Source: Paenibacillus sp. GM2 | GTDB taxonomy: Bacteria > Bacillota > Bacilli > Paenibacillales > Paenibacillaceae | NCBI RefSeq assembly: GCF_900069005.2 | Contig: NZ_LN831279.1 | Span: 2,159,918-2,223,917, forward strand | Direction: 5' to 3' | DNA: 64,000 nt | Shown: piece after piece, positions 1 through 64,000 of the stretch | Layout of the letters: every line of letters starts with the position of its first letter | Numbering within the stretch: the first letter of the stretch is position 1 | Notes under the pieces: model-generated | Seen by the model: the letters and a program-made list of their open reading frames with translations, nothing else | The model's database searches: none | What the model was told of the DNA's origin: nothing | Made by a program: the position numbers and the translations under genes

Positions 1-1971
1 TCCGGCGGTCCGTCCGCTGCCGGAGGCGCCGCTTCCCCTCCTGGAAGCGTCTCCTGCCGCGGTGTCGCCCCCTTTGGAGCGAGAGCCTGTGCGACTGCCG
101 CGCTTACCCTTCTCCTCCGGCTCACCGGCAAACCGCGAAGCGTCCGCTTTCTTCTGTACGCGTACCTTCTCAATAATCGAGATCGTAAATTTCTTTACGT
201 TCTCCATAAATTTCTCGCTAGTCGCTTCTCCCTTGGAAATTTGGTACAATCGGCGTTCCCACTGACCTGTCATTTCGGGAGAAGTTAACAGTTCTACTCC
301 CGCATGTCTGATTAATTCGATGGCGGTGCGGCCCTTCTGCGTGACCGTGATCCGCTTGCCCTGCATCGTGATATATCCAACGCTTTTCAGCCGCTCGATC
401 GTGGCGGCCCGGGTCGCCGGCGTTCCAAGCCCCGCATCCTTCATCGCTTCGCGGAGCTCATCATTCTCAAGCTGCTTGCCAGCGCTCTCCATAGCCTTGA
501 GCAGCGTGCCTTCGGTATAAGGCTTCGGGGGCTGAGTGGCTTTCTCCTTCGCCTCTGCTTCCTTGCATAACACCGGCTTATCGCGGTCAACAGAGAACGG
601 CTCACTGACCTCTTCCTCCGGGTCTTCCTCTTCATCCTTCTTCTTGCCGCGCTTTGGGGATTTGCTATCATCACCCGGCAAGCACACTTTCCAGCCCAAG
701 GACAGCAGTTCCTTCACATTCGTCTTGAACAATTCCTTCTCAACTTCCGTCATTACCGTGTGCTGCTTGTATTCCGCCGCCGGATAGAAATGCGACAGAA
801 AGCGGCGGACGACAAGGTCATAAATATTCCCCTCTTCCTTGCTAAGCGTTCCCGGCCTTCTTAACGTCGGCAGAATGGCATGGTGATCCTCCACACGAGT
901 AGGATTGCAGACCGACTTGTTATTCACATGCACCAGCTTCTGGTTCCCGCCCTCGGCCAATTCCTTATAGTCTGTAGATTTCAGCATATGCAGCGTTTTG
1001 TGCATGCCTTCGATATTTTGTTCGGTGACATAATTGGAGTTCGTACGCGGGTATGTAATCAGCTTATGACGTTCGTATAAAGCCTGGGCCAAATCAAGCG
1101 TCTTCTTGGCCGAATAACCAAACTTTGCGTTCGCATCCCGTTGAAGCAGTGTCAGGTCATACAGCTTATAAGGATATTCCTTCGTCTCCTTAACCTCATA
1201 TTCCACGACCTGGCCTTGCTTGCCGCGCACCTTATCCGCTAGAGACCGCGCCTTCTCCGCGTCTGTCAATCGATCTCCCTGCCAGGTTCCGATATAGCAA
1301 CGCTCGTCCTGTTCAAATTCGGCTTTGATCTCGTAATACGTCAAGGAATCAAAGCTCTCGATTTCCTTCTGACGATCATAAATCAACGCGAGTACAGGCG
1401 TCTGCACCCGGCCGACCGAGAGCAGCGTATTATGCTTCGTCGTAAAGGCGCGCGAGGCATTCATGCCGACGAGCCAGTCGGCCTCACTTCTCGCCCGCGC
1501 CGCCTTCGTCAGATTCGCGAACTCTTCGCTGCTCCGCAGCTCGGCAAAGCCCTTGGCGATGCTCTCCGAGGTCAAGTCAGAGATCCATAGCCGCTTGACA
1601 GGCTGCATCAGCTTAAGCCGCTGCTGAATCAAAGCGAAGATATATTGTCCTTCGCGCCCGGCGTCACAGGCATTTACAACCGCATCACAACGCTTGGCCA
1701 GCTCGCCGATCGTCTTCAATTGATCCTTTGTCTTCGGATTCGGTACAATCTTGAATTGCTCTGGCATGATCGGCAGATCATAGAAATTCCATTTTTTATA
1801 CTTATCATCATAAGCATCAGGCTCTGCCAAACCAAGCAAGTGTCCGATCGCCCAGGTAATGATATATTGCTCTCCTTCCAGATAAGAGCGATTATTCTTC
1901 GCCCGCGGTTCAATCACCGCAGCGATCGTTCGTCCCATATCGGGTTTCTCCGCAATTACGAGCGTTTTCAT
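1..1971 (-). CDS. topB: DNA topoisomerase III (C-terminus off the left edge)
   Basis: Type IA topoisomerase that relaxes negative supercoils and unlinks replication or recombination intermediates through a transient 5'-phosphotyrosine. The frame is open from the ATG at 1971 to the window edge (657 codons). An N-terminal TOPRIM begins MKTLVIAEKPDMGRTIA, with the acidic DAGREGQ motif near residues 103-109. The catalytic tyrosine lies in ITYPRTNS at about residue 307. The visible C-terminus becomes a low-complexity Gly/Ser/Arg tail, as is common in Gram-positive TopB; the stop and any later domain lie outside the window. The gene is preceded by the gltD terminator hairpin and a repeat element, so it probably has its own promoter. 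Identification is firm; only completeness is unknown. Confidence 0.95.
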   Translation of the reverse strand, partial: MKTLVIAEKPDMGRTIAAVIEPRAKNNRSYLEGEQYIITWAIGHLLGLAEPDAYDDKYKKWNFYDLPIMPEQFKIVPNPKTKDQLKTIGELAKRCDAVVNACDAGREGQYIFALIQQRLKLMQPVKRLWISDLTSESIAKGFAELRSSEEFANLTKAARARSEADWLVGMNASRAFTTKHNTLLSVGRVQTPVLALIYDRQKEIESFDSLTYYEIKAEFEQDERCYIGTWQGDRLTDAEKARSLADKVRGKQGQVVEYEVKETKEYPYKLYDLTLLQRDANAKFGYSAKKTLDLAQALYERHKLITYPRTNSNYVTEQNIEGMHKTLHMLKSTDYKELAEGGNQKLVHVNNKSVCNPTRVEDHHAILPTLRRPGTLSKEEGNIYDLVVRRFLSHFYPAAEYKQHTVMTEVEKELFKTNVKELLSLGWKVCLPGDDSKSPKRGKKKDEEEDPEEEVSEPFSVDRDKPVLCKEAEAKEKATQPPKPYTEGTLLKAMESAGKQLENDELREAMKDAGLGTPATRAATIERLKSVGYITMQGKRITVTQKGRTAIELIRHAGVELLTSPEMTGQWERRLYQISKGEATSEKFMENVKKFTISIIEKVRVQKKADASRFAGEPEEKGKRGSRTGSRSKGGDTAAGDASRRGSGASGSGRTAG

Positions 1972-2013
1972 TGTTTCAAGCGCCCCTCTTTCCTAGCATT
2001 CCAGTTCCACAGA

Positions 2014-2041
2014 TAAAAAGGGCCGCGCTCCGCGCAGCCCT
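2014..2041 (-). terminator. Intrinsic terminator downstream of gltD
   Basis: AGGGC and GCGC arms (2019-2028) pair with GCGC and GCCCT (2032-2041) around a TCC loop. On the minus strand the stem is followed by a run of T. It separates gltD from topB. Confidence 0.75.
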
Positions 2042-2094
2042 GTAGCTAACCTCTATTATAGCATATTTTCACATATTTCGCTCCAAGTTTTCGG

Positions 2095-2301
2095 CTAACG
2101 ATACTACAGATCGTTATTCCCTCAGGATTCGCGGCCTCTAAAATCTAGCGATACCCCAATCGTTATTAGCAGAAAATTCGGTCGTTAAGCCCTTCATTCA
2201 TCGCAATAACGATACCCAGCTTCGTTAAAATTCCCAGCAGCGTATTTAAGCTAAAAATAGCGATACCACGTTTCGTTAGGTAAATGCGATGTTATCGTTA
2301 G
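2095..2301. repeat. Single diverged unit of the TAACGAAAC intergenic repeat family
   Basis: This accounts for most of the non-coding stretch 1972-2314. It carries, in the same order and orientation as the units at 28.5-29.8 kb, CTAACGATACTACAG, then GCAATAACGATACCCAG with CTTCGTTA, then GCGATACCACGTTTCGTTAG. It starts 14 bases after the gltD stop codon. Sequence divergence from the array copies is clear, mainly in the spacers. No ORF or RNA gene is recognised here. Confidence 0.75.
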
Positions 2302-2314
2302 TCAAACCTTCTCC

Positions 2315-3802
2315 TCAAGATAGGGTACCGTCCCCAGTCAGGAACTTATTGACCTCCCGCGCCGCCTCGCGGCCTTCCTGGATAGCCCACACGACCAGAC
2401 TTTGCCCGCGGCGCATATCCCCGGCGGCAAACACCTTGTCAACATTCGTGTTATATTTGCCGTAACGCGCTTTGACATTGCTGCGGCGGTCTCTCTCAAG
2501 CCCCAGCTCATCGATCATCGTCGCCTCCGGTCCATCAAATCCGATAGCAACGAGCGCCAGCTGGGCCGGGAAGACCCGTTCCGTCCCGGGTACAGGCTTA
2601 TAGGTTTTACGGCCTTCCTCATCGACTGTACGTTTGATTTGAACGGTGTGCAGCTCCTTCAAATTTCCTTGCTCATCGCCGACAAAGCGGGTAGTCATGA
2701 TGGAAAATTCCCGCGGATCCTGCCCGTAAAGCGCTTTGGCCTCTTCCTGTGCATAATCAAGCGTATAGACATTCGGGAATTGCGGCCACGGATTGGCAAG
2801 CAGATCCCGCTCCAGCGGCGCCTTGGCATGCGTGCCAAATTGCGTGATGCTGCGGCAGCCATGGCGTAGAGCTGTAGCGACGCAGTCTGAGCCCGTGTCT
2901 CCACCGCCAATGACGATTATATCCTTGCCCGCCGCCGAGGTATATTGTCCATCCTGCAGCCCGGAGTCGAGGTAGCTCTTGATCGTGCCGTTCAGGAAAG
3001 GCATGGCGTAATGCACGCCCTGTAAATGGCTGCCTTCAATCTCGAACTTGCGCGGTTTCGTCGCCCCACCGCATAATACAACCGCATCATATTGATCTAT
3101 CAGCTGCTGTGTCATAATATCCTTGCCAATTTCCGTATTCGTAACGAACTTCACGCCTTCGGCAGCGAGAAGATCAACGCGGCGCTGTACGATCTGCTTA
3201 TCCAGCTTCATTGCGGGGATGCCGTACATCAATAGACCGCCAATCCGGTCCGCACGTTCATATACAGTCACTTCATGTCCTGCCTTGTTCAATTGCGCTG
3301 CGCAGGCCAGCCCTGCCGGACCTGAGCCAACAACCGCAACCTTATGACCCGTACGATAAGCCGGCGGCTCCGCTACAATCCAACCTTCCTCGAAGCCTTT
3401 GTCAACAATCGCTTGTTCAATCGTCTTGATCGTTACCGGCTGGCCAATCAGCCCTACTGTACAAGAACCTTCACAAGGAGCCGGACAGACCCGGCCTGTA
3501 AACTCCGGAAAATTATTCGTCTTGTGCAAGCGCTCCAGCGCTTCTCTCCACAAGCCGCGGTAGACGAGATGATTCCATTCCGGAATCAAGTTGTGCAGCG
3601 GACAGCCCGAGGTGCCGCCGATCATCTCGATCCCTGTATGACAATAGGGAGTTCCGCAATCCATACAGCGCGCTCCCTGTGTCTGCAATTCCTGTTCAGT
3701 CAGATGCTTGTGAAATTCCTGCCAATCATGAACCCGTTCCAGCGGACTGCGGTCCCCCGGTAGCTGACGGGTATACTCCATAAATCCAGTTGGTGTAGAC
3801 AT
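2315..3802 (-). CDS. gltD: Glutamate synthase small subunit (NADPH, beta chain)
   Basis: FAD/Fe-S flavoprotein that passes electrons from NADPH to the large glutamate synthase subunit, which makes glutamate from glutamine and 2-oxoglutarate. About 495 residues. N-terminal cysteine clusters (CMDCGTPYC and CPAPCEGSC) bind Fe-S centres. A FAD motif [10 protein letters not shown] and a second dinucleotide motif [10 protein letters not shown] follow. The ATG at 3802 ([10 protein letters not shown]) is chosen because GGGGGAAATAAG precedes it and homologues start with the same PTGF sequence; an ATG at 3826 is less likely. The large subunit is not adjacent: thyA and dfrA lie upstream instead. Expression may depend on the hairpin leader at 3834-3865. 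Confidence 0.93.
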
Positions 3803-3833
3803 CTTATTTCCCCCATCCGTTGCCAACGAGAGC

Positions 3834-3865
3834 AGACAAGCCGGATCGACTGATCCGGCTTGTCT
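3834..3865 (-). promoter_or_regulatory. Perfect 14-bp inverted repeat in the gltD leader
   Basis: AGACAAGCCGGATC and GATCCGGCTTGTCT flank a GACT loop, 32 bases before the gltD ATG. Neither strand has a T-run after it, so it does not look like an intrinsic terminator. It could be an RNA stem near the 5' end of the gltD message or a dimeric operator. No known riboswitch core is seen around it. Confidence 0.55.
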
Positions 3866-3979
3866 ATGCAGCGCATTACGAAATGCAACCGCCAGCGAAC
3901 CCTCCCGTTATCGTGTAACTTGATGTTAGCACCCCGGGGGAACGTTATTAATGGATTAATAAAATGATATTTTGCACTA

Positions 3980-4477
3980 TTATGCAGACGTATGACGCCT
4001 GACATAGGTCAAAAACCGGTAATGATAAGGGTTCTTCTCATCACGAATTCCTTCGCTTTCCTGCTCCAGCTGGAACTCGGACCAATCGATCGCCGGGAAA
4101 AAAGTATCTCCGGCAATGTCCTCATCAATCTTCGTCACCAGCAAGCGGTCCGCGTAAGGAAGCAACAGTTGGAAAATCCCGGCCCCGCCAACTACCATTA
4201 ACTCTTCGCCATCCGCCAGAGCCAACGCCTCTTCAACCGTATGTACGATCTCCGCACCTTCAGCGTGATAGGAGCGATCATTCGTCATAACGATATTACG
4301 ACGGTTCGGCAACGGACGGCTGCGCATCGACTCCCAGGTTTTGCGCCCCATCAGTACGGTCTTCCCCGTCGTTTGTGCTTTGAAGAAGGCCATATCCGCC
4401 GGCAAACGCCATGGCAAATCATTATCCCGGCCAATCACGCCGTCCCTGGCCATCGCCCAAATAAATGTTATTCCCAT
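3980..4477 (-). CDS. dfrA: Dihydrofolate reductase
   Basis: Reduces dihydrofolate to tetrahydrofolate with NADPH. 165 residues, the usual bacterial size. It shows MGITFIWAMARDGVIG, the LPWRLPADMAFFK substrate loop, the GRKTWES NADPH motif and the VVGGAGIF glycine motif. An in-frame ATG at 4486 directly abuts AAGGAGG (no spacing), whereas the ATG at 4477 sits 9 bases after it, so 4477 is taken as the start. It lies 73 bases downstream of thyA on the same strand. Thymidylate synthase produces the dihydrofolate this enzyme recycles, so the pair forms a functional operon. Confidence 0.95.
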   Translation of the reverse strand: MGITFIWAMARDGVIGRDNDLPWRLPADMAFFKAQTTGKTVLMGRKTWESMRSRPLPNRRNIVMTNDRSYHAEGAEIVHTVEEALALADGEELMVVGGAGIFQLLLPYADRLLVTKIDEDIAGDTFFPAIDWSEFQLEQESEGIRDEKNPYHYRFLTYVRRHTSA

Positions 4478-4550
4478 ATTTCGCATCCTCCTTTCCGGAA
4501 TCCGTTCAACAAATAGCCGCTCTACAGGCAGGCCTATCATTAGCTAGCTT

Positions 4551-5345
4551 CTATACCGCAACAGTGGCTTTAATGCCAGGATGATGCTGGTAGCCAACAA
4601 ATTCGAAATCCTCATAGACATAATCAAAGATAGAATCCGGCTTGCGCTTAATTACAAGCTGCGGCAAAGGATAAGGCTCCCGTTCCAATTGGGTCTTCAC
4701 CTGTTCCAGATGGCTCTTGTAAATATGAACGTCTCCCCCCGACCAGATGAATTCGCCAACTTCCAGGCCGCATTGCTGGGCAACCATATGCGTAAGCAGT
4801 GAATAGCTGGCGATGTTAAATGGCAAACCGAGGAAAGTATCGACAGAGCGCATCGTCAGCATACAAGACAGCTTCCCGTCAGCTACATAGAACTGGAATA
4901 CGAAGTGACAAGGCGGCAGCTTCATCTCATCGATTTCAGCTACATTCCAGGCGCTGACCAAGTGACGGCGCGAATCCGGATTGTTCTTGATCGACTCGAT
5001 CACGTCTGCAATCTGGTCGATTCTTCTTCCGTCCGGAGTTGGCCAGGATCGCCATTGCGAGCCATAAACCGGGCCCAGATCACCGTTCTCATCCGCCCAT
5101 TCGTCCCAAATGCGAACCCCGTTCTCTTTCAAATATCTAATGTTGGTGTCCCCGCTGAGGAACCAGAGCAGTTCATGTACTACCGATTTCAAATGAATCC
5201 GCTTCGTCGTTATCAGCGGGAATCCTGCGCTGAGATCAAAGCGCAACTGTCTGCCGAATACCGAATAAGTCCCCGTGCCTGTCCGATCTTCTTTTTCCGT
5301 CCCATGATCCATTACATCCTGTAGTAAATCCAAATAATTTCTCAT
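4551..5345 (-). CDS. thyA: Thymidylate synthase
   Basis: Methylates dUMP to dTMP using methylene-tetrahydrofolate, giving dihydrofolate for the neighbouring dfrA product. 264 residues, the compact E. coli-type length. It has the catalytic cysteine in [12 protein letters not shown], the [16 protein letters not shown] segment and the dUMP-binding SGGDVHIY. The ATG at 5345 follows GAGGTG at a normal distance; a GTG at 5354 would overlap that site. First gene of the thyA-dfrA pair. Confidence 0.96.
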
Positions 5346-5550
5346 TAAGCGCACACCTCAAATACTCGTTTTATAACATATCTTTTTTATTATAACAGAC
5401 TGCAATTTTACATGTAGCAAAATTTGATCCTGCTCCGGCATTAAAATACGAGCTCAAAATCCGCTATGCTGATGAATTTCTATATCACAAGATAACCTGC
5501 CTTTAAATCCGTTTCAAACAACCTTGAATACCTCGTTGGAGGTTTTCTTA

Positions 5551-6141
5551 TCAAAAGCGAATATGGCGGATTGTAATCAGCTTGCGATCAAGCGCCTTCC
5601 GGAAGCGGCTTCTCGCATCAGGCAGCAGCGTAACACCGCTAACCGCAGCAATCCGTTCGACCACCTCATCCGCTGTCAATCCATCGGTATCGACATGTTC
5701 AGCGAATATCTCTGCACCAAGACTGGCCAGACAGCGGTCTATCTGCTGGATCGGCCACGAGTTCGCCCTCTCCCCTCGTCCTTTAAGACGCTTAGCCAAG
5801 GTTTCCCTGGAAGCCAGCAAAGTCACATGACAAATATCCGCCCCGTCAGCCCGTAATCGTTCGACGATCTCGGCAAAATAGTCCCGATTCGTAATTGTCA
5901 TCGGCACGATAACGGTTCCGCTATACGCCTCACTCAGATGCTTCAGCATGGCATAATTCATATCCCGCCACATCGGATAATCCTGAAAATCCCCTTTATG
6001 TATGGACCTCGGCAATTGCTTCCTGATGAAGTAGCCAACATGCTCTGGATCATACACGACAGAATCAGGAATTCGCCTTTGCAGCTCAAATGCCGCGGTC
6101 GTCTTGCCTGAGCCAAAGGCTCCATTAATCCAAATAATCAT
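5551..6141 (-). CDS. tmrB: TmrB-like P-loop kinase (tunicamycin resistance family)
   Basis: 196-residue P-loop protein. The start MIIWINGAFGSGKTTAAFEL contains a Walker A motif. Blocks VVYDPEHVGYF, FQDYPMWRDMNYA and IVPMTITNRDYF match what I recall of Bacillus TmrB, an ATP-binding protein linked to tunicamycin resistance. The C-terminus ends in a basic RKALDRKLITIRHIRF helix, which in TmrB is thought to contact the membrane. The ATG at 6141 has GGTGGTGAG upstream; the longer frame from 6222 adds an unlikely leader. It lies directly downstream of uppP on the same strand. Family assignment is good; the natural substrate is unknown. Confidence 0.8.
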   Translation of the reverse strand: MIIWINGAFGSGKTTAAFELQRRIPDSVVYDPEHVGYFIRKQLPRSIHKGDFQDYPMWRDMNYAMLKHLSEAYSGTVIVPMTITNRDYFAEIVERLRADGADICHVTLLASRETLAKRLKGRGERANSWPIQQIDRCLASLGAEIFAEHVDTDGLTADEVVERIAAVSGVTLLPDARSRFRKALDRKLITIRHIRF

Positions 6142-6245
6142 ATACTCACCACCCGTCTGACTTGGACCTCTATAAAAAGACGAAGCCTGAGCGATAAAGG
6201 TTACTCCCCCAGGCCCAGGCATCTTGACTTCAATGAACTATTTTA

Positions 6246-7103
6246 TTAGTGGAAAAATCCTGCAATCCCTGCTACCAGTACGATAATCGCAAAGATCATA
6301 CGGTAGATAGCGAATACCTTCATCGGCTTCTTCTGCAAGTAGGAAATAAATTTCCTGATCACCGCCAGCGCAACGATAAAGGATACGACAAAGCCGATAA
6401 TAAGGGAAGTAATCTCTGTCCCAGTCAGGCTTGTCAGTCCGCCGATCTTCACAATTTTCAGCAAGCTCATGCCAACCATAACCGGAATCGCCAGGAAGAA
6501 CGAGAACTCCGCAGCTGCTACTGTAGACAGCCCTGCAACCCAGCCGCCAATGATCGTCGAAGCGGAACGGGACATCCCCGGGATGATCGCCAGACATTGG
6601 AAAGCGCCGATAATAATCGCTTGCTTGACCGTTACATTCAGTTCATCCCCGCCTATTCCCGGAGCACTGTTGTTCCGGAACCTGGATTCGGCATACATCA
6701 TCCAAATCCCGCCGAAGAATAACGTAACAGCTACGACAACCGGTGTAAACAGGTACTTATCAGACAGGTCGTTCAGCAAAACACCAAATACACCGCCGGG
6801 AATACAGGCGATCGCCAGCATAAGCCAGAACCTGAACCCGGAACGTTCAAACCCCACTTTCTTGGGAAAAAAGTTCACCAGCGTGTCCTTGATTTTGGTC
6901 CAATACAGGACAACCACGGCCAGAATGGCCCCAAGCTGAATTACATAAGTATACATCTCTACAAAGGAAGGGGTTGTCCCCTCAAAACCTAACAGGTTCT
7001 CGAAGATGACGAGATGGCCTGTGGAGGAAACCGGCAAGAACTCGGTAATCCCTTCTACGATCCCTAAAATAATTGATTTCAAAAAGTTCAAAATATTGTC
7101 CAT
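6246..7103 (-). CDS. uppP: Undecaprenyl-diphosphatase (BacA family)
   Basis: Membrane phosphatase that converts undecaprenyl diphosphate to the monophosphate lipid carrier used for peptidoglycan; excess activity gives bacitracin resistance. 285 residues, highly hydrophobic with about eight membrane segments. Both family signatures are present: EGITEFLPVSSTGH near residues 17-30 and PGMSRSAST near 174-182. Followed on the same strand by the tmrB-like gene after about 100 bases. The opposite-strand arsR operon diverges upstream. Confidence 0.95.
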   Translation of the reverse strand: MDNILNFLKSIILGIVEGITEFLPVSSTGHLVIFENLLGFEGTTPSFVEMYTYVIQLGAILAVVVLYWTKIKDTLVNFFPKKVGFERSGFRFWLMLAIACIPGGVFGVLLNDLSDKYLFTPVVVAVTLFFGGIWMMYAESRFRNNSAPGIGGDELNVTVKQAIIIGAFQCLAIIPGMSRSASTIIGGWVAGLSTVAAAEFSFFLAIPVMVGMSLLKIVKIGGLTSLTGTEITSLIIGFVVSFIVALAVIRKFISYLQKKPMKVFAIYRMIFAIIVLVAGIAGFFH

Positions 7104-7289
7104 TTTCCTGCCTTATCTCCTTTTCAAAGCGTTCATTCTTATCTCCTTAAAATTTGGCCCGTTTCAACTTTACCAGTTCATTATATAAGAAATCAAGCAC
7201 AGCTTGTTAAGTTTCAATCCATTGAAGCAAGCTAAACCGTTTGTTATTACTCCCTATTTATATGCACGCTTGTACTTAAAAATGTAGAT

Positions 7290-7327
7290 TTGACTTATAT
7301 ATCACTATATCGTAATATTACGATATA
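7290..7327 (+). promoter_or_regulatory. arsR-operon promoter overlapped by a perfect 22-bp palindrome
   Basis: -35 TTGACT (7290-7295), 17-base spacer, -10 TAATAT (7313-7318). A perfect 22-bp palindrome occupies 7306-7327, with half-site TATATCGTAAT, and covers the -10 box. This arrangement fits autorepression by the ArsR-type product encoded immediately downstream. Confidence 0.8.
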
Positions 7328-7353
7328 ACGAAATAGGTCGAGGTGAAATCCTT

Positions 7354-7644
7354 GTGGACAACAATTTTAAAGCTAATAACCAGGCCGCGGAAATATTGAA
7401 GGCCTTGGCCCATCCGGTTCGGCTCTGTATTATCCGGGGACTTATGGATAAACAGCGGTGTAATGTTTCTTATATGCAGGAATGCCTGGATCTGCCGCAA
7501 TCGACGGTATCGCAGCATTTGCAGAAATTACGCAGCGCCGGGATCGTAGAGGCTGAGCGCAACGGACTGGAGATCCATTATCGAATTGTGGATGAGAAGA
7601 TTAGAAAGCTGATTACAGCATTATTTGAGGAGGAACAAGCATGA
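7354..7644 (+). CDS. ArsR-family repressor, probably sulfur/redox responsive
   Basis: 96-residue winged-helix regulator. The LKALAHPVRLCIIRGL helix and the recognition helix LPQSTVSQHLQKLRSAGIV are typical of ArsR/SmtB proteins. Cysteines lie in VRLCIIRG, QRCNVSY and MQECLDL. The spacing of the latter two resembles persulfide-sensing members such as BigR/SqrR, but this is inference. GTG start with GAGGTG upstream. It overlaps the next gene by four bases (ATGA), so both are translated together, and the palindrome in its promoter suggests autoregulation. The partner gene makes a role in sensing reactive sulfur species plausible. Confidence 0.85.
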   Translation: MDNNFKANNQAAEILKALAHPVRLCIIRGLMDKQRCNVSYMQECLDLPQSTVSQHLQKLRSAGIVEAERNGLEIHYRIVDEKIRKLITALFEEEQA

Positions 7645-10136
7645 GCAGAAAAGTATTAATCGTAGGTGGTGTCGCCGGGGGCGCGACCGCGGCAGCACGG
7701 CTGCGGAGACTGGATGAAGAAGCGCATATCGTCATGTTCGAGAGGGATGCCTACATCTCCTTCGCCAACTGCGGACTTCCCTATTATATTGGCGACTCCA
7801 TCAAGGAGCGGTCCAAGCTGCTGGTGCAGACGCCGGAAGCCATGTACCGGCGCTTTAATATCGATATTCGTACCGAAAGCGAGGTTATGGAGCTTCGTCC
7901 GGACAACAAGACCGTACTTGTCCGCAGCAAGGAGCGCGGCGAATATGAGGAGAGCTATGATGCAGTGATCCTCTCCCCGGGCGCAAAGCCCATCCGCCCG
8001 GACCTGCCTGGCATCGAGAGCCCACGAATCCATACGCTGCGGAATATCCCGGATACGGATCGGATCAAAGCCCGTGTCGTCGAAGAGAAAGTGCAGTCGG
8101 CAATCGTCATCGGGGGCGGCTTCATCGGTGTAGAGATGGCTGAAAATCTGCGCGATATCGGTCTTGATGTTACTTTAATTGAAGGCGGACCGCAAATTTT
8201 AGCTCCCTTTGATTCTGAAATGTCGGCTGTGCTGGCCAAAGAGTTGGAAGAGCGTGGTGTGCGTCTGCTGATGTCGCAGACTGTAGCCTCATTCCGGGAG
8301 ACAGACGATCGGATCCAGGTACAAACCGCTGACGGAAGCTCATTATCTGGCGAGATTGTCATTCTTGCCATTGGGGTTACCCCGGATACCGGCTTTTTGA
8401 AGAATAGCGGGCTGGAACTCGGACCGCGGGGCCATATCATCGTGAACGATCATCTGGAGACCAATCTGGATCAAGTGTATGCAGTAGGCGATGCGGTTGA
8501 AGTTGTCGATTTCGTTAATGGAAACAAGACAGCGATCCCGCTGGCAGGGCCGGCCAACAAGCAAGGGCGGATCGCTGCGGACAATGTGTATGGTCTTAAG
8601 ACAACCTATAAAGGCTCACAGGGCACTTCCATTATCAAAGTATTTGGTTTAACTGGGGCAGCAACGGGCAATAACGAGAAAACCTTGCAGCGATTGGGAT
8701 TACCCTACCACGTATCCTATGTTCATCCCAATTCCCATGCCGCTTACTATCCGGGAGCAACTCCGCTATCCTTAAAGCTGCTGTTTGATGATCAAGGCAC
8801 TGTGCTTGGCGCTCAAGCCGTTGGTTATGATGGTGTTGACAAGCGGATCGATGATATTGCTACCGTGATTCGTTTTCACGGCAATGTTGCGGATCTAACC
8901 GAGTTGGAGCTGGCTTATGCGCCGCCGTACTCTTCCGCAAAAGACCCGGTAAATATGGCCGGCTACACCGCTGAGAATATTTTGAGCGGAAGAACACAAG
9001 TGTTCACGGCACAGCAGCTTGCACAGCGAGATACGGTAAATACCATCCTGGTCGACGTTCGTTCCGAGCTTGAGCATGCGAATGGGCATATTCCTGACTC
9101 CTTGAACATTCCAGTCGATGAGATGCGCAGCCGGCTTGATGAACTGGATGCATCCAAGGAGATCTGGGTGTACTGCCAAGTGGGATTAAGAGGGTACACG
9201 GCATCGCGGATTTTGCAGCAAAAAGGCTTCAAGGTGCGCAACCTGTCCGGCGGCTACAAAACCTATCAAATGGCAAACTATAAGCCCGGCGGAGCAGCTG
9301 CACCCCCTGCGGGGCAACCGGTTAATAAAGTAAACTTGCAGCAGGAACGCACTGCGGCCAAGGGACAGATCGCCTCCACGGCTGAACCAATGATTCAAGC
9401 TGCTGCTGAGCTGGACGCATGCGGATTATGCTGCCCCGGACCGCTCGTTCAGCTTAGGATGAAGATGGATGAGCTAAGCAGCGGCGACATCTTGCATGTT
9501 ACGGCAACAGATGCCGGTTTCTACGAGGATGTTCAGGCCTGGGTCAAAATGTCCGGCAACCAGCTTAGACAAGTTAGCAAAAATCCGAACGGTACAATTG
9601 AAGCCTATGTAGAAAAAGGAGCTCCCTTGACTGAGGCGACCTCTATCGCTGCGGCGCAAGCAACCGCTGAAGGAAGTTCGATGATCGTCTTTAGCGGCGA
9701 TCTGGATAAAGCGATCGCTTCTTTTATCATCGCTAATGGTGCGGCGGCCAGCGGCAAGAAAGTGACGATGTTCTTCACCTTCTGGGGACTGAATATCATC
9801 CGCAAGCCAGAGAAGGTTGCTGTCTCCAAAAATACGATCGGACGCATGTTCGGAGCGATGATGCCGCGCGGCAGCAAGAAGCTGTCCCTATCCAGAATGA
9901 ACATGATGGGTATGGGCGCGAAGATGATCCGCTCGGTGATGAACAACAATAATGTCTCCTCCCTGGAAGAGCTGATTCAATCGGCGATCCGGCAAGGCGT
10001 GGAGATCGTCGCTTGCCAAATGTCGATGGACGTCATGGGCATCAAGCACGAGGAGCTGATCGACGGCGTTAAGGTCGCCGGAGTCGGCTACTATCTCGGC
10101 AAAGCCGATCAATCAGGCATTAATTTATTCATTTAA
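7641..10136 (+). CDS. CoA-disulfide-reductase-like flavoprotein fused to rhodanese, TusA and DsrE domains
   Basis: 831-residue multidomain sulfur-transfer enzyme. Residues 1-450 form a pyridine nucleotide-disulfide reductase: FAD motif IVGGVAGG, single redox Cys44 in SFANCGLPYY as in CoA-disulfide and persulfide reductases, and NAD(P) motif VIGGGFIGVEMAE. A rhodanese domain follows (about 460-555) with active-site Cys near 512 in YCQVGLRG. Then comes a TusA/SirA domain near 590-660 (ACGLCCPGPLVQLRMKM) and a DsrE/peroxiredoxin-like domain to the end (MIVFSGDLDKAIASF). Such chains are expected to reduce persulfides or polysulfides and pass sulfane sulfur along cysteines. Cytosolic; translationally coupled to the ArsR gene. 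Confidence 0.88.
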   Translation: MSRKVLIVGGVAGGATAAARLRRLDEEAHIVMFERDAYISFANCGLPYYIGDSIKERSKLLVQTPEAMYRRFNIDIRTESEVMELRPDNKTVLVRSKERGEYEESYDAVILSPGAKPIRPDLPGIESPRIHTLRNIPDTDRIKARVVEEKVQSAIVIGGGFIGVEMAENLRDIGLDVTLIEGGPQILAPFDSEMSAVLAKELEERGVRLLMSQTVASFRETDDRIQVQTADGSSLSGEIVILAIGVTPDTGFLKNSGLELGPRGHIIVNDHLETNLDQVYAVGDAVEVVDFVNGNKTAIPLAGPANKQGRIAADNVYGLKTTYKGSQGTSIIKVFGLTGAATGNNEKTLQRLGLPYHVSYVHPNSHAAYYPGATPLSLKLLFDDQGTVLGAQAVGYDGVDKRIDDIATVIRFHGNVADLTELELAYAPPYSSAKDPVNMAGYTAENILSGRTQVFTAQQLAQRDTVNTILVDVRSELEHANGHIPDSLNIPVDEMRSRLDELDASKEIWVYCQVGLRGYTASRILQQKGFKVRNLSGGYKTYQMANYKPGGAAAPPAGQPVNKVNLQQERTAAKGQIASTAEPMIQAAAELDACGLCCPGPLVQLRMKMDELSSGDILHVTATDAGFYEDVQAWVKMSGNQLRQVSKNPNGTIEAYVEKGAPLTEATSIAAAQATAEGSSMIVFSGDLDKAIASFIIANGAAASGKKVTMFFTFWGLNIIRKPEKVAVSKNTIGRMFGAMMPRGSKKLSLSRMNMMGMGAKMIRSVMNNNNVSSLEELIQSAIRQGVEIVACQMSMDVMGIKHEELIDGVKVAGVGYYLGKADQSGINLFI

Positions 10137-10144
10137 AATGAAGC

Positions 10145-10190
10145 AGAGGCTATCCTTCGTCACCATGACGAGAGATAGCCTCTCTATTTT
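10145..10190 (+). terminator. Intrinsic terminator of the arsR operon
   Basis: AGAGGCTATC (10145-10154) pairs with GATAGCCTCT (10174-10183), with an inner TCGTC/GACGA stem, followed by CTATTTTAT. Placed directly after the stop at 10136. Confidence 0.8.
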
Positions 10191-10514
10191 ATCCGAATAC
10201 AATCCTATATCCGTCCGATCCTGCACATATATGTTCTTGAAGGTCATCCTATTACTATGTGTTGCTTCAATCGGACCCTTAATAATATTGGCCCCGTTCG
10301 CGCGTAATTGCTGCTCTAAAACATCAAATTGCTCATAATCAACATGAACAAATATATCCCAGGCCAGACCAGGTCCTTCCCCATCCGTTGGATAATCGCT
10401 TCGCCGCTGCTTGATTCGGAACGATATCGCCGGGTCTCAATACCATTGACGGGCGGCGATGAAATCTTTGACCGGAATAAAAATGCCGCTGATCTTACCC
10501 GCTACGCTGCTCAT
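10184..10514 (-). pseudogene. Degraded VOC (glyoxalase/bleomycin-resistance) family gene
   Basis: Read on the minus strand from an ATG at 10514, the frame gives an N-terminal VOC motif (ISGIFIPVKDFIAARQWY) and then an in-frame TGA. After it the same frame continues with a recognisable VOC C-terminal half (WDIFVHVDYEQFDVLEQQL, then ANGANIIKGPIEA and NIYVQDRTDIGLYSD). The 25-30 residues normally between the halves are missing, so there is both a deletion and a stop. AGGATACAAG, a weak ribosome site, precedes the ATG. Most likely a dead gene; a programmed stop read-through is unlikely. Confidence 0.65.
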
Positions 10515-10616
10515 CTTGTATCCTCTTTTCCCTAGAGTCACATCCAAAGCTCGACGTTCATTTCACCGAAACATTATTTCTGCTCGCGCGTAATTATTCC
10601 AAAGGAGTTGAATCCG

Positions 10617-10817
10617 TTGAATTTTCTGATAGGGATAATATGTATCATAATCGGTGTACTCAATTTAGCGAAGCCGGAGTTCGCCTGGTATTTAAAAGAA
10701 GGCTGGAAAGTAGACGGAGATTCCGAACCCAGCGATACTTATCTAACGCTCACCCGGATCAGCGGTGGAGTAGCAATTTTCGTAGGTATCCTCGTCTTTT
10801 TTGTTGGAATAAGCTAG
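10617..10817 (+). CDS. Small two-helix membrane protein, DUF6199-like
   Basis: 66 residues. Two hydrophobic helices (FLIGIICIIIGVLNLA and GGVAIFVGILVFFVGIS) are joined by an aromatic and charged loop (EFAWYLKEGWKVDG, then TRISGG). The layout and the WxxxxGWKVDG-type loop resemble DUF6199 proteins, whose function is unknown. TTG at 10617 is chosen because AAAGGAG lies 9 bases before it; an in-frame TTG at 10608 would be inside that site. A probable relative is at 58544-58750. No operon partner is obvious. Confidence 0.7.
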   Translation: MNFLIGIICIIIGVLNLAKPEFAWYLKEGWKVDGDSEPSDTYLTLTRISGGVAIFVGILVFFVGIS

Positions 10818-10927
10818 CGTTCGATTCCGCTCGCGCTATTTCTCATCAGGGTGGGCGAATGTCGTGTGCACTCTGGGTTATCATCCATAGACTATAGTTG
10901 AGAACCATTCCTGTAAGGAGGGTAGCT

Positions 10928-11197
10928 ATGGATTATCAACAAATTTGCTGGAACTGCATGAATAAATATGTCGGCATCGCAACGAAAGACGGACAGAACT
11001 ATGACGGCTTCATCGCCCATGTCGACAACGACTTCGTCACCCTCGCCATTCCAACCGATGAGGTCATGGCAGGGATGCCGGCAAACAAGCGACAGTTCGG
11101 TTTTCATCCCGGCTTCTTTCCGCGACGCCGCTTCTTCCGCAGGCGGATACCGTTTTATGCGATTAATGATCTATTTCTGCTTCCCTTCTTCCTGTAG
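10928..11197 (+). CDS. Small protein with an Sm-like N-terminal half and basic C-terminus
   Basis: 89 residues, ATG with AAGGAGGG upstream. The N-terminal half (NKYVGIATKDGQNYDGFIAHVDNDFVTLAI) has the alternating pattern of a small beta-barrel, like the LSM-type small proteins of Firmicutes. The C-terminal part is rich in Phe and Arg (FFPRRRFFRRRIPF). Cysteines at CWNC near the start could bind metal or form disulfides. Comparable short proteins in spore formers are often spore-associated, but nothing here proves it. Function unknown. Confidence 0.6.
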   Translation: MDYQQICWNCMNKYVGIATKDGQNYDGFIAHVDNDFVTLAIPTDEVMAGMPANKRQFGFHPGFFPRRRFFRRRIPFYAINDLFLLPFFL

Positions 11198-11217
11198 GTC
11201 AACCGGCCGGCCTGCTT

Positions 11218-11254
11218 AAGGGGTATGGAATTTTCATATCCCTTCTTGTTATTT
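11218..11254 (+). terminator. Intrinsic terminator
   Basis: AAGGGGTATG (11218-11227) pairs with CATATCCCTT (11235-11244); CTTGTTATTT follows. Serves the gene ending at 11197. Confidence 0.75.
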
Positions 11255-11326
11255 CAACGGCAAGGCGCACAGGCAAGCGATGGAGCCATTCTTCGCGTAA
11301 AAGCTCCCCTCACCGCTGGCAGCCGA

Positions 11327-11572
11327 TTAACGCAGCGGCTTCTTCAAAGAGTATAATTCCTCCTCGATCGACACCAGCTTCTGCTCAACAGCCTGACGAG
11401 CATCGTCGATCGCCTTGTTATACACATAGGGAGCAAGCTCTTTGAGCATAAAATCGAGCAATTGCTCCGCAGCGATATCACCGATGCTCTCGGACCGTTC
11501 CATTTCAAAATATTCCTTCACACTCTCCACAATCTCTTGCTTTTGTTCCTTCGGCAGCTTAATAGGTATCAT
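11327..11572 (-). CDS. DUF2164 family protein
   Basis: 81 residues. The pattern IKLPKEQKQEIVESVKEYFE, then IGDIAAEQLLDFMLKELAP, then VYNKAIDDA is that of the DUF2164 family, a short helical protein of unknown function found in Bacillales and Proteobacteria. ATG with GGAGG ten bases upstream. Predicted soluble and helical, with no signal peptide. No functional context is offered by its neighbours. Confidence 0.75.
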   Translation of the reverse strand: MIPIKLPKEQKQEIVESVKEYFEMERSESIGDIAAEQLLDFMLKELAPYVYNKAIDDARQAVEQKLVSIEEELYSLKKPLR

Positions 11573-11643
11573 CGTATTTTGTCCTCCATACTGGTTTTAT
11601 CTTGATGTGCTGAACTGATTTGCTACTGCTCTCACTCTTTCAA

Positions 11644-12108
11644 TTAATGATGCATCAATTGAATGATTAATTTCTCTGCCTCCGTATAATTCCCCGCAGG
11701 TCCGAACACATAACCATCTATATTGTAACGTTCATTAATATCTTTGGACATAAACCAAATGAGATCAACAGATTTTGATACGTATACCGTACCTATCGTT
11801 TCAAGCTCTTTGTCAGGATGATGGGGATTCAAAAGGGTATAAAAATAGTAATCCCCGTTATACTCCAGCTTCACCTCATATTGCAGATCATGATCGACCG
11901 TCAGCTTCCCGATCAGTTTATCTTTTCCAGTCAGACTAGGGTAGGCCGTTCCCTCGATAGCGATCGTGGTATGCTGCTCAAACTTCTTATCCGTCGAATA
12001 AATCAGCGCAGGCAGCTCTTTATGAATTTTTGCGGGTCTCAAGTACATCATGAGAAGCATGGCGAGCACTATGATGCAACCGGATACGATTAACTTCCAA
12101 ACTTTCAT
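11644..12108 (-). CDS. Membrane-anchored hypothetical protein
   Basis: 154 residues. One N-terminal membrane segment (LIVSGCIIVLAMLLMMYL) is followed by an extracytoplasmic domain of mixed strands (DHDLQYEVKLEYNGDYYFY and ETIGTVYVSKSVDLIWF). No lipobox is clear. AGGTG lies about ten bases before the ATG. I do not recognise the family. It lies between DUF2164 and a P-loop kinase gene and may be transcribed alone. Confidence 0.65.
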   Translation of the reverse strand: MKVWKLIVSGCIIVLAMLLMMYLRPAKIHKELPALIYSTDKKFEQHTTIAIEGTAYPSLTGKDKLIGKLTVDHDLQYEVKLEYNGDYYFYTLLNPHHPDKELETIGTVYVSKSVDLIWFMSKDINERYNIDGYVFGPAGNYTEAEKLIIQLMHH

Positions 12109-12147
12109 TTATCACATTCACCTGCCTGCAAACCTGGTGTTTATAAA

Positions 12148-12708
12148 TCACAACTCAAATTTCTCTTTAATGGTCTTAGCCGCTTCATTTGCGCTGAGAT
12201 TCGTATTGTTCATGCGAAAATAATTACTCTTTTGAATTTCTCCGGCGTAAGAATTCAATCTGTAATTCTCCATTGTGCTGATCAAGTCCTGCTCCGAGCG
12301 AGCAATATCTCTCTTTGTTGGTTTATGCTGCAGCCGATGCGGTGTCTTATTGCGCTCCAGTCGTTCCTCCAGCTCGGCCTCCAACTCAACATAATAAATC
12401 TCGGCTCCGCGAGCTTCGAACTTCTTGCTAAGTCGATCGATATATTCCCAATCGCCAGCAAGATCAAAAGCCCACACATAAGTAAAGATTAATCCCGGCA
12501 AATCGCTTTTGGACACCTCTTCAAAAATTTCTTCGCGGAACAAGTTCACCAGTCTTTTTCCCGTTTCGCTGCCATAGCTAAAAAAAGGCGTTACCAGTTC
12601 GATCGTCATATGGTTATGGAACAACCGCAGATCGGTTATTTTCTCAAGCTCCTGGCCAACCGTCATTTTGCCGACGGCTTGCGGCCCAAACAAAATGATC
12701 AGCTTCAT
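12148..12708 (-). CDS. P-loop (AAA/shikimate-kinase-like) NTPase
   Basis: 186 residues beginning MKLIILFGPQAVGKMTVGQEL, a Walker A motif GPQAVGKM. The following HNHMTIELVTPFF and the later RNKTPHRLQHKPTKRD lid-like basic segment recall small P-loop kinases in Bacillales annotated as shikimate-kinase-like or AAA family. The substrate is unknown. The ATG at 12708 follows GGAGGTGGGG; the frame extending to 12816 adds an unlikely leader that runs into the opposite-strand side of the next terminator. Confidence 0.75.
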   Translation of the reverse strand: MKLIILFGPQAVGKMTVGQELEKITDLRLFHNHMTIELVTPFFSYGSETGKRLVNLFREEIFEEVSKSDLPGLIFTYVWAFDLAGDWEYIDRLSKKFEARGAEIYYVELEAELEERLERNKTPHRLQHKPTKRDIARSEQDLISTMENYRLNSYAGEIQKSNYFRMNNTNLSANEAAKTIKEKFEL

Positions 12709-12792
12709 CAGACACCCCACCTCCACATTATTCCAAGAAATATAACAAGATTGGAGGCTGCGGTCAACCATTTTTGCAGCATTCGCATAATA

Positions 12793-12826
12793 AAAAAGAC
12801 CGGTGCTTGTGAACAAGAACCCGTCT
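12793..12826 (-). terminator. Intrinsic terminator of the yjdI-GNAT pair
   Basis: AGACCGGTGCTTG and CAAGAACCCGTCT pair around a short loop. On the minus strand the stem ends in a TTTTTT run (complement of 12792-12797). Confidence 0.75.
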
Positions 12827-12844
12827 TAGTCTGTATCTGACAGA

Positions 12845-13123
12845 TTAATACTTTACATCGGCATATTCCGACTTCGTCTCCAACTGTCTCTTGGCGAACG
12901 GACATAACCCGAATAGCTTGATCTGATGGCGTCTGGCATAATCGGCCACATGGGACATCAAATCCTCCGCCAGCCCTTGTCCGCGATACTTATCATCCAC
13001 GTACGTGTGATCGATAATATAGAGTGTCTCGCCGGATATGCTATAGGTCATTTCAGCAATAGTCTCCCCGTGAACCTCGATATAAAATTGATGCTCCTGC
13101 ACATGGTGCTGAACCTTGCTCAT
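12845..13123 (-). CDS. YjdJ-type GNAT N-acetyltransferase
   Basis: 92 residues, much shorter than standard GNAT enzymes. It keeps the acetyl-CoA core VDDKYRGQGLAEDLMSHVADYARR and the C-terminal LFGLCPFAKRQLE typical of the YjdJ-like short acetyltransferase family. The ATG at 13123 follows GAGGAGGAG, which overlaps the stop of the upstream ferredoxin-like gene, so the two are coupled. The substrate is unknown. Pairing with a YjdI-type Fe-S protein is a conserved arrangement as I recall it. Confidence 0.8.
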   Translation of the reverse strand: MSKVQHHVQEHQFYIEVHGETIAEMTYSISGETLYIIDHTYVDDKYRGQGLAEDLMSHVADYARRHQIKLFGLCPFAKRQLETKSEYADVKY

Positions 13124-13128
13124 GAATC

Positions 13129-13371
13129 TCACTCCTCCTCGATCTCGTTATCGGCTGGCCTGGTATGCCACTTGTAGGTCAGCGCTCCACTGGGACAAAT
13201 ATCAATATGAGCCGTAATCTTATCGGCTGAGGTGCCTGAAGTGTTCACCCATGGACGCTTCTTGAGATCAAATACCTCCGGCATCCCCTTCACACATATT
13301 CCGGAATGAATACATTTCTCCGCATCAAAATATACTTCGATTTCTTCTCCTTGGTACACTTTCTGACTCAT
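13129..13371 (-). CDS. YjdI-type divergent [4Fe-4S] mono-cluster protein
   Basis: 80 residues. Cysteines in KCIHSGICVKGMPEVF and in the C-terminal DICPSGAL give the pattern of a single-cluster divergent ferredoxin (YjdI family). ATG start with an AGGAAGG site upstream. It is followed after five bases by the short GNAT gene, whose ribosome site it contains. Likely a small electron-transfer or regulatory Fe-S protein; the partner is unknown. Confidence 0.82.
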   Translation of the reverse strand: MSQKVYQGEEIEVYFDAEKCIHSGICVKGMPEVFDLKKRPWVNTSGTSADKITAHIDICPSGALTYKWHTRPADNEIEEE

Positions 13372-13534
13372 GATGAACCCAACCTTCCTATTGAAAAATA
13401 CCAGACTGCGGCCGTATTATAGTTCATAATATAATAGCTCTCAGTATAAATATAGTTACTTAATAAAGTATAGATGCATAAATTAAGTTTGTCTATGATT
13501 TGCATTATGGCAGCAGCTCGCATCGGCGCCCTTG

Positions 13535-13891
13535 CTACATGCCTGGAGAGCTTGCTTGCCCCTCCGTCTTCTCAACCCTGGCCCGGTTCATTACAACAAT
13601 ACCGATAATTACGAGCACAATCGCGGAGATCTTCAGCAGGTTAATAGGTTCTCCGAAGACAGCGATTCCAATCACTACCGACAAAGCCGTTCCTACTCCG
13701 CTCCAGGTCGCATAGGCGGTCGAGAGGGAAATATGCTTCAAGGAAAAGTTAAGCGATGTGAAGGAGATCAAATAACCTACGGCAACGCCGAGACTGGGTC
13801 CAAGCAAAGTGAACCCTTCCGATAACTTCAGCATCGTCGTGGCAAAACCTTCAAAGAGGATCGCCAACGTTAAATATAGAATACCGGACAT
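13535..13891 (-). CDS. Small multidrug resistance (SMR) protein, second subunit of a pair
   Basis: 118 residues with four membrane helices. The essential glutamate lies in helix one (LAILFEGFATTMLKLSEGF), and AYATWSGVGTALSVVIG in helix three is the SMR signature. A slightly longer C-terminal tail (NRARVEKTEG) suggests paired-SMR topology, where two subunits insert in opposite directions. The ATG at 13891 is preferred over 13897, because GGGAGG is only one base before the latter. It starts 14 bases after the first SMR gene. Proton-coupled drug or guanidinium efflux is expected. Confidence 0.88.
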   Translation of the reverse strand: MSGILYLTLAILFEGFATTMLKLSEGFTLLGPSLGVAVGYLISFTSLNFSLKHISLSTAYATWSGVGTALSVVIGIAVFGEPINLLKISAIVLVIIGIVVMNRARVEKTEGQASSPGM

Positions 13892-13905
13892 ATCCATGCC
13901 TCCCT

Positions 13906-14220
13906 TTACTTCGCTGCATTTAACAAGACAATGCCAGCGATGAGGATGCCCATACCGACCCAGGCTTGACGATTCATTTTCTCTTTGAATATCCACATTC
14001 CGGCCAGAACAGTCAGGACCGTTCCGATGCCGCTCCAGGTTGCATATACGAATCCTAATGGCAGAAACTTCAACGCTTGTGACATCAGCCAAAATGCCAG
14101 CCCGTATCCCGCAATGACACCGGTGATCGGAGCCCATTTGGCAAAGCCGTTCGACAGCTTCAGCATTGTCGCAGCGAAAACTTCCATTACAATCGCTAGA
14201 CCTAGCATCAAGTAGCTCAT
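13906..14220 (-). CDS. Small multidrug resistance (SMR) protein, first subunit of a pair
   Basis: 104 residues, four helices. The conserved glutamate is in VMEVFAATMLKLSNGF, and the family motif is VYATWSGIGTVLTVLAG. It overlaps the tetR stop region by four bases (ATGA), showing translational coupling to its regulator. With the downstream SMR gene it is expected to form a hetero-oligomeric efflux pump in the cytoplasmic membrane, as YkkCD-type pairs do. Confidence 0.9.
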   Translation of the reverse strand: MSYLMLGLAIVMEVFAATMLKLSNGFAKWAPITGVIAGYGLAFWLMSQALKFLPLGFVYATWSGIGTVLTVLAGMWIFKEKMNRQAWVGMGILIAGIVLLNAAK

Positions 14221-14756
14221 AAGTCCTTCTCCTTATCGATGAATTCTAACAGAAAATGAATAACTCTTCGCCCTTCCTCCTGGCTGAGCGGGTCACTATT
14301 GAACAACCAGGAGTAGAGAAACCCGTCCGCAACCAAGCGAATGATCATACCAGCCTCGAACGAAAGCCCCTCCTTCACCATCTCGGTGCGGAACCTTTGA
14401 TAGTCTTCATCCCAGAGCTGGATCAGCTCCATATTGGTGGCGATCGCCGCCAACATGCTGGAGCTTGCATTATAAGGGCCGCGGCCTTCTAATTGTCGCA
14501 GCGTTGCTAGCAAATATGACTTTGTATAGCTGCCCGTCTCCTCCAGCTCCTGCTGCAGCAATTCACGGAACTCGCGAATGGTCTCCTCATTTAATCCCTG
14601 GATCAGCTCATCCTTGCTCGAAAAATGATATAGCAGGCCGCCCTTGCTGACGCCCGCTCTAGCGGCCACCTCATCCAGAGTTAAACGGCTGATGCCCTGC
14701 TCCACTATAATTGCAGAAGCAGCTTCAAGCAGAAGCGAACGCTTCGATTTCGCCAT
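14217..14756 (-). CDS. TetR-family repressor of the SMR operon
   Basis: 179 residues. The N-terminal helix-turn-helix LTLDEVAARAGVSKGGLLYHFSSKDELI is typical of TetR, and a longer ligand-binding helical domain follows. The ATG at 14756 has GGAGG eight bases upstream. It is the first gene of a three-gene operon with two SMR genes. Inverted half-sites sit in its own promoter, so autoregulated, substrate-induced efflux is the likely scheme. Confidence 0.9.
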   Translation of the reverse strand: MAKSKRSLLLEAASAIIVEQGISRLTLDEVAARAGVSKGGLLYHFSSKDELIQGLNEETIREFRELLQQELEETGSYTKSYLLATLRQLEGRGPYNASSSMLAAIATNMELIQLWDEDYQRFRTEMVKEGLSFEAGMIIRLVADGFLYSWLFNSDPLSQEEGRRVIHFLLEFIDKEKDL

Positions 14757-14799
14757 GATCATAACCTCCATATCTGCTCTAGACGCACAATTTCACTAT

Positions 14800-14845
14800 A
14801 CCGTCCAGACGGTTTTATTTTAACAAAAAGAAACGGTCTATTCAA
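14800..14845 (-). promoter_or_regulatory. tetR-SMR promoter with putative TetR operator
   Basis: On the minus strand: -35 TTGAAT (14840-14845), 17-base spacer, -10 TAAAAT (14817-14822). Inverted arms ACCGTC/GACGGT lie at 14800-14813, just downstream of the -10, and a further ACCGTTT half-site lies in the spacer. This fits repression by the TetR product. Confidence 0.65.
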
Positions 14846-14867
14846 TACTGCATACAGACCCGGTCCA

Positions 14868-14898
14868 AAATAACAGAAGAGCGAGCCTCACGGCCCGC
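14868..14898 (-). terminator. Intrinsic terminator of the PBP gene
   Basis: On the minus strand a GCGGGCC/GGCTCGC stem with a GTGA loop directly follows the stop, then TCTTCTGTTATTTT. Confidence 0.7.
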
Positions 14899-14900
14899 CC

Positions 14901-17105
14901 TTACCCCATATCTTCACTCTCTGCCTCGATCGCTTCCTCATCTTCCTCACTCTCGCTGCGCACTCCGCCCGGGGGTTCAAGCACAAGCTTCACCTGCTTA
15001 TTCACGCTGTCTTCCAAGACCGACTGTGAGACGACAAAGCCTTCTCCCTCAAAGGTAACATAAATATTCAGCACGGATAACAATTCCAGCGCATCGCGAA
15101 GCGAATGGCCCTTGAGATCGGGAATTTGGATATGGTCTACGGCCTCCGTCAGAAGATATATTTGCTGTCCCTTCACCAATAAGCTTCCCGGTTTCGGAAA
15201 TTGCGAGACAAGCTCCTTCCCGTTCCCCAGTAAGGCATAAGGGATGTCCGTATCGCGAAGCTCGGTTAATGCCTGCTGTAAAGTTAGTTTGCTTAAATCG
15301 GGAGTCCTAAGCATTGCTGTTTTCTCGCCAAACCCATCGTCCCCAGGCTCTGTAATGGTCTTCCGCACGCCCATATACTGGAGCATCTGGTTCATAATTT
15401 TCTTGAATATCGGGGCTGCTGCCTTGCCCCCGCCCAGATCCGAGTCCATTGGTTCATCGATCAGAACCAGCATCACGACCTTAGGGTCATCGACCGGCGC
15501 ATATCCGATAAAAGACACGACCTGCTTGGTATAATCGTATTGCCCCTTGAAAGGCTTAACGGCTGTACCCGTCTTGCCGGCAACGCGGTAGCCATCAATA
15601 TAAGCTCGACGCCCGGTTCCGTATTCACTGTTAGATACAACCTGCTCCAGATATTCCCCGACCTCCTTGGCTTTGTCCGCGGAGATCACTTGACGAACAG
15701 GCTCTGGCTGAGTCTTGGTGACTTCTCCAGATTGGGGATCGGTGATCGATTTAATGATATGAGGCTTAAGCAGCATGCCCCCGTTGGCCACAGCGCCTAC
15801 TGCTGCCAGCTGTTGCAGGGGTGTAACCATCAGTTTGCCATGCCCGTATGACATAGTGGCATATTCGGATGGCTGTTCCGGGCTTACTACACCCGCCGCT
15901 TCACCAGGCAGTTCGATGCCTGTCTTCTGCCCGAATCCGAAATGATCCACATACTGCTTCAATCGCTCTGGTCCGAGCATTTCATAGCCGAGCTTAACGA
16001 AGGCCACATTACTCGAGCGCATAACTCCTTCCAGATAGTCGATCTCCCCCCAGCCCAAACGCTTAATATCATGCAAGGTTTGACCTGGCACCCGGATGCT
16101 TCCCGACATATATCTGGCCTTCGGATCGAATAAATCCTCTTGTACCGCCCCTGCTAAGGTGACGATCTTGAAGGTCGAACCTGGCTCATACACCGACTTG
16201 ATCGCATGATTGTAGAAATTGCCCAGATCATCCTCCAGCCAGTATTCATTCGGATTATAGGTAGGCAGATTTGCCATGCCCAATATTTCCATCGTCTTCG
16301 GATCTGCGGCAATTACGGTCATGCTAATCGGCTTCAGCTCATCGAAAGCTTCCTTCATCGCTTCTTCAATATAATATTGGATCGTATGGTCGATCGTCAG
16401 TTCGATATTCATGCCGTTTTTGGCTGGATTGAATATCTCATCCGCCCTTGTAACCGTAATTCCCCGGCCATCGCTTTTATATTCAAAAGAGCCGTCCTGC
16501 CCCTTTAATTCCTCGTCGTATAATGACTCCAGACCGGATATGGCAATCCCGTCACGATCCACATAACCCAGCACATGGGCAGCCAGACTCTTCCAAGGAT
16601 AAAAACGTTTCTGCTCCTTGGTCAGGTAGATGCCTACATCATCCAGCCCATGCTTGTCCTTCAGCTTCCGGGCCAAGAGCTCGACTTGATCCCTCAGAGC
16701 CTGATCGATCCTGTAGCCTTCATAACGCACCTCGCGCTGTACATAGAAGCTGCCCTCTTTATTTTTCGCATTTACTAGCTTGATGAGGTCGGCTTTGTTC
16801 TTGCCAAGCGCCTCACTAAGACCTTCAGCCACTTCCTCCTGCAAGCCCAGACTATGAATCAGCTTCGGATTCACGGATACCGTATAAGCAGGGGCCATCA
16901 TCGCCAGAACCTCGCCGTTGCGATCCGTAATCGTCCCCCGGGTTGCGTACAGGGTTTGCTTTCTGGACCATTGCTGCTCCGCATACGCCGTCCAGAATTC
17001 CGTCTCCATCACCTGTAACCAGAATACCCTTATCATCAATACGACAAAGAAAAAGGTGATACATCCGCCTATTACTAATGTCCGTAATCTTAATCTTCTA
17101 ATCAT
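14901..17105 (-). CDS. Class B penicillin-binding protein with two PASTA domains
   Basis: 734-residue peptidoglycan transpeptidase. One membrane anchor (about 9-27), a dimerisation domain, and a transpeptidase domain with SxxK at Ser310 (GSTFK), SxN at 364-366 (SSN) and KTG at 511-513. Two C-terminal PASTA-like repeats begin near 612 and 677, then an acidic tail (SESEEDEEAIEAESEDMG). This architecture matches the PBP2B/SpoVD group. It is not in a dcw cluster but stands alone between tetR and marR, so it is probably a paralogue with a specialised role such as sporulation or beta-lactam tolerance; the sequence alone does not decide. No transferred-gene signs are seen. Confidence 0.9.
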   Translation of the reverse strand: MIRRLRLRTLVIGGCITFFFVVLMIRVFWLQVMETEFWTAYAEQQWSRKQTLYATRGTITDRNGEVLAMMAPAYTVSVNPKLIHSLGLQEEVAEGLSEALGKNKADLIKLVNAKNKEGSFYVQREVRYEGYRIDQALRDQVELLARKLKDKHGLDDVGIYLTKEQKRFYPWKSLAAHVLGYVDRDGIAISGLESLYDEELKGQDGSFEYKSDGRGITVTRADEIFNPAKNGMNIELTIDHTIQYYIEEAMKEAFDELKPISMTVIAADPKTMEILGMANLPTYNPNEYWLEDDLGNFYNHAIKSVYEPGSTFKIVTLAGAVQEDLFDPKARYMSGSIRVPGQTLHDIKRLGWGEIDYLEGVMRSSNVAFVKLGYEMLGPERLKQYVDHFGFGQKTGIELPGEAAGVVSPEQPSEYATMSYGHGKLMVTPLQQLAAVGAVANGGMLLKPHIIKSITDPQSGEVTKTQPEPVRQVISADKAKEVGEYLEQVVSNSEYGTGRRAYIDGYRVAGKTGTAVKPFKGQYDYTKQVVSFIGYAPVDDPKVVMLVLIDEPMDSDLGGGKAAAPIFKKIMNQMLQYMGVRKTITEPGDDGFGEKTAMLRTPDLSKLTLQQALTELRDTDIPYALLGNGKELVSQFPKPGSLLVKGQQIYLLTEAVDHIQIPDLKGHSLRDALELLSVLNIYVTFEGEGFVVSQSVLEDSVNKQVKLVLEPPGGVRSESEEDEEAIEAESEDMG

Positions 17106-17235
17106 GGGTAACCTCGCGATATAAGATTATTAGATAGAGTCTTGTTAGAATACATTATATTTCATAACATTCCAGAATCAAACAAGTTATTCATGTTTCA
17201 TGAATTAAGAGTAGGCGACGGCATATTACAGATAT

Positions 17236-17295
17236 AGTCAACATGTTGACTTATCATTATCAATGAGGTATTCTAATATAGTCAACATGGTTACT
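17236..17295 (+). promoter_or_regulatory. marR promoter with two operator copies
   Basis: The perfect 16-bp palindrome AGTCAACATGTTGACT (17236-17251) contains the -35 TTGACT (17246-17251). After a 17-base spacer comes the -10 TATTCT (17269-17274). A second, imperfect copy AGTCAACATGGTTACT lies at 17280-17295, near the expected start of transcription. The two sites bracket the promoter, as expected for MarR autorepression. Confidence 0.8.
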
Positions 17296-17315
17296 AATTT
17301 TTAAAGGAGCCTCTT

Positions 17316-17894
17316 ATGGATATCAACCGCTTATTGCAGGAGCTGCATTTCATGCAGCAGAGCTATGCCACATTATTTTCGGTAGTTAATAAGGTCCAAA
17401 TACGGGGAGATGAGACGCTGGAAATATTAACTTCGCGGCAGCATATGGCGCTGATTGCTATCGCCCACTTACCTGTCGTAGATACCACATTAATGAATAT
17501 CGCCAAAAAGCTGGGTACCTCTAAGCAGACGGCGAACAAGCTAATTACAAGCTTAGCGAACAAGGGTTATGTTCAGACGGTACCAAACCCATCGGATAAA
17601 CGCTCTATCAATGTTGAAATTACACCTAAAGGTAAACAAGCGTTAATTGCCTGCTCCGAGAGGTCCACTTACTTTCTGGCGGATATGTTCCATGACTTCA
17701 CCTCAGACGAAATTGAATCCTTCTGGAGGTTATTGCAGAAATTATATCGCTTTGATGGTGAGGAACTGGATGGATTTGAGCAGAATGCGAATCTGGAAAC
17801 CGATAAGACGGCCCCGTTGATTACAGCCGACGCTCTGGAAAGGGTGTTATCTGAATTCGCCAGACGGCGATATGGAGGAATGAATCATGAATAA
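17316..17894 (+). CDS. MarR-family transcriptional regulator
   Basis: 192 residues. A winged helix-turn-helix (TTLMNIAKKLGTSKQTANKLITSLANKGYVQ, with wing PNPSDKRSINVEIT) is typical of MarR. A C-terminal extension of about 50 residues (DGFEQNANLETDKTA onward) is longer than in most members. AAAGGAG lies before the ATG. Two palindromes in the promoter imply autoregulation. It overlaps the next gene by eight bases, so it probably controls that small membrane protein. Confidence 0.88.
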   Translation: MDINRLLQELHFMQQSYATLFSVVNKVQIRGDETLEILTSRQHMALIAIAHLPVVDTTLMNIAKKLGTSKQTANKLITSLANKGYVQTVPNPSDKRSINVEITPKGKQALIACSERSTYFLADMFHDFTSDEIESFWRLLQKLYRFDGEELDGFEQNANLETDKTAPLITADALERVLSEFARRRYGGMNHE

Positions 17895-18183
17895 AATCTA
17901 TATGAATAGAACGCCTCAGCAAAAAGTAAAAGAAGCCGCGAATCAAATTAAGGAAAAAACGGATTATGCAAGCAGTAAAGTCCAAGAAGCTGCTTCAAAA
18001 ACAAAAAATCTCATTCGGAAGAAACCCAGCAGCGTTGATTATTATGTATCTATCACCATCGCACTGCTGCTCATCGTCTCTTCATACTTAACCGCCGTCC
18101 ATTGGCTGTTTTGGCTTGGCGCAGTAAGTATAACTTGCAGCATGCTTCAGCTTATTTTCAGCAAAAAAAAGGCAAGACCCTAA
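17887..18183 (+). CDS. Small membrane protein with amphipathic N-terminus
   Basis: 98 residues. The N-terminal half is charged and helical (KVKEAANQIKEKTDYASSKVQEAASKTKN), resembling late-embryogenesis or apolipoprotein-like amphipathic repeats. The C-terminal half has two hydrophobic segments (VSITIALLLIVSSYLTAV and LFWLGAVSITCSMLQLIF) and ends in KKKARP. It starts inside the marR gene and ends just before a bidirectional terminator. A stress-induced membrane protein under MarR control is a reasonable guess; I do not recognise the family. Confidence 0.65.
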   Translation: MNKIYMNRTPQQKVKEAANQIKEKTDYASSKVQEAASKTKNLIRKKPSSVDYYVSITIALLLIVSSYLTAVHWLFWLGAVSITCSMLQLIFSKKKARP

Positions 18184-18195
18184 TGGTCTTGCCTT
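18161..18195. terminator. Bidirectional terminator between the marR and pdh operons
   Basis: AAGGCAAGACC (18169-18179) and GGTCTTGCCTT (18185-18195) form a perfect 11-bp stem with a 5-base loop. The flanking A8 run (18163-18170) becomes a T-run on the minus strand, which ends the pdh operon. The plus strand also reads a hairpin after the small membrane protein stop. Confidence 0.85.
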
Positions 18196-18259
18196 AACAA
18201 TAAGCTTAGGAGAAATCCTGCTATAGGATTTTGAGTTGATGAATGGTTAAAACCTTGCC

Positions 18260-19678
18260 TTAACGAGAAACCATATGAATTGGATGGCCTTCTACAAGTT
18301 CAGCCGTTTCCATAACGATCTCACCAAGGGTTGGGTGAGCATGAACTGTCAAAGAGATATCCTCAAGCGTTGCACCCATTTCAACCGCAAGACCAAGCTC
18401 AGCGATGAGGTTGGAAGCTTCGATGCCGACGATTTGTGCGCCCAGTACAACGTTGTTCTCTTCATTAGCTACAATCTTGATGAAGCCATCAGGAGCATTT
18501 ACGGAAGTTGCACGTCCGTTAGCGGCAAACGGGAATTTGCCGGCTTTAACCTTGAAGCCTTTTTCCTTAGCTTCTTTTTCGGTGTAGCCCACGCTTGCGC
18601 ATTCAGGATCCGAGAATACGACAGCCGGCATGCCTTTGTAGTCAATGACAGATGGCAAGCCAGAGATAGCTTCCGCAGCCACTTTACCTTCGTACGAAGC
18701 TTTATGAGCCAGTGCAAGACCCGGAACGATGTCGCCGATCGCGAATACTTTAGGATTGCTTACACTGCGACCTTGATGGTCTACTTTCACCATACCGCGA
18801 TCCGTTAATTCGATGTTAGCCAGATCAAGACCAAGATCGCCATCGGTATTAGGACGACGGCCCACTGTGACAAGCAGGTAGTCTGCGGTAACTTCTTTGG
18901 CTTCACCATTCACAGAGTATTTAACCGTAACACTCTTATCCGTTTGCTCAGCACCTTCAGCCATAGCATTCGTTACAATTTCAATGCCTGTCTTCTCCAT
19001 GCCCTTCGCCACGAGACGAGTCATATCCTTATCAAGGCCAGGAAGGATTGCATCCGTGCCTTCAATGATCGTTACCTTCGTACCGAACTTCGAGAACATT
19101 TGACCCAGCTCGGCACCGATAACGCCGCCGCCGATAACGACAAGGCTGCCAGGGATTTCTTGCAGGTTCAAAGCTTCTGTCGAGGACAGGATACGTCCGC
19201 CGAATGGGAATGGCTTCAATTCGATTGGACGGGAGCCTGTTGCCAGGATACAGTGCTTGAAGCGATAGCGCAAAGATTCATGATCGTTAAATGCGCGAGC
19301 TTCCGAATCATTGATAAACATGATTTCGCCTTTGAACACTTCGACCTTGTTGCCTTTGAGCAGACCCGTAACGCCTTGAGTCATTTTGTTAACAACGCTG
19401 TTCTTGAATTCCTGTGTCTTGGCGAAGTCTACGGTTACATTCTCAGCAGTTACACCAAATACGTCAGCATGCTTAGCGGACTCATAAGAGTGAGCAGCCG
19501 CGATCAGCGCTTTGGAAGGAATACAGCCGCGGTTCAAGCACACACCGCCGAGTTCCGATTTATCAGCGATGATGACCTTTTGGCCGAGCTGGGCGGCACG
19601 AATTGCCGCCACATATCCACCGGGACCAGCACCTACAACTAGTGTATCGATATCGATTGAAGCGTCTCCTACTACCAT
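18260..19678 (-). CDS. pdhD: Dihydrolipoamide dehydrogenase (pyruvate dehydrogenase E3)
   Basis: 472-residue FAD disulfide oxidoreductase that reoxidises dihydrolipoyl groups of E2 with NAD+. FAD motif VVGAGPGGYVAAIRAAQLG, redox-active disulfide GGVCLNRGCIPSK, NAD motif VIGGGVIGAELG, and C-terminal catalytic His in TVHAHPTLGE. The ATG at 19678 has GGAGGTG upstream; the frame to 19717 runs back into pdhC. Last of four co-oriented genes, only four bases after pdhC, and followed by the strong terminator at 18161-18195. Confidence 0.97.
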   Translation of the reverse strand: MVVGDASIDIDTLVVGAGPGGYVAAIRAAQLGQKVIIADKSELGGVCLNRGCIPSKALIAAAHSYESAKHADVFGVTAENVTVDFAKTQEFKNSVVNKMTQGVTGLLKGNKVEVFKGEIMFINDSEARAFNDHESLRYRFKHCILATGSRPIELKPFPFGGRILSSTEALNLQEIPGSLVVIGGGVIGAELGQMFSKFGTKVTIIEGTDAILPGLDKDMTRLVAKGMEKTGIEIVTNAMAEGAEQTDKSVTVKYSVNGEAKEVTADYLLVTVGRRPNTDGDLGLDLANIELTDRGMVKVDHQGRSVSNPKVFAIGDIVPGLALAHKASYEGKVAAEAISGLPSVIDYKGMPAVVFSDPECASVGYTEKEAKEKGFKVKAGKFPFAANGRATSVNAPDGFIKIVANEENNVVLGAQIVGIEASNLIAELGLAVEMGATLEDISLTVHAHPTLGEIVMETAELVEGHPIHMVSR

Positions 19679-19682
19679 GTTG

Positions 19683-20972
19683 TTACACCTCCATAACAAG
19701 CAGCTCAGGGTTGCCAAGCAGTTGTTTGATGTAGTTCATAAAGTTTTGAGCTGTTGCACCGTCGATCAGACGATGGTCGAAGCTGAGAGACAGAGCCATT
19801 ACCGGAGCAACAACGATCTCTCCGTTCTTGACAACCGGCTTCTCTGTAATACGGCCTGTACCCAGAATAGCAACTTCAGGGTAGTTGATGATTGGAGTGA
19901 AGAACATACCGCCGGCGGAGCCGATATTTGTGATCGAGATCGTGCTGCCCTTCATTTCCGCAGCGGACAATTTGCCTTCACGACCGCGAGTTGCCAGATC
20001 AGTAATAGCTTCAGCGATCATCCAGATGCTCTTGCGATCAGCTTCCTTGATTACAGGAACGATCAAGCCGTTGTCTGTATCGGTAGCAATACCGATGTCA
20101 TAGTGTTTCTTATATACAATTTCATTGTTGGCTTCATCAATTGTAGCGTTCAGAGCCGGGAATTTACGGGAAGCTGCAACAAGTGCCTTCACGATAAATG
20201 GCAGGTAAGTAACCTTGATGCCCTTCTTCTCAGCTACTGGCTTCATACGTTTGCGGAATTCAACCAGATCCGTTACGTCCACTTCGTCCATAATTGTAAC
20301 GTGCGGAGCTGTGTAAGCCGATTTAACCATCGCATTAGCGATCGCCTTACGAATCCCCTTGAATGGAACGCGTTCTTCTTCGCCAGCCGGAGTTGATACT
20401 GCCGCTGCTGCAGGGGCTGCCGCTTCGGCTGCTTGACCCGCATCTGCGGAAGCTGCTGGTGCTGCCGGAGCTGCGCCACCGTTCTTGAACGCTTCAACGT
20501 CTTCGCGAGTGATCTTGCCAGCTTTGCCTGTGCCCGTGACTTGCGTGATATCAATGCCTTGCTCACGAGCGAATTTGCGTACGCTTGGAGTTGCCAACAC
20601 TTCACGGTTAGGTGCTGCCGGAGCTTCTGCTGCTGCCGGAGCTGCCGCAGGGGCTGGTGCTGCTTCAGCCGCTGGCGCCGGAGCTGGTGCCGCTTCTTCT
20701 TCAGCCGGAGTATCTTGCTCAGGAATATCGCCAGTTGCATCGATAATAGCAACCACTTGACCTACGCGGAAAATAGCGCCGTCCGTACCGAACACTTCTT
20801 GAACCGTTCCTTCTACCGGACAAGGAACTTCAACGACAGCCTTGTCGTTTTGTACTTCCATGATAATGTCTTCGTCAGTTACTTTGTCGCCAGGCTTGAT
20901 GTGCATTTTAATAATTTCGCCTTCATGCAACCCTTCACCAAGCTCTGGGAACCGATATTCAAATTTTGCCAC
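19683..20972 (-). CDS. pdhC: Dihydrolipoamide acetyltransferase (pyruvate dehydrogenase E2)
   Basis: 429 residues. A single lipoyl domain (lipoyl Lys in QNDKAVVEV), an Ala/Pro-rich flexible linker, a peripheral-subunit-binding domain (ATPSVRKFAREQGIDITQV), a second Ala-rich linker and the catalytic core with HRLIDG. It forms the structural core of the complex and transfers acetyl to CoA. GTG start at 20972 with AGGAGG eight bases upstream. Middle of the pdhABCD operon. Confidence 0.97.
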   Translation of the reverse strand: MAKFEYRFPELGEGLHEGEIIKMHIKPGDKVTDEDIIMEVQNDKAVVEVPCPVEGTVQEVFGTDGAIFRVGQVVAIIDATGDIPEQDTPAEEEAAPAPAPAAEAAPAPAAAPAAAEAPAAPNREVLATPSVRKFAREQGIDITQVTGTGKAGKITREDVEAFKNGGAAPAAPAASADAGQAAEAAAPAAAAVSTPAGEEERVPFKGIRKAIANAMVKSAYTAPHVTIMDEVDVTDLVEFRKRMKPVAEKKGIKVTYLPFIVKALVAASRKFPALNATIDEANNEIVYKKHYDIGIATDTDNGLIVPVIKEADRKSIWMIAEAITDLATRGREGKLSAAEMKGSTISITNIGSAGGMFFTPIINYPEVAILGTGRITEKPVVKNGEIVVAPVMALSLSFDHRLIDGATAQNFMNYIKQLLGNPELLVMEV

Positions 20973-21002
20973 CTGGAGGACCTCCTATAACTTACGTTTT
21001 AA

Positions 21003-21980
21003 TTAAAATTCGAGTACTTTATGAACACCTTCGATAATACGGGCAGGTGTTGGAAGCCATTGATCTTCGATTTGAGCGAACGGATATACAGTATCCGGAG
21101 CAGATACGCGAAGCACAGGAGCTTCCAAATGCAGAATAGCATGCTCATTGATTTGAGCGATGACTTCTGCAGCGATACCAGCGGATTTTTGAGCTTCCTG
21201 AACAATGATAACGCGGTTCGTCTTCTTCACAGAAGCAAGAATCGTATCGATATCGAGCGGTACCAAGGTACGCAGATCAATCACTTCAGCTTTGATGCCG
21301 TTCTTCTCAAGCTCTTCAGCAGCTTTAACCGCTGTATGAACCATCAAGCCATAAGAAAGAATCGTTACATCGGAGCCTTCACGAACTACATTAGCCTTGC
21401 CAAGCTCTACTGTGTATTCACCTTCAGGAACTTCATCACGGAACGCATGGTACAGGTTCAAATGCTCCATGAAGAAAACCGGATCATTGTCACGGATCGC
21501 CGAGATCAGCAAACCTTTGGCATCATAAGGATTCGAAGGAATGACCAATTTAATACCTGGAGTTTGTGCGATCAGGCCTTCAAGGGAGTCTGTGTGCAGC
21601 TCTGCTGCTTTTACCCCACCGCCAAAAGGAGTGCGGAACACGATCGGCGAATGATAACGGCCGCCGGAACGGTAACGCATACGTGCAGCTTGAACAAGAA
21701 TTTGGTCAAGCGCTTCAAAGATAAAACCTACGAATTGAATCTCCGCGATCGGGCGGAAGCCTTGAACGCCAAGGCCTACCGCCATACCGCCGATAGCCGA
21801 TTCAGCAAGCGGAGTATCGATCACACGCTGATCTCCGAATTCTTGCTGCAAACCTTCTGTTACACGGAATACGCCGCCGGCATGGCCAACGTCTTCGCCG
21901 AAAATAAGTACGTTTGGATCCCGTTTCATCTCTACGCGCATCGCATCGCGAATTGCTTCTTTCATATTCATTTGTGCCAT
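21003..21980 (-). CDS. pdhB: Pyruvate dehydrogenase E1 beta subunit
   Basis: 325 residues, the normal length. [20 protein letters not shown] start, [18 protein letters not shown] and the transketolase-like central PYR region; C-terminal ALVPLDID-type motif ([20 protein letters not shown]). With PdhA it makes the ThDP-dependent decarboxylase that reductively acetylates E2. GAGGAGG lies ten bases before the ATG. Second gene of the operon. Confidence 0.97.
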
Positions 21981-22047
21981 TGCTTCATTTCCTCCTCACT
22001 AGAACTAGAACAACCAATCAGCTTTTATCCCTTGCGGGTAATATTAA

Positions 22048-23118
22048 TTATTTTTGAAACTCAGCCTTCTGAGCTTCCAAATGTTTAGGAGTTGTCTCGA
22101 ACATGCTGTCGATCAAGCCGGAAACTGTCATCTTCTCGGTTTGTTCAGCTTTCTTGATTTGCTCATTTACTTTAGCCTTAGCTTCATCCTTGACACGAGC
22201 TGTATCTTCATCAGTCCAAAGGCCCTTCTTCTCCAAATACTTAGCAAGACGAGCAATTGGATCTTTCTCGTTCCATTGCCCTTCTTCTTCCTTCGTACGA
22301 TATTTGGAAGTATCGTCAGACAAGGAGTGCGGACGGAAACGGTAAGTAACGGCTTCGATCAGCGTTGCTCCCTCTCCATTGCGAGCGCGATCGGCAGCTT
22401 CACGTACAGCGCTAATTACAGCAAATACGTCCATACCGTCAACTTTGATACCGCGGATGCCTGCAGCAACCGCTTTGTGAGCGATCGACTTAGCTGCGGT
22501 TTGCTTAGCGAAAGGAGTTGTAATAGCATAGCCGTTATTTTGCACAAAGAAAATAACCGGAAGATTGAATACTCCAGCATAGTTCAGCGCTTCATAGAAG
22601 TCGCCTTCGGAAGAACCGCCGTCACCCGTATAAGTGATAGCTACATGCTTCTGCTGCTTCAATTTGAAGCCCATCGCAATACCCATTGCATGAAGCACTT
22701 GAGCACCGATGATGATTTGCGGCATTAATACATTTACGCCCTCAGGAATTTGTCCACCATGTTGATGTCCACGGGAATACAAAAAGGCTTGATAAAGAGG
22801 AAGTCCGTGCCATACAAGCTGCGGCATGTCGCGGTAGCCAGGGCAGACGAAATCTTCCTTCTCCAGTGCGAATTCACTACCTACCATTGTAGCTTCTTGA
22901 CCGGAAACAGGCGCATAGAAGCCCAGGCGTCCTTGACGGCCCAGGTTTACTGCACGATCGTCCCAAGTACGGGTAAATACCATGCGATACATAAGTTCTT
23001 TCAATTGATCATCGGTTAAGTCAGGAGCTTTTGCTTTGTTTATAATTTCACCGTCAGGCGACAACACGGACAAAGCTTCGACGTCCTCCGTATATACTTC
23101 ATAAGGAATCTTGCTCAT
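22048..23118 (-). CDS. pdhA: Pyruvate dehydrogenase E1 alpha subunit
   Basis: 356 residues. The ThDP-binding GDGGSSEGDFYEALNYAGVFNLPVIFFVQNN motif is intact, and the phosphorylation-loop equivalent YRFRPHSLSDDTSKYR is present. Decarboxylates pyruvate and hands the acetyl group to E2 lipoyl. The ATG at 23118 follows GAGGTGAAAAA; the upstream ATG at 23151 would place that ribosome site inside the coding region. First gene of pdhABCD, with a good promoter 50-80 bases upstream. Confidence 0.97.
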   Translation of the reverse strand: MSKIPYEVYTEDVEALSVLSPDGEIINKAKAPDLTDDQLKELMYRMVFTRTWDDRAVNLGRQGRLGFYAPVSGQEATMVGSEFALEKEDFVCPGYRDMPQLVWHGLPLYQAFLYSRGHQHGGQIPEGVNVLMPQIIIGAQVLHAMGIAMGFKLKQQKHVAITYTGDGGSSEGDFYEALNYAGVFNLPVIFFVQNNGYAITTPFAKQTAAKSIAHKAVAAGIRGIKVDGMDVFAVISAVREAADRARNGEGATLIEAVTYRFRPHSLSDDTSKYRTKEEEGQWNEKDPIARLAKYLEKKGLWTDEDTARVKDEAKAKVNEQIKKAEQTEKMTVSGLIDSMFETTPKHLEAQKAEFQK

Positions 23119-23170
23119 TTTTTTCACCTCGACAAAAGATTTGAATATCATTGATCTCTGTTATAGAATT

Positions 23171-23200
23171 ATTATACAACTGTTTTAGTCGTTAAGTCAA
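23171..23200 (-). promoter_or_regulatory. pdhABCD promoter (SigA type)
   Basis: Minus strand: -35 TTGACT (23195-23200), 18-base spacer, perfect -10 TATAAT (23171-23176). It would give a leader of about 45 bases before the pdhA ATG. Confidence 0.75.
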
Positions 23201-23361
23201 AGGAAATGCGCTTAAATAACTAAAATAATTATTTTTGTTTGTATAACAGCTTAATCAAATTTATGTAACAGAAATCAAGATTTGCGGATGTATGTAACAC
23301 TTGTCCTAATGGTTATGTTAACTTAAATACATCTGCAAAGCAAAAGGAGTGTACCTGCAAA

Positions 23362-24090
23362 ATGACAGATTCGCGCTATCTGAAACGAACCATTATTAAA
23401 GAAGAAATCGATAGTAAGCATCTGGGAGAGAAACGGTCTCTGCGGATCTACCTGCCCCCTGGCTATAATGAAGTGATCAGTTATCCGGTGGTTTACTGCC
23501 AGGATGGCGAAGAGTTTTTTAACTTCGGACGCATAGCCACAACCGCAAATCAGCTGATTTTAGATGAAGATGTGGATCCGTTTATTATCGTTGGCGTAGA
23601 AGTAGACACCTCCGTTCGTACCGCGGAATATTCTCCGGAAGGAGATCGGTTTGAGGCTTATACCGCATGCTTTATTGAAGAAATTATTCCCTTTGTAGAA
23701 CGCAATTATCCCGTTCGCCGTACAGCACAAGAGCGCATTCTCGCTGGAGACTCGCTCGGCGGTTCTGTATCTTTACATATCGCTATGAAAAACCGCACAC
23801 TGTTTTCCAAAATCATCAGCATGTCCGGAGCATACTATGAACCATCCTTGAAATTGATTGCCGCCGAACAGGATTTATCCTATCTTTCCCTATATATGAT
23901 TATCGGTTTACAAGAAGACAAGTTTACCAATTCATTTGGAACCTATAATTTCGTGGAGTTGAATCGCGAAGCGAAGAAGCTGCTTGAAGAACGAGGCGCC
24001 AAGGTGAAATATTTCGAGAAGGATGGCCAGCATTTATGGGGATTTTGGCAGAAAGAGCTGCCTGAGGCATTGATGTATTTTCTAAAATAA
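23362..24090 (+). CDS. Alpha/beta-hydrolase, esterase-D/enterochelin-esterase-like
   Basis: 242 residues, no signal peptide. It contains RSLRIYLPPGYNEVISYPVVYCQDGEEFF, the nucleophile elbow GDSLGG near residue 135, and a C-terminal His in DGQHLWGFWQKELPEAL. This matches the cytoplasmic putative esterase family (YbbA/YjcH-like in Bacillus). AAAAGGAG precedes the ATG, although about 12 bases away. Monocistronic, divergent from pdh and ended by the terminator at 24107. Substrate unknown. Confidence 0.82.
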   Translation: MTDSRYLKRTIIKEEIDSKHLGEKRSLRIYLPPGYNEVISYPVVYCQDGEEFFNFGRIATTANQLILDEDVDPFIIVGVEVDTSVRTAEYSPEGDRFEAYTACFIEEIIPFVERNYPVRRTAQERILAGDSLGGSVSLHIAMKNRTLFSKIISMSGAYYEPSLKLIAAEQDLSYLSLYMIIGLQEDKFTNSFGTYNFVELNREAKKLLEERGAKVKYFEKDGQHLWGFWQKELPEALMYFLK

Positions 24091-24106
24091 TAAGCGATAT
24101 AAAATA

Positions 24107-24154
24107 AGAGCGGGCCGCGGGGGATCAACCCTTGCAGCTCGCTCTGTCTTTATT
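24107..24154 (+). terminator. Intrinsic terminator of the esterase gene
   Basis: AGAGCGGGC (24107-24115) pairs with GCTCGCTCT (ending 24145, one or two mismatches), followed by GTCTTTATT. Confidence 0.6.
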
Positions 24155-24190
24155 GAGTTTCATTTCTATACTTTATAATAGTACATTATG

Positions 24191-24862
24191 CTACATTTGC
24201 GCCTTCGTCTGATCGTTCTTGTTATCCTGATTCACCGGAGGATTATTTGCTACAGTTCCATACTTCAGCGAACGGCGCGGCAGCTTCCATTTATAATAGA
24301 CGGACAGCATCCGGAAGGAGACCACCAGGATAAATAACACCAGCAAGCTTACGGTCGACTTGGCAATGCCAAGCCCGATGACAAGTCCAGCGACAATAGA
24401 CCAGACTGCATAAATCTCCTCCCGCAATACAAGCGGCTTGCGTCCGGCCAGCAGATCGCGGATAATCCCGCCTCCGATCCCTGTTAGCATCGCGGCGACA
24501 ACCACGGCCAGAATCGAATGCTTCATACCTGTCGCATAGAGCGCTCCTTGAATAGCAAATGCCGCCAGTCCGATGGCATCGAACCAGGCCTCTGTCTTCT
24601 TCCAGTGGTGAATCCACGATAAAGGCAGGATAAACGCGATAACAATCGATATAATTGCCAGTAGAAGAAGTCCTCCCTGGGACCATAACATGGTAACCGG
24701 GACACCGATGACGATATTGCGGACGATTCCTCCGCCAAAAGCCGTAACTAAACCTAATACAAGTACTCCAAGAATGTCGTACTCCTCTTCCATCGCCACA
24801 TAAGCGCCAGACAACGCAAAGGCAACCGTGCCTATAACGCTGAATATTTCAAATAGTTCCAT
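24191..24862 (-). CDS. TRIC/UPF0126-family membrane channel protein
   Basis: 223 residues with seven predicted membrane helices arranged as two similar halves. Each half carries the glycine-rich kinked-helix motif (TAFGGGIVRNIVIG and TGIGGGIIRDLLAG). Prokaryotic members form homotrimeric potassium-permeable channels, as established for the TRIC family. The hydrophilic C-terminal tail (NNPPVNQDNKNDQTKAQM) is longer than usual. No strong ribosome site is seen close to the ATG, so the start is moderately certain. Confidence 0.85.
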   Translation of the reverse strand: MELFEIFSVIGTVAFALSGAYVAMEEEYDILGVLVLGLVTAFGGGIVRNIVIGVPVTMLWSQGGLLLLAIISIVIAFILPLSWIHHWKKTEAWFDAIGLAAFAIQGALYATGMKHSILAVVVAAMLTGIGGGIIRDLLAGRKPLVLREEIYAVWSIVAGLVIGLGIAKSTVSLLVLFILVVSFRMLSVYYKWKLPRRSLKYGTVANNPPVNQDNKNDQTKAQM

Positions 24863-25004
24863 GCCCCGTACGTCACTGCCCTTCCTTCACGTCTCATCTC
24901 ATTGCTTAATCCATTGTAGACTCGCTTCCATTAATTGTGCAAGGGATAAATTTAACTTATACTGAACAAAGGCGCAAAGCGTGATATAGAAAGGAAGAGT
25001 AGGG

Positions 25005-25646
25005 ATGGCAGCACAACGTGTACTTATTTTTGCCGGAGGATCGATCGATCCCTCTTTTATAGAAGAAATCCATTCAGATGATCTGATCATTGGTGCGGAC
25101 CGGGGAGCTTTATTCCTCATCGATCATGGTATCAGGCCCCATTACTCTGTCGGCGACTTCGATTCTGTAAGTCCGATTGAATTGGAGAACATCACTGGAC
25201 ACAGTGAGCAAATGCTGGCTTGCGATGCAATTAACAAAGATCTGACCGATACGGAGCTTGCCTTCGATATCGCCGTAGAGCAGCGGCCGGAACAGATTGT
25301 CCTGTTCGGTGTTACCGGTTCGAGACTCGACCATACACTGGCTAATATTCACCTGTTAGTTAAAGGCCTGGAGCACCATATTCCATGCGCCATTCGGGAT
25401 CACAACAATTATGTAACCTTAACCGATTCAACTATTGCAATTCAGGACCAGGGCTTCACCTATGTCTCTTTATTGCCCGTCACTCCCGAGGTAACAGGCA
25501 TTGATTTGACAGGCTTTCAATATCCATTACATAATGCCACATTAATAATGGGTCAATCCCTCGCTGTAAGCAACCGCCTGGAAGACAAGACAGGAACGAT
25601 TTCCGTTGCCAGCGGCCTGTTATTGATTATTCAAAGTAAAGACTGA
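25005..25646 (+). CDS. thiN: Thiamine pyrophosphokinase
   Basis: 213 residues. Transfers pyrophosphate from ATP to thiamine to give thiamine diphosphate, the cofactor needed by the PdhAB enzyme encoded nearby. FAGGSID start, GADRGALFLIDHGIRPHYSVGDFDSV (metal-binding DFD), DLTDTELAFDIAV, and GVTGSRLDHTLANIHLL are all diagnostic. In many Firmicutes it lies beside rpe and rsgA; here it stands alone and ends in a strong terminator. Confidence 0.93.
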   Translation: MAAQRVLIFAGGSIDPSFIEEIHSDDLIIGADRGALFLIDHGIRPHYSVGDFDSVSPIELENITGHSEQMLACDAINKDLTDTELAFDIAVEQRPEQIVLFGVTGSRLDHTLANIHLLVKGLEHHIPCAIRDHNNYVTLTDSTIAIQDQGFTYVSLLPVTPEVTGIDLTGFQYPLHNATLIMGQSLAVSNRLEDKTGTISVASGLLLIIQSKD

Positions 25647-25700
25647 AATGCAATTAATACAAAATTGTAACTTTTGAAAATCGGATATGCTATTGCATAA

Positions 25701-25727
25701 AAACCTTGGAGGACCAAGGTTTTTTCA
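25701..25727 (+). terminator. Intrinsic terminator of thiN
   Basis: AAACCTTGG, AGGA loop, CCAAGGTTT, then a T-run to 25725. Confidence 0.85.
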
Positions 25728-25946
25728 TTGTTTTCAAGACTATGAATCTGTCAAGAAATTAATATTTTGTAACTTTAATCATATTTTAATAATCGCCCTC
25801 AAATCCTTGGTGTATCCAGTTTAAGCAACCCCATTCCAATTATTAGGGGATTAAAGTTCTGTTATAGTTTATCTCGAGCCGGTTAACTAGATTCGGTTAA
25901 CCCAAACTACTAAATCTATTTATAGTCATTTGGAGGTAACTACAAC
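25728..25946 (+). promoter_or_regulatory. AT-rich leader of the NlpC/P60 gene with an inverted repeat
   Basis: Two copies of the self-complementary 8-mer GGTTAACC/GGTTAACT lie at 25881-25888 and 25895-25902, 14 bases apart, 45 bases before the ATG. They may be an operator or a short RNA hairpin. GGAGGT precedes the ATG. I looked for the c-di-AMP (ydaO) riboswitch that often precedes such hydrolases and did not find its core. Confidence 0.45.
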
Positions 25947-26468
25947 ATGAAAATGAACAGCATATCCAAAAAACTTTTGGCTGTCGGCCTTGCATCTACA
26001 ATCGGATTTGGCGGATTCATGGTCACAGGCGTTGACGCCGCTTCGGCATCGTCTTCGAATACAACGGCTGAAGCTACCGCAGCATCCAAGGGAACGCAAG
26101 TCGTCAACTATGGCAAGACCTTTATGGGAACCCCTTATAAATTCGGCGCTTCTACTTCTACTACAAAAGTATTCGACTGCTCTTCCTTCATGAAGCATAT
26201 TTTCAAAAAATATGGCGTAACTCTGCCACGCACCTCTGCTGCTCAAGCCAAGGTCGGCAAAGCCGTATCCAAGAGCAACCTGAAGGCCGGAGACCTTGTA
26301 TTCTTCTCCAGCGGAAGCCGCGCTACCGGCAAGAACGTTACTCATGTCGCCGTTTATATGGGCAACGGTAAAATCCTGCACACTTACGGCAAACCAGGCG
26401 TAACGATCTCCGATCTGAACTCCGGCAACTGGAAGAAGACTTATCTGAAAGCGCGTCGTGTACTTTAG
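25947..26468 (+). CDS. Secreted NlpC/P60 cell-wall endopeptidase
   Basis: 173 residues. A signal peptide (MKMNSISKKLLAVGLASTIGF start, probable cleavage after VDAASA near residue 34) and a short Ser/Thr/Ala linker lead to one NlpC/P60 domain. The catalytic triad is visible: Cys78 in FDCSSF, His134 in THVAVY and His146 in ILHTYG. It should cut D-Glu-diamino acid bonds in peptidoglycan stem peptides. There is no SH3, LysM or other binding domain, so it is a minimal secreted hydrolase. Monocistronic, closed by the terminator at 26579. Confidence 0.92.
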   Translation: MKMNSISKKLLAVGLASTIGFGGFMVTGVDAASASSSNTTAEATAASKGTQVVNYGKTFMGTPYKFGASTSTTKVFDCSSFMKHIFKKYGVTLPRTSAAQAKVGKAVSKSNLKAGDLVFFSSGSRATGKNVTHVAVYMGNGKILHTYGKPGVTISDLNSGNWKKTYLKARRVL

Positions 26469-26578
26469 TACTCAATAACAATATCAAGTTTAGTTAGTGC
26501 CTTATCAATCTTGCAATTTCTTATAACTGATCACCCAAACCTTGCATAAACCCTAACAATATCACCCTAACAATAACC

Positions 26579-26621
26579 GAGGGCTGCTCCCGCTGTGCCA
26601 TATGGCCAGGGAGCAGCCCTC
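26579..26621. terminator. Strong hairpin between convergent genes
   Basis: GAGGGCTGCTCCC (26579-26591) and GGGAGCAGCCCTC (26609-26621) form a perfect 13-bp stem with a 17-base loop; ATTGTATC follows on the plus strand. The stop codon of the minus-strand response regulator (26620-26622) overlaps the end of the stem. Confidence 0.8.
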
Positions 26622-27291
26622 ATTGTATCATATAACCCGTTCCTCTCACGGTATGGATCAATTTACGCGGCCGGCCCTTGTCGATCTTCTTGCGCAAATG
26701 TCTAATATACACGTCAACTACATTCGTGCCGGTAGCAAAATCATAGCCCCATACCTCCTGCAGGATCGCCTCTCTTTGGCAGACCTCACCTACTCTTTTG
26801 AGCAAATGCCTCAGCAGTTCATACTCTTTCGGTGTCAGCCGAATCAATTCACCTGCCCGGAACACTTTGCGGCTCTTCAACTCCATTCGCAAATCCTCGA
26901 AGGACAGCTCATCTGAATGACCATCCATTATGCGGCGAAATAATCGGATTAGGCTGACGATTCGCGCATTAAGCTCTTCGATGGCTATATTTTCGCTGAC
27001 AACCTCATTCGCGCCATATTGGAATGCCATTACGGTATCCGCTGTCTTCGGCGAGCGCTGCAGGACGATAACCGGAAATGCCGGTTCATCACCTAGTCTG
27101 GTCATCATCTTGAGAACAAAAGGCAGCTCACCCGCAATTAAGATCACCTCTGCCGCCTCTCCGACGATTTCCCGATCCAGTTGCTCCGAATCAAAGACTA
27201 ATTGAACCTTGAATCCTGCTCCCTTCAGGTCATTTTGCCACTTCATTCCCCCATGATTATCCTCTGAGATCAATAGCAAGCTAGCCTTCAT
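26620..27291 (-). CDS. OmpR-type response regulator with a degenerate receiver domain
   Basis: 223 residues. The C-terminal winged helix is intact (RLTPKEYELLRHLLKRVGEV, then VWGYDFATGTNVVDVYIRHLRKKI and VRGTGYMI). The N-terminal receiver keeps the fold but not the active site. Where other receivers have LLDVMLP, this one has LIAGELP, so the phospho-acceptor Asp is Ala. The conserved Thr is replaced in VLQRS, and the Lys-Pro pair is replaced in VVSENI. No histidine kinase gene is adjacent. The ATG at 27291 has AGGGGA upstream. Probably a phosphorylation-independent, orphan DNA-binding regulator. Confidence 0.85.
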   Translation of the reverse strand: MKASLLLISEDNHGGMKWQNDLKGAGFKVQLVFDSEQLDREIVGEAAEVILIAGELPFVLKMMTRLGDEPAFPVIVLQRSPKTADTVMAFQYGANEVVSENIAIEELNARIVSLIRLFRRIMDGHSDELSFEDLRMELKSRKVFRAGELIRLTPKEYELLRHLLKRVGEVCQREAILQEVWGYDFATGTNVVDVYIRHLRKKIDKGRPRKLIHTVRGTGYMIQ

Positions 27292-27379
27292 ATTGTCCCC
27301 TGCCTTCCGAACCATCCACCTTATTAAATAAGAGGCTGTTCTGTTCGCCTTGAATCATAACGTATTATTAAAGTGGTCA

Positions 27380-27417
27380 AAAAATAAACAAACCATTCCC
27401 GTATAAGTCAGGAATGG
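27380..27417 (-). terminator. Intrinsic terminator of the ThiF/MoeB gene
   Basis: Minus strand: CCATTCC (27411-27417), 11-base loop, GGAATGG (27393-27399), then TTTGTTTATTTTTT. Confidence 0.8.
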
Positions 27418-27448
27418 CCATTAAAATGAAAACTTATGTTATCAGTCC

Positions 27449-28471
27449 TTAACCGAAATAACGGTCATAGATAGTTTTGGCTTCAGCCGGTTCTTTTGTC
27501 CCGTGAATAAGCGCCCTTCCATCTGCAAACAAGACAATTCTATGTTCCCCGACAGAAAAGGACAGCAGATAAGGATTCAATTCAACCAATCCTTCATCGA
27601 GTCTTCCCAATTTCTGTGCCAGTTCAGGCAAATCCACTTTCCTGGGCTGCGCAGGACGGATCTGAACAGTATCTCTGCCGCACAACACCTCTGTCTTTCT
27701 TGTGCCGGCAGCAGATAAATACGGATAATTCGCCGCTTCACCGCAAGAAGCACAGTCGCTGCGCCGGGCCGAATCCACTTTGATCGCCAGCTGCTCATTC
27801 TTCCACAGATCAAAGGTCAGCAGCGTTCGGCGCAAAGCGTCCTCCTGACCGGTCAGGAGCTTGATAGCTTCTGTAGCCTGGTGCGCAATGACAATTTGCA
27901 CCGCAGAAGGGATAACGCCAACCGTATCACATGTATCTCCTCCGATCGGTACCATCTCAAGCAGGCAGTTCAGACATGGAGTCGCCCCCGGGAGGATTGT
28001 ATAGGTCATCCCATAGCTGCCGACACAGGCGCCGTAAATCCACGGAATACGGTATTTCTGCGAGATATCATTGATGAGCAGCCGGATATCGAAGTTATCC
28101 GTCGCATCCAGAATGAGCTGAACACCGGGAAGCAGCCCCTCCAGCTCTTCCTTCGTAACATCAAGCACATGCGCTTCGATCTGCACCTCGGAATTGATGG
28201 CGGAAAGCCGCTCCTTCACCGCTACGGCCTTCGGTTTGCGGGAAGCAGCGTCCTCCTCAGTGAACAGCTGCTGGCGCTGAAGATTGCTCCATTCGACATA
28301 ATCGCGATCCGCTATCACCAGATGGCCGATCCCGGAGCGGGCCAACGACTCGGCCAGGCCCGTCCCAAGCGCTCCCGCTCCAATAATGAGTACCTTGGAA
28401 TGAAGGAGCTTCTGCTGACCCTCTATTCCTATAGGCCGGAACAGCTTCTGCCTCGAATACCGATCCTCCAC
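27449..28471 (-). CDS. ThiF/MoeB/HesA-family adenylyltransferase
   Basis: 340 residues. E1-like enzyme that adenylates the C-terminal Gly-Gly of a small sulfur carrier (ThiS or MoaD). ATP-binding GAGALGTGLAESLARSGIG, DRDYVEWSNLQRQQLF, the KAVAVKERL arginine-finger region, DATDNFDIRLLIND, and zinc ligands CLNC and CASC. A cysteine in GGDTCDTVGVIPS occupies the catalytic thiolation position. An extra C-terminal region of about 90 residues is present (CGRDTVQIRPAQPRKVDLP onward), resembling the short terminal domain of Bacillus MoeB/ThiF. GTG start with GGGGGAG. No thiS, thiG or moaD gene lies beside it, so the pathway (thiamine or molybdopterin) cannot be decided here. Confidence 0.88.
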   Translation of the reverse strand: MEDRYSRQKLFRPIGIEGQQKLLHSKVLIIGAGALGTGLAESLARSGIGHLVIADRDYVEWSNLQRQQLFTEEDAASRKPKAVAVKERLSAINSEVQIEAHVLDVTKEELEGLLPGVQLILDATDNFDIRLLINDISQKYRIPWIYGACVGSYGMTYTILPGATPCLNCLLEMVPIGGDTCDTVGVIPSAVQIVIAHQATEAIKLLTGQEDALRRTLLTFDLWKNEQLAIKVDSARRSDCASCGEAANYPYLSAAGTRKTEVLCGRDTVQIRPAQPRKVDLPELAQKLGRLDEGLVELNPYLLSFSVGEHRIVLFADGRALIHGTKEPAEAKTIYDRYFG

Positions 28472-28520
28472 CGGAACTCCCCCTTTTTCCCGGATTCCTG
28501 CGAATCCGCTCTATCATGAT

Positions 28521-29837
28521 CTCTAACGAAACTCCGGGACGTTATTTCCACTGAGCAGCGATGCACAGAAATCTAGCGGAACTATGGAGCGTGTTCCGCA
28601 AAATAGCGGCGCACAGAAACCTAACGAAACTACAGAACGTTATTTCCGCAAAAACAGCGGTGTGTAAATTCTAACGAAACACTATATCGCTATTCGAGCA
28701 AAATCACGGCTTTTTTCCTTCAACTTGCCGCAATAACGTTACCCAGTTTCGTTACATTTTTTATCAGCCCTTTTGGGCCTAATTAGCGATACCACGTTTC
28801 GTTAGAGAGACTTTAGCAAGAAGTCCAACGGAACTACCGATCGATACTCCCAACAAACAGGCGTCACACAGAATATAGCGAGATTACAGTCGATACTCCT
28901 ACCAAACAGCGGCGCACAGAAACCTAACGAAACTACAGAACGTTATTTCCGCAAAAACAGCGGTGTGTAAATTCTAACGAAACACTATATCGCTATTCGA
29001 GCAAAATCACGGCTTTTTCCCTTCAACTTGCCGCAATAACGTTTCCCAGTTTCGTTACATGTTTTATCAGCCCTTTTGGGCCTAATTAGCGATACCACGT
29101 TTCGTTAGAGAGACTTTAAGCAAGAAATCCAACGGAACAACGGAACTACCGATCGATACTCCCAACAAACAGACGTCGCACAGAAACCCAAAGAAGCTAC
29201 AGTCGATACTCCTACCAAACAGCGGCGCACAGAAACCTAACGAAACTACAGTCGATATTCCCACCAAACAGCGGCTCACAGAAACCTAACGAAACTACAG
29301 AACGTTATTTCCGCAAAAACAGCGGTGTGTAAATTCTAACGAAACACTATATCGCTATTCGAGCAAAATCACGGCTTTTTTCCTTCAACTTGCCGCAATA
29401 ACGTTACCCAGTTTCGTTACATTTTTTATCAGCCCTTTTGGGCCTAATTAGCGATACCACGTTTCGTTAGAGAGACTAAGCAAGAAATCCAACGGAACAA
29501 CGGAATTACCGATCGATACTCCCAACAAACAGGCGGCGCACAGAAACCCAAAGAAACTACAGTCGATATTCCTACCAAACAGCGGCGCACAGAAACCCAA
29601 AGAAACTACAGTCGATATTCCCACCAAACAGCGGCGCACAGAAACCTAACGAAACTACAGAACGTTATTTCCGCAAAAACAGCGGTGTGTAAATTCTAAC
29701 GAAACACTATATCGCTATTCGAGCAAAATCACGGCTTTTTCCCTTCAACTTGCCGCAATAACGTTTCCCAGTTTCGTTACATTTTTTATCAGCCCTTTTG
29801 GGCCTAATTAGCGATACCACGTTTCGTTAGAGAAGAC
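28521..29837. repeat. Tandem intergenic array of about 360-bp units built from 49-bp TAACGAAAC modules
   Basis: Four long near-identical blocks of about 205 bp begin near 28608, 28911, 29273 and 29633 and end near 28812, 29115, 29477 and 29837. Each contains two forward modules (CTAACGAAACTACAGAACG; CTAACGAAACACTATATCG) and two reverse modules (CCCAGTTTCGTTAC; ACCACGTTTCGTTAG). Between blocks, partial modules recur with an exact 49-base period (for example GCGCACAGAAAC at 29536, 29585 and 29634). The last block ends directly at the ABC-F stop codon. Short ORFs here are not conserved-looking. No spacers unique to each unit exist, so it is not a CRISPR. Confidence 0.85.
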
Positions 29838-31385
29838 TTACTTGTTAGACCACGCTTCAACGTCCCATACCTTCGTAACCCAATCTTCGTAGAAGTCAGG
29901 TTCGTGAGAAACGAGCAACACGGTGCCCTTGAATTCCTGGAGCGCGCGCTTCAATTCTTCCTTGGCTACAACGTCCAGGTGGTTCGTCGGTTCGTCGAAC
30001 AGAATCCAGTTCGTCTCGCGCATCATCAGCTTGCAGAGCCGTACTTTGGCTTGCTCGCCACCGCTCAGCGCCCGGAGTTGCCTTGTAATATGATCATTCT
30101 TCAGACCGCAGCGGGCCAGATGCGCACGCACCTCATGCTGGTTCAGATGCGGAAACTCGTTCCACACATCATCAATAGGCGTTGAATTGCCGGGACGCAC
30201 CTCTTGTTCAAAATAAGCCGGGAACAGAAAATCCCCTTGATATGTCTTTCCGCTAACTGGCGGAATCACACCTAAAATCGTCTTAAGCAGGGTTGATTTC
30301 CCTACCCCGTTACAGCCGACGATAGCGATTTTTTCTCCGCGTTCAATCGTCATCGACATTTTGGGCAGCAGCGGATGACTATAGCCGATTTCAAAGTCTA
30401 TGCCTTCAAATACCGTCTTCCCACTGGCCCTGGATTCCTTAAAGTTAAAGGTAGGCTTAGCCGCTTCCTCCGGCTTGTCGATCCGTTCCAGACGATCAAG
30501 CTGCTTCTCACGGCTCTTGGCCCGTCCAGAAGTCGAATATCTAGCTTTGTTGCGCTGGATGAAATCTTCCTGTTTTTTAATAAATTCCTGCTGCTTCTCA
30601 TACGCATCTATATGTTGATTTTTGCTGATGTCCGCCATATCCAGGAATTTGCTATAGTTCGCAGTATAGCGAGTCAGCTTGGCAAACTCCAGATGATAGA
30701 TGACATTGACCACCTGGTTCATAAACTCGGTATCATGCGAGATTAGAATGAAGGCATACGGGTAATTCTGCAAATAGTTAGTAAGCCACTGAATATGCTC
30801 TACATCCAGATAGTTCGTAGGTTCGTCAAGCAGCAACACATTAGGTTTCTCCAGCAGCAGCTTGGCAAGCAGCACCTTGGTACGCTGACCCCCGCTTAGC
30901 GCAGATACATCGCGATCCAAACCGATCGCCGATAGACCAAGCCCGTTAGCCATCTCTTCAACCTTCACATCGATCAGATAGAAATCACCGATTTCAAGCT
31001 GCTCCTGAATATCTCCCATCTGCAGGAGCAGCTCTTCCAGCTCCTCTGGAGTGGCTTCACCCATTTTCTCGGTGATCTCCATCATTTCCTTCTCCAATTC
31101 AAGCAACGGCAGAAAAGCATCCTTCAGCACATCACGCACAGTCTTTCCTGGCGTTAATTTGGAATGCTGATCCAGGTAACCATAGCGAACCTTCGGCGTC
31201 CATTCCACCTTGCCCGAATCCCTCAATTGCTGTCCGGTCAAGATGTTCATTAATGTAGACTTTCCAACTCCGTTCGCCCCGACCAGACCTACATGCTCTC
31301 CGGCTAGCAGACGAAAGGATACATCCTTAAATAATGTGCGATCCCCAAAATTATGAGATACATTCTCGACTGTCAATAAGCTCAT
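29838..31385 (-). CDS. ABC-F family ATPase
   Basis: 515 residues with two ABC domains and no membrane segments. First domain: GANGVGKST, LSGGQRTK and LLDEPTNYLD. Second: GCNGVGKST, LSGGEQAK and LFDEPTNHLD. Between them lies a charged linker of about 80 residues (EKQQEFIKKQEDFIQRNKARYSTSGRAKSREKQ), the ribosomal P-site-tRNA interaction motif region. Closest in size to the YkpA/YbiT type of Gram-positive ABC-F, which act on ribosomes; an antibiotic-resistance role cannot be concluded. The ribosome site is weak. Its stop codon abuts the repeat array. Confidence 0.9.
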   Translation of the reverse strand: MSLLTVENVSHNFGDRTLFKDVSFRLLAGEHVGLVGANGVGKSTLMNILTGQQLRDSGKVEWTPKVRYGYLDQHSKLTPGKTVRDVLKDAFLPLLELEKEMMEITEKMGEATPEELEELLLQMGDIQEQLEIGDFYLIDVKVEEMANGLGLSAIGLDRDVSALSGGQRTKVLLAKLLLEKPNVLLLDEPTNYLDVEHIQWLTNYLQNYPYAFILISHDTEFMNQVVNVIYHLEFAKLTRYTANYSKFLDMADISKNQHIDAYEKQQEFIKKQEDFIQRNKARYSTSGRAKSREKQLDRLERIDKPEEAAKPTFNFKESRASGKTVFEGIDFEIGYSHPLLPKMSMTIERGEKIAIVGCNGVGKSTLLKTILGVIPPVSGKTYQGDFLFPAYFEQEVRPGNSTPIDDVWNEFPHLNQHEVRAHLARCGLKNDHITRQLRALSGGEQAKVRLCKLMMRETNWILFDEPTNHLDVVAKEELKRALQEFKGTVLLVSHEPDFYEDWVTKVWDVEAWSNK

Positions 31386-31603
31386 AGAAACTGAATAACC
31401 CCTTTATCATATAATTCATTATTATTTAATCCGTTGTTGTCCGTAGACAGTGTTGCCCGAAAATATCCTCTTTAAATATCCTCATCATCGCTCCGTCCGA
31501 TTGCGGACATTCAAGAATTTATTGTAGCATAACAAACGATCGTTCGTAACCTAGCAATTCATGCAATGTTATATCGAAATAACCAGACCGAAAACAGTCT
31601 GCA

Positions 31604-32485
31604 TCAGGCATGCTTCAACCGTTGGATGAACCGCTTAATGATCGGATTGGTCTGATTCTGAGTCGAACTTACCCAGCCATAATATACCGGATAGTGATTC
31701 TCCAGCTCAATCGGCACAATATTCTCAGGCAGCTCTTGATGTTTGAACGAGTAATCCAGACCGACTGTCAACGCCAGACCACCTAACACAGCCTTCTGAA
31801 TCGCCGGAACATTGTTGGAAATGAACAAAACATCAAGCTCCCCGAACTTGGCCACGAACTCTGTGATGTAGGATCTGATATATTCGTCGTCGTATAACAC
31901 GAGCGTATATTTCAGCAATTCCCGGGGATGAATGGACTTGCGCAAAGCCAACGGAGAATCAGCTCGAACCCCAACAACCATTTTACCCGTAAAGGTTCGT
32001 TCGAAACGCAGTGTTTTAGTGTGATTGATCTGCTTCTCATTCAACGCGATAAATCCGATATCGATCTGATTATTGTGCAGTTCATCAAGAATATCTTTCG
32101 GTCCCTTCTCAATGATCTGTATTTTCACATCCGGATAATCGATTTTGAAATCCGCGATCAACTCCATTAACAAGTGCATGGGTCCAGGGATGGTCCCGAT
32201 GAACAACTCCCCGCTTAATCGCTCGCTATAATTGCCCGCTTCCTCCTTCAGACGCTTCACAAGATTCATGATTTCGCCCGCAATCTCGATCAATGCCTGC
32301 CCCTCAGCCGTTGGAACCGCCCCGATTCCGCGGGAGCGATGGAACAATACAACATCCAGTTCAGACTCAAGCATAGAAATGGATTGACTGACAGCAGACA
32401 AAGTAACATGCGCATGCTGCGCCGTTTTAGTTAGCGATTTCGTCTTGGCCACATCTACGATATACTCTAGCTGCTCCAGATTCAT
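31604..32485 (-). CDS. LysR-family transcriptional regulator
   Basis: 293 residues. N-terminal helix-turn-helix KSLTKTAQHAHVTLSAVSQSISMLESEL followed by a periplasmic-binding-like effector domain (GELFIGTIPGPMHLLMELI onward). GAGGCGGG precedes the ATG. It is divergent from the SDR gene at 32678, with 192 bases between. This is the classical arrangement for a LysR activator and its target. The effector is unknown. A short CAGAC/GTCTG hairpin with a T-rich tail lies just beyond its stop. Confidence 0.9.
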   Translation of the reverse strand: MNLEQLEYIVDVAKTKSLTKTAQHAHVTLSAVSQSISMLESELDVVLFHRSRGIGAVPTAEGQALIEIAGEIMNLVKRLKEEAGNYSERLSGELFIGTIPGPMHLLMELIADFKIDYPDVKIQIIEKGPKDILDELHNNQIDIGFIALNEKQINHTKTLRFERTFTGKMVVGVRADSPLALRKSIHPRELLKYTLVLYDDEYIRSYITEFVAKFGELDVLFISNNVPAIQKAVLGGLALTVGLDYSFKHQELPENIVPIELENHYPVYYGWVSSTQNQTNPIIKRFIQRLKHA

Positions 32486-32677
32486 TTACAACCCGCCTCT
32501 CACAATTTGTGGTAGTCAGAAAGCCCTTTTGGGGGTAGGGAAATCCTAGCTTTTTGAATAGTAATTATTAAGTAATATTTAATTGCAGATAAATATATAT
32601 AAATTTTATTAAACAATGACATTTGTTACAATGAGCTCGAAGATAAATTACAACTTCAAGAAAGGTGGAGTTTTCAT
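32486..32677. promoter_or_regulatory. lysR/SDR divergent intergenic region
   Basis: Very AT-rich. It contains the inverted repeat ATTAA-N7-TTAAT around 32565-32582 (within ATTATTAAGTAATATTTAAT), a possible LysR site, and a -10-like TACAAT near 32630 without a good -35, fitting an activated promoter. AAAGGTGG precedes the SDR ATG. Confidence 0.4.
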
Positions 32678-33427
32678 ATGGATACTAAGAGAGTTGCAGT
32701 TATTACAGGTAGTGCAAGTGGAATCGGCAAATCAACCGCATTGAAGTTCGCCGCTGAAGGAGACCGCGTTGTCGTTGCTGACTTTAATGAACAAGCCGGA
32801 CAAGCAGTCGTCGATCAGATCAAGACAAATGGCGGAGAAGCTATTTTCGTAAAAACCGATGTATCGAAATATGAAGATGTCGAAGCTCTAGTTGACCAAG
32901 CCGTTAAAACCTATGGCCGGATTGACATAATGTTCAATAACGCCGGGATTGGCCGTCTGACCCCCGTTCTGGACCAGAAGCTGGAAGACTATCATGCTGT
33001 CATTAATGTAAACCAGCATGGGGTAGCCCATGGGATTATCGCCGCTGGCAAGAAAATGAGAGAAATGGGAATCCACGGTGTCATTATCAATACCGCCTCT
33101 GTATTTGGATTTCTGGCTTCTCCAGGTACCTTCGCCTATCATGCCAGCAAGGGCGCCGTCATTATGATGACGAAATCTGCAGCTCTTGAACTCGCTCCTC
33201 ATGGCATCCGCGTTGTTGCTGTAGCCCCAGGGGCCGTAGATACACCTATCATCCAAGGCTATAAGGATCAAGGCCTGGTTGATGCAATGAAGTCCAAAGT
33301 AATGGGCAATAAGCTGACTATGCCTGAACAAATCGCGGATACGGTATACCTCCTCTCCACACCAAACGCAAGCGCTATTAACGGCAGCGTCGTTATGGCC
33401 GATGAAGGATATGCTTCCTTTAAATAA
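32678..33427 (+). CDS. Short-chain dehydrogenase/reductase
   Basis: 249 residues, classical SDR. NAD(P) motif TGSASGIG, acidic residue in VVADFNE (favouring NAD), NNAG motif in MFNNAGIG, catalytic Ser in INTASVFGF, Tyr-x3-Lys in YHASKGA and the PGAVDTP motif after the active site. Substrate unknown. Probably controlled by the divergent LysR protein. It ends in a hairpin shared with the convergent Tad-like locus. Confidence 0.9.
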   Translation: MDTKRVAVITGSASGIGKSTALKFAAEGDRVVVADFNEQAGQAVVDQIKTNGGEAIFVKTDVSKYEDVEALVDQAVKTYGRIDIMFNNAGIGRLTPVLDQKLEDYHAVINVNQHGVAHGIIAAGKKMREMGIHGVIINTASVFGFLASPGTFAYHASKGAVIMMTKSAALELAPHGIRVVAVAPGAVDTPIIQGYKDQGLVDAMKSKVMGNKLTMPEQIADTVYLLSTPNASAINGSVVMADEGYASFK

Positions 33428-33443
33428 CATAGCATACTACGCA

Positions 33444-33478
33444 AACAGGCGCACACTCTTATCCGAGTGGCGCCTGTT
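33444..33478. terminator. Bidirectional hairpin between SDR and the Tad-like locus
   Basis: AACAGGCGC and CACTC (33444-33458) pair with GAGTG and GCGCCTGTT (33465-33478), loop TTATCC. Short T/A-rich flanks on both sides; it ends four bases before the stop of the minus-strand gene. Confidence 0.75.
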
Positions 33479-33481
33479 CTA

Positions 33482-34462
33482 TTATCGCCTGCAAATCGCT
33501 TCATAATAACCTCGTGCAGCCGCTTCCTGTTTGCGGGCAAACACCTCTTCAGTATTGTAGGGAAGCTCACACTTTGCGAAATAATAATATTTGATCCCCG
33601 TTGTTGGATCGACTCCGCCTTCAAGCCTTTCCGTTTTTCGCAGCCTGCCGCCGCCAAGGGCAAAGTTATTATAGTAATGATTCCCTATAGGAATCCCCTG
33701 CAGAAAAGCAATAACTCCGACATCGTCCAATGTATTATTCCATTCCTCCTTGGGGATTGTCGGCAGCGTAAAGGTGTAGGTAAAGCCTAATCTGGCGGTA
33801 AATTCATTATGCACAGCGATCACTTGCTGCAAATCCTCTTCGATCTGACGTACGATGGTGGAACGTCTTACTTGCTCGAATACTTCCGCATCCTGCAGCA
33901 GCGGAATCGCAGTTGCAGGAGCAAGATCTTCCAACCATCCCCGCATCTCCTCGCCAGTAGTGGAAGAAATAACCCGAATATAAGAATCCAAGCTAAACGC
34001 GGCGCTGTTCCCAGCGCTATCCGTGTATACATAGGGCCTCTTCGGGTGCCAGCGATGTTCCAGCCTGGGCTCTCCATTTGCACTGTTGAATTCATCCAGC
34101 GCATAAATCCAATAGCCATCATAATCGATGACTACGACCGCGGGAATATATTTCATTAATGCGGCCTGAACCAGCGAATCGTCTGCTATGCCAAAATTGA
34201 TTGCAAGCGACTGTAGAAGGATGGACAAGGCCAGTTCTTTATCCGTCCGCATATACTTATCCGAACTGTAGCCCACCTCGAATTGCTGCAGCTCATTACG
34301 GTTCAACACGCTTCCCGCATCCTGTACCGCCGTGCGAAGCGCAGTGGTATAGCGGAGCTGCAGGCGGTTGACCTCCTGCAAATCCATGGAATTTAGAGAT
34401 AAAGCCTCAAGAAATGGACCAACGATGAGCACGAAGATGATGGCCCAATCAGTAATCTTCAT
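33482..34462 (-). CDS. Membrane-anchored protein of unknown function, last gene of the Tad-like locus
   Basis: 326 residues. One N-terminal membrane segment (WAIIFVLIVGPFLEAL), then a long extracytoplasmic domain with a pattern suggestive of a minor pilin or tip protein: EVNRLQLRYTTALRTAVQDAGSVLN after the helix, and Trp/Tyr-rich strands (IDYDGYWIYALDEF). A single cysteine pair near the C-terminus (AKCELPYN and EAICRR) could form a disulfide. No recognised domain. It overlaps the preceding gene by 14 bases, so it is translated with it. Pilus-associated role is inferred from context only. Confidence 0.65.
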   Translation of the reverse strand: MKITDWAIIFVLIVGPFLEALSLNSMDLQEVNRLQLRYTTALRTAVQDAGSVLNRNELQQFEVGYSSDKYMRTDKELALSILLQSLAINFGIADDSLVQAALMKYIPAVVVIDYDGYWIYALDEFNSANGEPRLEHRWHPKRPYVYTDSAGNSAAFSLDSYIRVISSTTGEEMRGWLEDLAPATAIPLLQDAEVFEQVRRSTIVRQIEEDLQQVIAVHNEFTARLGFTYTFTLPTIPKEEWNNTLDDVGVIAFLQGIPIGNHYYNNFALGGGRLRKTERLEGGVDPTTGIKYYYFAKCELPYNTEEVFARKQEAAARGYYEAICRR

Positions 34463-35000
34463 TCAGAACCATCCCTCCATAATATAGCGTCTGCGCACCT
34501 TTGCCAGCTGCGGAAGAGGTCAGCAGGAATCCGACCAGCACCTGGTATGGGGATTTCGACCGCTTCGTCAGAGCAACCGAGAAGAAATCGCCTGTTTCCA
34601 GCTTGTACAGCCTGTCGGTCTCATCCATTGCCCCTGAGTCAGGAAATAACCGACCAAGCAGTTCTTCCGTATAGTATGAATCATAGATTACACTGAATTG
34701 TTCCTGGAACGTATCCCCATCCGCTGGGTCATCATATTCAGGATGATATTTCTTATGTTTGTGCTCCAGCTCCACCTCATAGACCTGACCGGAGACAGCC
34801 AACTCACGCACGAAGTCTTCGTACATGACGGCGGACAAGTAACCTTTATTTCGCACAGCATCTGTAAACTGAACCATCGCATTGTAAGCGGTCAGTACTG
34901 CCATATTTTCTGCACGCTCGGCAGCCTGAACGGCCGGGAAAAGTACAATAAGGGCAACTGCAAGCAACGCCGCGACTATTTTGGACAGTGGATTACTCAC
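34449..35000 (-). CDS. Membrane-anchored protein of unknown function in the Tad-like locus
   Basis: 183 residues. An N-terminal hydrophobic segment (IVAALLAVALIVLFPAVQA) is followed by AERAENMAVLTAYNAMVQFTD, a helix continuing from the membrane as in pilin-like proteins. The rest is an acidic external domain. GTG at 35000 is chosen because GGAGG lies nine bases before it; the frame extends to 35024 but without a site. It shares GTGA with the stop of the upstream gene, so translation is coupled. TadE/F-like minor pilin is possible but not shown by sequence. Confidence 0.65.
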   Translation of the reverse strand: MSNPLSKIVAALLAVALIVLFPAVQAAERAENMAVLTAYNAMVQFTDAVRNKGYLSAVMYEDFVRELAVSGQVYEVELEHKHKKYHPEYDDPADGDTFQEQFSVIYDSYYTEELLGRLFPDSGAMDETDRLYKLETGDFFSVALTKRSKSPYQVLVGFLLTSSAAGKGAQTLYYGGMVLNEDY

Positions 35001-35407
35001 GGAGCAACGCCTCCTGGAACACATTGAAAAGAAAGATTACGTAGTTGGCCCAGTTCATCATATTCGGCATCACAGTAATAACTGTGATCCTGCTTGATGA
35101 CAGTCAGCAGTAAAATATCATCCGTTCTTGATATGGAGGTTCCTTCGACCTGAAGACCTAGTCCATCATCCAGCCAATCTGCCAGACCATATAATATCTG
35201 TGCTCCAGTGTATATGTTTTGCTTTCGTTGCGTTTGATCCGTCCAGGTCTGTGTATTTACACTGACCTTCTGATTCTGTATAAAGGGAACCACCCCTTCC
35301 AATACCAGGGCTTGTTGCTCACTGTGATCCAAAGTATATATAAGCGCGGCCATGCAAATTACAGTGGAACAGAGCAGCCACATCATATCTTTGAGCGTAC
35401 GGAACAT
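34997..35407 (-). CDS. Small membrane-anchored protein of unknown function in the Tad-like locus
   Basis: 136 residues. N-terminal membrane segment (MMWLLCSTVICMAALIYTL), then an external domain with Thr/Gln-rich strands (KVSVNTQTWTDQTQRKQN) and two later cysteines (HSYYCDAEY and LSFQCVPGG). Start and upstream stop share one base (TAATG), so it is coupled to the pilin-like gene before it. No known family recognised. Confidence 0.65.
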   Translation of the reverse strand: MFRTLKDMMWLLCSTVICMAALIYTLDHSEQQALVLEGVVPFIQNQKVSVNTQTWTDQTQRKQNIYTGAQILYGLADWLDDGLGLQVEGTSISRTDDILLLTVIKQDHSYYCDAEYDELGQLRNLSFQCVPGGVAP

Positions 35408-35892
35408 TAAGGGGTTACTGTCGTCTGCGTAAAGATCAAGCCGCGCACAACATTGGATTGATCCTTGACAACCCGGGCCTTGAATTTACCGCTTGGGTTC
35501 ACATATTCATTTAATTTCTCATTCCACGAGTTGCTAATGTCTGCATTGCTCCTATTGATGACAGAACCATAATCATCTGCGTTGCCGATAATATTCAGAG
35601 TATGGCCGTACCATTCCCCTTGGTGGTTCTTGCCGGTAAGCACCTGAATTCCAAATTGGTCGCGTTCCTTAAATTTACGAAGCGCATTCGTAACCTGTGA
35701 ACCGCTAACCGTTGTATCATCGTACACTGTAAAAGAGGCCTGGGACAGCTCAGTCTGAATGTCGGAGAAATTGTTCTGCGCCGTCTTTGTCGCCTCTTGC
35801 GCCGAGACGAACAAGACAACAACTATTGTAATTAATGCAATCGTCAGGAAGATTCCTGCCGCTACCTTTAATGCGGATGAAGCGTTATTCAT
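35407..35892 (-). CDS. Pilin-like small protein with N-terminal hydrophobic helix
   Basis: 161 residues. The sequence opens MNNASSALKVAAGIFLTIAL with a long hydrophobic helix up to residue 31. An amphipathic extension (EATKTAQNNFSDIQTELSQA) and a globular region follow. Such a layout, a short polar leader then a continuous helix, is that of pilin-like subunits, although no clear prepilin peptidase site (Gly or Glu/Phe-Glu) is present. The segment FTVYDDTTVSGSQVTNALRKF recalls small proteins of clostridial Tad-like loci. GGAGG before the ATG is strong. It is separated from the upstream TadBC gene by a repeat element. Candidate major subunit of the machine. Confidence 0.65.
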   Translation of the reverse strand: MNNASSALKVAAGIFLTIALITIVVVLFVSAQEATKTAQNNFSDIQTELSQASFTVYDDTTVSGSQVTNALRKFKERDQFGIQVLTGKNHQGEWYGHTLNIIGNADDYGSVINRSNADISNSWNEKLNEYVNPSGKFKARVVKDQSNVVRGLIFTQTTVTP

Positions 35893-35922
35893 ACTTTTAT
35901 TCCTCCTAATAAGTTATAGATA

Positions 35923-36120
35923 TCGTTACAAAAGTGCGATTTTCAGCACCGGGAAGGTTGGGTGACGCCAGAGTCTGAGAAGCAGAGCTGCACGTTTTCG
36001 CAGAACCCGTCTTCGGAAGCAAAGGCTTGTAGTTGGTTCGGTAAGCACTTGAGATGTTTCCAGTGGAAGAACGACTTCGGAAACATTTGCTTAGGACCAA
36101 ATGAATTCAAGATCCGATGC
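35923..36120 (-). repeat. Copy A of the CTTGAATTC dispersed repeat, inside the Tad-like locus
   Basis: Read on the minus strand: CTTGAATTC (36103-36111), CCTAAGCAAATG, TTGCTTCCGAAG, CTTCTCAGACTCTGGCG, ACCCAACCTTCCCGGTGCTG and AAAATCGCACTTTTGTAAC in order. The same blocks appear at 44434-44580 and 63907-64000. It fills most of the 379-base gap (35893-36271) between the TadBC gene and the pilin-like gene. An apparent ORF in it is not a gene. Confidence 0.75.
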
Positions 36121-36271
36121 CGAATTACTTCTTGATTTGCTTCATGTTAGATATAGAATTTATACGTTATCAGCCAATTCCCATATCGATAGGAAACCTG
36201 CCTTAGAATCGCGGCCGGCGGTCGGCGGTCGCCCATCTATGAATAGAGCAGGCGGACTTTTCGAACTAGCT

Positions 36272-38362
36272 TCATAAATTTTGAATTTGTTGAAAGTAGA
36301 CATCCATCTGCTTGAAGCTCATCCAAATGAGTGGAACGACCAAATAAGCAAAAATCAGTGAGTACATCGGTGCAAAACCGATCATCCGGCCCATTTCGGC
36401 CTTCCTATCCAAATCCTTTTCATATTCCAGCCGTCTTCGCTCAAACTGAAAGCCCATCTCGCTCTGTAGATCATCAAACGCTTTTCGAACCGGTATTTTC
36501 TCCTCCGCCTGAATCAAGTGCTCGATTAAACGCTGGAACTCTTCCAAGGCGGTCTCATCCTTTAATCCCAGAAGAGCCTCCTGAGCTCCTGCACTGTAAT
36601 GAGCCAGGCATTTCTCGATCGGAGCTCTAAAAATAAGGGCATAGCTGTATAGCCATTCCAATATTGCTTCCACCGAGATCCGTTCGAACTGTCTTAAGAT
36701 CATAATCATCGTCTGGAACTGATACACCTCATGTCTCATATCTGTCAGCCTTAATCTGCGCTGGAATCGAAGCGTCCAGATCGGACTGTAATATCCGAGC
36801 AAAGGTAATATGAAGGTAAGCATGACCTCCCACCACTTCCAATATTCAGCCTGATAGCGAGCCAGCTTGTCCATAATGCGCTGCGCAATCGCAGTCGTCT
36901 TGCCTTCATCCAGCTTCAAACCGAGCTCCTTTGCTGCCGAAGTCACGATTTGAGCGATTGCTTCATCATTCGCTGCCACAGACATTCCTGGACTCCGCAG
37001 CACCTGCCGATCCAACTCGGCCATCTCTCTGGCATCCTTCGCTTCTTCTTTCGAGAGGGAGCCGAGAAATACGTAGCTTGTCGGCGGCTCAGCGATAATC
37101 CATTCCCGGCTCTTCCAATGCGTCCAGCTAATCGAACAGCCTATAACGAGCAGACATCCAACAAAAATAGCAGTTCGCCTAACCTGCAGCAATTCAACGC
37201 GCAGAGTCTGATTCGTATCCTTAAGCAAATCGGCGATGCGGTCATAACGCACTGAGCCAGGTAGCGGACAGAACCAGCTTACGATCATTCTTGCTATCTT
37301 CCAGCGATAAGCCTTCGCCTCCCAGGAGGAAACATCCGAGCCGGCGCGATAGGCTGTAGCTTCCTCGCTTTTTAATTTCTGCAGAAGGATATAGCTCAGC
37401 AGTATAATAATGAATAGACCGATATGAATAGAGATGCCGAGCTTGCTCAAATAAAACTGGTCCATCAGGGGAAAGTTCCGCCGTGCCCAAAGCTCAATGG
37501 GCTTCGTGAAGAATATAGGAGCTAATGCAATCAGGCTGAGCCCCTTTAGTAAATAATCAAGCTTGCTCCGACGCATCAGCTCTAGTTGAATCTCCCCGGT
37601 CAGGCTGGAAATCCCGCGCAAATAAAGCGATCCCTGCTGTGCATCCTTGCGGTCTCCATATTCCATGATCAGCCGGGAGATCGAAGCAAATCCTTTCAGG
37701 AAGCGAGTCGGCGCCGTCTCATAATAACGGTCAAGCTCTTTATCCGGTTCAGCCGAAGTCAGAGCTTCATAAATCCGTTCCCCATGTCTGACGATTTCCT
37801 CACTCAAGCTATCATTCGCTTCATCGATCGCATCCGCTACCATTTCATGAGCATGGTAGGCATGTCTAACCGCAGTGAACCACCGCAGCATTTGCAGCAG
37901 CAGCTTCTTTTCCAGCCTTGCTACATAAGCTTCAAGCATCAGCCCATGAATAACGGCAACGGTAATGATGACAGTGAGGAAGAACAACATGTTCGGATGC
38001 ATCAGAGTCAAAGCGATAATTCCCGTCCCGGATATACCCAGCAGCAAATATACGAGCTTCATCACCTGCCGCCTTAATTCAAATTCATCCGACGTCTGCA
38101 GCAATGAAATACGGCCGCGAACCTTAAGCACATATAACCGCAAAGGCGGTATTTTCATCGATATGGCATAGGATCGCAACAGCAAAGTCGCCACAACTGT
38201 CTTCAATCCGCTTAAGAACCCTGACGGCGCAGCCGCTTTCACTCCGAGCTCTCCTGCCTTCTTCTCCTCACGCCTGCGAATCTCAAAAGCGATCAAATAG
38301 ATGCCGCCAAATAATAGAAATGATATAAACGCGACCCACAACAAGACCGATTTAAGCTCCAA
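36272..38362 (-). CDS. Fused TadB-TadC type II secretion F-like membrane protein
   Basis: 696 residues, about twice the length of a TadB or TadC protein. The N-terminal half has a helix at 7-27, paired helices near 100-145 and a cytoplasmic helical block (LLLQMLRWFTAVRHAYHAHEMVADAIDEA). The second half repeats the plan, with helices near 285-305, 320-345 and 400-420, a T2SSF-like segment (FQTMIMILRQFERISVEAILEWL) and a final helix near 665-685. It should be the inner-membrane platform driven by the CpaF-like ATPase. TTG start at 38362, inside the ATPase gene (11-base overlap), with GGGGGAG four bases away; a TTG seven codons later is possible. Confidence 0.8.
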   Translation of the reverse strand: MELKSVLLWVAFISFLLFGGIYLIAFEIRRREEKKAGELGVKAAAPSGFLSGLKTVVATLLLRSYAISMKIPPLRLYVLKVRGRISLLQTSDEFELRRQVMKLVYLLLGISGTGIIALTLMHPNMLFFLTVIITVAVIHGLMLEAYVARLEKKLLLQMLRWFTAVRHAYHAHEMVADAIDEANDSLSEEIVRHGERIYEALTSAEPDKELDRYYETAPTRFLKGFASISRLIMEYGDRKDAQQGSLYLRGISSLTGEIQLELMRRSKLDYLLKGLSLIALAPIFFTKPIELWARRNFPLMDQFYLSKLGISIHIGLFIIILLSYILLQKLKSEEATAYRAGSDVSSWEAKAYRWKIARMIVSWFCPLPGSVRYDRIADLLKDTNQTLRVELLQVRRTAIFVGCLLVIGCSISWTHWKSREWIIAEPPTSYVFLGSLSKEEAKDAREMAELDRQVLRSPGMSVAANDEAIAQIVTSAAKELGLKLDEGKTTAIAQRIMDKLARYQAEYWKWWEVMLTFILPLLGYYSPIWTLRFQRRLRLTDMRHEVYQFQTMIMILRQFERISVEAILEWLYSYALIFRAPIEKCLAHYSAGAQEALLGLKDETALEEFQRLIEHLIQAEEKIPVRKAFDDLQSEMGFQFERRRLEYEKDLDRKAEMGRMIGFAPMYSLIFAYLVVPLIWMSFKQMDVYFQQIQNL

Positions 38363-40193
38363 TCTGCTCCCCCCAATACTGAGACAGAAATTGCTCGAAG
38401 CGGCGGGCGTCTTCCGGCATCATTTCACGCTGCATTTCATTACGGCAACGATCTGTAATCGGTTGAACAGCGCGGTATCCGCCATCGATATATTCAACTA
38501 TCGTCCTCGCCTGATAGGTTCGCTCCCCGGTATCTATATCAGCCCCACCGTCACTCCGGCGGCTGCACTCAGTAATTCTTTCAATATAGCGATGGCCATG
38601 AATATCTCTGCGCAAATGGATGTCAAAGTCGATAACCCCGGCGACCTGTAGTTCGGCAACCCGTTCATCCCGAAAGACTCCTGTCTTCAACAATGAGTTC
38701 CTTAATGAATCGATCAGGTCAGCGAAGGTCTTGGCATGATGCGTGAACACGGTAAAAAGACTGGCTACCTGTGCCATTTGAATCATCCAGGATGCAACCT
38801 CATCCGATGCGACTTCGCCAAGAATATGCACCGTCCCGTCCGTCTTCTTCTGCAAGTCGAGGCCAGCCTGTCCGCTTACATATTCGGTCTCCCGGAAGCT
38901 GAGTATATTTCGGGCGCTATACAGCTTTCGCAGATTCAACTCGAAGGACATTTCCTGGACCCGCAGTGTGTAAGACGCATAAATGTGTTTAACCAGCGCC
39001 ATTAACAGCGTCGTTTTGCCTGAGCCCTGTGATCCCGTAATTGAAGTAATTCGACTCCCCTTCATTAAATATTTCAGAAGCTGAATAGGTATATCTGCAC
39101 CATAGCCCTGTATTAATTGCTCAAGCGCCGCTCCTTGGGTATCGAATTTACGGACGAAGAAAGCCCATGTCTCTGCAAACGGAGGCCGGACCACGACAAC
39201 CCGGGAACCATCCTTCATATCATTCACTTTAAATCCGCTGGCCTCCGACAATTGACCCGGCAAATTGTATTTATATATATTTTGGCAGATCCTCCTGAGC
39301 TCAAACTCGCTGCCGAAGGATAAGAAAGGAAGCCTGATGCTCTTGCCTTTATAAAAGATCCACACGCTCTCCCATACCCGGGAGACTTCCCGCCCATCTT
39401 CGTCCAATGGAACACCGGGAACCGTCCCAATTCCGGCTCCGTTTACTTCATCCTGTTCACAACCCCACTGAACCGATTCGGATATTCCACTTACTCCGCC
39501 GCTTACTCCATCAATTCGCTGCTCTAGTATACTGTCGATAACAGAAAAACCTTTATACGACTGATAGACCCGCTGAACAACGAGATCCAGCTTCTCTTCA
39601 AAGCTAAGCTGTCGGTATTCCCTGCCGAAGCAGTAATCCATTTCCTCGACGCTGATTTCGTACATATATCCCTTCTCTTCTTCATTCATCCGCTTCGGTT
39701 CGTCGAGTTCATATTGCTCAATCAGCACCGACAGCGCATCGTCACCGTATCTTTGGCGATAAAGATAGAAAATGATCTCGAACCGATCCTGATGAGTCAG
39801 CCTGACGGGCTGTTGAAAAGGAATAATTTGCTCAATGCTCTCCTCCGTAACCCCGTATCCTTCAAGCAGCAAATCGCGGATATAGGTTTGAACGAATCGC
39901 TTGTCGCTACGGTCCCCATAAGTACACCCCCGCAACGCTTGGCGCAACTCTGTTCTCGCTTTTACTTTACGGAGCCAAGCCTCCTCACCCATCCCCCACT
40001 GATTAATCTTGTTGCGGCTTAATTCATGCAGTTGAAACTTCACATAAGCAATAAGATCGGGAATGCTATAGCGTTCATGGGTTACCCGGCTCGCAAAGGT
40101 TTGTTCAGACACCGCCCTGGCCTTAAGCCAGACAAGCAGGAGCGCAAGCAGCATGATCAAGCCTATTCCAATTCCGTTCGCAAGTCGATCCAT
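38352..40193 (-). CDS. CpaF/TadA-type secretion ATPase with N-terminal membrane segment
   Basis: 613 residues. The C-terminal half is a hexameric secretion ATPase: Walker A GSQGSGKTT (387-395), Walker B HILGEVAS near 457-462 and a His-box-like FTVFTHHAKT in place of the usual TTVHANS. Unusual parts are an N-terminal hydrophobic helix (residues 5-23), rare for soluble CpaF proteins, and a glycine/serine-rich insertion near 228-262. GGGGG precedes the ATG. Located between a MinD-like gene and the TadBC gene, the normal place for the motor of a Tad-like pilus or secretion system. Confidence 0.88.
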   Translation of the reverse strand: MDRLANGIGIGLIMLLALLLVWLKARAVSEQTFASRVTHERYSIPDLIAYVKFQLHELSRNKINQWGMGEEAWLRKVKARTELRQALRGCTYGDRSDKRFVQTYIRDLLLEGYGVTEESIEQIIPFQQPVRLTHQDRFEIIFYLYRQRYGDDALSVLIEQYELDEPKRMNEEEKGYMYEISVEEMDYCFGREYRQLSFEEKLDLVVQRVYQSYKGFSVIDSILEQRIDGVSGGVSGISESVQWGCEQDEVNGAGIGTVPGVPLDEDGREVSRVWESVWIFYKGKSIRLPFLSFGSEFELRRICQNIYKYNLPGQLSEASGFKVNDMKDGSRVVVVRPPFAETWAFFVRKFDTQGAALEQLIQGYGADIPIQLLKYLMKGSRITSITGSQGSGKTTLLMALVKHIYASYTLRVQEMSFELNLRKLYSARNILSFRETEYVSGQAGLDLQKKTDGTVHILGEVASDEVASWMIQMAQVASLFTVFTHHAKTFADLIDSLRNSLLKTGVFRDERVAELQVAGVIDFDIHLRRDIHGHRYIERITECSRRSDGGADIDTGERTYQARTIVEYIDGGYRAVQPITDRCRNEMQREMMPEDARRFEQFLSQYWGEQIGA

Positions 40194-40195
40194 GG

Positions 40196-41020
40196 CTAGG
40201 CCCCCTTGTCGTCAGATAAGGATATCAGGGGCATATATGTGTCTGACGCAGCGGCCATTGCGCCACCAATCTGCTGAAAAGCTTCCAGCAGGGTCCCGCG
40301 CCTTGCCCTCATTCGGCCAAGCAGCTGTATCCGGCGGAAATACCGGAGCAGGTCATGCTCATTCCAAGCATCTGCGAACCCGGTATCATAAGCGATGCCG
40401 TACAGCGGAATTTCACAGCCGTAATACCGTTTGATATTTGCAATATTCCATTTGGCCTGACGATCGTAATGGCGGAGAATGATACCTTTTACCTTGTTCT
40501 TCGCTGCCTCAGAGCAAGAACGGTAATATGCAAAAAACGGATCCAGTTCGGTTCGATTCTGCTGCAGCACAGGCAACAGCAGCGCCGCCTCCGTTTCGGC
40601 AACAGGCAGTGTTATGCTGCTGCGATGCAGGAACACAAGTTCATACACCTCCTCTGCAGCCCCATATAACTGCTGCAGCACAGCGGCTGTCTGCTTGCCC
40701 AGCCCTCCCCTTGTACCGGGAATGAGGTCAAGACGGCTGTTAATCAGCGGTCTAGTATAATCCGCTAAGTTATATCGCGATAGGCGCCGATTCATAAGCA
40801 GCCGCAGCAGGGCTTCCGTCCCGGTCTCTGTAATCTCTGAGCCATCTCTAACGGCTGTTTCGTCATAGACCGGAAAGCCACGCTCTATTCCCTGACCTGG
40901 CTCATCTTCATTAATGATCAGTATGCGACGTCTCTGGTAGAGCGAAGCAGCAATGGCGATGGCAGCGGCAATATCCGCAGCACCGTTATAACTGTAATCC
41001 CAAACAACAATTCGGCTCAT
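40196..41020 (-). CDS. ParA/MinD-fold protein without a Walker A lysine (second)
   Basis: 274 residues. It starts MSRIVVWDYSYNGAADIAAA. Position and following helix match the deviant Walker A of CpaE/MinD proteins, but the GKT triplet is replaced by GAA. Later RRRILIINEDEPGQG matches the second strand and switch region, and VKGIILRHYDRQAKWNIANIKRYYG the distal nucleotide fold. The ATG at 41020 has GGAGG inside the preceding gene and forms ATGA with its stop. Probably a non-catalytic localisation or scaffold subunit of the Tad-like machine. Confidence 0.7.
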   Translation of the reverse strand: MSRIVVWDYSYNGAADIAAAIAIAASLYQRRRILIINEDEPGQGIERGFPVYDETAVRDGSEITETGTEALLRLLMNRRLSRYNLADYTRPLINSRLDLIPGTRGGLGKQTAAVLQQLYGAAEEVYELVFLHRSSITLPVAETEAALLLPVLQQNRTELDPFFAYYRSCSEAAKNKVKGIILRHYDRQAKWNIANIKRYYGCEIPLYGIAYDTGFADAWNEHDLLRYFRRIQLLGRMRARRGTLLEAFQQIGGAMAAASDTYMPLISLSDDKGA

Positions 41021-41730
41021 ATGGCCCTCCTTCTTGCACTGCGCATAGCCCTGTTTGCCTCGCTTCTGGTCCATCCGGTCAGCTGTAAGATTAGAGAGAT
41101 CAGGGCTCTTCTATAAGAGCGGGTGATTTTGTCGATATGAAGCTTATGCTCATGCCCGTTCTCATAATGGATGGCCGTATTAAACTCACTCCAGGCAATG
41201 CACGCAACGTCTGTATTCCACTCTATCGGCAAATCCTCGGCCAGACCCATCATGTAATTTGCGGTTAAGTAACTCTCCACCGTTCTTATCAGAACAGGAT
41301 GAACAAAAACCCCCGCAAGTTCAGGGTCCGAGCTAAGCCACTGTCTGAACCAGTCCGCACTTCGTTCCACCTCATAGTAATCAAAGGTGGTCACCCATAG
41401 GATCTGATCCACTTGTGAGCGGAGTCCTGCCTGTGGCTGATCCAGCTCAAAATCATACAGTACAAAGTCGTAGCTCTCGTCCCCAGTATAGATGGCTTCC
41501 GGTAATTCCGCTCCCGCTTCCGAAGCTTGCATCTCTCGATTTGTGATATCAAAGCCGCAGAACTCGATTCGTGGTAAAGTGCCCTCTCTATTACGGGCAA
41601 GATATTGATATTTGCTCCCGGCCGTTCGATCTACAAGCAACACACGCTGTCCGGCCGCAGTGAGCAGCTTGCAAATGTAGAGAATAAGCTCCCGCTTATC
41701 ACTCACACCGGCAAATAACCAACGTTTCAT
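41017..41730 (-). CDS. ParA/MinD-fold protein without a P-loop (first)
   Basis: 237 residues. MKRWLFAGVSDKRELILYIC aligns in form with the start of MinD/CpaE (strand, loop, helix) but has no Gly-Lys-Thr. RVLLVDRTAGSKYQYL, FVLYDFELDQPQAG and VDQILWVTTFDYYEVERSADWF correspond to the later strands of the ParA fold. GGGAGGG precedes the ATG at 41730; the frame continues to 41766 without a site. Coupled to the next gene by ATGA. No enzymatic activity is expected; the fold assignment is by pattern, not by search. Confidence 0.65.
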   Translation of the reverse strand: MKRWLFAGVSDKRELILYICKLLTAAGQRVLLVDRTAGSKYQYLARNREGTLPRIEFCGFDITNREMQASEAGAELPEAIYTGDESYDFVLYDFELDQPQAGLRSQVDQILWVTTFDYYEVERSADWFRQWLSSDPELAGVFVHPVLIRTVESYLTANYMMGLAEDLPIEWNTDVACIAWSEFNTAIHYENGHEHKLHIDKITRSYRRALISLILQLTGWTRSEANRAMRSARRRAI

Positions 41731-41782
41731 CCGATTCCCTCCCAATAAACCTGGACATCTCATCAACTCACCCGATTACCGG

Positions 41783-42679
41783 CTATTCCTTCCCAGCATC
41801 AAGCGCAAATGAATCGCTTCCCTCTCGTGAGCTACGAACAGATGCTGCTGAAGATTTCTGATTGATAAATTCAGCCGCATGCTGCGACGTCACCGAAGCC
41901 AAGTCTCCTTCCAACCCTGCTCTTATCGAAGCTGTTAGCGCATGTTCCGCCAAATCTATGATGTTCGGATCCTTGCGGATCACCTGAAGCACGGCGTCGC
42001 TCGGCGGATAGGTCGGTATGGCTTCCCGCTGCAAATATGGCTCCACATACTTAAGCGCATAAATGGAGGCCTTATGCAAATAAGCATCTACGATCCCGCT
42101 GGACAACAGCAGAATCTCCTCCTCATTGAGGATCGAGTTCACTACGCCTGGAGCGAGCGATTCAACCCGTTTCTTGGACAGCAGGATGTAATCCTGTCCG
42201 GTCGGGAACTGAATCCGAATATCGACGACATCCTTCTGCTTCAGTTCACCCGGCAGCTGAATAAAACCCATCTCACGATAACGAAGATCGTCAGCAACGG
42301 CCCCTTCCTCAAACAACAAAGAGCCGGTAAGCAGCGTATTGGGGGCGACCGTAATTTTGGGGCTCTTGCCGACGATATCTTCGGAGGCATGTAACCAATC
42401 GCCCGGAACGCTGTTCACGGGTAGAACAATCGACGCCAGATCCTGCCTTGCAATGCGTTCGCCAGCCGGGATTTCCCGCAATAAAGTCCAGCCGGCGACA
42501 ACGTCACCGGAAGCCTGCTTTAAGGCAGATATCTCACCCTCATACTGCTTCATGAGAGATGTCCGCATTTGCTCCAATCGGCTGGAAGCATGGACAGCAT
42601 ACCCTGTGAAGGCAACCCCGACGATGCCTGCACCAACCAAGCCCGCATAAATCAATTGCCTTGTTCGTTTCCTAATCAC
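41783..42679 (-). CDS. CpaB/RcpC-like SAF-domain membrane protein
   Basis: 298 residues. Short cytoplasmic tail, one membrane helix (LIYAGLVGAGIVGVAFTGYAV), then a coiled segment and a SAF domain (about 58-125: VVAGWTLLREIPAGERIARQDLASIVLP, then APNTLLTGSLLF). The rest follows RcpC/CpaB proteins (ELKQKDVVDIRIQFPTG). CpaB proteins are periplasmic or wall-side assembly factors in Tad systems. GTG start at 42679 with GGAGG ten bases upstream; 21 bases after the kinase gene. The Gram-positive context implies an external role between membrane and wall. Confidence 0.82.
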   Translation of the reverse strand: MIRKRTRQLIYAGLVGAGIVGVAFTGYAVHASSRLEQMRTSLMKQYEGEISALKQASGDVVAGWTLLREIPAGERIARQDLASIVLPVNSVPGDWLHASEDIVGKSPKITVAPNTLLTGSLLFEEGAVADDLRYREMGFIQLPGELKQKDVVDIRIQFPTGQDYILLSKKRVESLAPGVVNSILNEEEILLLSSGIVDAYLHKASIYALKYVEPYLQREAIPTYPPSDAVLQVIRKDPNIIDLAEHALTASIRAGLEGDLASVTSQHAAEFINQKSSAASVRSSREGSDSFALDAGKE

Positions 42680-42700
42680 TAGATTCTCACCTCCTCTTGA

Positions 42701-44218
42701 TTACTTCTTGCCCGACAACCAGAATCCGCGTTTGACTGGGCGGATGCCTTGAGGCAACACTTCACTGCATGCCTGCAGCAATGCCATCTCCATCGCCTGT
42801 CCAGGAACAAATGGATTACTTACGGCTGGCAGTGCAAAGACGAGCTTCGTATTCAATAATTTCTGCAGCCTGTTAACGTCTGGTCCCCCCGCAAACGGAA
42901 GGCAGTATACCGGGGATCGTTTGATCTGACCAGAAGCATCGGCGGAGAACAGTTCCATTTCATCTATCCTCCAAGCAACTGCTGAACCTACCAAAATCGC
43001 CAAATCCGCCCTGATAAATTCCTCAAGCAGATCCTTGCGCCTGCTGGAACCCAGATCACAAATAATATAGGTATAGTCCTCCGCAAACAGATCAAGCATC
43101 TCAACCCGCGAGCTGGCCCTTAGATAATCAACGCCTTCAATCCGAGAGCGTCGATGGGGAAGCTGTCTGGAATGTCCCCCCTCCACCCCCAGCCTGTGAA
43201 AAATCCGTTCGAACGCCGTTGCCCGGGAGTCCAGCTCAAGTACAGCGACCCTTCTCGAATATCTGGCCAACGAATGAGCAAGTGAAACCGCTGTATGCGT
43301 CGTTCCGACCCCCGGACCCGCTCCCATCACCGCTATTACAATTGAACGGCCAGAAGCAGCCGCCCCAGCTCCCCCCACCCGCACTCCTCCCCTGACTCCA
43401 GCACTTCCAGCTTGCGAACGTTCGAGCAGCTTGCTTAACGCAGCGCCCGCTTCCTGCGCTGTCTGGAAACGCTCTTCCGGGAGGCTGTGCAGCAATTTCT
43501 CAATCGCAGGAGCAAGCTGAGAAAATCCACGCTTGGCAAGCAGGGTCATGGCCTCTGACGTGCATTCCGTATATTTGCAATGAGTGCCCAAATATAGCAG
43601 TATCGCACCTAAAGAATACAAGTCCGCCCTTCCATCACTCTGCCGGCCCCCGTATTGCTCCGGAGCTGCGAATCCAATCGTCCCCAGCTTGATCGTATCC
43701 TCAAGTCCATCGGGCTTAAATTTGCGGGCGATGCCGAAATCTACAAAGCGGATCTCCCCCTTCCCATCGATCAACAAATTTGAAGGCTTCAGATCGCGAT
43801 GAATAATCGGCGGCTTGCGACTGTGCAAATAATGCAAGCCTTCGCAAATCTGCACTCCAATCCCGATCAGCATTTCCGGCTTGAAGCCTCGGCCCAGCCT
43901 CTGCACATGCTGGTCCAGATGAACCCCAGCGATGTAGTCCATGACAAGATAAGAACGGCCTTCCGAATCACTGGACCAGAAGTCAACGATCCGCGGCAGG
44001 CGATGGTGATTCATCGCGATCAGAAGGGCTGCTTCTTCCTCCAATTGCAGCTCTCTTGGCATATGGGCCGCCATCTCCTTGATTGCCCAAAGCTTCCCTG
44101 AAAGCTTCAAATCCGCAGCCAGATAAACGTGGCTCATGCCGCCCTGTCCGATCAAACGCTCGATCCGGTATCGTCCCGCTATTACATCTCCTTCAGCAAG
44201 CAACGCCATATGCGGCAA
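42701..44218 (-). CDS. Ser/Thr protein kinase fused to a MinD/CpaE-like domain
   Basis: 505 residues, first gene of the Tad-like locus. Residues 1-265 form a Hanks-type kinase: Gly-loop LIGQGGMSHVY, Lys47 in WAIKEM, HRDLKPSN at 140-147, DFG at 160-162 and APEQYGG. A Gly/Ala/Val linker leads to a ParA/MinD/CpaE-like domain (from about 292: IVIAVMGAGPGVGTTHTAV), in which the Walker A lysine is Thr, followed by VAVLELDSRATAFERIFHRLG and YIICDLGSSRRKDLLEEFI. No membrane segment or PASTA domain. TTG at 44218 is chosen because GGAGG is seven bases before it; the ATG at 44209 is 16 bases away. Kinase-CpaE fusion suggests phospho-control of pilus assembly or localisation. Confidence 0.82.
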   Translation of the reverse strand: MPHMALLAEGDVIAGRYRIERLIGQGGMSHVYLAADLKLSGKLWAIKEMAAHMPRELQLEEEAALLIAMNHHRLPRIVDFWSSDSEGRSYLVMDYIAGVHLDQHVQRLGRGFKPEMLIGIGVQICEGLHYLHSRKPPIIHRDLKPSNLLIDGKGEIRFVDFGIARKFKPDGLEDTIKLGTIGFAAPEQYGGRQSDGRADLYSLGAILLYLGTHCKYTECTSEAMTLLAKRGFSQLAPAIEKLLHSLPEERFQTAQEAGAALSKLLERSQAGSAGVRGGVRVGGAGAAASGRSIVIAVMGAGPGVGTTHTAVSLAHSLARYSRRVAVLELDSRATAFERIFHRLGVEGGHSRQLPHRRSRIEGVDYLRASSRVEMLDLFAEDYTYIICDLGSSRRKDLLEEFIRADLAILVGSAVAWRIDEMELFSADASGQIKRSPVYCLPFAGGPDVNRLQKLLNTKLVFALPAVSNPFVPGQAMEMALLQACSEVLPQGIRPVKRGFWLSGKK

Positions 44219-44244
44219 GCAATAACCTCCTTTGCAACACAAAA

Positions 44245-44357
44245 AGGGAAAGCAATCACGTTCAGCTCAGATTAACCGAGACTAAACGGGATGCTTTCCC
44301 TATTGTTATTAATGTATAATTTTGGAATCAGTATAGCACATACTTGCGAGAAATCAA
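44245..44357 (-). promoter_or_regulatory. Tad-like locus promoter and long leader hairpin
   Basis: Minus strand: -35 TTGATT (44352-44357), 16-base spacer, -10 TATACT (44330-44335). About 30 bases into the predicted transcript a long stem forms: AGGGAAAGCA (44292-44301 side) with TGCTTTCCCT (44245-44254), plus inner CGTTTAG/CTGAACG and CTCGG/CTGAG helices. TTTTTGTG follows, then the GGAGG of the kinase gene. This is a terminator-like structure inside a 5' leader, hence a candidate attenuator. No c-di-GMP riboswitch core is seen. Confidence 0.6.
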
Positions 44358-44381
44358 ACTCTTTTTTTGCAGAAAGTCCAA

Positions 44382-44580
44382 AAAGTCCGAAATTGATCCC
44401 AAAGTAATACTGAGAGCTTATTCGAAATCAAATCTTGAATTCAGCCTGACCTAAGCAGATGCTTGCAATGTCATCCTTTGGAAATACCTCAGGTGTTCAC
44501 GAACCCAAACGAACGCTCCGCTCCTCATGCGCTAGCTTCATTCAACCTTGTCGGTGCTAAAAACCGGTCTTGTAAACTCG
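44382..44580 (+). repeat. Copy B of the CTTGAATTC dispersed repeat
   Basis: Begins near AAAAAGTCCG, then TTGATC, CTTGAATTC (44434-44442), CCTAAGCAGATGCTTGC, GGTGTTCACGAACCC, CTCCGCTCCTCA, GCGCTAGCTTCATTCAACC and TCGGTGCTAAAAACCG, ending near TTGTAAACTCG. Together with the leader above it accounts for the 44219-44601 gap. Confidence 0.78.
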
Positions 44581-44601
44581 TACACCAAAAAATTCACGGC
44601 A

Positions 44602-45672
44602 TTAATATTTAATCATATACAGAGTGATTTCATCACGATTATGGAACAGCTGTTTAGCACGCTGGACTTGCATTTGCGCCGCCTCAAACAGGGATATCAC
44701 TTCCTGAATAAGCGCCATGGGCTTCTTGCTCATCAGCTTGACAGTAACCACTGCCGTTCCGCCCGGAACAAGCGCATACAGCAGATCAATGACCATTTTG
44801 GCGGTCTGCTTCGGATTCCAGCTCATGTCGCATACGAGCAAATCGAACTCTCCATCGCGAAATTTAACGCTGTCTGCATTTTTACGGATATGAGTCAGCT
44901 GCGGTGAAGCCAATATCGATGGATGCATTTTTGCCGGATCAACCGCCGTTACCTTGAGACCTCGCTCCAACAGGAACGAAGACCAGCCCCCTGGAGCTGC
45001 CCCGATATCAAGCGCTTCATGAAAAGCTGAAAAGTTAATATCGAAAACCGCTTCTGCTTCCAGCAGCTTGAACTTCGCCCGTGAAATCTGCCCTTCCTCG
45101 CGCTGGAAGCGAATCGCTCCGCCATTCCAGTCCGATAAATTCTGCTGCGGCGTTGAGATTCCCGCCAGGACCTGATCCTTGCTGATGAATACAGATATGA
45201 TCCAATCCGCATCCCTCACCACAAACTCAGCTCCAAGTTCATCCAATCGCGTCTGAAGCATGTCTTTGAGCGACACCGCACTCCCCTGCCATAATGCACT
45301 CTCGGCTTTCCGGGGCTGAATAGCGACCTTTGCTCCTGTTAACCGCTCATCCTCTAAAAGGTATTGAACAAGATCATTTTCCCAGGCTTGGTCTGAATTC
45401 TCTTCGTTCATCATCCATTGCCAGCCTACCGGAAACATATGACGCAAAAATAACGGCTGCACGGCTGCAAACTGGCGCTCAATTTGTTGTGGCTCTTGGG
45501 GCAGAGTGACCAGCAGAACTTCTCCTGGGACAAGTACAGCACTCTTAACCGAACCAAATAATCTGCGCAGCTCCTCTTGTGCATACGGAGCGAATCCATG
45601 ATTCGCTGTACACACATATCGCGCCGATGTGATGGTCTGCGCCTCATCTGTATTATCTATATGAATATTCAA
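44602..45672 (-). CDS. RlmM/FtsJ-like SAM-dependent rRNA methyltransferase
   Basis: 356 residues. The SAM-binding DIGAAPGGWSSFLLERG, acidic VTAVDPAKM and catalytic-type LLVCDMSWNPKQTAKMV and VTVKLMSKK fit the FtsJ/RlmM group, which 2'-O-methylates 23S rRNA. The N-terminal half (YVCTANHGFAPYAQEELRRLFG) resembles a THUMP-like RNA-binding domain. Of two in-frame TTG codons, 45672 is preferred because GAGAGG abuts the first one at 45681. Lies just after a cPP-receiver gene on the same strand. The exact target nucleotide is not shown by the sequence. Confidence 0.82.
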   Translation of the reverse strand: MNIHIDNTDEAQTITSARYVCTANHGFAPYAQEELRRLFGSVKSAVLVPGEVLLVTLPQEPQQIERQFAAVQPLFLRHMFPVGWQWMMNEENSDQAWENDLVQYLLEDERLTGAKVAIQPRKAESALWQGSAVSLKDMLQTRLDELGAEFVVRDADWIISVFISKDQVLAGISTPQQNLSDWNGGAIRFQREEGQISRAKFKLLEAEAVFDINFSAFHEALDIGAAPGGWSSFLLERGLKVTAVDPAKMHPSILASPQLTHIRKNADSVKFRDGEFDLLVCDMSWNPKQTAKMVIDLLYALVPGGTAVVTVKLMSKKPMALIQEVISLFEAAQMQVQRAKQLFHNRDEITLYMIKY

Positions 45673-45687
45673 GTTGTGCAACCTCTC

Positions 45688-46041
45688 TTACTTTCCAGCA
45701 CGCTGTTCTTCCTGACGCGCAATAGCATCCAGTCGCTCGAACGGAATCGGGCAGTTATGCAGCACGACGTGCTCCGGTTTATTTTGATATAAAATTTCGT
45801 ACATGCTCTTCTTACCGCACATGCTTGAAGTGTGTAAATAGATTTCACGGGGATACAGGCCTTCCCTGGCAATCGCAACCGCCACTTCGGTACCTGTTTT
45901 CTCGTCCGGGCCCATATCATGGTCCAGCGATAAAATATCAACTTCAGTCAATCGCAGCAGCTCAATGCACTCCTCCACCGAGCGAGCTAATGTAAACCCT
46001 TTTGGACATCGTCGAAAATCGTCCATATATACATGAATCAC
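45688..46041 (-). CDS. Cyclic-phosphate-processing receiver domain protein
   Basis: 117 residues. MIHVYMDDFRRCPKGFTLARSVEECIELL and VDILSLDHDMG fit the single-domain cPP-REC family, which resembles receivers but is proposed to act on cyclic-phosphate RNA or nucleotide ends rather than in phosphorelays. The acidic MDD and SLDHD groups are kept. GTG start with AAAGGAAG. It is 15 bases before the RlmM-like gene, and 31 bases after nfo, suggesting an operon of nucleic-acid enzymes. Confidence 0.78.
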   Translation of the reverse strand: MIHVYMDDFRRCPKGFTLARSVEECIELLRLTEVDILSLDHDMGPDEKTGTEVAVAIAREGLYPREIYLHTSSMCGKKSMYEILYQNKPEHVVLHNCPIPFERLDAIARQEEQRAGK

Positions 46042-46072
46042 GTTATTCTTCCTTTCCGCTGTTATTCCAGCA

Positions 46073-46927
46073 CTAACTCTCGGCCCACCGCCTTATCAGC
46101 TCCATATCCTCTCTATACGTTCCATCCGCTCCAGTAGCGGTCTCTAAAATAAACGGTACATGCCGGATGGCATCCATCTGCAGCAACCGTCTGAAACCTG
46201 ATTCTCCTATAAATCCTTGCCCGACTCTGGCATGGCGGTCCTTCCGAGAATGAAGCGGGTACCTGGAATCATTCAGATGAACGACCGAGAGAGCTTCCCA
46301 GTATCCAAGCCGCTGAGCCTTAGCCGCAAATTCATCATCTTTCTCCCCCATCCACATTCCCGCAGCAAAGGCGTGACAGGTATCAAGACAGAACCCAATC
46401 TGCTCGGGAGAATCACATAGCTTGCGAATCTGAACCATCTCTTCCAGCGTCATTCCCATGTCCCCATGGTCCCCCGCCTGGTTCTCGATGAGCAGCTTGG
46501 CCTGGCCTGGCCAATTTGCAAGCACTTTATTTATACATTGTATAATATTTTGATAATTTTGTAAGGGGTTTCCAGCCTTATTTGTGCCAAAATGAACTAC
46601 TATTCCGATAGAACCGCAGGCTTCAGCGATCTCCAGATCGTTCCGCAGCGATTCCGCCACCCTTTGAAATAGTCCGTCTCCGTTGCCCGGGTCAGCCGCC
46701 AAATTGCTCGGGTAGGGCGTGTGGGCCACGGACACAATATGATTTGTGAGACAAAGCTGGCGGCAAGCCTCAGCATCTCGTGCATCGAAAGACTTGACCG
46801 ACAGACCCCTTGGATTTTTGGGAAAATACTGAAAAGCCCCTGCTCCCATCTGCAGCGCTGTCTTTGCAGCACCGGAGTATCCGTAACGAATGCTGAAATG
46901 TCCGCCTACTTTAATCTCATCGATCAT
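46073..46927 (-). CDS. nfo: Endonuclease IV (AP endonuclease, Nfo family)
   Basis: 284 residues. A TIM-barrel AP endonuclease cutting 5' of abasic sites in base excision repair. Zinc ligands are visible: His in VGGHFSI, HTPYPSNLA, VVHFGTN, LLIENQAG, GFCLDTCHAFAAG, VHLNDSR and KDRHARVG. The start at 46927 lies inside the upstream glycosylase gene (11-base overlap) with only a weak ribosome site, so translation is probably coupled. The glycosylase makes abasic sites and this enzyme processes them. Confidence 0.92.
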   Translation of the reverse strand: MIDEIKVGGHFSIRYGYSGAAKTALQMGAGAFQYFPKNPRGLSVKSFDARDAEACRQLCLTNHIVSVAHTPYPSNLAADPGNGDGLFQRVAESLRNDLEIAEACGSIGIVVHFGTNKAGNPLQNYQNIIQCINKVLANWPGQAKLLIENQAGDHGDMGMTLEEMVQIRKLCDSPEQIGFCLDTCHAFAAGMWMGEKDDEFAAKAQRLGYWEALSVVHLNDSRYPLHSRKDRHARVGQGFIGESGFRRLLQMDAIRHVPFILETATGADGTYREDMELIRRWAES

Positions 46928-47735
46928 GCTGACAACCCGGGCTGTAGAACACTTTACGCCCGCCCATTTCTGTCTTTACGATCTGATCTCCGCAGCGGGA
47001 ACAAGTCTCCCCGCCCCGATCGTATACCTCACAGATATCATTGGAACCGCCTGTCAAGGTATCCCCCTTAAATACGGGCATTTCCATATAACCTCCGGCT
47101 TCAGTCGCCTTAACCAACACCTCACACATCGCATGGTACAGACGCGAGAAATCTGCTGTATCAAAGTTTTGCAGCTTGGCTGACGGCCGCAGTCCAGCCG
47201 CAAATGCGATTTCATCCGCATAACAGTTACCGATCCCCGCGATAATATCCTGATTCACCAAAGCGGTCTTCAGACTGCTGCGACGATGCTGTAGAAGGCT
47301 GATAAATTTCTCTTCGTTCATTCTCCGTCCGAGTGGCTCCGGTCCCAGATGAGCCAGCGCTTCTTCCGCTTCCTTGGCACTGAGGATATGTAGATACCCC
47401 AGCCTTAATCCCATGAAATATAGCACAAGGTCAGGGCCGAAGGTAATCTCTATCTGGGTAGTCCGCTTCGGACGATCCTCGAATGAGCCCAGATACATCA
47501 GTCCGCCAAGCATCAGATGCAGCAGCAGACGACGTCCGTTGTCCAGATGGAACAAGAGATGTTTCCCGCGCCGCTCCACAAACACGACTTGTCTGCCCAG
47601 CAGCCCGGAGCGGAAAGCCTCCGCCTCTACGTTAATCGATTTCTCACGGTTAACCGTCACGGCAGTGATCGATAAGTCTAAGATATGCTGTGATAGTTGT
47701 ACTTTATAATTTTCCATTTCCGGCAGTTCCGGCAT
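46917..47735 (-). CDS. Fpg/Nei-family DNA glycosylase, variant of MutM
   Basis: 272 residues. N-terminal MPELPEMENYK supplies the catalytic Pro2/Glu3, but with ME where MutM normally has VE. Helix-two-turn-helix region GIGNCYADEIAFAAGLRPSAK (Asn/Tyr motif kept). C-terminal zinc finger with CSRCGDQI and FYSPGCQ. The finger ends in GCQHDR rather than the usual MutM QR-type tail; the family otherwise fits. It probably removes oxidised bases, likely alongside a canonical MutM elsewhere. GGGA precedes the ATG. Overlaps nfo. Confidence 0.88.
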   Translation of the reverse strand: MPELPEMENYKVQLSQHILDLSITAVTVNREKSINVEAEAFRSGLLGRQVVFVERRGKHLLFHLDNGRRLLLHLMLGGLMYLGSFEDRPKRTTQIEITFGPDLVLYFMGLRLGYLHILSAKEAEEALAHLGPEPLGRRMNEEKFISLLQHRRSSLKTALVNQDIIAGIGNCYADEIAFAAGLRPSAKLQNFDTADFSRLYHAMCEVLVKATEAGGYMEMPVFKGDTLTGGSNDICEVYDRGGETCSRCGDQIVKTEMGGRKVFYSPGCQHDR

Positions 47736-47819
47736 GGCTCATCTTCCCTTCATTCTTATGTTTAGAGGTGGTTCAGAGAATCCACTTGTGACTACAAGGT
47801 CAAATCGGTAGGCCTCCTC

Positions 47820-47848
47820 GACAGCGAATCTTGAATTCGCTTTGGCCC
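47820..47848. repeat. Possible fragment of the CTTGAATTC repeat
   Basis: GAATCTTGAATTCGCTTTGGCCC at 47826-47848 matches the centre of copies A and B (ATCTTGAATTCATTTGGTCC) but the flanks do not extend. It touches the yutF stop codon. Short, so chance similarity cannot be excluded. Confidence 0.4.
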
Positions 47849-48658
47849 TTAAAAGCCCCTTCCGCACACCAACTTGCGAACCTCATCGAGGTCACCACAG
47901 ATCACATCGGGCTGAATCCCTGTTCCGGCAACATACTGTTCCAGATTTTGCTCTGTGGTTACACCAGTCAGCACCAGTATCGTACCGCAGCCGGCATTGA
48001 CCCCGGCCGATATATCTGTCAGCATATTATCGCCAATGACTGCGACCTCTTTATTGCGGAGGCCCAGCCGATCGATTGCGAATTTCATCAAAATTCCCGA
48101 CGGCTTGCCGATCACGATCGGTTCGACACCCGATGCCGCCTTAATCGCCGCAGCGATAGTACCTGCTCCTGGCATCAGTCCATCCTGTGCTGGCAACTGC
48201 AGGTCGGGATTAGTCAGCACATAACGCGCACCGCTCGCGATCGTCCGAGCCGCCTTCGTTAATTTCTCATATGTAAAAGAACGATCAATTCCCTGAATCA
48301 CTACATCAGGATGCTGCTCATCACACGTGATTCCCGCTTCACGCAAAGCCTCCAGCAATCCATTCTCTCCAATCGGGGCTACTTTACTGCCCGGGTATTG
48401 CTCAGCTACGTACTGTGCCGCAGCTACGGCCGAAGTGCATACATGTTCTTCGTCGGCAGGGATTCCCAATTGCTGTAAATGAGCTGCAACTTCTGCCGGT
48501 GTCCGTGAAGAATTGTTCGTTACGAACAGATAAGGGATATCAGCAGCCTGGAGATCTGATATCAATCGATCCGCTCCAAGTATCATACGGTTTCCATGAT
48601 ATAAAGTTCCATCTAAATCTATAAGATAAGCCTTCCAGCCGGCTGTTAATTTGCTCAT
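47849..48658 (-). CDS. yutF: HAD-superfamily IIA sugar-phosphatase-like protein
   Basis: 269 residues. HAD motifs: DLDGTLYHGNR (nucleophile Asp), FVTNNSSRT (Thr/Ser motif), KPSGILMKFAIDRLG (Lys) and GDNMLTDISAGVNAG (acidic). The cap and the lengths match NagD/AraL-type subfamily IIA and Bacillus YutF. The ATG at 48658 has GGAGG upstream; an upstream extension to 48739 is not needed. Cytosolic phosphatase; the physiological substrate is unsettled for the family. Confidence 0.88.
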   Translation of the reverse strand: MSKLTAGWKAYLIDLDGTLYHGNRMILGADRLISDLQAADIPYLFVTNNSSRTPAEVAAHLQQLGIPADEEHVCTSAVAAAQYVAEQYPGSKVAPIGENGLLEALREAGITCDEQHPDVVIQGIDRSFTYEKLTKAARTIASGARYVLTNPDLQLPAQDGLMPGAGTIAAAIKAASGVEPIVIGKPSGILMKFAIDRLGLRNKEVAVIGDNMLTDISAGVNAGCGTILVLTGVTTEQNLEQYVAGTGIQPDVICGDLDEVRKLVCGRGF

Positions 48659-48901
48659 CGTTTTACCCTCCTCTGTATCAAATATCATTGTACATGGAAA
48701 ACAAAAGGACAAGCAAATTTCCGAACAATTCGCTGTCAAAATAAACAGTAAATGGGATGTACCCCTGTCAAACTACCGTGTTATCCCGTCTGGCCGCGTC
48801 GAACAAAATCGAAGTGGAACTATCCCGTTTCCCGGATTTAGCAAACTTTGCAATCGCCTGTCAAATCCTGCGCTTTCCCGGAAAATAATTCATCAAGGCT
48901 A

Positions 48902-49852
48902 TTATTTCCCACCCTGTTCTTCCTCACCAGCTCGTGCTACCGGGTACGTCACATGCTCTCTTGCCAGTTCGGTATTTGCGAAGGTATGCTTCGCTTCAAC
49001 AAGCAAACGGTGGAGCTGTTCCTCGGATTTATACCTTGAACTGAAATGCGTAAGATAGAGCTGCTTTGCGCCTGCGGCTTTCGCCGCTTTAGCAGCCTGC
49101 TTTGCGGTGCTATGATGATAATCATGGGCTGTCTGCGCCAATTCATCGAGAAAAGTGGATTCATGAACCAAAACATCGGCTCCCTCTGACAGACGGATCA
49201 CAGCCTGACAAGGGCGCGTATCTCCAAGGATCGTGACGATTCTGCCTTGCTTAGGTTTGCCCAGCACTTCATCCGGCGTTATGATAACACCATCTGGGGC
49301 CTCCACGCTTTCCCCCCGTTTCAGCTTGCCATATAGCGGACCTGGCTTGATCCCGTGACTGGCAAGTATTACAGAATCAAGCTTGCCCGGGAGGTCCCTC
49401 TCGATGACCCGATAGCCATAGCTTGCAATCCGGTGGTCCAGCAGTTCGGACTCGATGCAAAAGGTCTCATCCTCAAAGATTGTCCCACCTTCATGTTCAA
49501 CGATATCAAGTCGATAGTCGATTCTTGATTCGCTAATATTCAGGGAGGTCGTTATATATTGCTTTAGCCCCGGCGGACCATATAGGGTCAACGGTGTATT
49601 TCCTCCCTGATAGGCCCTGCTCGAGACCAGCCCTGGCAGCCCGAACAGATGATCACCATGAAGATGCGTAATGAAGATCTTCTCCAACTTGCTAAGCTTG
49701 AGGGGCGAGCGAAGTATTTGATGCTGGGTCCCCTCTCCGCAATCAAATAACCAGAAGCTGCGCCGTTCATCAAACAGGCGGAGCGCCAGCGATGTTACAT
49801 TGCGCTCCAATGACGGAACCCCGGCATTTGTGCCCATGAAATATAATTCCAT
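48902..49852 (-). CDS. rnz: Ribonuclease Z
   Basis: 316 residues. Metallo-beta-lactamase-fold endonuclease that trims the 3' ends of tRNA precursors. The metal-binding signature THLHGDH is near residues 62-68, with DCGEGTQHQI before it, GDTRP and VHESTF after it, and the C-terminal His in LTHFSSRY. A flexible-arm region (about 155-205) is of the long bacterial type. ATG with AAGGAGG upstream. The length is normal; the tail EEEQGGK is short and acidic. Confidence 0.95.
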   Translation of the reverse strand: MELYFMGTNAGVPSLERNVTSLALRLFDERRSFWLFDCGEGTQHQILRSPLKLSKLEKIFITHLHGDHLFGLPGLVSSRAYQGGNTPLTLYGPPGLKQYITTSLNISESRIDYRLDIVEHEGGTIFEDETFCIESELLDHRIASYGYRVIERDLPGKLDSVILASHGIKPGPLYGKLKRGESVEAPDGVIITPDEVLGKPKQGRIVTILGDTRPCQAVIRLSEGADVLVHESTFLDELAQTAHDYHHSTAKQAAKAAKAAGAKQLYLTHFSSRYKSEEQLHRLLVEAKHTFANTELAREHVTYPVARAGEEEQGGK

Positions 49853-49892
49853 GAATCTAACCTCCTTAAGGCTTATAGCCCTTCAAATTGCC

Positions 49893-49923
49893 CGAGAACC
49901 CTCCGTAAACCGGAGGGTTCTCG
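49893..49923 (-). terminator. Perfect 13-bp hairpin downstream of metH
   Basis: CGAGAACCCTCCG (49893-49905) and CGGAGGGTTCTCG (49911-49923) with a TAAAC loop, directly after the metH stop. Neither strand has a strong T-run, so it may be a weak terminator or a 3' stabilising stem. Confidence 0.55.
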
Positions 49924-49932
49924 CTATTCAAT

Positions 49933-52900
49933 CTAGGCTTTATCTACATTAAAGTATTGAGCCTGAGGATGCGCAAATACCATGGCAGAGACGGAAGCCT
50001 CCGGCTCCATCATAAATCCTTCCGTCAGCTCAACGCCGATATCCTCCGGCTTCATCAGCTCGAATAACGGGCCTTGATCCTCCAGATTCGGACATGCCGG
50101 ATATCCAAAGGAGACTCTTATACCTTGATATCTGGCTCCATGGCGCTGCTTCATCGTCATATCCTGAGGATCCGGGAAGCCCCAAATATCGCGCATAATA
50201 TGATGCACCCGTTCGGCAAGAGCTTCAGCCGTCTCCAAAGCAACGGCCTGCAGCGCATGCGACCGCAAGTAATCTCCGCTGTCCTTCCATTTCTCTGACA
50301 ATTCACGGACACCTTGTCCAGCCGTAACGACGAGGAAACCTACATAATCCATCATACCACTATCCACAGGCTTGAGAAAATCCGCCAGGCATAAATACGG
50401 TTCAACCTGTTGTCTTGGGAAGCTGAAGGTTTTGAGAACTTTACTGTGATCTTCCGGAGCGTACACGATAATATCATTGCCTGATGATTGTGCCGGGAAG
50501 AAGCGATACATTGCATTCGCCCGAATAATACCGTCACGGGCGGCATGTGCCAGTATCTCGTCCACCGTCTCTTTCAATTGAACGGCCTTCGGATCGTTCT
50601 TGGCGAGCAGCTGCTCCACCGAGCCCCGCAATCCCAAATGATGGCCTAAGAGCATTTGCATGTTAATATACGGAATAATGTGCTGAATCGGATAATCTCT
50701 TAAAATATGACGTTCCAGATCAGGCGGCTGATATACCGGCACATCCAGCGATATTTTTGAGCGTTCAACCCGGGTTAGCTGTGGCAGCGGAGCCTTCTCG
50801 GCGACCTTGGAATCCGCTTCTTTCTCCACTTCCATGTCCAGCCGCATCTTCTCACGCTGTTCCTTATCCATCAGCTTATTGGCCAGATCGAGCCCATCCA
50901 TCGCATCCTTGGCATAAACGACAAGTCCATTATACTCGGGACGAATCCTTGTCCTTGTGAATTTGCGTGTCAGCGCCGCTCCGCCAACCATGATCGGCAC
51001 ATCGATTCCTGCTCCGCGCAGATCTTGAGCGGTAGCAACCATCTGCTGCGCCGACTTAACGAGCAGACCGGATAGCCCGATCGCATCGGCTTTCTCCTCG
51101 CGGTAAGCTTCAATAATACGCTCCGGTGGTACTTTTATGCCCAAATTCACGATTTTGTAACCGTTATTGGAGAGAATGATTTCCACCAGGTTTTTACCGA
51201 TATCATGCACATCGCCCTTCACGGTAGCCAGCAGGATCTTGCCTTTGACAGATGTCTCATTCTTCTCCATAAAGTCCTCCAGGAAGGCTACGGACGCCTT
51301 CATGACCTCAGCACTCTGCAGCACCTCCGCCACGATAAGCTCGTTGTTGTTGAATAGCCGTCCGACCTCTTCCATGCCTGCCATCAGCGGACCGTTGATG
51401 ACCTCAAGCGCGCTGTAGCGATTCAACGCTTCCTCCAGATCGGGAATCAGTCCTTCTTTTGTGCCTTCTACTACGTAAGAAGCGAGCCGCTCCTCGAGAG
51501 AAAGATTTATCGCCTTCTCCTTCTTCTCTACCTTCTTGTTACGGAAAGCAGCAACAAACGCAGCCAAAGTCTCGTCATTCGTATTATAGATCAGCTCTTC
51601 AGCTAATTTACGTTCTTCCTCCGGAATGGAAGCATAACGTTCCAGCTTCTCGGTATTCACAATCGCATAATCGAGCCCTGCCTTCGTACATTCATACAGA
51701 AAGACGGAGTTTAGCACCTCACGTCCCGCTTCCGGCAAGCCGAAGGAGACGTTGCTGATTCCAAGCACGGTATGACAAGCTGGCAGCTCCTGCTTAATTA
51801 GACGAATGCCTTCGATCGTCTCCTTAGCTGAGCCTATATATTGCTCATCTCCTGTTCCGACCGGAAACACCAATGGATCAAATATAATATCCTCCGCGGA
51901 AAGGCCATACTTGCCCACGAGCAAATCATGCGAACGCTTGGCCACTGCCAGTTTGCCCTCCCTCGTGATCGCTTGTCCTTGCTCATCGATCGTACCAACA
52001 ACAACCGCTGCCCCATATTTGTGAATCAGCGGAGTTACGTTCTCGAATTTTTCTTCGCCATCTTCAAGATTAATGGAGTTAATTATCGACTTGCCCTGAC
52101 AGTATGTCAGAGCGAGATCCAGCACCTTGGAATCCGTCGTATCGATCATCAGCGGCACCTTCACCTTCTTGGCTACAAGCTCCAAGAAAAGCTGTATATC
52201 CTGGGCTTCATCGCGATCCGGGTCCTGGACGCAGACATCGATGACCTGAGCTCCATTCTTCACTTGAGCACGGGCGATCTCCGACGCCTCCTCATATTTG
52301 CCCTCGACGATAAGGCGTTTGAACTTGCGCGATCCGAGGACGTTCGTTCTCTCTCCAATCATATACGGACGGTTGTCCGCTTCAACATAAACGGGATCTA
52401 TACCGGATAATGCCGGCGGATGCTCGCCGCGAATCGCTCTCGGTTCATAGCGGCTCATCTTATCCGCCATAGCAGCAATATGAGCCGGGGTCGTCCCACA
52501 GCAGCCACCTGCGATGTTCAGCCAGCCTTGCTCAGCAAAACCTGCCAGCTTCTGGGCCAGCGAATCCGGTGATTCGTGATAATTACCATTCTCATCAGGC
52601 AGCCCGGCATTTGGATAGCAGCTTATCGCCGTTCTGGCCATATCGGATAAAGTTCTGATATGATCACGCATGAATTCGGGTCCTGTTGCACAGTTGAGTC
52701 CAATCGAGATCGGCTTCAAATGCTCCAGCGAGATATAGAAGGCTTCGATATTCTGTCCAGCCAGGGTCGTTCCCATCGGCTCAATCGTACCAGATATCAT
52801 CAGCGGCAGTCTGATTCCGGACTTCTCATAAGCTCGGGTAATTCCGATGCTTCCCGCCTTTACATTTAACGTATCCTGTGATGTCTCAAGCAGCAGTACA

Positions 52901-53370
52901 TCGACGCCCGCCTCGATGAGTGCCAGCGCTTGTTCTTCATAACTGTCTATCAGTTCGTCAAAAGTTACTCCACCTGTAACCGACAATGTCTTTGTCGTGG
53001 GGCCAAGCGCACCAACAACATAACGCGGATGATCCGACGTGCTATATTTATCAGCCGCAGCAATCGCCAGACGCGCAGCCGCCAGGTTAATCTCGCGCGC
53101 TTGGTCCTGCAGCCCGTATTCGGCAAGGACTATGGAGGTGGCGCCAAATGTATTTGTCTCAATTAGATCGGCTCCCGCTTCCAAGTATTGCTCATGAATG
53201 TTCTGAATCACATCCGGACGGGTGAGCACAAGCATTTCATTACAACCGTCCAGGTCTTCCCCGCCAAAATCGGCCGGTGACAGGTCCTTCTGCTGAATCA
53301 TGGTGCCCATAGCCCCATCGAGGATTAATATTCGTTCTTTCATTCTGGACTCTAGACTTGGTTTACTCAT
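49933..53370 (-). CDS. metH: Cobalamin-dependent methionine synthase
   Basis: 1145 residues. Four modules in order: homocysteine-binding domain (1-325; zinc cysteines in GLNCATG and GGCCGTTP), methyltetrahydrofolate-binding domain (about 340-610; ERTNVLGSRKFKRL), B12 cap and B12 domain (about 640-880; VKGDVHDIGKNLV with the cobalt-ligating His), and the SAM-reactivation domain (about 900-1145). All parts are intact. The ATG at 53370 has GGGAGGG upstream; the frame to 53388 adds an unneeded leader. Monocistronic, followed by a hairpin. It also joins the folate cycle served by thyA and dfrA. Confidence 0.96.
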   Translation of the reverse strand: MSKPSLESRMKERILILDGAMGTMIQQKDLSPADFGGEDLDGCNEMLVLTRPDVIQNIHEQYLEAGADLIETNTFGATSIVLAEYGLQDQAREINLAAARLAIAAADKYSTSDHPRYVVGALGPTTKTLSVTGGVTFDELIDSYEEQALALIEAGVDVLLLETSQDTLNVKAGSIGITRAYEKSGIRLPLMISGTIEPMGTTLAGQNIEAFYISLEHLKPISIGLNCATGPEFMRDHIRTLSDMARTAISCYPNAGLPDENGNYHESPDSLAQKLAGFAEQGWLNIAGGCCGTTPAHIAAMADKMSRYEPRAIRGEHPPALSGIDPVYVEADNRPYMIGERTNVLGSRKFKRLIVEGKYEEASEIARAQVKNGAQVIDVCVQDPDRDEAQDIQLFLELVAKKVKVPLMIDTTDSKVLDLALTYCQGKSIINSINLEDGEEKFENVTPLIHKYGAAVVVGTIDEQGQAITREGKLAVAKRSHDLLVGKYGLSAEDIIFDPLVFPVGTGDEQYIGSAKETIEGIRLIKQELPACHTVLGISNVSFGLPEAGREVLNSVFLYECTKAGLDYAIVNTEKLERYASIPEEERKLAEELIYNTNDETLAAFVAAFRNKKVEKKEKAINLSLEERLASYVVEGTKEGLIPDLEEALNRYSALEVINGPLMAGMEEVGRLFNNNELIVAEVLQSAEVMKASVAFLEDFMEKNETSVKGKILLATVKGDVHDIGKNLVEIILSNNGYKIVNLGIKVPPERIIEAYREEKADAIGLSGLLVKSAQQMVATAQDLRGAGIDVPIMVGGAALTRKFTRTRIRPEYNGLVVYAKDAMDGLDLANKLMDKEQREKMRLDMEVEKEADSKVAEKAPLPQLTRVERSKISLDVPVYQPPDLERHILRDYPIQHIIPYINMQMLLGHHLGLRGSVEQLLAKNDPKAVQLKETVDEILAHAARDGIIRANAMYRFFPAQSSGNDIIVYAPEDHSKVLKTFSFPRQQVEPYLCLADFLKPVDSGMMDYVGFLVVTAGQGVRELSEKWKDSGDYLRSHALQAVALETAEALAERVHHIMRDIWGFPDPQDMTMKQRHGARYQGIRVSFGYPACPNLEDQGPLFELMKPEDIGVELTEGFMMEPEASVSAMVFAHPQAQYFNVDKA

Positions 53371-53762
53371 GTTCAATCCCTCCCGCAAAACGTTAAGTTT
53401 TAGTGTATCAGAAGTCTGCCATTAAGAAAAGATGCAATTGCAAATCGGAAAGTGCGCGCCATGACTGACCTTAGCACTGAATTTGAAGCGTTGACTCAAA
53501 CGCGGCCATCCCATCACAGCAGATATTTAACTCTATGAAAAGTCACTTAATGAACAGGTAATCGCATCAAGCTAATGAGAATTGGAAACACGAATAAATT
53601 TCGTAAGGAGATTAAAAACGTTCGTAATTCTCTGCGTTTTGCTTGAATGAGTAAAACGCGGTCCTCTCCCTCTGCAATCGTTCTGTGCCGAACTAATATG
53701 GCCCTCTATTCGCTAAGGAATGAGGGGCTTCGCCTTTACAAATATGCAACACAATGAAGACA
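53371..53762. other. Non-coding stretch upstream of metH
   Basis: About 390 bases without a convincing gene. On the minus strand it would be the metH leader. I looked for S-box and cobalamin riboswitch cores and found none. A GCGTTTT/AAAACGC inverted repeat (about 53631-53657) and several short stems are the only structure seen. Confidence 0.5.
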
Positions 53763-53794
53763 TAAAAAAACTGCCCCTCGTAATGAAGAGCAGT
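53763..53794 (-). terminator. Intrinsic terminator of the YtkA-like lipoprotein gene
   Basis: Minus strand: ACTGCTCTTC (53785-53794), ATTAC loop, GAGGGGCAGT (53770-53779), then seven T. Confidence 0.85.
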
Positions 53795-53824
53795 CTTTAA
53801 ATACAACATTTTGCATCCTTAGCT

Positions 53825-54235
53825 TTACTCATGAACTGTAAATTTCTCCGATGGCATCGAATGCTGATCTCTGGCCGTAACATGGGAGATCACTTGATAG
53901 TTGCCCGCCTCTTTAAAGGTCTTCTCCAGCACGTAGGTTCCCTCTCCAGCGCTCTTAACGGTGACTTTACTATGCTGTTCCTCGGGATCCCCGTCCTTCC
54001 AGATCTCAAACATAACCTCTTTCGCGTCATCTACCGTCTTCCCTTGTTGCGTAACCTTGGCCTCAAAACGAACCTTCTCGCCTGATTGAATCTCCGTCGG
54101 ATTCACTTGAAGTTCCACCTGAATGGGTTCCATAGCCATGTTGTCTGCATGATTGTCGGATTTTTTATCTCCACAACCACTAATCACAATGAGAACAAGT
54201 GCGAATAACAGAACACTCCAGCCTCTTCTCCGCAT
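53825..54235 (-). CDS. FixH/YtkA-like lipoprotein
   Basis: 136 residues. A signal peptide with lipobox VISGC at residue 21 (lipidated Cys) is followed by one immunoglobulin-like YtkA domain: VELQVNPTEIQSGEKVRFEAKVTQ, then DAKEVMFEIWKDGD and GTYVLEKTFKEAGNYQVISHV. YtkA-like proteins are membrane-attached and of uncertain role; FixH relatives affect cytochrome oxidase assembly. GGAAG lies before the ATG. Monocistronic, with a good terminator. Confidence 0.82.
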   Translation of the reverse strand: MRRRGWSVLLFALVLIVISGCGDKKSDNHADNMAMEPIQVELQVNPTEIQSGEKVRFEAKVTQQGKTVDDAKEVMFEIWKDGDPEEQHSKVTVKSAGEGTYVLEKTFKEAGNYQVISHVTARDQHSMPSEKFTVHE

Positions 54236-54275
54236 GCTATCTTCCTTTCCTCATGAATCTTAACAACGAGATCTT

Positions 54276-55070
54276 TTAAGCTAATTCGTCCATAATCTGG
54301 TGCAATTGGGACAGGTGAGAAATTTCATAATTCGGCACAATCTCATCATTACGGGTCTTCTCATCCCGATTGATCCAAACGGCTTTAATGCCAACGCTAA
54401 GCGCTCCGCGAATATCGGTCGTGAGCTTGTCCCCAACCATTAAGGTTTCTTCGGGCTCTGTTCCTAATTGCTCAAGCGCATGCCTGAAAATCGTGGAATC
54501 CGGTTTGCCTTTGCCAAAGCTGCCGGAGATAATGATCTTATCGAAGTAACCGGATAGTTCCGGCACTCCATCCAGCTTCTCTTGCTGCAGGGCAGGGCAG
54601 CCATTCGTTAATAGAAGCAGCTTAACCTTCCCTTTGAGCTCCTGCAAAATTTGGAACGTCTCTTCATATACATAAGCACGTCCCCGGCGTTCTGCAGCAA
54701 AGCCTTCCGCAAGCTCGGCAGCTAATTCTTCATTAGCGATGCCTAGGGCAAGCAAGCCGCGATGCCAGGATTCCTTGCGATAGATCGGTGCCAGCTCTTC
54801 AAGCTGACGGAACTCCGGCTGTTCCCCAGCAGAGAAGTTAGCCCAAAGCCCTTCAAATGGATTGATCCCGATCATTTTCGTAAAAGAAAATGTCTCATAG
54901 GATTCATACAATTCCCTAGCTTCCCTGCGGACAGCTGCTTCCAGTTCTGTCGGGTTGCAGCCTGTTACTGCTTCAGCCTTGCGACAGGTCTCCTCGAAAG
55001 CCTCTTTTACGCTCCGGTCATCCCAGAGCAATGTATCATCCAAATCAAAGCATACCGCTTTTATGGTCAC
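54276..55070 (-). CDS. HAD-family hydrolase, YjjG/YsaA-like
   Basis: 264 residues. HAD motifs CFDLDDTLLWDDRSV, LLLLTNGCP, GKGKPDSTIF and VGDKLTTDIRGALSVG are intact, with a large helical cap between motifs one and two. Closest pattern is the subfamily containing YsaA/YjjG, which dephosphorylate nucleotides or related compounds. GTG at 55070 is chosen because GGAGG lies ten bases before it; the ATG at 55094 would place that site inside the gene. It follows a membrane-protein gene in the same direction. Confidence 0.85.
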   Translation of the reverse strand: MTIKAVCFDLDDTLLWDDRSVKEAFEETCRKAEAVTGCNPTELEAAVRREARELYESYETFSFTKMIGINPFEGLWANFSAGEQPEFRQLEELAPIYRKESWHRGLLALGIANEELAAELAEGFAAERRGRAYVYEETFQILQELKGKVKLLLLTNGCPALQQEKLDGVPELSGYFDKIIISGSFGKGKPDSTIFRHALEQLGTEPEETLMVGDKLTTDIRGALSVGIKAVWINRDEKTRNDEIVPNYEISHLSQLHQIMDELA

Positions 55071-55133
55071 TTCGACCACTCCTCCCTCTCCCATGCCAAA
55101 ATCATCACTTGCTATGCGCTCTCCGGAAATTTC

Positions 55134-55667
55134 TTATTCTCTCTCAAACGGAACATGATGAGTATGTGCGAACTGCTCCAGGCGGTCTCCCATAGCTGCC
55201 GTATCAAACTGATTGCGGGTACGATAGAATACCCAGTTCGCATCCTTGATCTTGGGCACGATCATAATCTTCTTGCGGCTCACTTTGATTTTGCTAATGT
55301 TGCCCGCTTCCAGAATACGATCGCGGTTGTACTTGGTTGTATATACCCAGTTCTTGTTAATCCGTAGGTAGGGTCTTCTCATGAACAAAGTGAAGGCAAG
55401 CAGTAAGTACAGCCCAATCGTCAGCCAATAGAGCCAGGTACTCATATCTGCTGAATTACCGATCATTCCAACGGTTGAATACAACAAGGCGATGAACACT
55501 AACACGCCCGGCAGGATGATATTTCGCCCCCGGAAAATGTCGCCCTCCCCTCTTGCACCCAGCGATCTCCGCGGATCGGATGCCTTGCCTGTCGTGATCG
55601 TAGGCCCTTTCCCTTTTTGGTTCAGTCTTTTTTGATTGCGTTCTACTTTTCTGTCAAATGAACCCAT
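55134..55667 (-). CDS. Membrane protein of unknown function with PH-like C-terminus
   Basis: 177 residues. A basic N-terminal tail (RKVERNQKRLNQKGKG) precedes two membrane helices (IILPGVLVFIALLYSTVGMIG and WLTIGLYLLLAFTLFM). A cytoplasmic domain with short strands follows (NISKIKVSRKKIMIVPKIKDANWVFYRTRN), reminiscent of bacterial PH-like membrane proteins. Perfect AGGAGG site before the ATG. Conserved hypothetical; function unknown. It precedes the HAD gene by about 65 bases. Confidence 0.7.
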   Translation of the reverse strand: MGSFDRKVERNQKRLNQKGKGPTITTGKASDPRRSLGARGEGDIFRGRNIILPGVLVFIALLYSTVGMIGNSADMSTWLYWLTIGLYLLLAFTLFMRRPYLRINKNWVYTTKYNRDRILEAGNISKIKVSRKKIMIVPKIKDANWVFYRTRNQFDTAAMGDRLEQFAHTHHVPFERE

Positions 55668-55768
55668 ACTTTGTCCTCCTCATATTAATAGCGCTATCAA
55701 CATGATAAGCCTACGCCTTGTCCAGCCCATCAAGCCCCGTACATGTCGCAAGCCACATGTTATGTATA

Positions 55769-55788
55769 GCCAGCCCCAAGGGGCCGGC
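55769..55788 (-). terminator. Short hairpin just downstream of the ynzC-like gene
   Basis: GCCGGCCCC and GGGGCTGGC pair (55769-55788) directly after the stop codon; TATACATAAC follows on the minus strand. Weak terminator. Confidence 0.5.
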
Positions 55789-55962
55789 TTATTCATCGAC
55801 GATTTCGATTTGTTCTAATCTTTGACGGAAATTCGCCCGGAAATTCTCGAGATATCTCTCGCGTAGCTTCGCTCTCTCCAGAATCTCTTCTTCGGTTAAT
55901 CCAACAGATTTATGTTTGCGGGCCAATTCATTGATTCGCGCAACAACAGATTCTATATCCAT
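55789..55962 (-). CDS. DUF896 (YnzC-family) small protein
   Basis: 57 residues: begins MDIESVVARINELARKHKS and continues GLTEEEILERAKLRERYLENFRANFRQRL, the DUF896 signature of the Bacillus YnzC family. It is a helical hairpin of unknown function. GGGGAGGG precedes the ATG at a good distance. In Bacillus the gene sits in the SOS-controlled yneA-yneB-ynzC operon. Here it is downstream of yneA on the same strand, but yneB is absent and a terminator lies between. Confidence 0.88.
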   Translation of the reverse strand: MDIESVVARINELARKHKSVGLTEEEILERAKLRERYLENFRANFRQRLEQIEIVDE

Positions 55963-56084
55963 AATTCCCTCCCCAAGTCGTTAATCTTTTATGATTACAG
56001 CTCTCATCCTCATAATATAGAAAAGGTTCAGATGCAAGCCGCATTTACTACTCATGCAAAGCAACAATTATTCATACTCTGACA

Positions 56085-56130
56085 TGAGAAAAAGAGCTTG
56101 TCAAGGCAGTGCCGCCTTTAGTGCAAGCTC
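56085..56130 (-). terminator. Intrinsic terminator of yneA
   Basis: Minus strand: GAGCTTG (56124-56130), inner AAGGC/GCCTT stem, CAAGCTC (56094-56100), then TTTTTCTC. Confidence 0.75.
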
Positions 56131-56214
56131 TCTTCATTATATAGTAATTTTCCTTCATCGTAAAACAGTATCGACATTCATTTCGCGGACTTGTCAGAAC
56201 GAACCTACAGCAGC

Positions 56215-56574
56215 TCAATTAGGGAGAACCAGCACTTCTCCGGCTTGTATCGAACTTACATGCTTTCCATTAACACGTCTAATTGAATCTATATATTTTC
56301 TAATGTCTTTGCCTTGGGGTTTATGCTCGGAAGCAATCTCCCATAACGTATCACCCGGCATCACAATAACTGTCTCCAACGGTTTCTTATCCGCATTATC
56401 ATTTGATGAGGCAAAAGCCGAGACTACTCCTGTACAGGTTAACAATAGCAGTACTAGCACCAGCATCGTTCTCTTAGCGGTTCTAGAAAGATGGGCACTC
56501 CGGCTCCCTGACGAAATAGCAGATTTATGAACTGGCTCCGTATAAATACTCTTATAAGTGCTATATTTAAGCAT
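56215..56574 (-). CDS. yneA: YneA-like SOS cell-division inhibitor
   Basis: 119 residues. A cytoplasmic start, one membrane helix (TMLVLVLLLLTCTGVVSAF) and an external LysM domain (ETVIVMPGDTLWEIASEHKPQGKDIRKYIDSIRRVNG). This is the YneA architecture: it delays septation during the SOS response from outside the membrane. The ATG at 56574 has GGAG eight bases upstream. Divergent from lexA, with LexA boxes in the shared promoter region. In B. subtilis yneA is also next to lexA, which supports the call. Confidence 0.9.
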   Translation of the reverse strand: MLKYSTYKSIYTEPVHKSAISSGSRSAHLSRTAKRTMLVLVLLLLTCTGVVSAFASSNDNADKKPLETVIVMPGDTLWEIASEHKPQGKDIRKYIDSIRRVNGKHVSSIQAGEVLVLPN

Positions 56575-56612
56575 TTTCCTCACTCCAAACAAGTGTTCTT
56601 ATTACTGAAATT

Positions 56613-56776
56613 AATATAACACGAACATTTGTTTGATTCAATACTTTTTCGAACATTCGTTCTCTATTTTTTTTGCAGCATTTTACGGCTTCTATTCGGC
56701 AGATAGTTATAAAACGGGATTAAAAACGCATATGTTAGAACTTATGTTTGTACGAACGGCAGTTCTATGTTATAAT
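56613..56776. promoter_or_regulatory. Divergent yneA/lexA promoters with four LexA (SOS) boxes
   Basis: Boxes: CGAACATTTGTTTG (56622-56635), CGAACATTCGTTCT (56650-56663, perfect consensus), AGAACTTATGTTTG (56737-56750) and CGAACGGCAGTTCT (56753-56766). yneA on the minus strand: -35 TTGAAT (56636-56641), 17 bases, -10 TATATT (56613-56618); the first box fills its spacer. lexA on the plus strand: -35 TTGTAC (56748-56753), 17 bases, -10 TATAAT (56771-56776); boxes three and four overlap the -35 and the spacer. Confidence 0.88.
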
Positions 56777-56810
56777 TTTTCCAAACGTTACTAAGTGGAG
56801 TTGATTGGTT

Positions 56811-57434
56811 ATGTCTAAGGTGTCCAGCCGCCAGCAAGCAATCTTGGAATTTATTCGCAGCGAAGTACGAACGAAAGGATATCCGCCCTCCGTCCGTGAA
56901 ATTGGAGAAGCCGTTGGACTAGCCTCCAGCTCTACGGTACACGGACATCTGGATCGTCTGGAGAAGAAAGGATTCATTCGACGCGACCCTACCAAACCGA
57001 GAGCTATTGAGCTGCTTGGCGAGGAATCCGAAAGCGCCGGCCTGTTCGCCCATTCGGTGGCACGCGTTCCTGTCGTCGGCAAAGTAACAGCAGGCGTGCC
57101 GATCACGGCAACCGAGAATATAGAGGATTACTTTCCGCTGCCTAATCATTATGCGAACGATGGCGAGATTTTCATGTTATCCGTTGTCGGCGAGAGCATG
57201 ATTGAAGCCGGAATTCATAATGGCGATTATGTTATCGTAAGACAACAGCAGACCGCGAATAACGGCGATATCGTCGTAGCGATGACTGAGGAAGATGAAG
57301 CAACGGTCAAGACCTTCTACAAGGAAAAGGATCATATCCGTCTTCAACCGGAGAATTCGACCATGGAGCCCCTGCGTTTGAAGCATGTAAGCATCCTCGG
57401 CAAAGTCATCGGCCTCTTCCGGGATTTTCATTAA
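56811..57434 (+). CDS. lexA: LexA repressor
   Basis: 207 residues. The N-terminal winged helix ([50 protein letters not shown]) binds SOS boxes. Self-cleavage occurs at Ala-Gly in TAGVPITA, with catalytic Ser in [10 protein letters not shown] and Lys in [11 protein letters not shown]. RecA-stimulated autoproteolysis releases the SOS genes. ATG at 56811 with GGAG 11 bases upstream. The promoter holds its own operators, so it is autoregulated. Shares the regulatory region with yneA. Confidence 0.97.
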
Positions 57435-57561
57435 TCTTCATGTAATACAATGGATTGTGCCTGTCTGAACAAATCCCCATCGAGCGGGAAAATAGAAGCG
57501 ATCCGTCAAAATTGACAGCAAGCGCCTAGTATCAACGGTTTATGCTGCAACGATGACATAA

Positions 57562-57586
57562 GGCATCCCATCAGGGATGCCTTTTT
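57562..57586 (+). terminator. Intrinsic terminator downstream of lexA
   Basis: GGCATCCC, ATCA loop, GGGATGCC, then TTTTT. It lies 128 bases after the lexA stop. The intervening stretch has no recognised gene, though a TTGACA motif occurs near 57511. Confidence 0.82.
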
Positions 57587-57733
57587 ATGTTGTCATTTTT
57601 TACGATTCGTCTTTTAACGCAAAGTCCGCTTCTAACTCGTTGAATAAATTTTATTTTGTAACTGGGCCGCTGCCCAGTTGCTTTATAGGCATGAGCATAG
57701 AATGGCCTATAAATTAAATTGGGAGGTAATTTT

Positions 57734-58033
57734 TTGAGCAATTATCCTATGATGTACCAAATGCCCACAATGGCTAATATGTCTAATATGCCCAATACAT
57801 CTAACATGCCCTATAAGCATCACATGCCTCAATCTCTCGTTGTTCACCCTGTAGATCATTGCGTCGTCGAGTGTTTGATGTCACTTAAGGGGAATGTTGT
57901 CGTTCTTGAAACTACCCGCGGCAGACTTGACGGATGCCTCATCGATGTCAAACCAGACCATGTCGTGCTTGAAGAAAGACATAAGAAGTTTATTGTTCGC
58001 ATTTGCGAAATTGTTTGGATTATGCCTGATTAA
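57734..58033 (+). CDS. DUF2642 (YuzF-like) small protein
   Basis: 99 residues. A Met/Asn/Pro-rich head (YPMMYQMPTMANMSNMPN and PYKHHMPQSL) is followed by an Sm-like small beta-barrel (CVVECLMSLKGNVVVLETTRG, then RLDGCLIDVKPDHVVLEE and ICEIVWIMP). This matches the DUF2642/YuzF family of spore formers, which is often spore-coat associated. TTG at 57734 is chosen because GGGAGG lies seven bases before it; the frame begins at 57719 inside that site. A GGGC hairpin (57660-57679) lies in the region upstream. Confidence 0.78.
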   Translation: MSNYPMMYQMPTMANMSNMPNTSNMPYKHHMPQSLVVHPVDHCVVECLMSLKGNVVVLETTRGRLDGCLIDVKPDHVVLEERHKKFIVRICEIVWIMPD

Positions 58034-58530
58034 TAGAACATAAGGGGGATCTCCCCCTCCTATCCTCACCTTCTAGCATGTGAGTCTGACCCAAATGCTT
58101 CAAAAGGTCAGCAAATCAGAATACAACTCCGTCCTTGAGCTTCCCTGCGGGAAGTTCTAAGGACATTATTTATGTTCCGGGACAGGCTAAAGGTATTCAA
58201 TACACCATACCAGTTCCTTGTTGCCTCCGCCTACTTGACCCTCTTCTTTATTATGCTATCGTATTTATTGTAAGACACTGGAAATCACATAATCCCCAAA
58301 TAAGTAGTATCCGTGAGAGGCATTAAGCCGATCTGGTTCGTTCTTACTCATTTATACATGATTCAACCAAATTTTTTTAGCTCTGAAGGACATATTGCCG
58401 GGGATTATACGTAGGACGAGAGTCAGAGATGTTGTTCGCAAGAGCGATTGGGGATGACCCTAAATTCCCCCAAAAATCAAATGGAACCGTTTGGTTTACT
58501 TAAACTTATGATTCGCTAATAAGAGCTAAT
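58034..58530. other. Non-coding stretch after the YuzF-like gene
   Basis: About 500 bases. It starts with a GGGGG/CCCCC hairpin at 58043-58060, probably a terminator without a T-run. I see no gene with a ribosome site and no recognisable RNA. Short ORFs on both strands have no coding character. Confidence 0.45.
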
Positions 58531-58543
58531 AAGGAGTGATCAT

Positions 58544-58750
58544 ATATTTTACTTTAGCCTATTATTAGGTATCGTCGCGACTGCCGTAGGCATATATGCC
58601 ATTAAAAATCCGTATTCTTGGTGGTTTAAAAGAATCGGGGATGACAGGGATCCCAGTGAAGCAAGGATTTTATATGTAAAGTTTGCAGGAAAAGCAGTTA
58701 TCATGTTGGGCGTAATAATTATCATTTTAGGCGTGCAGCATCTTTCTTGA
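58544..58750 (+). CDS. DUF6199-like small membrane protein lacking a normal start codon
   Basis: Frame of 69 codons. AAGGAG (58531-58536) is well placed, but the codon seven bases after it is ATA, and no ATG, GTG or TTG lies in frame between the previous stop and the conserved region. The protein would read IFYFSLLLGIVATAVGIYAI, NPYSWWFKRIGDDRDPSEA, then KAVIMLGVIIIILGVQHLS: two helices around a Trp-rich loop, like the gene at 10617. The reading frame is otherwise intact. Either ATA initiates weakly or a recent ATG-to-ATA change has silenced the gene. Confidence 0.55.
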   Translation: MFYFSLLLGIVATAVGIYAIKNPYSWWFKRIGDDRDPSEARILYVKFAGKAVIMLGVIIIILGVQHLS

Positions 58751-58788
58751 TGTAACTATATACTACTACGCGATATGGGGTAAGAAAC

Positions 58789-58872
58789 GTGGAATTTCTA
58801 GTTTTTGCTTCCAGTCTGACTGCACTGATTTTTTCAATCGTGGCTTTTGTGCGTACAATCAAGCGAAGGTAA
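58789..58872 (+). CDS. 27-residue single-helix membrane peptide with basic tail
   Basis: GTG start, GGGG eight bases upstream (58777-58780). The peptide begins MEFLVFASSLTALIFSIVAF and ends VRTIKRR: one membrane helix and a positively charged C-terminus. This is like type I toxin peptides and small membrane regulators. It starts 38 bases after the DUF6199-like stop in the same direction. No antisense RNA signal is visible to me. Low-moderate support. Confidence 0.35.
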   Translation: MEFLVFASSLTALIFSIVAFVRTIKRR

Positions 58873-58941
58873 CTAAATATTATCTTACATTCAATATCCG
58901 CCGCGGTCCTTTCTAAAGCAAGTTGTATCAGAAAATAAATA

Positions 58942-58970
58942 AGCTCCGCCGGCATAAAGCCAGCGGAGCT
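58942..58970 (-). terminator. Intrinsic terminator of yjcZ
   Basis: AGCTCCGC (58942-58949) and GCGGAGCT (58963-58970), with inner GGC/GCC; on the minus strand followed by TATTTATTTTC. Confidence 0.75.
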
Positions 58971-58978
58971 ATTGACCC

Positions 58979-59015
58979 GGTGTCATCGGATTTCGATTGC
59001 GCTACAAATGACACC
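58979..59015. repeat. 8-bp perfect inverted repeat downstream of yjcZ
   Basis: GGTGTCAT (58979-58986) and ATGACACC (59008-59015) separated by 21 bases. In the yjcZ 3' region, before the terminator; role unknown. Confidence 0.45.
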
Positions 59016-59041
59016 GTAGTCACGCAACTAAAATGAATCAA

Positions 59042-59167
59042 TTAAATAAAGAAGGCCCTTGTAATGATGACAAGCAGAATGAAGAGCACCAAAATTGCTG
59101 CTGTTGATGTAAACAGTCCTCCTCCGAATCCACCGCCGCAAGCTACACCGCCAACGACTTCACCCAT
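59042..59167 (-). CDS. YjcZ-family sporulation peptide
   Basis: 41 residues: MGEVVGGVACGGGFGGGLFT followed by the single membrane helix STAAILVLFILLVIITRAFFI. Gly-rich head plus hydrophobic helix ending in TRAF is the signature of the YjcZ/SscA-like sporulation proteins. GGAGGTAAG is well placed before the ATG. Such peptides are made in the mother cell and support spore coat or germination functions in Bacillus. Missed by long-ORF searches. Confidence 0.88.
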   Translation of the reverse strand: MGEVVGGVACGGGFGGGLFTSTAAILVLFILLVIITRAFFI

Positions 59168-59287
59168 GTGTGCTTACCTCCTTGTTTTAAAGTACACCCT
59201 ATCCTATTCAACTTTTGATAAACAGTTTGGACATATTCACCTATTTTCCGTCTATATAGTACATACTTGTACCATTTAGGATGGGCA

Positions 59288-59345
59288 ACAGTTATCGGCT
59301 TGTAGTTAGGTCAGGCATTTGTTGGGCACTTTGTTGGATAACTGT
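59288..59345. repeat. Inverted and direct repeats between glnA and yjcZ
   Basis: ACAGTTATC (59288-59296) and GATAACTGT (59337-59345) are a perfect inverted pair. GGGCACTTTGT occurs twice (near 59324 and 59347). Possibly relics of short duplications; no function seen. Confidence 0.4.
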
Positions 59346-59395
59346 CGGGCACTTTGTGAATCCAGCCTTGCAGCTTATATTTCGCCCAACTATAA

Positions 59396-59425
59396 AATCC
59401 CCCACGCCATACGGCGCAAGGGATT
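59396..59425 (-). terminator. Intrinsic terminator of glnA
   Basis: Minus strand: AATCCC and GCGCC pair with GGCGT and GGGATT around a GTAT loop, then TTTTATAG, just after the glnA stop. Confidence 0.75.
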
Positions 59426-59431
59426 CCTCGA

Positions 59432-60760
59432 TTAGTACAAAGTCATATATTGGTCGCGTTCCCATTGGTGGACTTGCATGCGGAACATATCCCATTCGAT
59501 GGCTTTCAATTCATAGAAGTGGGTCATCGCATGATCGCCAAGCGCTTCAGCCATGATGTCGCTGCGCACCAATTCACCAATCGCTTCCTTGAGGTCTACT
59601 GGCAAGCTTGGAATACCTTCTTCGATCCGCTCTTCATCAGACATCACATAGATGTTACGATCAACCGGTTGAACAAGCGGCAGCTTTCTCTTGATGCCAT
59701 CCAGACCCGCCTTAAGCATTACAGCAAGGGCAAGGTATGGGTTAGCAGCCGGGTCAGGGTTGCGGACCTCAACGCGAGTACTAATCCCGCGGGAAGCCGG
59801 AATACGAATCATCGGGCTGCGGTTGCTGGAGGACCAGGCTACATAACATGGTGCTTCATAACCGGGCACGAGACGTTTATAAGAGTTCACAGTTGGATTA
59901 GTTACAGCGGCAAAAGCGCGCGCATGGGTCAAAATACCGGCCATGTAATGGCGAGCGTCCTGGCTCAGGCCAAGCTCATCCTTCTCATCATAGAAAGCAT
60001 TTGTCTTCCCCTTGAACAGGGATTGGTGACAATGCATTCCGGAACCACTCACGCCATACAGCGGCTTCGGCATAAATGTAGCATGCAAGCCATGCTGACG
60101 AGCGATCGTCTTAACAACCAATTTGAAGGTTTGAATTTGGTCAGCAGCTTTAATGGCCTTCGCATATTTGAAGTCAATTTCGTGTTGGCCAGGAGCTACC
60201 TCATGGTGGGATGCTTCGATTTCAAAGCCCATTTCTTCAAGCGTTAGCACGATCTCACGGCGGCAGTTCTCACCAAGGTCCGTCGGTGCAAGGTCGAAAT
60301 ACCCCCCTTGGTCATTCAACTCCATAGTGGGGTTGCCCTTCTCATCCGTCTTGAACAGGAAGAATTCTGGCTCAGGGCCGACATTCATTGAAGTATAGCC
60401 CAGCTCTTCGGCTTCCTTCAGCACACGCTTCAGGATATTGCGCGGGTCACCGGCGAATGGCGTACCATCAGGCATGTACACATCGCAGATTAAGCGGGCA
60501 ATCCGATCCTCGCTAATCCAAGGAAAGATAACCCAGGTTTCCAAATCCGGAACCAGATACATGTCAGATTCTTCGATCCGCACATAACCTTCAATGGATG
60601 AACCGTCGAACATCATCTTGTTGTCCAGCGCTTTCTCCAACTGGCTTACCGGAATTTCTACGTTCTTAATCGTTCCGAGCAAATCTGTAAATTGCAGACG
60701 GATAAAGCGGACATTCTCTTCTTTGGCGATTCGCAGAATATCTTCCTTGGTGTAACTCAC
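59432..60760 (-). CDS. glnA: Glutamine synthetase type I (GSI-alpha)
   Basis: 442 residues. Makes glutamine from glutamate, ammonia and ATP. It has [45 protein letters not shown], the [20 protein letters not shown] motif and [21 protein letters not shown]. The adenylylation-loop Tyr region of GSI-beta enzymes and its insertion are absent, as in Bacillus GS, which is regulated by feedback and by binding to GlnR. GTG at 60760 is chosen because GGGAG lies eight bases before it; a TTG at 60775 overlaps the site. Operon with glnR. Confidence 0.97.
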
Positions 60761-60778
60761 GCTAACATCTCCCAACAG

Positions 60779-61192
60779 TTATTTTAATTTAAAATAGCGG
60801 GATAATTCCCCCTGGATTAATGAAACCTGACCAGGACGTTGCTTCGTGAACAATTCCTGCTTCAGCATGCGATAGAGCTCAGAAGTCGGTATTTCCTTGC
60901 GTTTTTCTTCAGTGTCCCGCGTCATTACAGTTGCTTCTTCAGATTCGCCATTAGCCGGAGCAATCACCTGCTTAATACCAGCAATATTAACTCCCTTATC
61001 AATCAAGGCTTTAATCTCGAGCAGACGTTCCACATCATTAAAGGAAAACAGACGTTGGTTCCCGGATGTGCGCGCGGGTACAATCAACTCATGCTGTTCG
61101 TAATAACGAATTTGCCGAGCTGTTAAATCCGTAAGCTTCATCACGATACCAATCGGAAACAAGGCCATATTTCTGCGAATTTCGTCACTCAT
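60779..61192 (-). CDS. glnR: GlnR, MerR-family nitrogen repressor
   Basis: 137 residues. MerR-type helix-turn-helix IGIVMKLTDLTARQIRYYEQHELI, RTSGNQRLFSFNDVERLLEIKALID, and the C-terminal tail QVSLIQGELSRYFKLK that in Bacillus binds feedback-inhibited GlnA. Represses glnRA when glutamine is high. The ATG at 61192 has GGAAGG upstream. A perfect GlnR box lies in its own promoter. 18 bases separate it from glnA. Confidence 0.96.
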   Translation of the reverse strand: MSDEIRRNMALFPIGIVMKLTDLTARQIRYYEQHELIVPARTSGNQRLFSFNDVERLLEIKALIDKGVNIAGIKQVIAPANGESEEATVMTRDTEEKRKEIPTSELYRMLKQELFTKQRPGQVSLIQGELSRYFKLK

Positions 61193-61227
61193 CGCTCTCA
61201 ACCTTCCAGTTTAATTATCATAAATTA

Positions 61228-61256
61228 ATGATATGTAAGTTATTCTGACATGTCAA
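61228..61256 (-). promoter_or_regulatory. glnRA promoter with GlnR box filling the spacer
   Basis: Minus strand: -35 TTGACA (61251-61256), -10 TATCAT (61228-61233). The 17-base spacer (61234-61250) is itself TGTCA-N7-TTACA, an exact TGTNA-N7-TNACA GlnR/TnrA site. Autoregulation of glnRA is therefore almost certain. Confidence 0.9.
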
Positions 61257-61285
61257 TAGTGGTGTCAGGTTTACTCACAAGAATT

Positions 61286-62539
61286 TTATAGCAGATGACG
61301 ATCCTTCATCGTCTGCAATGCGGTCAACAGACCGAACTTAACGTGGGAGTAGGTAAGTCCGCCCTGCATATAAGCGATATAAGGTTCACGAATCGGCGCA
61401 TCCGCGGATAACTCGAGACTTCCCCCTTGAATAAACGTTCCCGCTGCCATAATAACCGGATGTTCATACCCCGGCATATCCCATGGCTCAGGCACAACAT
61501 GTCCGTCAACGGCTGCTGCCCGCTGAATGCCTTGAACAAAAGCGATCAGATGCTCCGAGCTGCTGAAGGAGATCGCCTGGATCAGATCCGTACGCGGATC
61601 ATTCCAGCGTGGCTTACTATCAAAGCCGACTCTCTCGAATAAGGCTGCAGCCAGAATACTTCCCTTAACGGCTTGTCCTACGATTGTTGGAGCCAGGAAC
61701 AAGCCCTGGTAGATCCCCCGAGTCGTACCCAGCATGGCACCAACTTCTCCGCCGATGCCCGGCGCAGTCAAACGATTCGCCGCCAGCTCCACCAGTTCAG
61801 CTCGTCCGCAAATATATCCGCCGGTCTCGGCCAGCCCACCGCCGGGATTTTTGATCAGTGAGCCTGCCATCAAATCGACTCCTACTTCTGTTGGCTCCTG
61901 CTCCTCGGTAAATTCTCCATAGCAGTTATCGACAAAAACGATACAGCTTGGGGACAATGACTTCACGCGCTTTACCATCTCGCCAATTTGCTCTACGGTG
62001 AAGGAATCTCGCCAATCATATCCACGCGAGCGCTGGATACCGATCACCTTTGTCTGGGGCGTTATTTTCTCGGCCACCATATCCCAATCGACCATGCCGT
62101 CAGCCCGCAATGCCACATCGTCATACACGATTCCAAAATCCTGCAAAGAACCCGTTCCATCCCCAGGCTTGCCGATCACCTTATGCAGCGTATCATAAGG
62201 CTTGCCTGTAATATAGAGCAGCCCATCCCCGGGACGCAGCACGCCAAAAAGCGCTGTAGAAATAGTATGCGTACCGGAAGCAAAATGCGGTCGAACCAGC
62301 GCCGCCTCTGCGCCAAACACATCTGCATAGACAAGGTCAAGCACTTCGCGCCCCCGGTCGTTATAAGCATAGCCGGTCGAACCTGCGAAATGAAAATCGC
62401 TCACATGATGCTTCTGAAAAGCTTCGATCACTTTGAACTGATTTTTGTCCACAATACGATCCATTACACGGAACTGCTGTTCAGCTTGACGTTCCGCCTC
62501 TTCCATCCTGGTTACTATGTCTTCTGAAAATACCGCCAT
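61286..62539 (-). CDS. ynbB: YnbB-family PLP-dependent lyase (aluminium-resistance/methionine-gamma-lyase-like)
   Basis: 417 residues. PLP fold type I: VYADVFGAEAALVRPHFASGTHTI, DNCYGEFTEEQEPTEVGVDL (Asp pairing with the cofactor) and PLP-lysine in GSLIKNPGGG. The family is annotated as cystathionine-beta-lyase-related or aluminium resistance; the reaction is uncertain. Same order as in Bacillus (ynbB-glnR-glnA). GGGAGA lies before the ATG. The gap to glnR holds the glnR promoter. Confidence 0.9.
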   Translation of the reverse strand: MAVFSEDIVTRMEEAERQAEQQFRVMDRIVDKNQFKVIEAFQKHHVSDFHFAGSTGYAYNDRGREVLDLVYADVFGAEAALVRPHFASGTHTISTALFGVLRPGDGLLYITGKPYDTLHKVIGKPGDGTGSLQDFGIVYDDVALRADGMVDWDMVAEKITPQTKVIGIQRSRGYDWRDSFTVEQIGEMVKRVKSLSPSCIVFVDNCYGEFTEEQEPTEVGVDLMAGSLIKNPGGGLAETGGYICGRAELVELAANRLTAPGIGGEVGAMLGTTRGIYQGLFLAPTIVGQAVKGSILAAALFERVGFDSKPRWNDPRTDLIQAISFSSSEHLIAFVQGIQRAAAVDGHVVPEPWDMPGYEHPVIMAAGTFIQGGSLELSADAPIREPYIAYMQGGLTYSHVKFGLLTALQTMKDRHLL

Positions 62540-62842
62540 CCAACTTTTCTCTCCCTTATTCCCTCACATTCTCGCTGCACATCATTTGAAAAGCTGAACC
62601 TTATGGTACTGTCGGCCAACCGCTCCGGCAAAAATGCGGAACGGCCGTCCAACCGCGTCAACCACAGGTTCAACTTCTCGTCACAAGATCCAGGTCAACC
62701 AATTCCAGACAAAAAAAGCTATATCCTAAACAAACAAGATTGTACTGGAACTTTGCCTCCCCCTGGAGATATCTAACTTCTATGTTTAAAATAACTCATT
62801 CGGTTTGAAGGAAACAGCTGCATAAATAAATGCTCAAGCAAA
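62540..62842. other. Non-coding gap between spoVK and ynbB
   Basis: About 300 bases. It carries the ynbB ribosome site at one end. CCGGCAAAAATGCGGAACGG and GGTTCAACTTC-type motifs are seen but no gene, terminator with a T-run or known RNA is recognised. Confidence 0.4.
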
Positions 62843-63817
62843 TTACTTATCAAGCTTCAAGTCCTCGGTGCGAATCGTCATTAGCTCCAATTTACCGGGC
62901 GAGCCGCCGCTATATTGATTCAGAATGCGCACGGCCTGATGCCGAATCGAACGCTCAATGACATTGCGGACATGTCTGGCATTGCTGAACACATGCTCGC
63001 CTTCCAGCTTCTCCCGCAGCAGATGCTGTTTCAATTTAACAATCGCCTGCGGCATCAAAATATAGTCGCGTTCCTTGGCCATACCTTCCGCGATCTGAAT
63101 CAACTGATCGATCGTGTAGTCCGGAAACTCCATTACAATCGGGAAGCGCGAAGGCAATCCCGGATTGGTGTCCAGAAAGAAATCCATCTCGTCGCAATAC
63201 CCCGCAAGGATCAAAATGAACTGGTTCTTCGAATCTTCCATCGCTTTAACCAATGTATCAATAGCTTCCTTGCCAAAATCCTTCTCACCGCCGCGTGCCA
63301 AACTATAGGCTTCATCCACAAACAAAATGCCGCCCATCGCCTTCTTGACCAAATCGCGAGTCTTCTGGGCCGTATGCCCGATATATTCTCCTACCAGGTC
63401 TGCCCGTTCGACCTCGATCAGATGGCCTTTGCTAAGCACACCCATTTTCTGAAAAAATTTAGCCACTAATCGGGCGACGGTCGTCTTGCCGGTTCCCGGA
63501 TTGCCTTTGAAGACCATATGGAACACCTGCGCCCCGGACAGCAGTCCAGCTTCTGAGCGCATTGAGGCGATTTGCAGGAGCGCAAATATCTCATACATCA
63601 ATTCTTTAATATGATCCAACCCCACCAGTCCGTCCAATTCCTTCTGCAGATCTGTAAACAGACTATTCTGCGGCATAACCTTGGCAGTTGGATGAGCTTC
63701 ACTGTCCGGAACGCTCTGCGAGACAACCGGCGGCTCCGAGTTGCGCAGAACAATATTGATTTGTCTTGAAGGCCTCTCCTCGGGAGGGCCACTTCTGGCC
63801 ATTACTCGCCCTGACAT
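62843..63817 (-). CDS. spoVK: Stage V sporulation protein K (AAA ATPase)
   Basis: 324 residues. CbbX/SpoVK-type AAA+ ATPase: Walker A GNPGTGKTT, Walker B GGILFVDEAYSL, sensor AGYCDEMDFFLDTNPGLPSRF and the C-terminal helical lid with RNVIERSIRHQ. It is needed for spore maturation in Bacillus. The N-terminal 60 residues are variable and basic. The ATG at 63817 has GAGGTG upstream. Placed upstream of ynbB-glnRA, as in other Bacillales; hfq, usually before it, would lie beyond the right edge. Confidence 0.93.
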   Translation of the reverse strand: MSGRVMARSGPPEERPSRQINIVLRNSEPPVVSQSVPDSEAHPTAKVMPQNSLFTDLQKELDGLVGLDHIKELMYEIFALLQIASMRSEAGLLSGAQVFHMVFKGNPGTGKTTVARLVAKFFQKMGVLSKGHLIEVERADLVGEYIGHTAQKTRDLVKKAMGGILFVDEAYSLARGGEKDFGKEAIDTLVKAMEDSKNQFILILAGYCDEMDFFLDTNPGLPSRFPIVMEFPDYTIDQLIQIAEGMAKERDYILMPQAIVKLKQHLLREKLEGEHVFSNARHVRNVIERSIRHQAVRILNQYSGGSPGKLELMTIRTEDLKLDK

Positions 63818-63860
63818 AGCGTAGATCACCTCTTTATAGGGTAGGGGCTTACACATTTTT

Positions 63861-64000
63861 GAGGTTGTTTAAAAAGTCCCCTTTGATCACGAAGCAGCAC
63901 TCGAAGCTTGAATTCATCCGAGCCTTCTTTTGCTTACGTACAAACTTCATACGCTCCGCTCCTCAGTCGCTAGCTTCACCCAACCTTCTCGGTGCTGAAA
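63861..64000 (+). repeat. Copy C of the CTTGAATTC dispersed repeat (continues past the edge)
   Basis: Begins GAGGTTGTTTAAAAAGTCC, then TTGATCACGAAG, CTTGAATTC (63907-63915), CTCCGCTCCTCAGTCGCTAG and CACCCAACCTTCTCGGTGCTG, ending at the window edge. Same order as copies A and B. Confidence 0.75.

Follow-up and report, generated by a model that had tools for sequence, protein, structure and literature searches.

What does a Tad-like gene block assemble when neither a prepilin peptidase nor a canonical Flp pilin is found within it? The question is raised by ten minus-strand open reading frames (ORFs) at 33482-44242 of a 64,000-nucleotide stretch of Paenibacillus sp. GM2 DNA (the window). An initial annotation of the window had noted both absences, which were borne out for the block. 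Judged by its sequence relatives, the block is related to the Tad pilus machine, is widespread though little noticed, and has its own type of filament-like protein. No description of this Tad-like system was found in the literature searched.

Layout of the Block

The genes lie in the order KinCpaE, SAF, ParA1, ParA2, CpaF, TadBC, T1, T2, T3, T4, and the features are listed below in that order.

42701..44242, minus strand: KinCpaE, Ser/Thr kinase fused to a CpaE/MinD-like domain (PF00069, E 1.5e-37; CbiA, E 1.5e-4)
41783..42679, minus strand: SAF, CpaB-like membrane protein (conserved position; weak domain scores)
41017..41766, minus strand: ParA1, CpaE/MinD-like, without a recognisable P-loop (hhalign)
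40196..41074, minus strand: ParA2, CpaE/MinD-like, with a degenerate P-loop (hhalign)
38352..40193, minus strand: CpaF-like motor ATPase, hydrophobic segment at the N-terminus (family profile, hhalign)
36272..38362, minus strand: TadBC, single-chain platform of 696 aa, N half TadB-like
35895..36271, no strand assigned: interspersed repeat in the TadBC-T1 interval, not a machine part
35407..35892, minus strand: T1, predicted pilin-like protein of a new family (AF2 helix, T1-like ORFs, motif)
34997..35407, minus strand: T2, T1 homologue (family hhalign)
34449..35024, minus strand: T3, conserved membrane-anchored protein with one N-terminal hydrophobic segment (alignment A4)
33482..34462, minus strand: T4, membrane-anchored, long helix at the N-terminus plus an alpha/beta region (AF2; alignments A3 and A7)

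The ten co-oriented genes of the initial annotation were confirmed, and the ORFs and the synteny in 131 loci show that they make up one conserved unit. They had been described as mostly overlapping. Five pairs do overlap (ParA1/ParA2, CpaF/TadBC, T1/T2, T2/T3 and T3/T4), and the single break is the TadBC-T1 gap, which measures 379 bp here, whereas 13 relatives fetched from this genus have 16-25 bp there. The 377-bp repeat, used as a query, has 54 matches in its own genome, self counted. The block had been drawn to 44357, which is too far, as the first start codon of the kinase ORF is at 44242; an ATG near 44209 suits the orthologues better. The gene beyond T4 in the window encodes a short-chain dehydrogenase on the opposite strand. 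An Rfam search of 33000-44800 gave only two sub-threshold matches.

Conservation and Spread

A neighbourhood survey had been proposed earlier, with genes not conserved together as the outcome that would speak against a single machine. The genes were found to be conserved together, and those detected keep the same order in 131/131 related loci examined (the set contains duplicates, with some genomes fetched twice, and comprises 123 distinct loci by CpaF), so this objection fails. SAF, CpaF, TadBC, T1, T3 and T4 were all found in 38/38, 8/8, 5/5, 55/59 and 12/21 loci of the five locus sets. Loci missing some of these six genes are mostly short contigs, and a T4 match is absent from three Clostridia loci that span 19-21 kb (L167, L168 and L182). 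Among 46 loci of 20 kb, detection missed ParA1 in 5 and ParA2 in 1. The proposal of one Tad-like machine is supported because this synteny is conserved and because CpaF, CpaE and half of the platform are homologous to Tad components.

Reference genomes contain at least 554 stretches that match the block. Its hosts range from Bacilli (Paenibacillus) to gut Clostridia, and near-identical copies turn up in different genera. Block-type CpaF is absent from 69 of the 148 genomes of the window's family. A T3 profile, built without Clostridia rows, matched 4/348 genomes of a phylum sample, all from the window's family. Three phage records match the motor region at 27-29%. The possibility that the window copy is a mobile element was rejected because it sits on a 3.59-Mb contig and has a constant neighbour, an RlmM-like gene found upstream of the kinase gene in 22/22 fetched kinase-bearing relatives. 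The window's genome has a second, kinase-free copy of the block, after which an SLH gene comes.

Motor, Platform and Positioning Proteins

The domain calls of the initial annotation fared unevenly: the kinase is strong, CpaF is secured by its family profile, and SAF/CpaB is weak, with scores below curated cut-offs (TIGR03177, 25.9 bits against 71; PF08666, 17.1 bits against 21). CpaF is clear by family profile although slightly below the Pfam cut-off. Its profile matches solved CpaF structures (8rkd, 9e24) at E 2e-11 to 3e-11 over positions 266-532, and comparison with canonical CpaF gives hhalign 99.1%, E 6.2e-19. The N-terminal hydrophobic segment was found in 121/123 distinct block copies vs 0/20 canonical CpaF. 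The platform had been called a fused TadB-TadC. This stands for the N half, which relates to TadB (85%, E 5.9e-6), and not for the C half, which matched neither TadB (24%) nor TadC (0.6%). For TadBC and T1-T4, no Pfam/NCBIfam model matched above cut-off.

The reported Ser/Thr kinase-CpaE fusion was upheld by the Pfam kinase match and by hhalign to canonical CpaE (96.3%). The kinase motifs are intact (AIK 53, HRD 148, DFG 168, APE 193), and the P-loop is without the GKT lysine. The fusion had been considered unusual; it is not a single-genome oddity but the marker of a whole branch of 23 loci adjoining the RlmM-like gene. By eye only, the CpaE N-terminus of kinase-free copies looks receiver-like, for which Pfam gives no support. 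The two proteins first called ParA-like both relate to canonical CpaE at the family level, ParA1 with hhalign 93.7% (E 1.9e-7; no Pfam match) and ParA2 with 82.6% (E 9.6e-6), the latter reaching 93.1% against KinCpaE. Three CpaE/MinD-like proteins are thus present, with P-loops degenerate where read.

The Tail Proteins

What are the four membrane-anchored proteins that the initial annotation could not recognise? Two of them, T1 and T2, now fall into one pilin-like family, T4 has a predicted helix of pilin length, and T3 is still without a family. The AF2 model of T1 (pLDDT 82) has a pilin-like helix spanning residues 2-55 (54 residues), followed by an alpha/beta region. T1-like ORFs number 176 in 128/131 loci; tandem copies are frequent, though confined to a portion of the loci. 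Conservation across Bacilli and Clostridia is highest at the N-terminus, which has the motif MxNAxxAL. Position 7 is a small residue in 170/174 sequences (151/155 distinct), and Glu at the would-be +5 position occurs in 0/174 T1-like sequences (155 distinct). Going by alignment and model, T1 founds a pilin-like family new to Pfam and is likely the main subunit. The T2 and T1 families are homologous by hhalign (97.9%, E 5.5e-13; five column-shuffled controls at most 0.1%), T2 having been assigned by position in 118 loci. This family-level comparison supersedes that of a lone T2 sequence with T1 (0.1%). T2 is perhaps a minor subunit.

Profile comparison related none of T1-T4 to canonical Flp, TadE, TadG or TadV. 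T1 reaches 1.8% with canonical Flp by hhalign, and the best value of T1-T4 against canonical TadE, TadE2 and TadG is 5.9%, a value compatible with distant kinship. A PDB sequence search gave a single chance match for T1 and none for T4. Fold searches with T1 and with T4 returned no pilin among the PDB matches listed, a result that excludes nothing. The T4 model (AF2; pLDDT 82.6, pTM 0.70) has a helix at residues 3-51. Weak VIA rows in its fold search are chemoreceptor sensor domains, below the level that the tool treats as trustworthy, and no Pfam match to Cache was obtained in 38 members; the model suggests that T4 perhaps holds a Cache-like domain. T3 gave no Pfam/NCBIfam match above cut-off, and its comparison with one DUF4320 protein turned up no relation.

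Prepilin Peptidase

Is the missing peptidase a matter of the window or of the system? A peptidase gene turned up near 2/131 loci by tblastn with four queries, a search of lower sensitivity than the family model. By the family model, 1 of the 23 genomes with the block has a peptidase gene adjoining it, and none is present on five whole plasmids. A match somewhere in the genome was found in all 23 block-bearing genomes (25/25 searched) and in 25/26 genomes of a second set. Among Clostridia drafts of 1.0-1.9 Mb that have the block, 20/21 have a match (split over frames in G804), and the idea of a peptidase-free lineage was rejected on this count. In three of the genomes (G801, G802 and G818; drafts, possibly incomplete), the block CpaF is the sole clear ATPase of its class and a peptidase is still present. 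Across the genomes compared, the absence of a peptidase characterises the system as a whole and not just the window, and hosts supply a candidate.

Plasmid Copies and Their Neighbours

Large plasmids, in some cases equipped with conjugation genes, carry sister copies of the block. Parts of the block are annotated as hypothetical proteins or "ABC transporter permease" in those plasmid records that were viewed. The ten proteins of the block include no VirB4, VirD4 or relaxase family, and transfer genes lie elsewhere on the two plasmids read further: pTHECO01 is annotated with VirD4-like, TcpE and "conjugal transfer protein" genes, and pG5.M11b_1 with VirD4-like, TrbC/VirB2, PrgI and DUF87 genes. 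Ten records have a VirD4 sharing 50% identity or more with the pTHECO01 protein; 6 of them have the block, three of these being alike P. urinalis plasmids. The block was rejected as the plasmids' own mating channel because the transfer genes are separate and the block is accessory (6/10). As plasmid evidence, pHD03 (NZ_CP013206.1) was set aside, its gene content resembling a chromosome piece; of the strain's two records, NZ_CP013206.1 and NZ_CP013205.1, this verdict concerns the former. SLH or stalk-domain genes, then DUF5704, come after T4 directly or past one gene in 4/5 plasmid loci viewed; in the fifth the distance grows to about 9 kb and spans the start of the record. DUF5704 was not found mentioned in the literature searched.

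What the Block Might Build

The conservation of the genes, the homologies of the motor, the CpaE-like proteins and half of the platform, and the T1-T2 homology are borne by sequence comparison. On this basis, the block probably encodes an envelope machine, sister of Tad, whose most likely product is a type IV-like filament. Anchored in the membrane through its N-terminal segment, CpaF would drive the single-chain platform, and the platform would extract T1 subunits from the membrane and add them to a thin filament. Starting or capping the filament would fall to T2 and perhaps also to T3 and T4, the SAF protein would support its passage outside the membrane, and the three CpaE/MinD-like proteins would position or tether the motor. 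In the kinase branch, the fused kinase would switch assembly by phosphorylating a part of the machine, and a host peptidase might be used. The job of such a filament would likely be adhesion or cell contact.

The gene order in 131 loci, the CpaF and TadB matches, the predicted helix of T1, its conserved N-terminus, its tandem copies, its paralogue T2, the long N-terminal helix of T4 and the peptidase retained in Clostridia drafts, including the three with no other clear motor of the class, speak for a filament. The lack of listed pilin matches for T1 and T4, of Glu5 and of any Flp/TadE/TadG/TadV profile relation speaks against it, as does the rarity of an adjacent peptidase. In one study, deletion of two putative pili gene sets, which may or may not include this block, left the motility of a Paenibacillus unaffected (PMC5072692). 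A variant compatible with a filament, in which T1 is uncleaved, its MxNAxxAL head is read by the platform and no peptidase is used, would account for the scarcity of peptidase genes near the loci and on plasmids, for the missing Glu5 and for T2-T4 being without a clear cleavage site by eye. It is rather doubtful: the host genomes of both sets nearly all have a peptidase match, the small residue 7 is consistent with a -1 site, and peptidase sharing between systems has been reported (PMC6668835). A bolder version, improbable in our estimate, would be a separate class of type IV filament with uncleaved pilins and a membrane-anchored motor, in which T4, as an extracellular Cache-like sensor of contact or a ligand, would signal to the kinase in the positioning protein and so gate growth directly.

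Could the block instead move proteins? T1 and T2 might form a short, pseudopilus-like piston of a secretion or envelope machine, moving surface proteins such as SLH, stalk-domain or DUF5704 proteins. The neighbours of T4 on plasmids and the SLH gene after the kinase-free copy fit this alternative. However, the short-chain dehydrogenase gene next to T4 in the window, on the other strand, means that surface-protein partners are not a fixed part, and tandem T1 copies suit a filament better. A piston is judged unlikely. An envelope machine linked to sporulation is very improbable. The named hosts are mostly spore-forming groups, a spoIVB-like gene lies in the fetched stretch of 12/20 Clostridia loci (the first gene past the last T3/T4 match in 11; SpoIVB confirmed by Pfam in L175), and small spore-protein-like genes were seen by eye upstream in several Clostridia loci. 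Against this, no sporulation gene was noticed beside Bacilli copies in an incidental view, nearly half of the genomes of the window's family are without block-type CpaF, and copies are carried on plasmids.

The analysis points to a conserved filament-type machine that is matched in hundreds of reference-genome stretches and whose parts bear generic labels in the plasmid records viewed. Three questions become testable. Can a type IV filament be made from pilins that lack Glu5, by a system with no peptidase of its own? How did a Hanks-type kinase come to control a Tad-like machine? Do Gram-positive conjugative plasmids carry contact pili, like IncI plasmids?

Comparison with Known Systems

The block shares with the Tad/type IVc pilus the CpaF motor, CpaE-like proteins, weakly SAF/CpaB, and a platform whose N half is TadB-like. 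It differs in its membrane-anchored CpaF, one-chain platform and three CpaE-like proteins, in putative pilins that are without detectable relation to those of Tad and without Glu5, and in having no TadV beside 129/131 loci. By these sequence criteria the block is Tad-like without being a standard Tad locus. Its CpaF and CpaE ancestry is shared by the canonical loci found in the window's family (L184-L203) and by a DUF4320-type locus of the window's genome (L077). Unlike the block, L184-L203 have separate TadB and TadC and a TadV-like gene in 20/20, and L184 and L077 have a Flp with Glu5 (by eye). Block-type CpaF is also present in 15/20 of the genomes behind L184-L203. The canonical comparison set was L184; the own-genome set found little besides CpaF in other loci.

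Archaeal-type platforms with two T2SSF domains resemble TadBC in being a single long chain. TadB and TadC have been described as derived by fission of such a two-domain platform, TadC corresponding to the N-terminal half and TadB to the C-terminal half (PMC6668835). Likened via this published description, the arrangement differs, as TadB is the C half there whereas the N half is TadB-like in the block. The R64 thin pilus of IncI plasmids is a type IV pilus encoded beside a conjugative T4SS and serves cell contact in liquid mating (PMC10286972). It belongs to another pilus class and other hosts, and the block is accessory in one plasmid group (6/10 records). Both occur on plasmids with conjugation genes, and by this analogy the plasmid copies of the block may have a part in mating, like the R64 thin pilus.

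Composition and conservation of the block

The Tad-like block lies in a window at C10:2159918-2223917 of a 5.85-Mb genome and has the following features:

33482-44242, minus strand: ten genes, in order encoding a kinase-CpaE fusion (KinCpaE), a SAF protein, two ParA-like proteins (ParA1, ParA2), CpaF, a 696-aa platform (TadBC) and four membrane-anchored proteins (T1-T4)
35895-36271: interspersed repeat, built of modular blocks and lying in the operon's TadBC-T1 gap

In Pfam and NCBIfam, the kinase was matched strongly and CpaF and SAF weakly; the platform and T1-T4 had no match above cut-off. By manual count, 79 of the 148 genomes in the window's family, among them all 15 of its genus, carry a clear block-type CpaF (E at most 1e-70, with the following matches at about 1e-15). 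The locus set comprised 131 loci (123 distinct): 20-kb stretches fetched from the family (38) and at class level (8, seven of them from three other families), five plasmid regions, and the best 80 (21 from Clostridia, 59 other) of at least 554 relatives among at least 580 stretches matched in a scan of genome contigs. The detected genes keep one order and one strand in 131/131 loci. SAF, CpaF, platform, T1, T3 and T4 were all detected in 38/38 family loci, 8/8 class-level loci and 5/5 plasmids and, within the best 80 of at least 554 relatives, in 12/21 Clostridia loci and 55/59 of the others. Undetected genes were mostly on short contigs; T4 went undetected in three longer Clostridia loci. The ten-gene block is one unit. 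The repeat has 54 matches in its own genome, itself counted, and is missing from 13 relatives of the genus, as judged by gap length.

Motor, platform and CpaE-like proteins

The CpaF family profile retrieved solved CpaF structures (E 2e-11) and matched canonical CpaF from the same family of bacteria at 99.1% (hhalign probability, as in all profile-profile comparisons here). An N-terminal hydrophobic segment is present in block CpaF (46/47 and 79/80 cases; 121/123 distinct), unlike canonical CpaF of Tad loci (0/20). The N-terminal half of the platform matched TadB (85%, E 5.9e-6) and its C-terminal half matched neither TadB nor TadC; as a yardstick, the canonical TadB profile matched that of canonical TadC at 96.5%. 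KinCpaE, ParA1 and ParA2 are each related to canonical CpaE; in the examples printed, ParA1 is without a P-loop and that of ParA2 is degenerate. In another Tad-type locus of the window's genome (L006, G000:C10:356626-359790), CpaF is seemingly truncated, with just a 156-176 aa frame carrying the CpaF C-terminal part, followed by a TadB-like gene.

The kinase marks a single lineage. In a CpaF tree of 48 rows, one branch (support 88/96) separates the 23 kinase-bearing loci from the rest, a split recovered in 87% of bootstrap trees; shuffling the kinase trait gave a mean of 16.3 changes. An RlmM-like methyltransferase gene lies 5' of the kinase gene in the window and in 22/22 fetched kinase-bearing relatives. 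A simple pattern search, which may miss cases, found an HRD or YRD motif together with its Lys and Asn in 20/22 relatives and DFG-x-AR in 21/22, and from these motifs the kinase looks active. The CpaE domain of this branch has the P-loop GKT lysine replaced wherever the motif is readable. The window's genome carries a second, kinase-free copy with a plain CpaE (C10:3268415). Downstream of this copy lies an SLH-domain gene, and upstream of it one that is GGDEF-like (GGDEF below its cut-off).

The four tail proteins

A profile search yielded 176 T1-like ORFs in 128/131 loci. A single copy is present in 96 loci, two copies in 19, three in 10 and four in 3; the remaining three loci are on short contigs, and Clostridia loci carry several copies in tandem. 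T1 of the window is 76-83% identical to that of the ten nearest loci, where CpaF identity is 61-67%. Among 174 aligned N-termini, Asn3 (169), Ala4 (152), Ala7 (156) and Leu8 (160) predominate. Position 7 is small in 170/174 (151/155 distinct), and Glu at position 12, which would be +5 if cleavage followed residue 7, occurs in 0/174 (0/155 distinct). The AlphaFold2 model of T1 (pLDDT 82, pTM 0.61) predicts a single helix spanning residues 2-55 plus an alpha/beta domain; every Foldseek match was at E 1 or worse. The T2 and T1 families matched at 97.9% (E 5.5e-13 across 128 columns; none of five shuffled controls exceeded 0.1%), and on this profile evidence T2 is a homologue of T1. T1-T4 did not match canonical Flp, TadE, TadG or TadV (best 5.9%). 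In public plasmid records T1 is labelled 'ABC transporter permease' (hits H2, H3, H10-H14, H18), which looks like a misnaming.

T3 and T4 showed no relation to T1 or T2 (at most 11%). The predicted T4 structure (pLDDT 82.6) has a helix spanning residues 3-51 and an alpha/beta region. Its Foldseek search gave a best match of only E 0.16. In VIA, all below the tool's trusted level, ranks 2, 5, 6 and 8 were TlpA and TlpC chemoreceptor sensor domains (Z 3.7-4.3, rmsd 3.5-3.8 over 133-138 residues; one has double CACHE in its title). A lactate biosensor took ranks 4 and 7, and rank 1 was a short Polo-box match. In the Clostridia loci, a spoIVB-like gene is first past the last T3/T4 hit in 11/20 and within the stretch in 12 (L175 and L164 among them), and several of these have small spore-protein-like genes 5'.

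Prepilin peptidase

A similarity search found no peptidase gene beside the block in 129/131 loci. The sole linked cases, both confirmed by family model, lie 5' of a kinase-free copy at L086 15965-16399 and L063 (contig G824:C15) 16846-17271 (minus strand). Five whole plasmids contain no prepilin peptidase. A prepilin peptidase is encoded somewhere in 25/25 genomes of one set (23 with the block) and 25/26 of a second. In the Clostridia drafts G801, G802 and G818, block CpaF is the sole clear ATPase of its class detected, yet each has one peptidase. Because host genomes, these drafts included, nearly all encode one, a host peptidase shared with the block is likelier than none. Such sharing has been reported for other systems (PMC6668835).

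Plasmids and spread

Among plasmid records, 24 carry block-type CpaF and 22 carry T1, every one of them typed as non-mobilizable; hosts are Paenibacillus, Lysinibacillus, Cohnella, Thermobacillus, Alkalihalophilus, Sporosarcina and Cytobacillus, with Butyrivibrio for CpaF. The SAF-to-T4 order is kept in the five plasmid regions viewed, with a differing gene at the CpaE position, and two of these plasmids have transfer genes by annotation. In one group of plasmids the block is an accessory element, carried by 6/10 records. A Cohnella herbarum plasmid (L095 4508-25352) and a contig labelled Paenibacillus mellifer (L150 1-20845) share 20,845 bp at 100% identity, block included. Contigs of Cohnella sp. 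REN36, P. alginolyticus and P. athensensis match the same plasmid stretch at 94-97% identity across 16.8 kb. These near-identical sequences look like recent movement between genera; the 100% identity may instead stem from contamination. By analogy with the R64 thin pilus (PMC10286972), the obvious guess is that the plasmid block would make a contact pilus. DUF5704 proteins (about 1000-1280 aa) and SLH or stalk-domain proteins accompany the plasmid copies (L094, L095, L096, L098, L103) and are candidate surface partners.

Relation to Tad

Searches of an open-licence literature library listed no description of this system; block CpaF is already named 'TadA' in places in public plasmid records. 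In one Paenibacillus study, deletion of two putative pili gene sets, which may or may not correspond to the block, reportedly left motility unchanged (PMC5072692). At a separate Tad-like locus of the window's genome (L077, G000:C10:285000-304999), TadB and TadC are split; this locus also encodes a DUF4320 protein (E 1.5e-15), a Flp-like protein of 82 aa and a protein of 1657 aa.

The block probably builds a filament. Its motor end works like a Tad machine, but the defining Tad features tested, namely a split platform, a pilin with Glu at +5 of the mature protein and a peptidase in the locus, are absent. The block is filed here as a type IV filament variant, sister to Tad and not itself a Tad locus.
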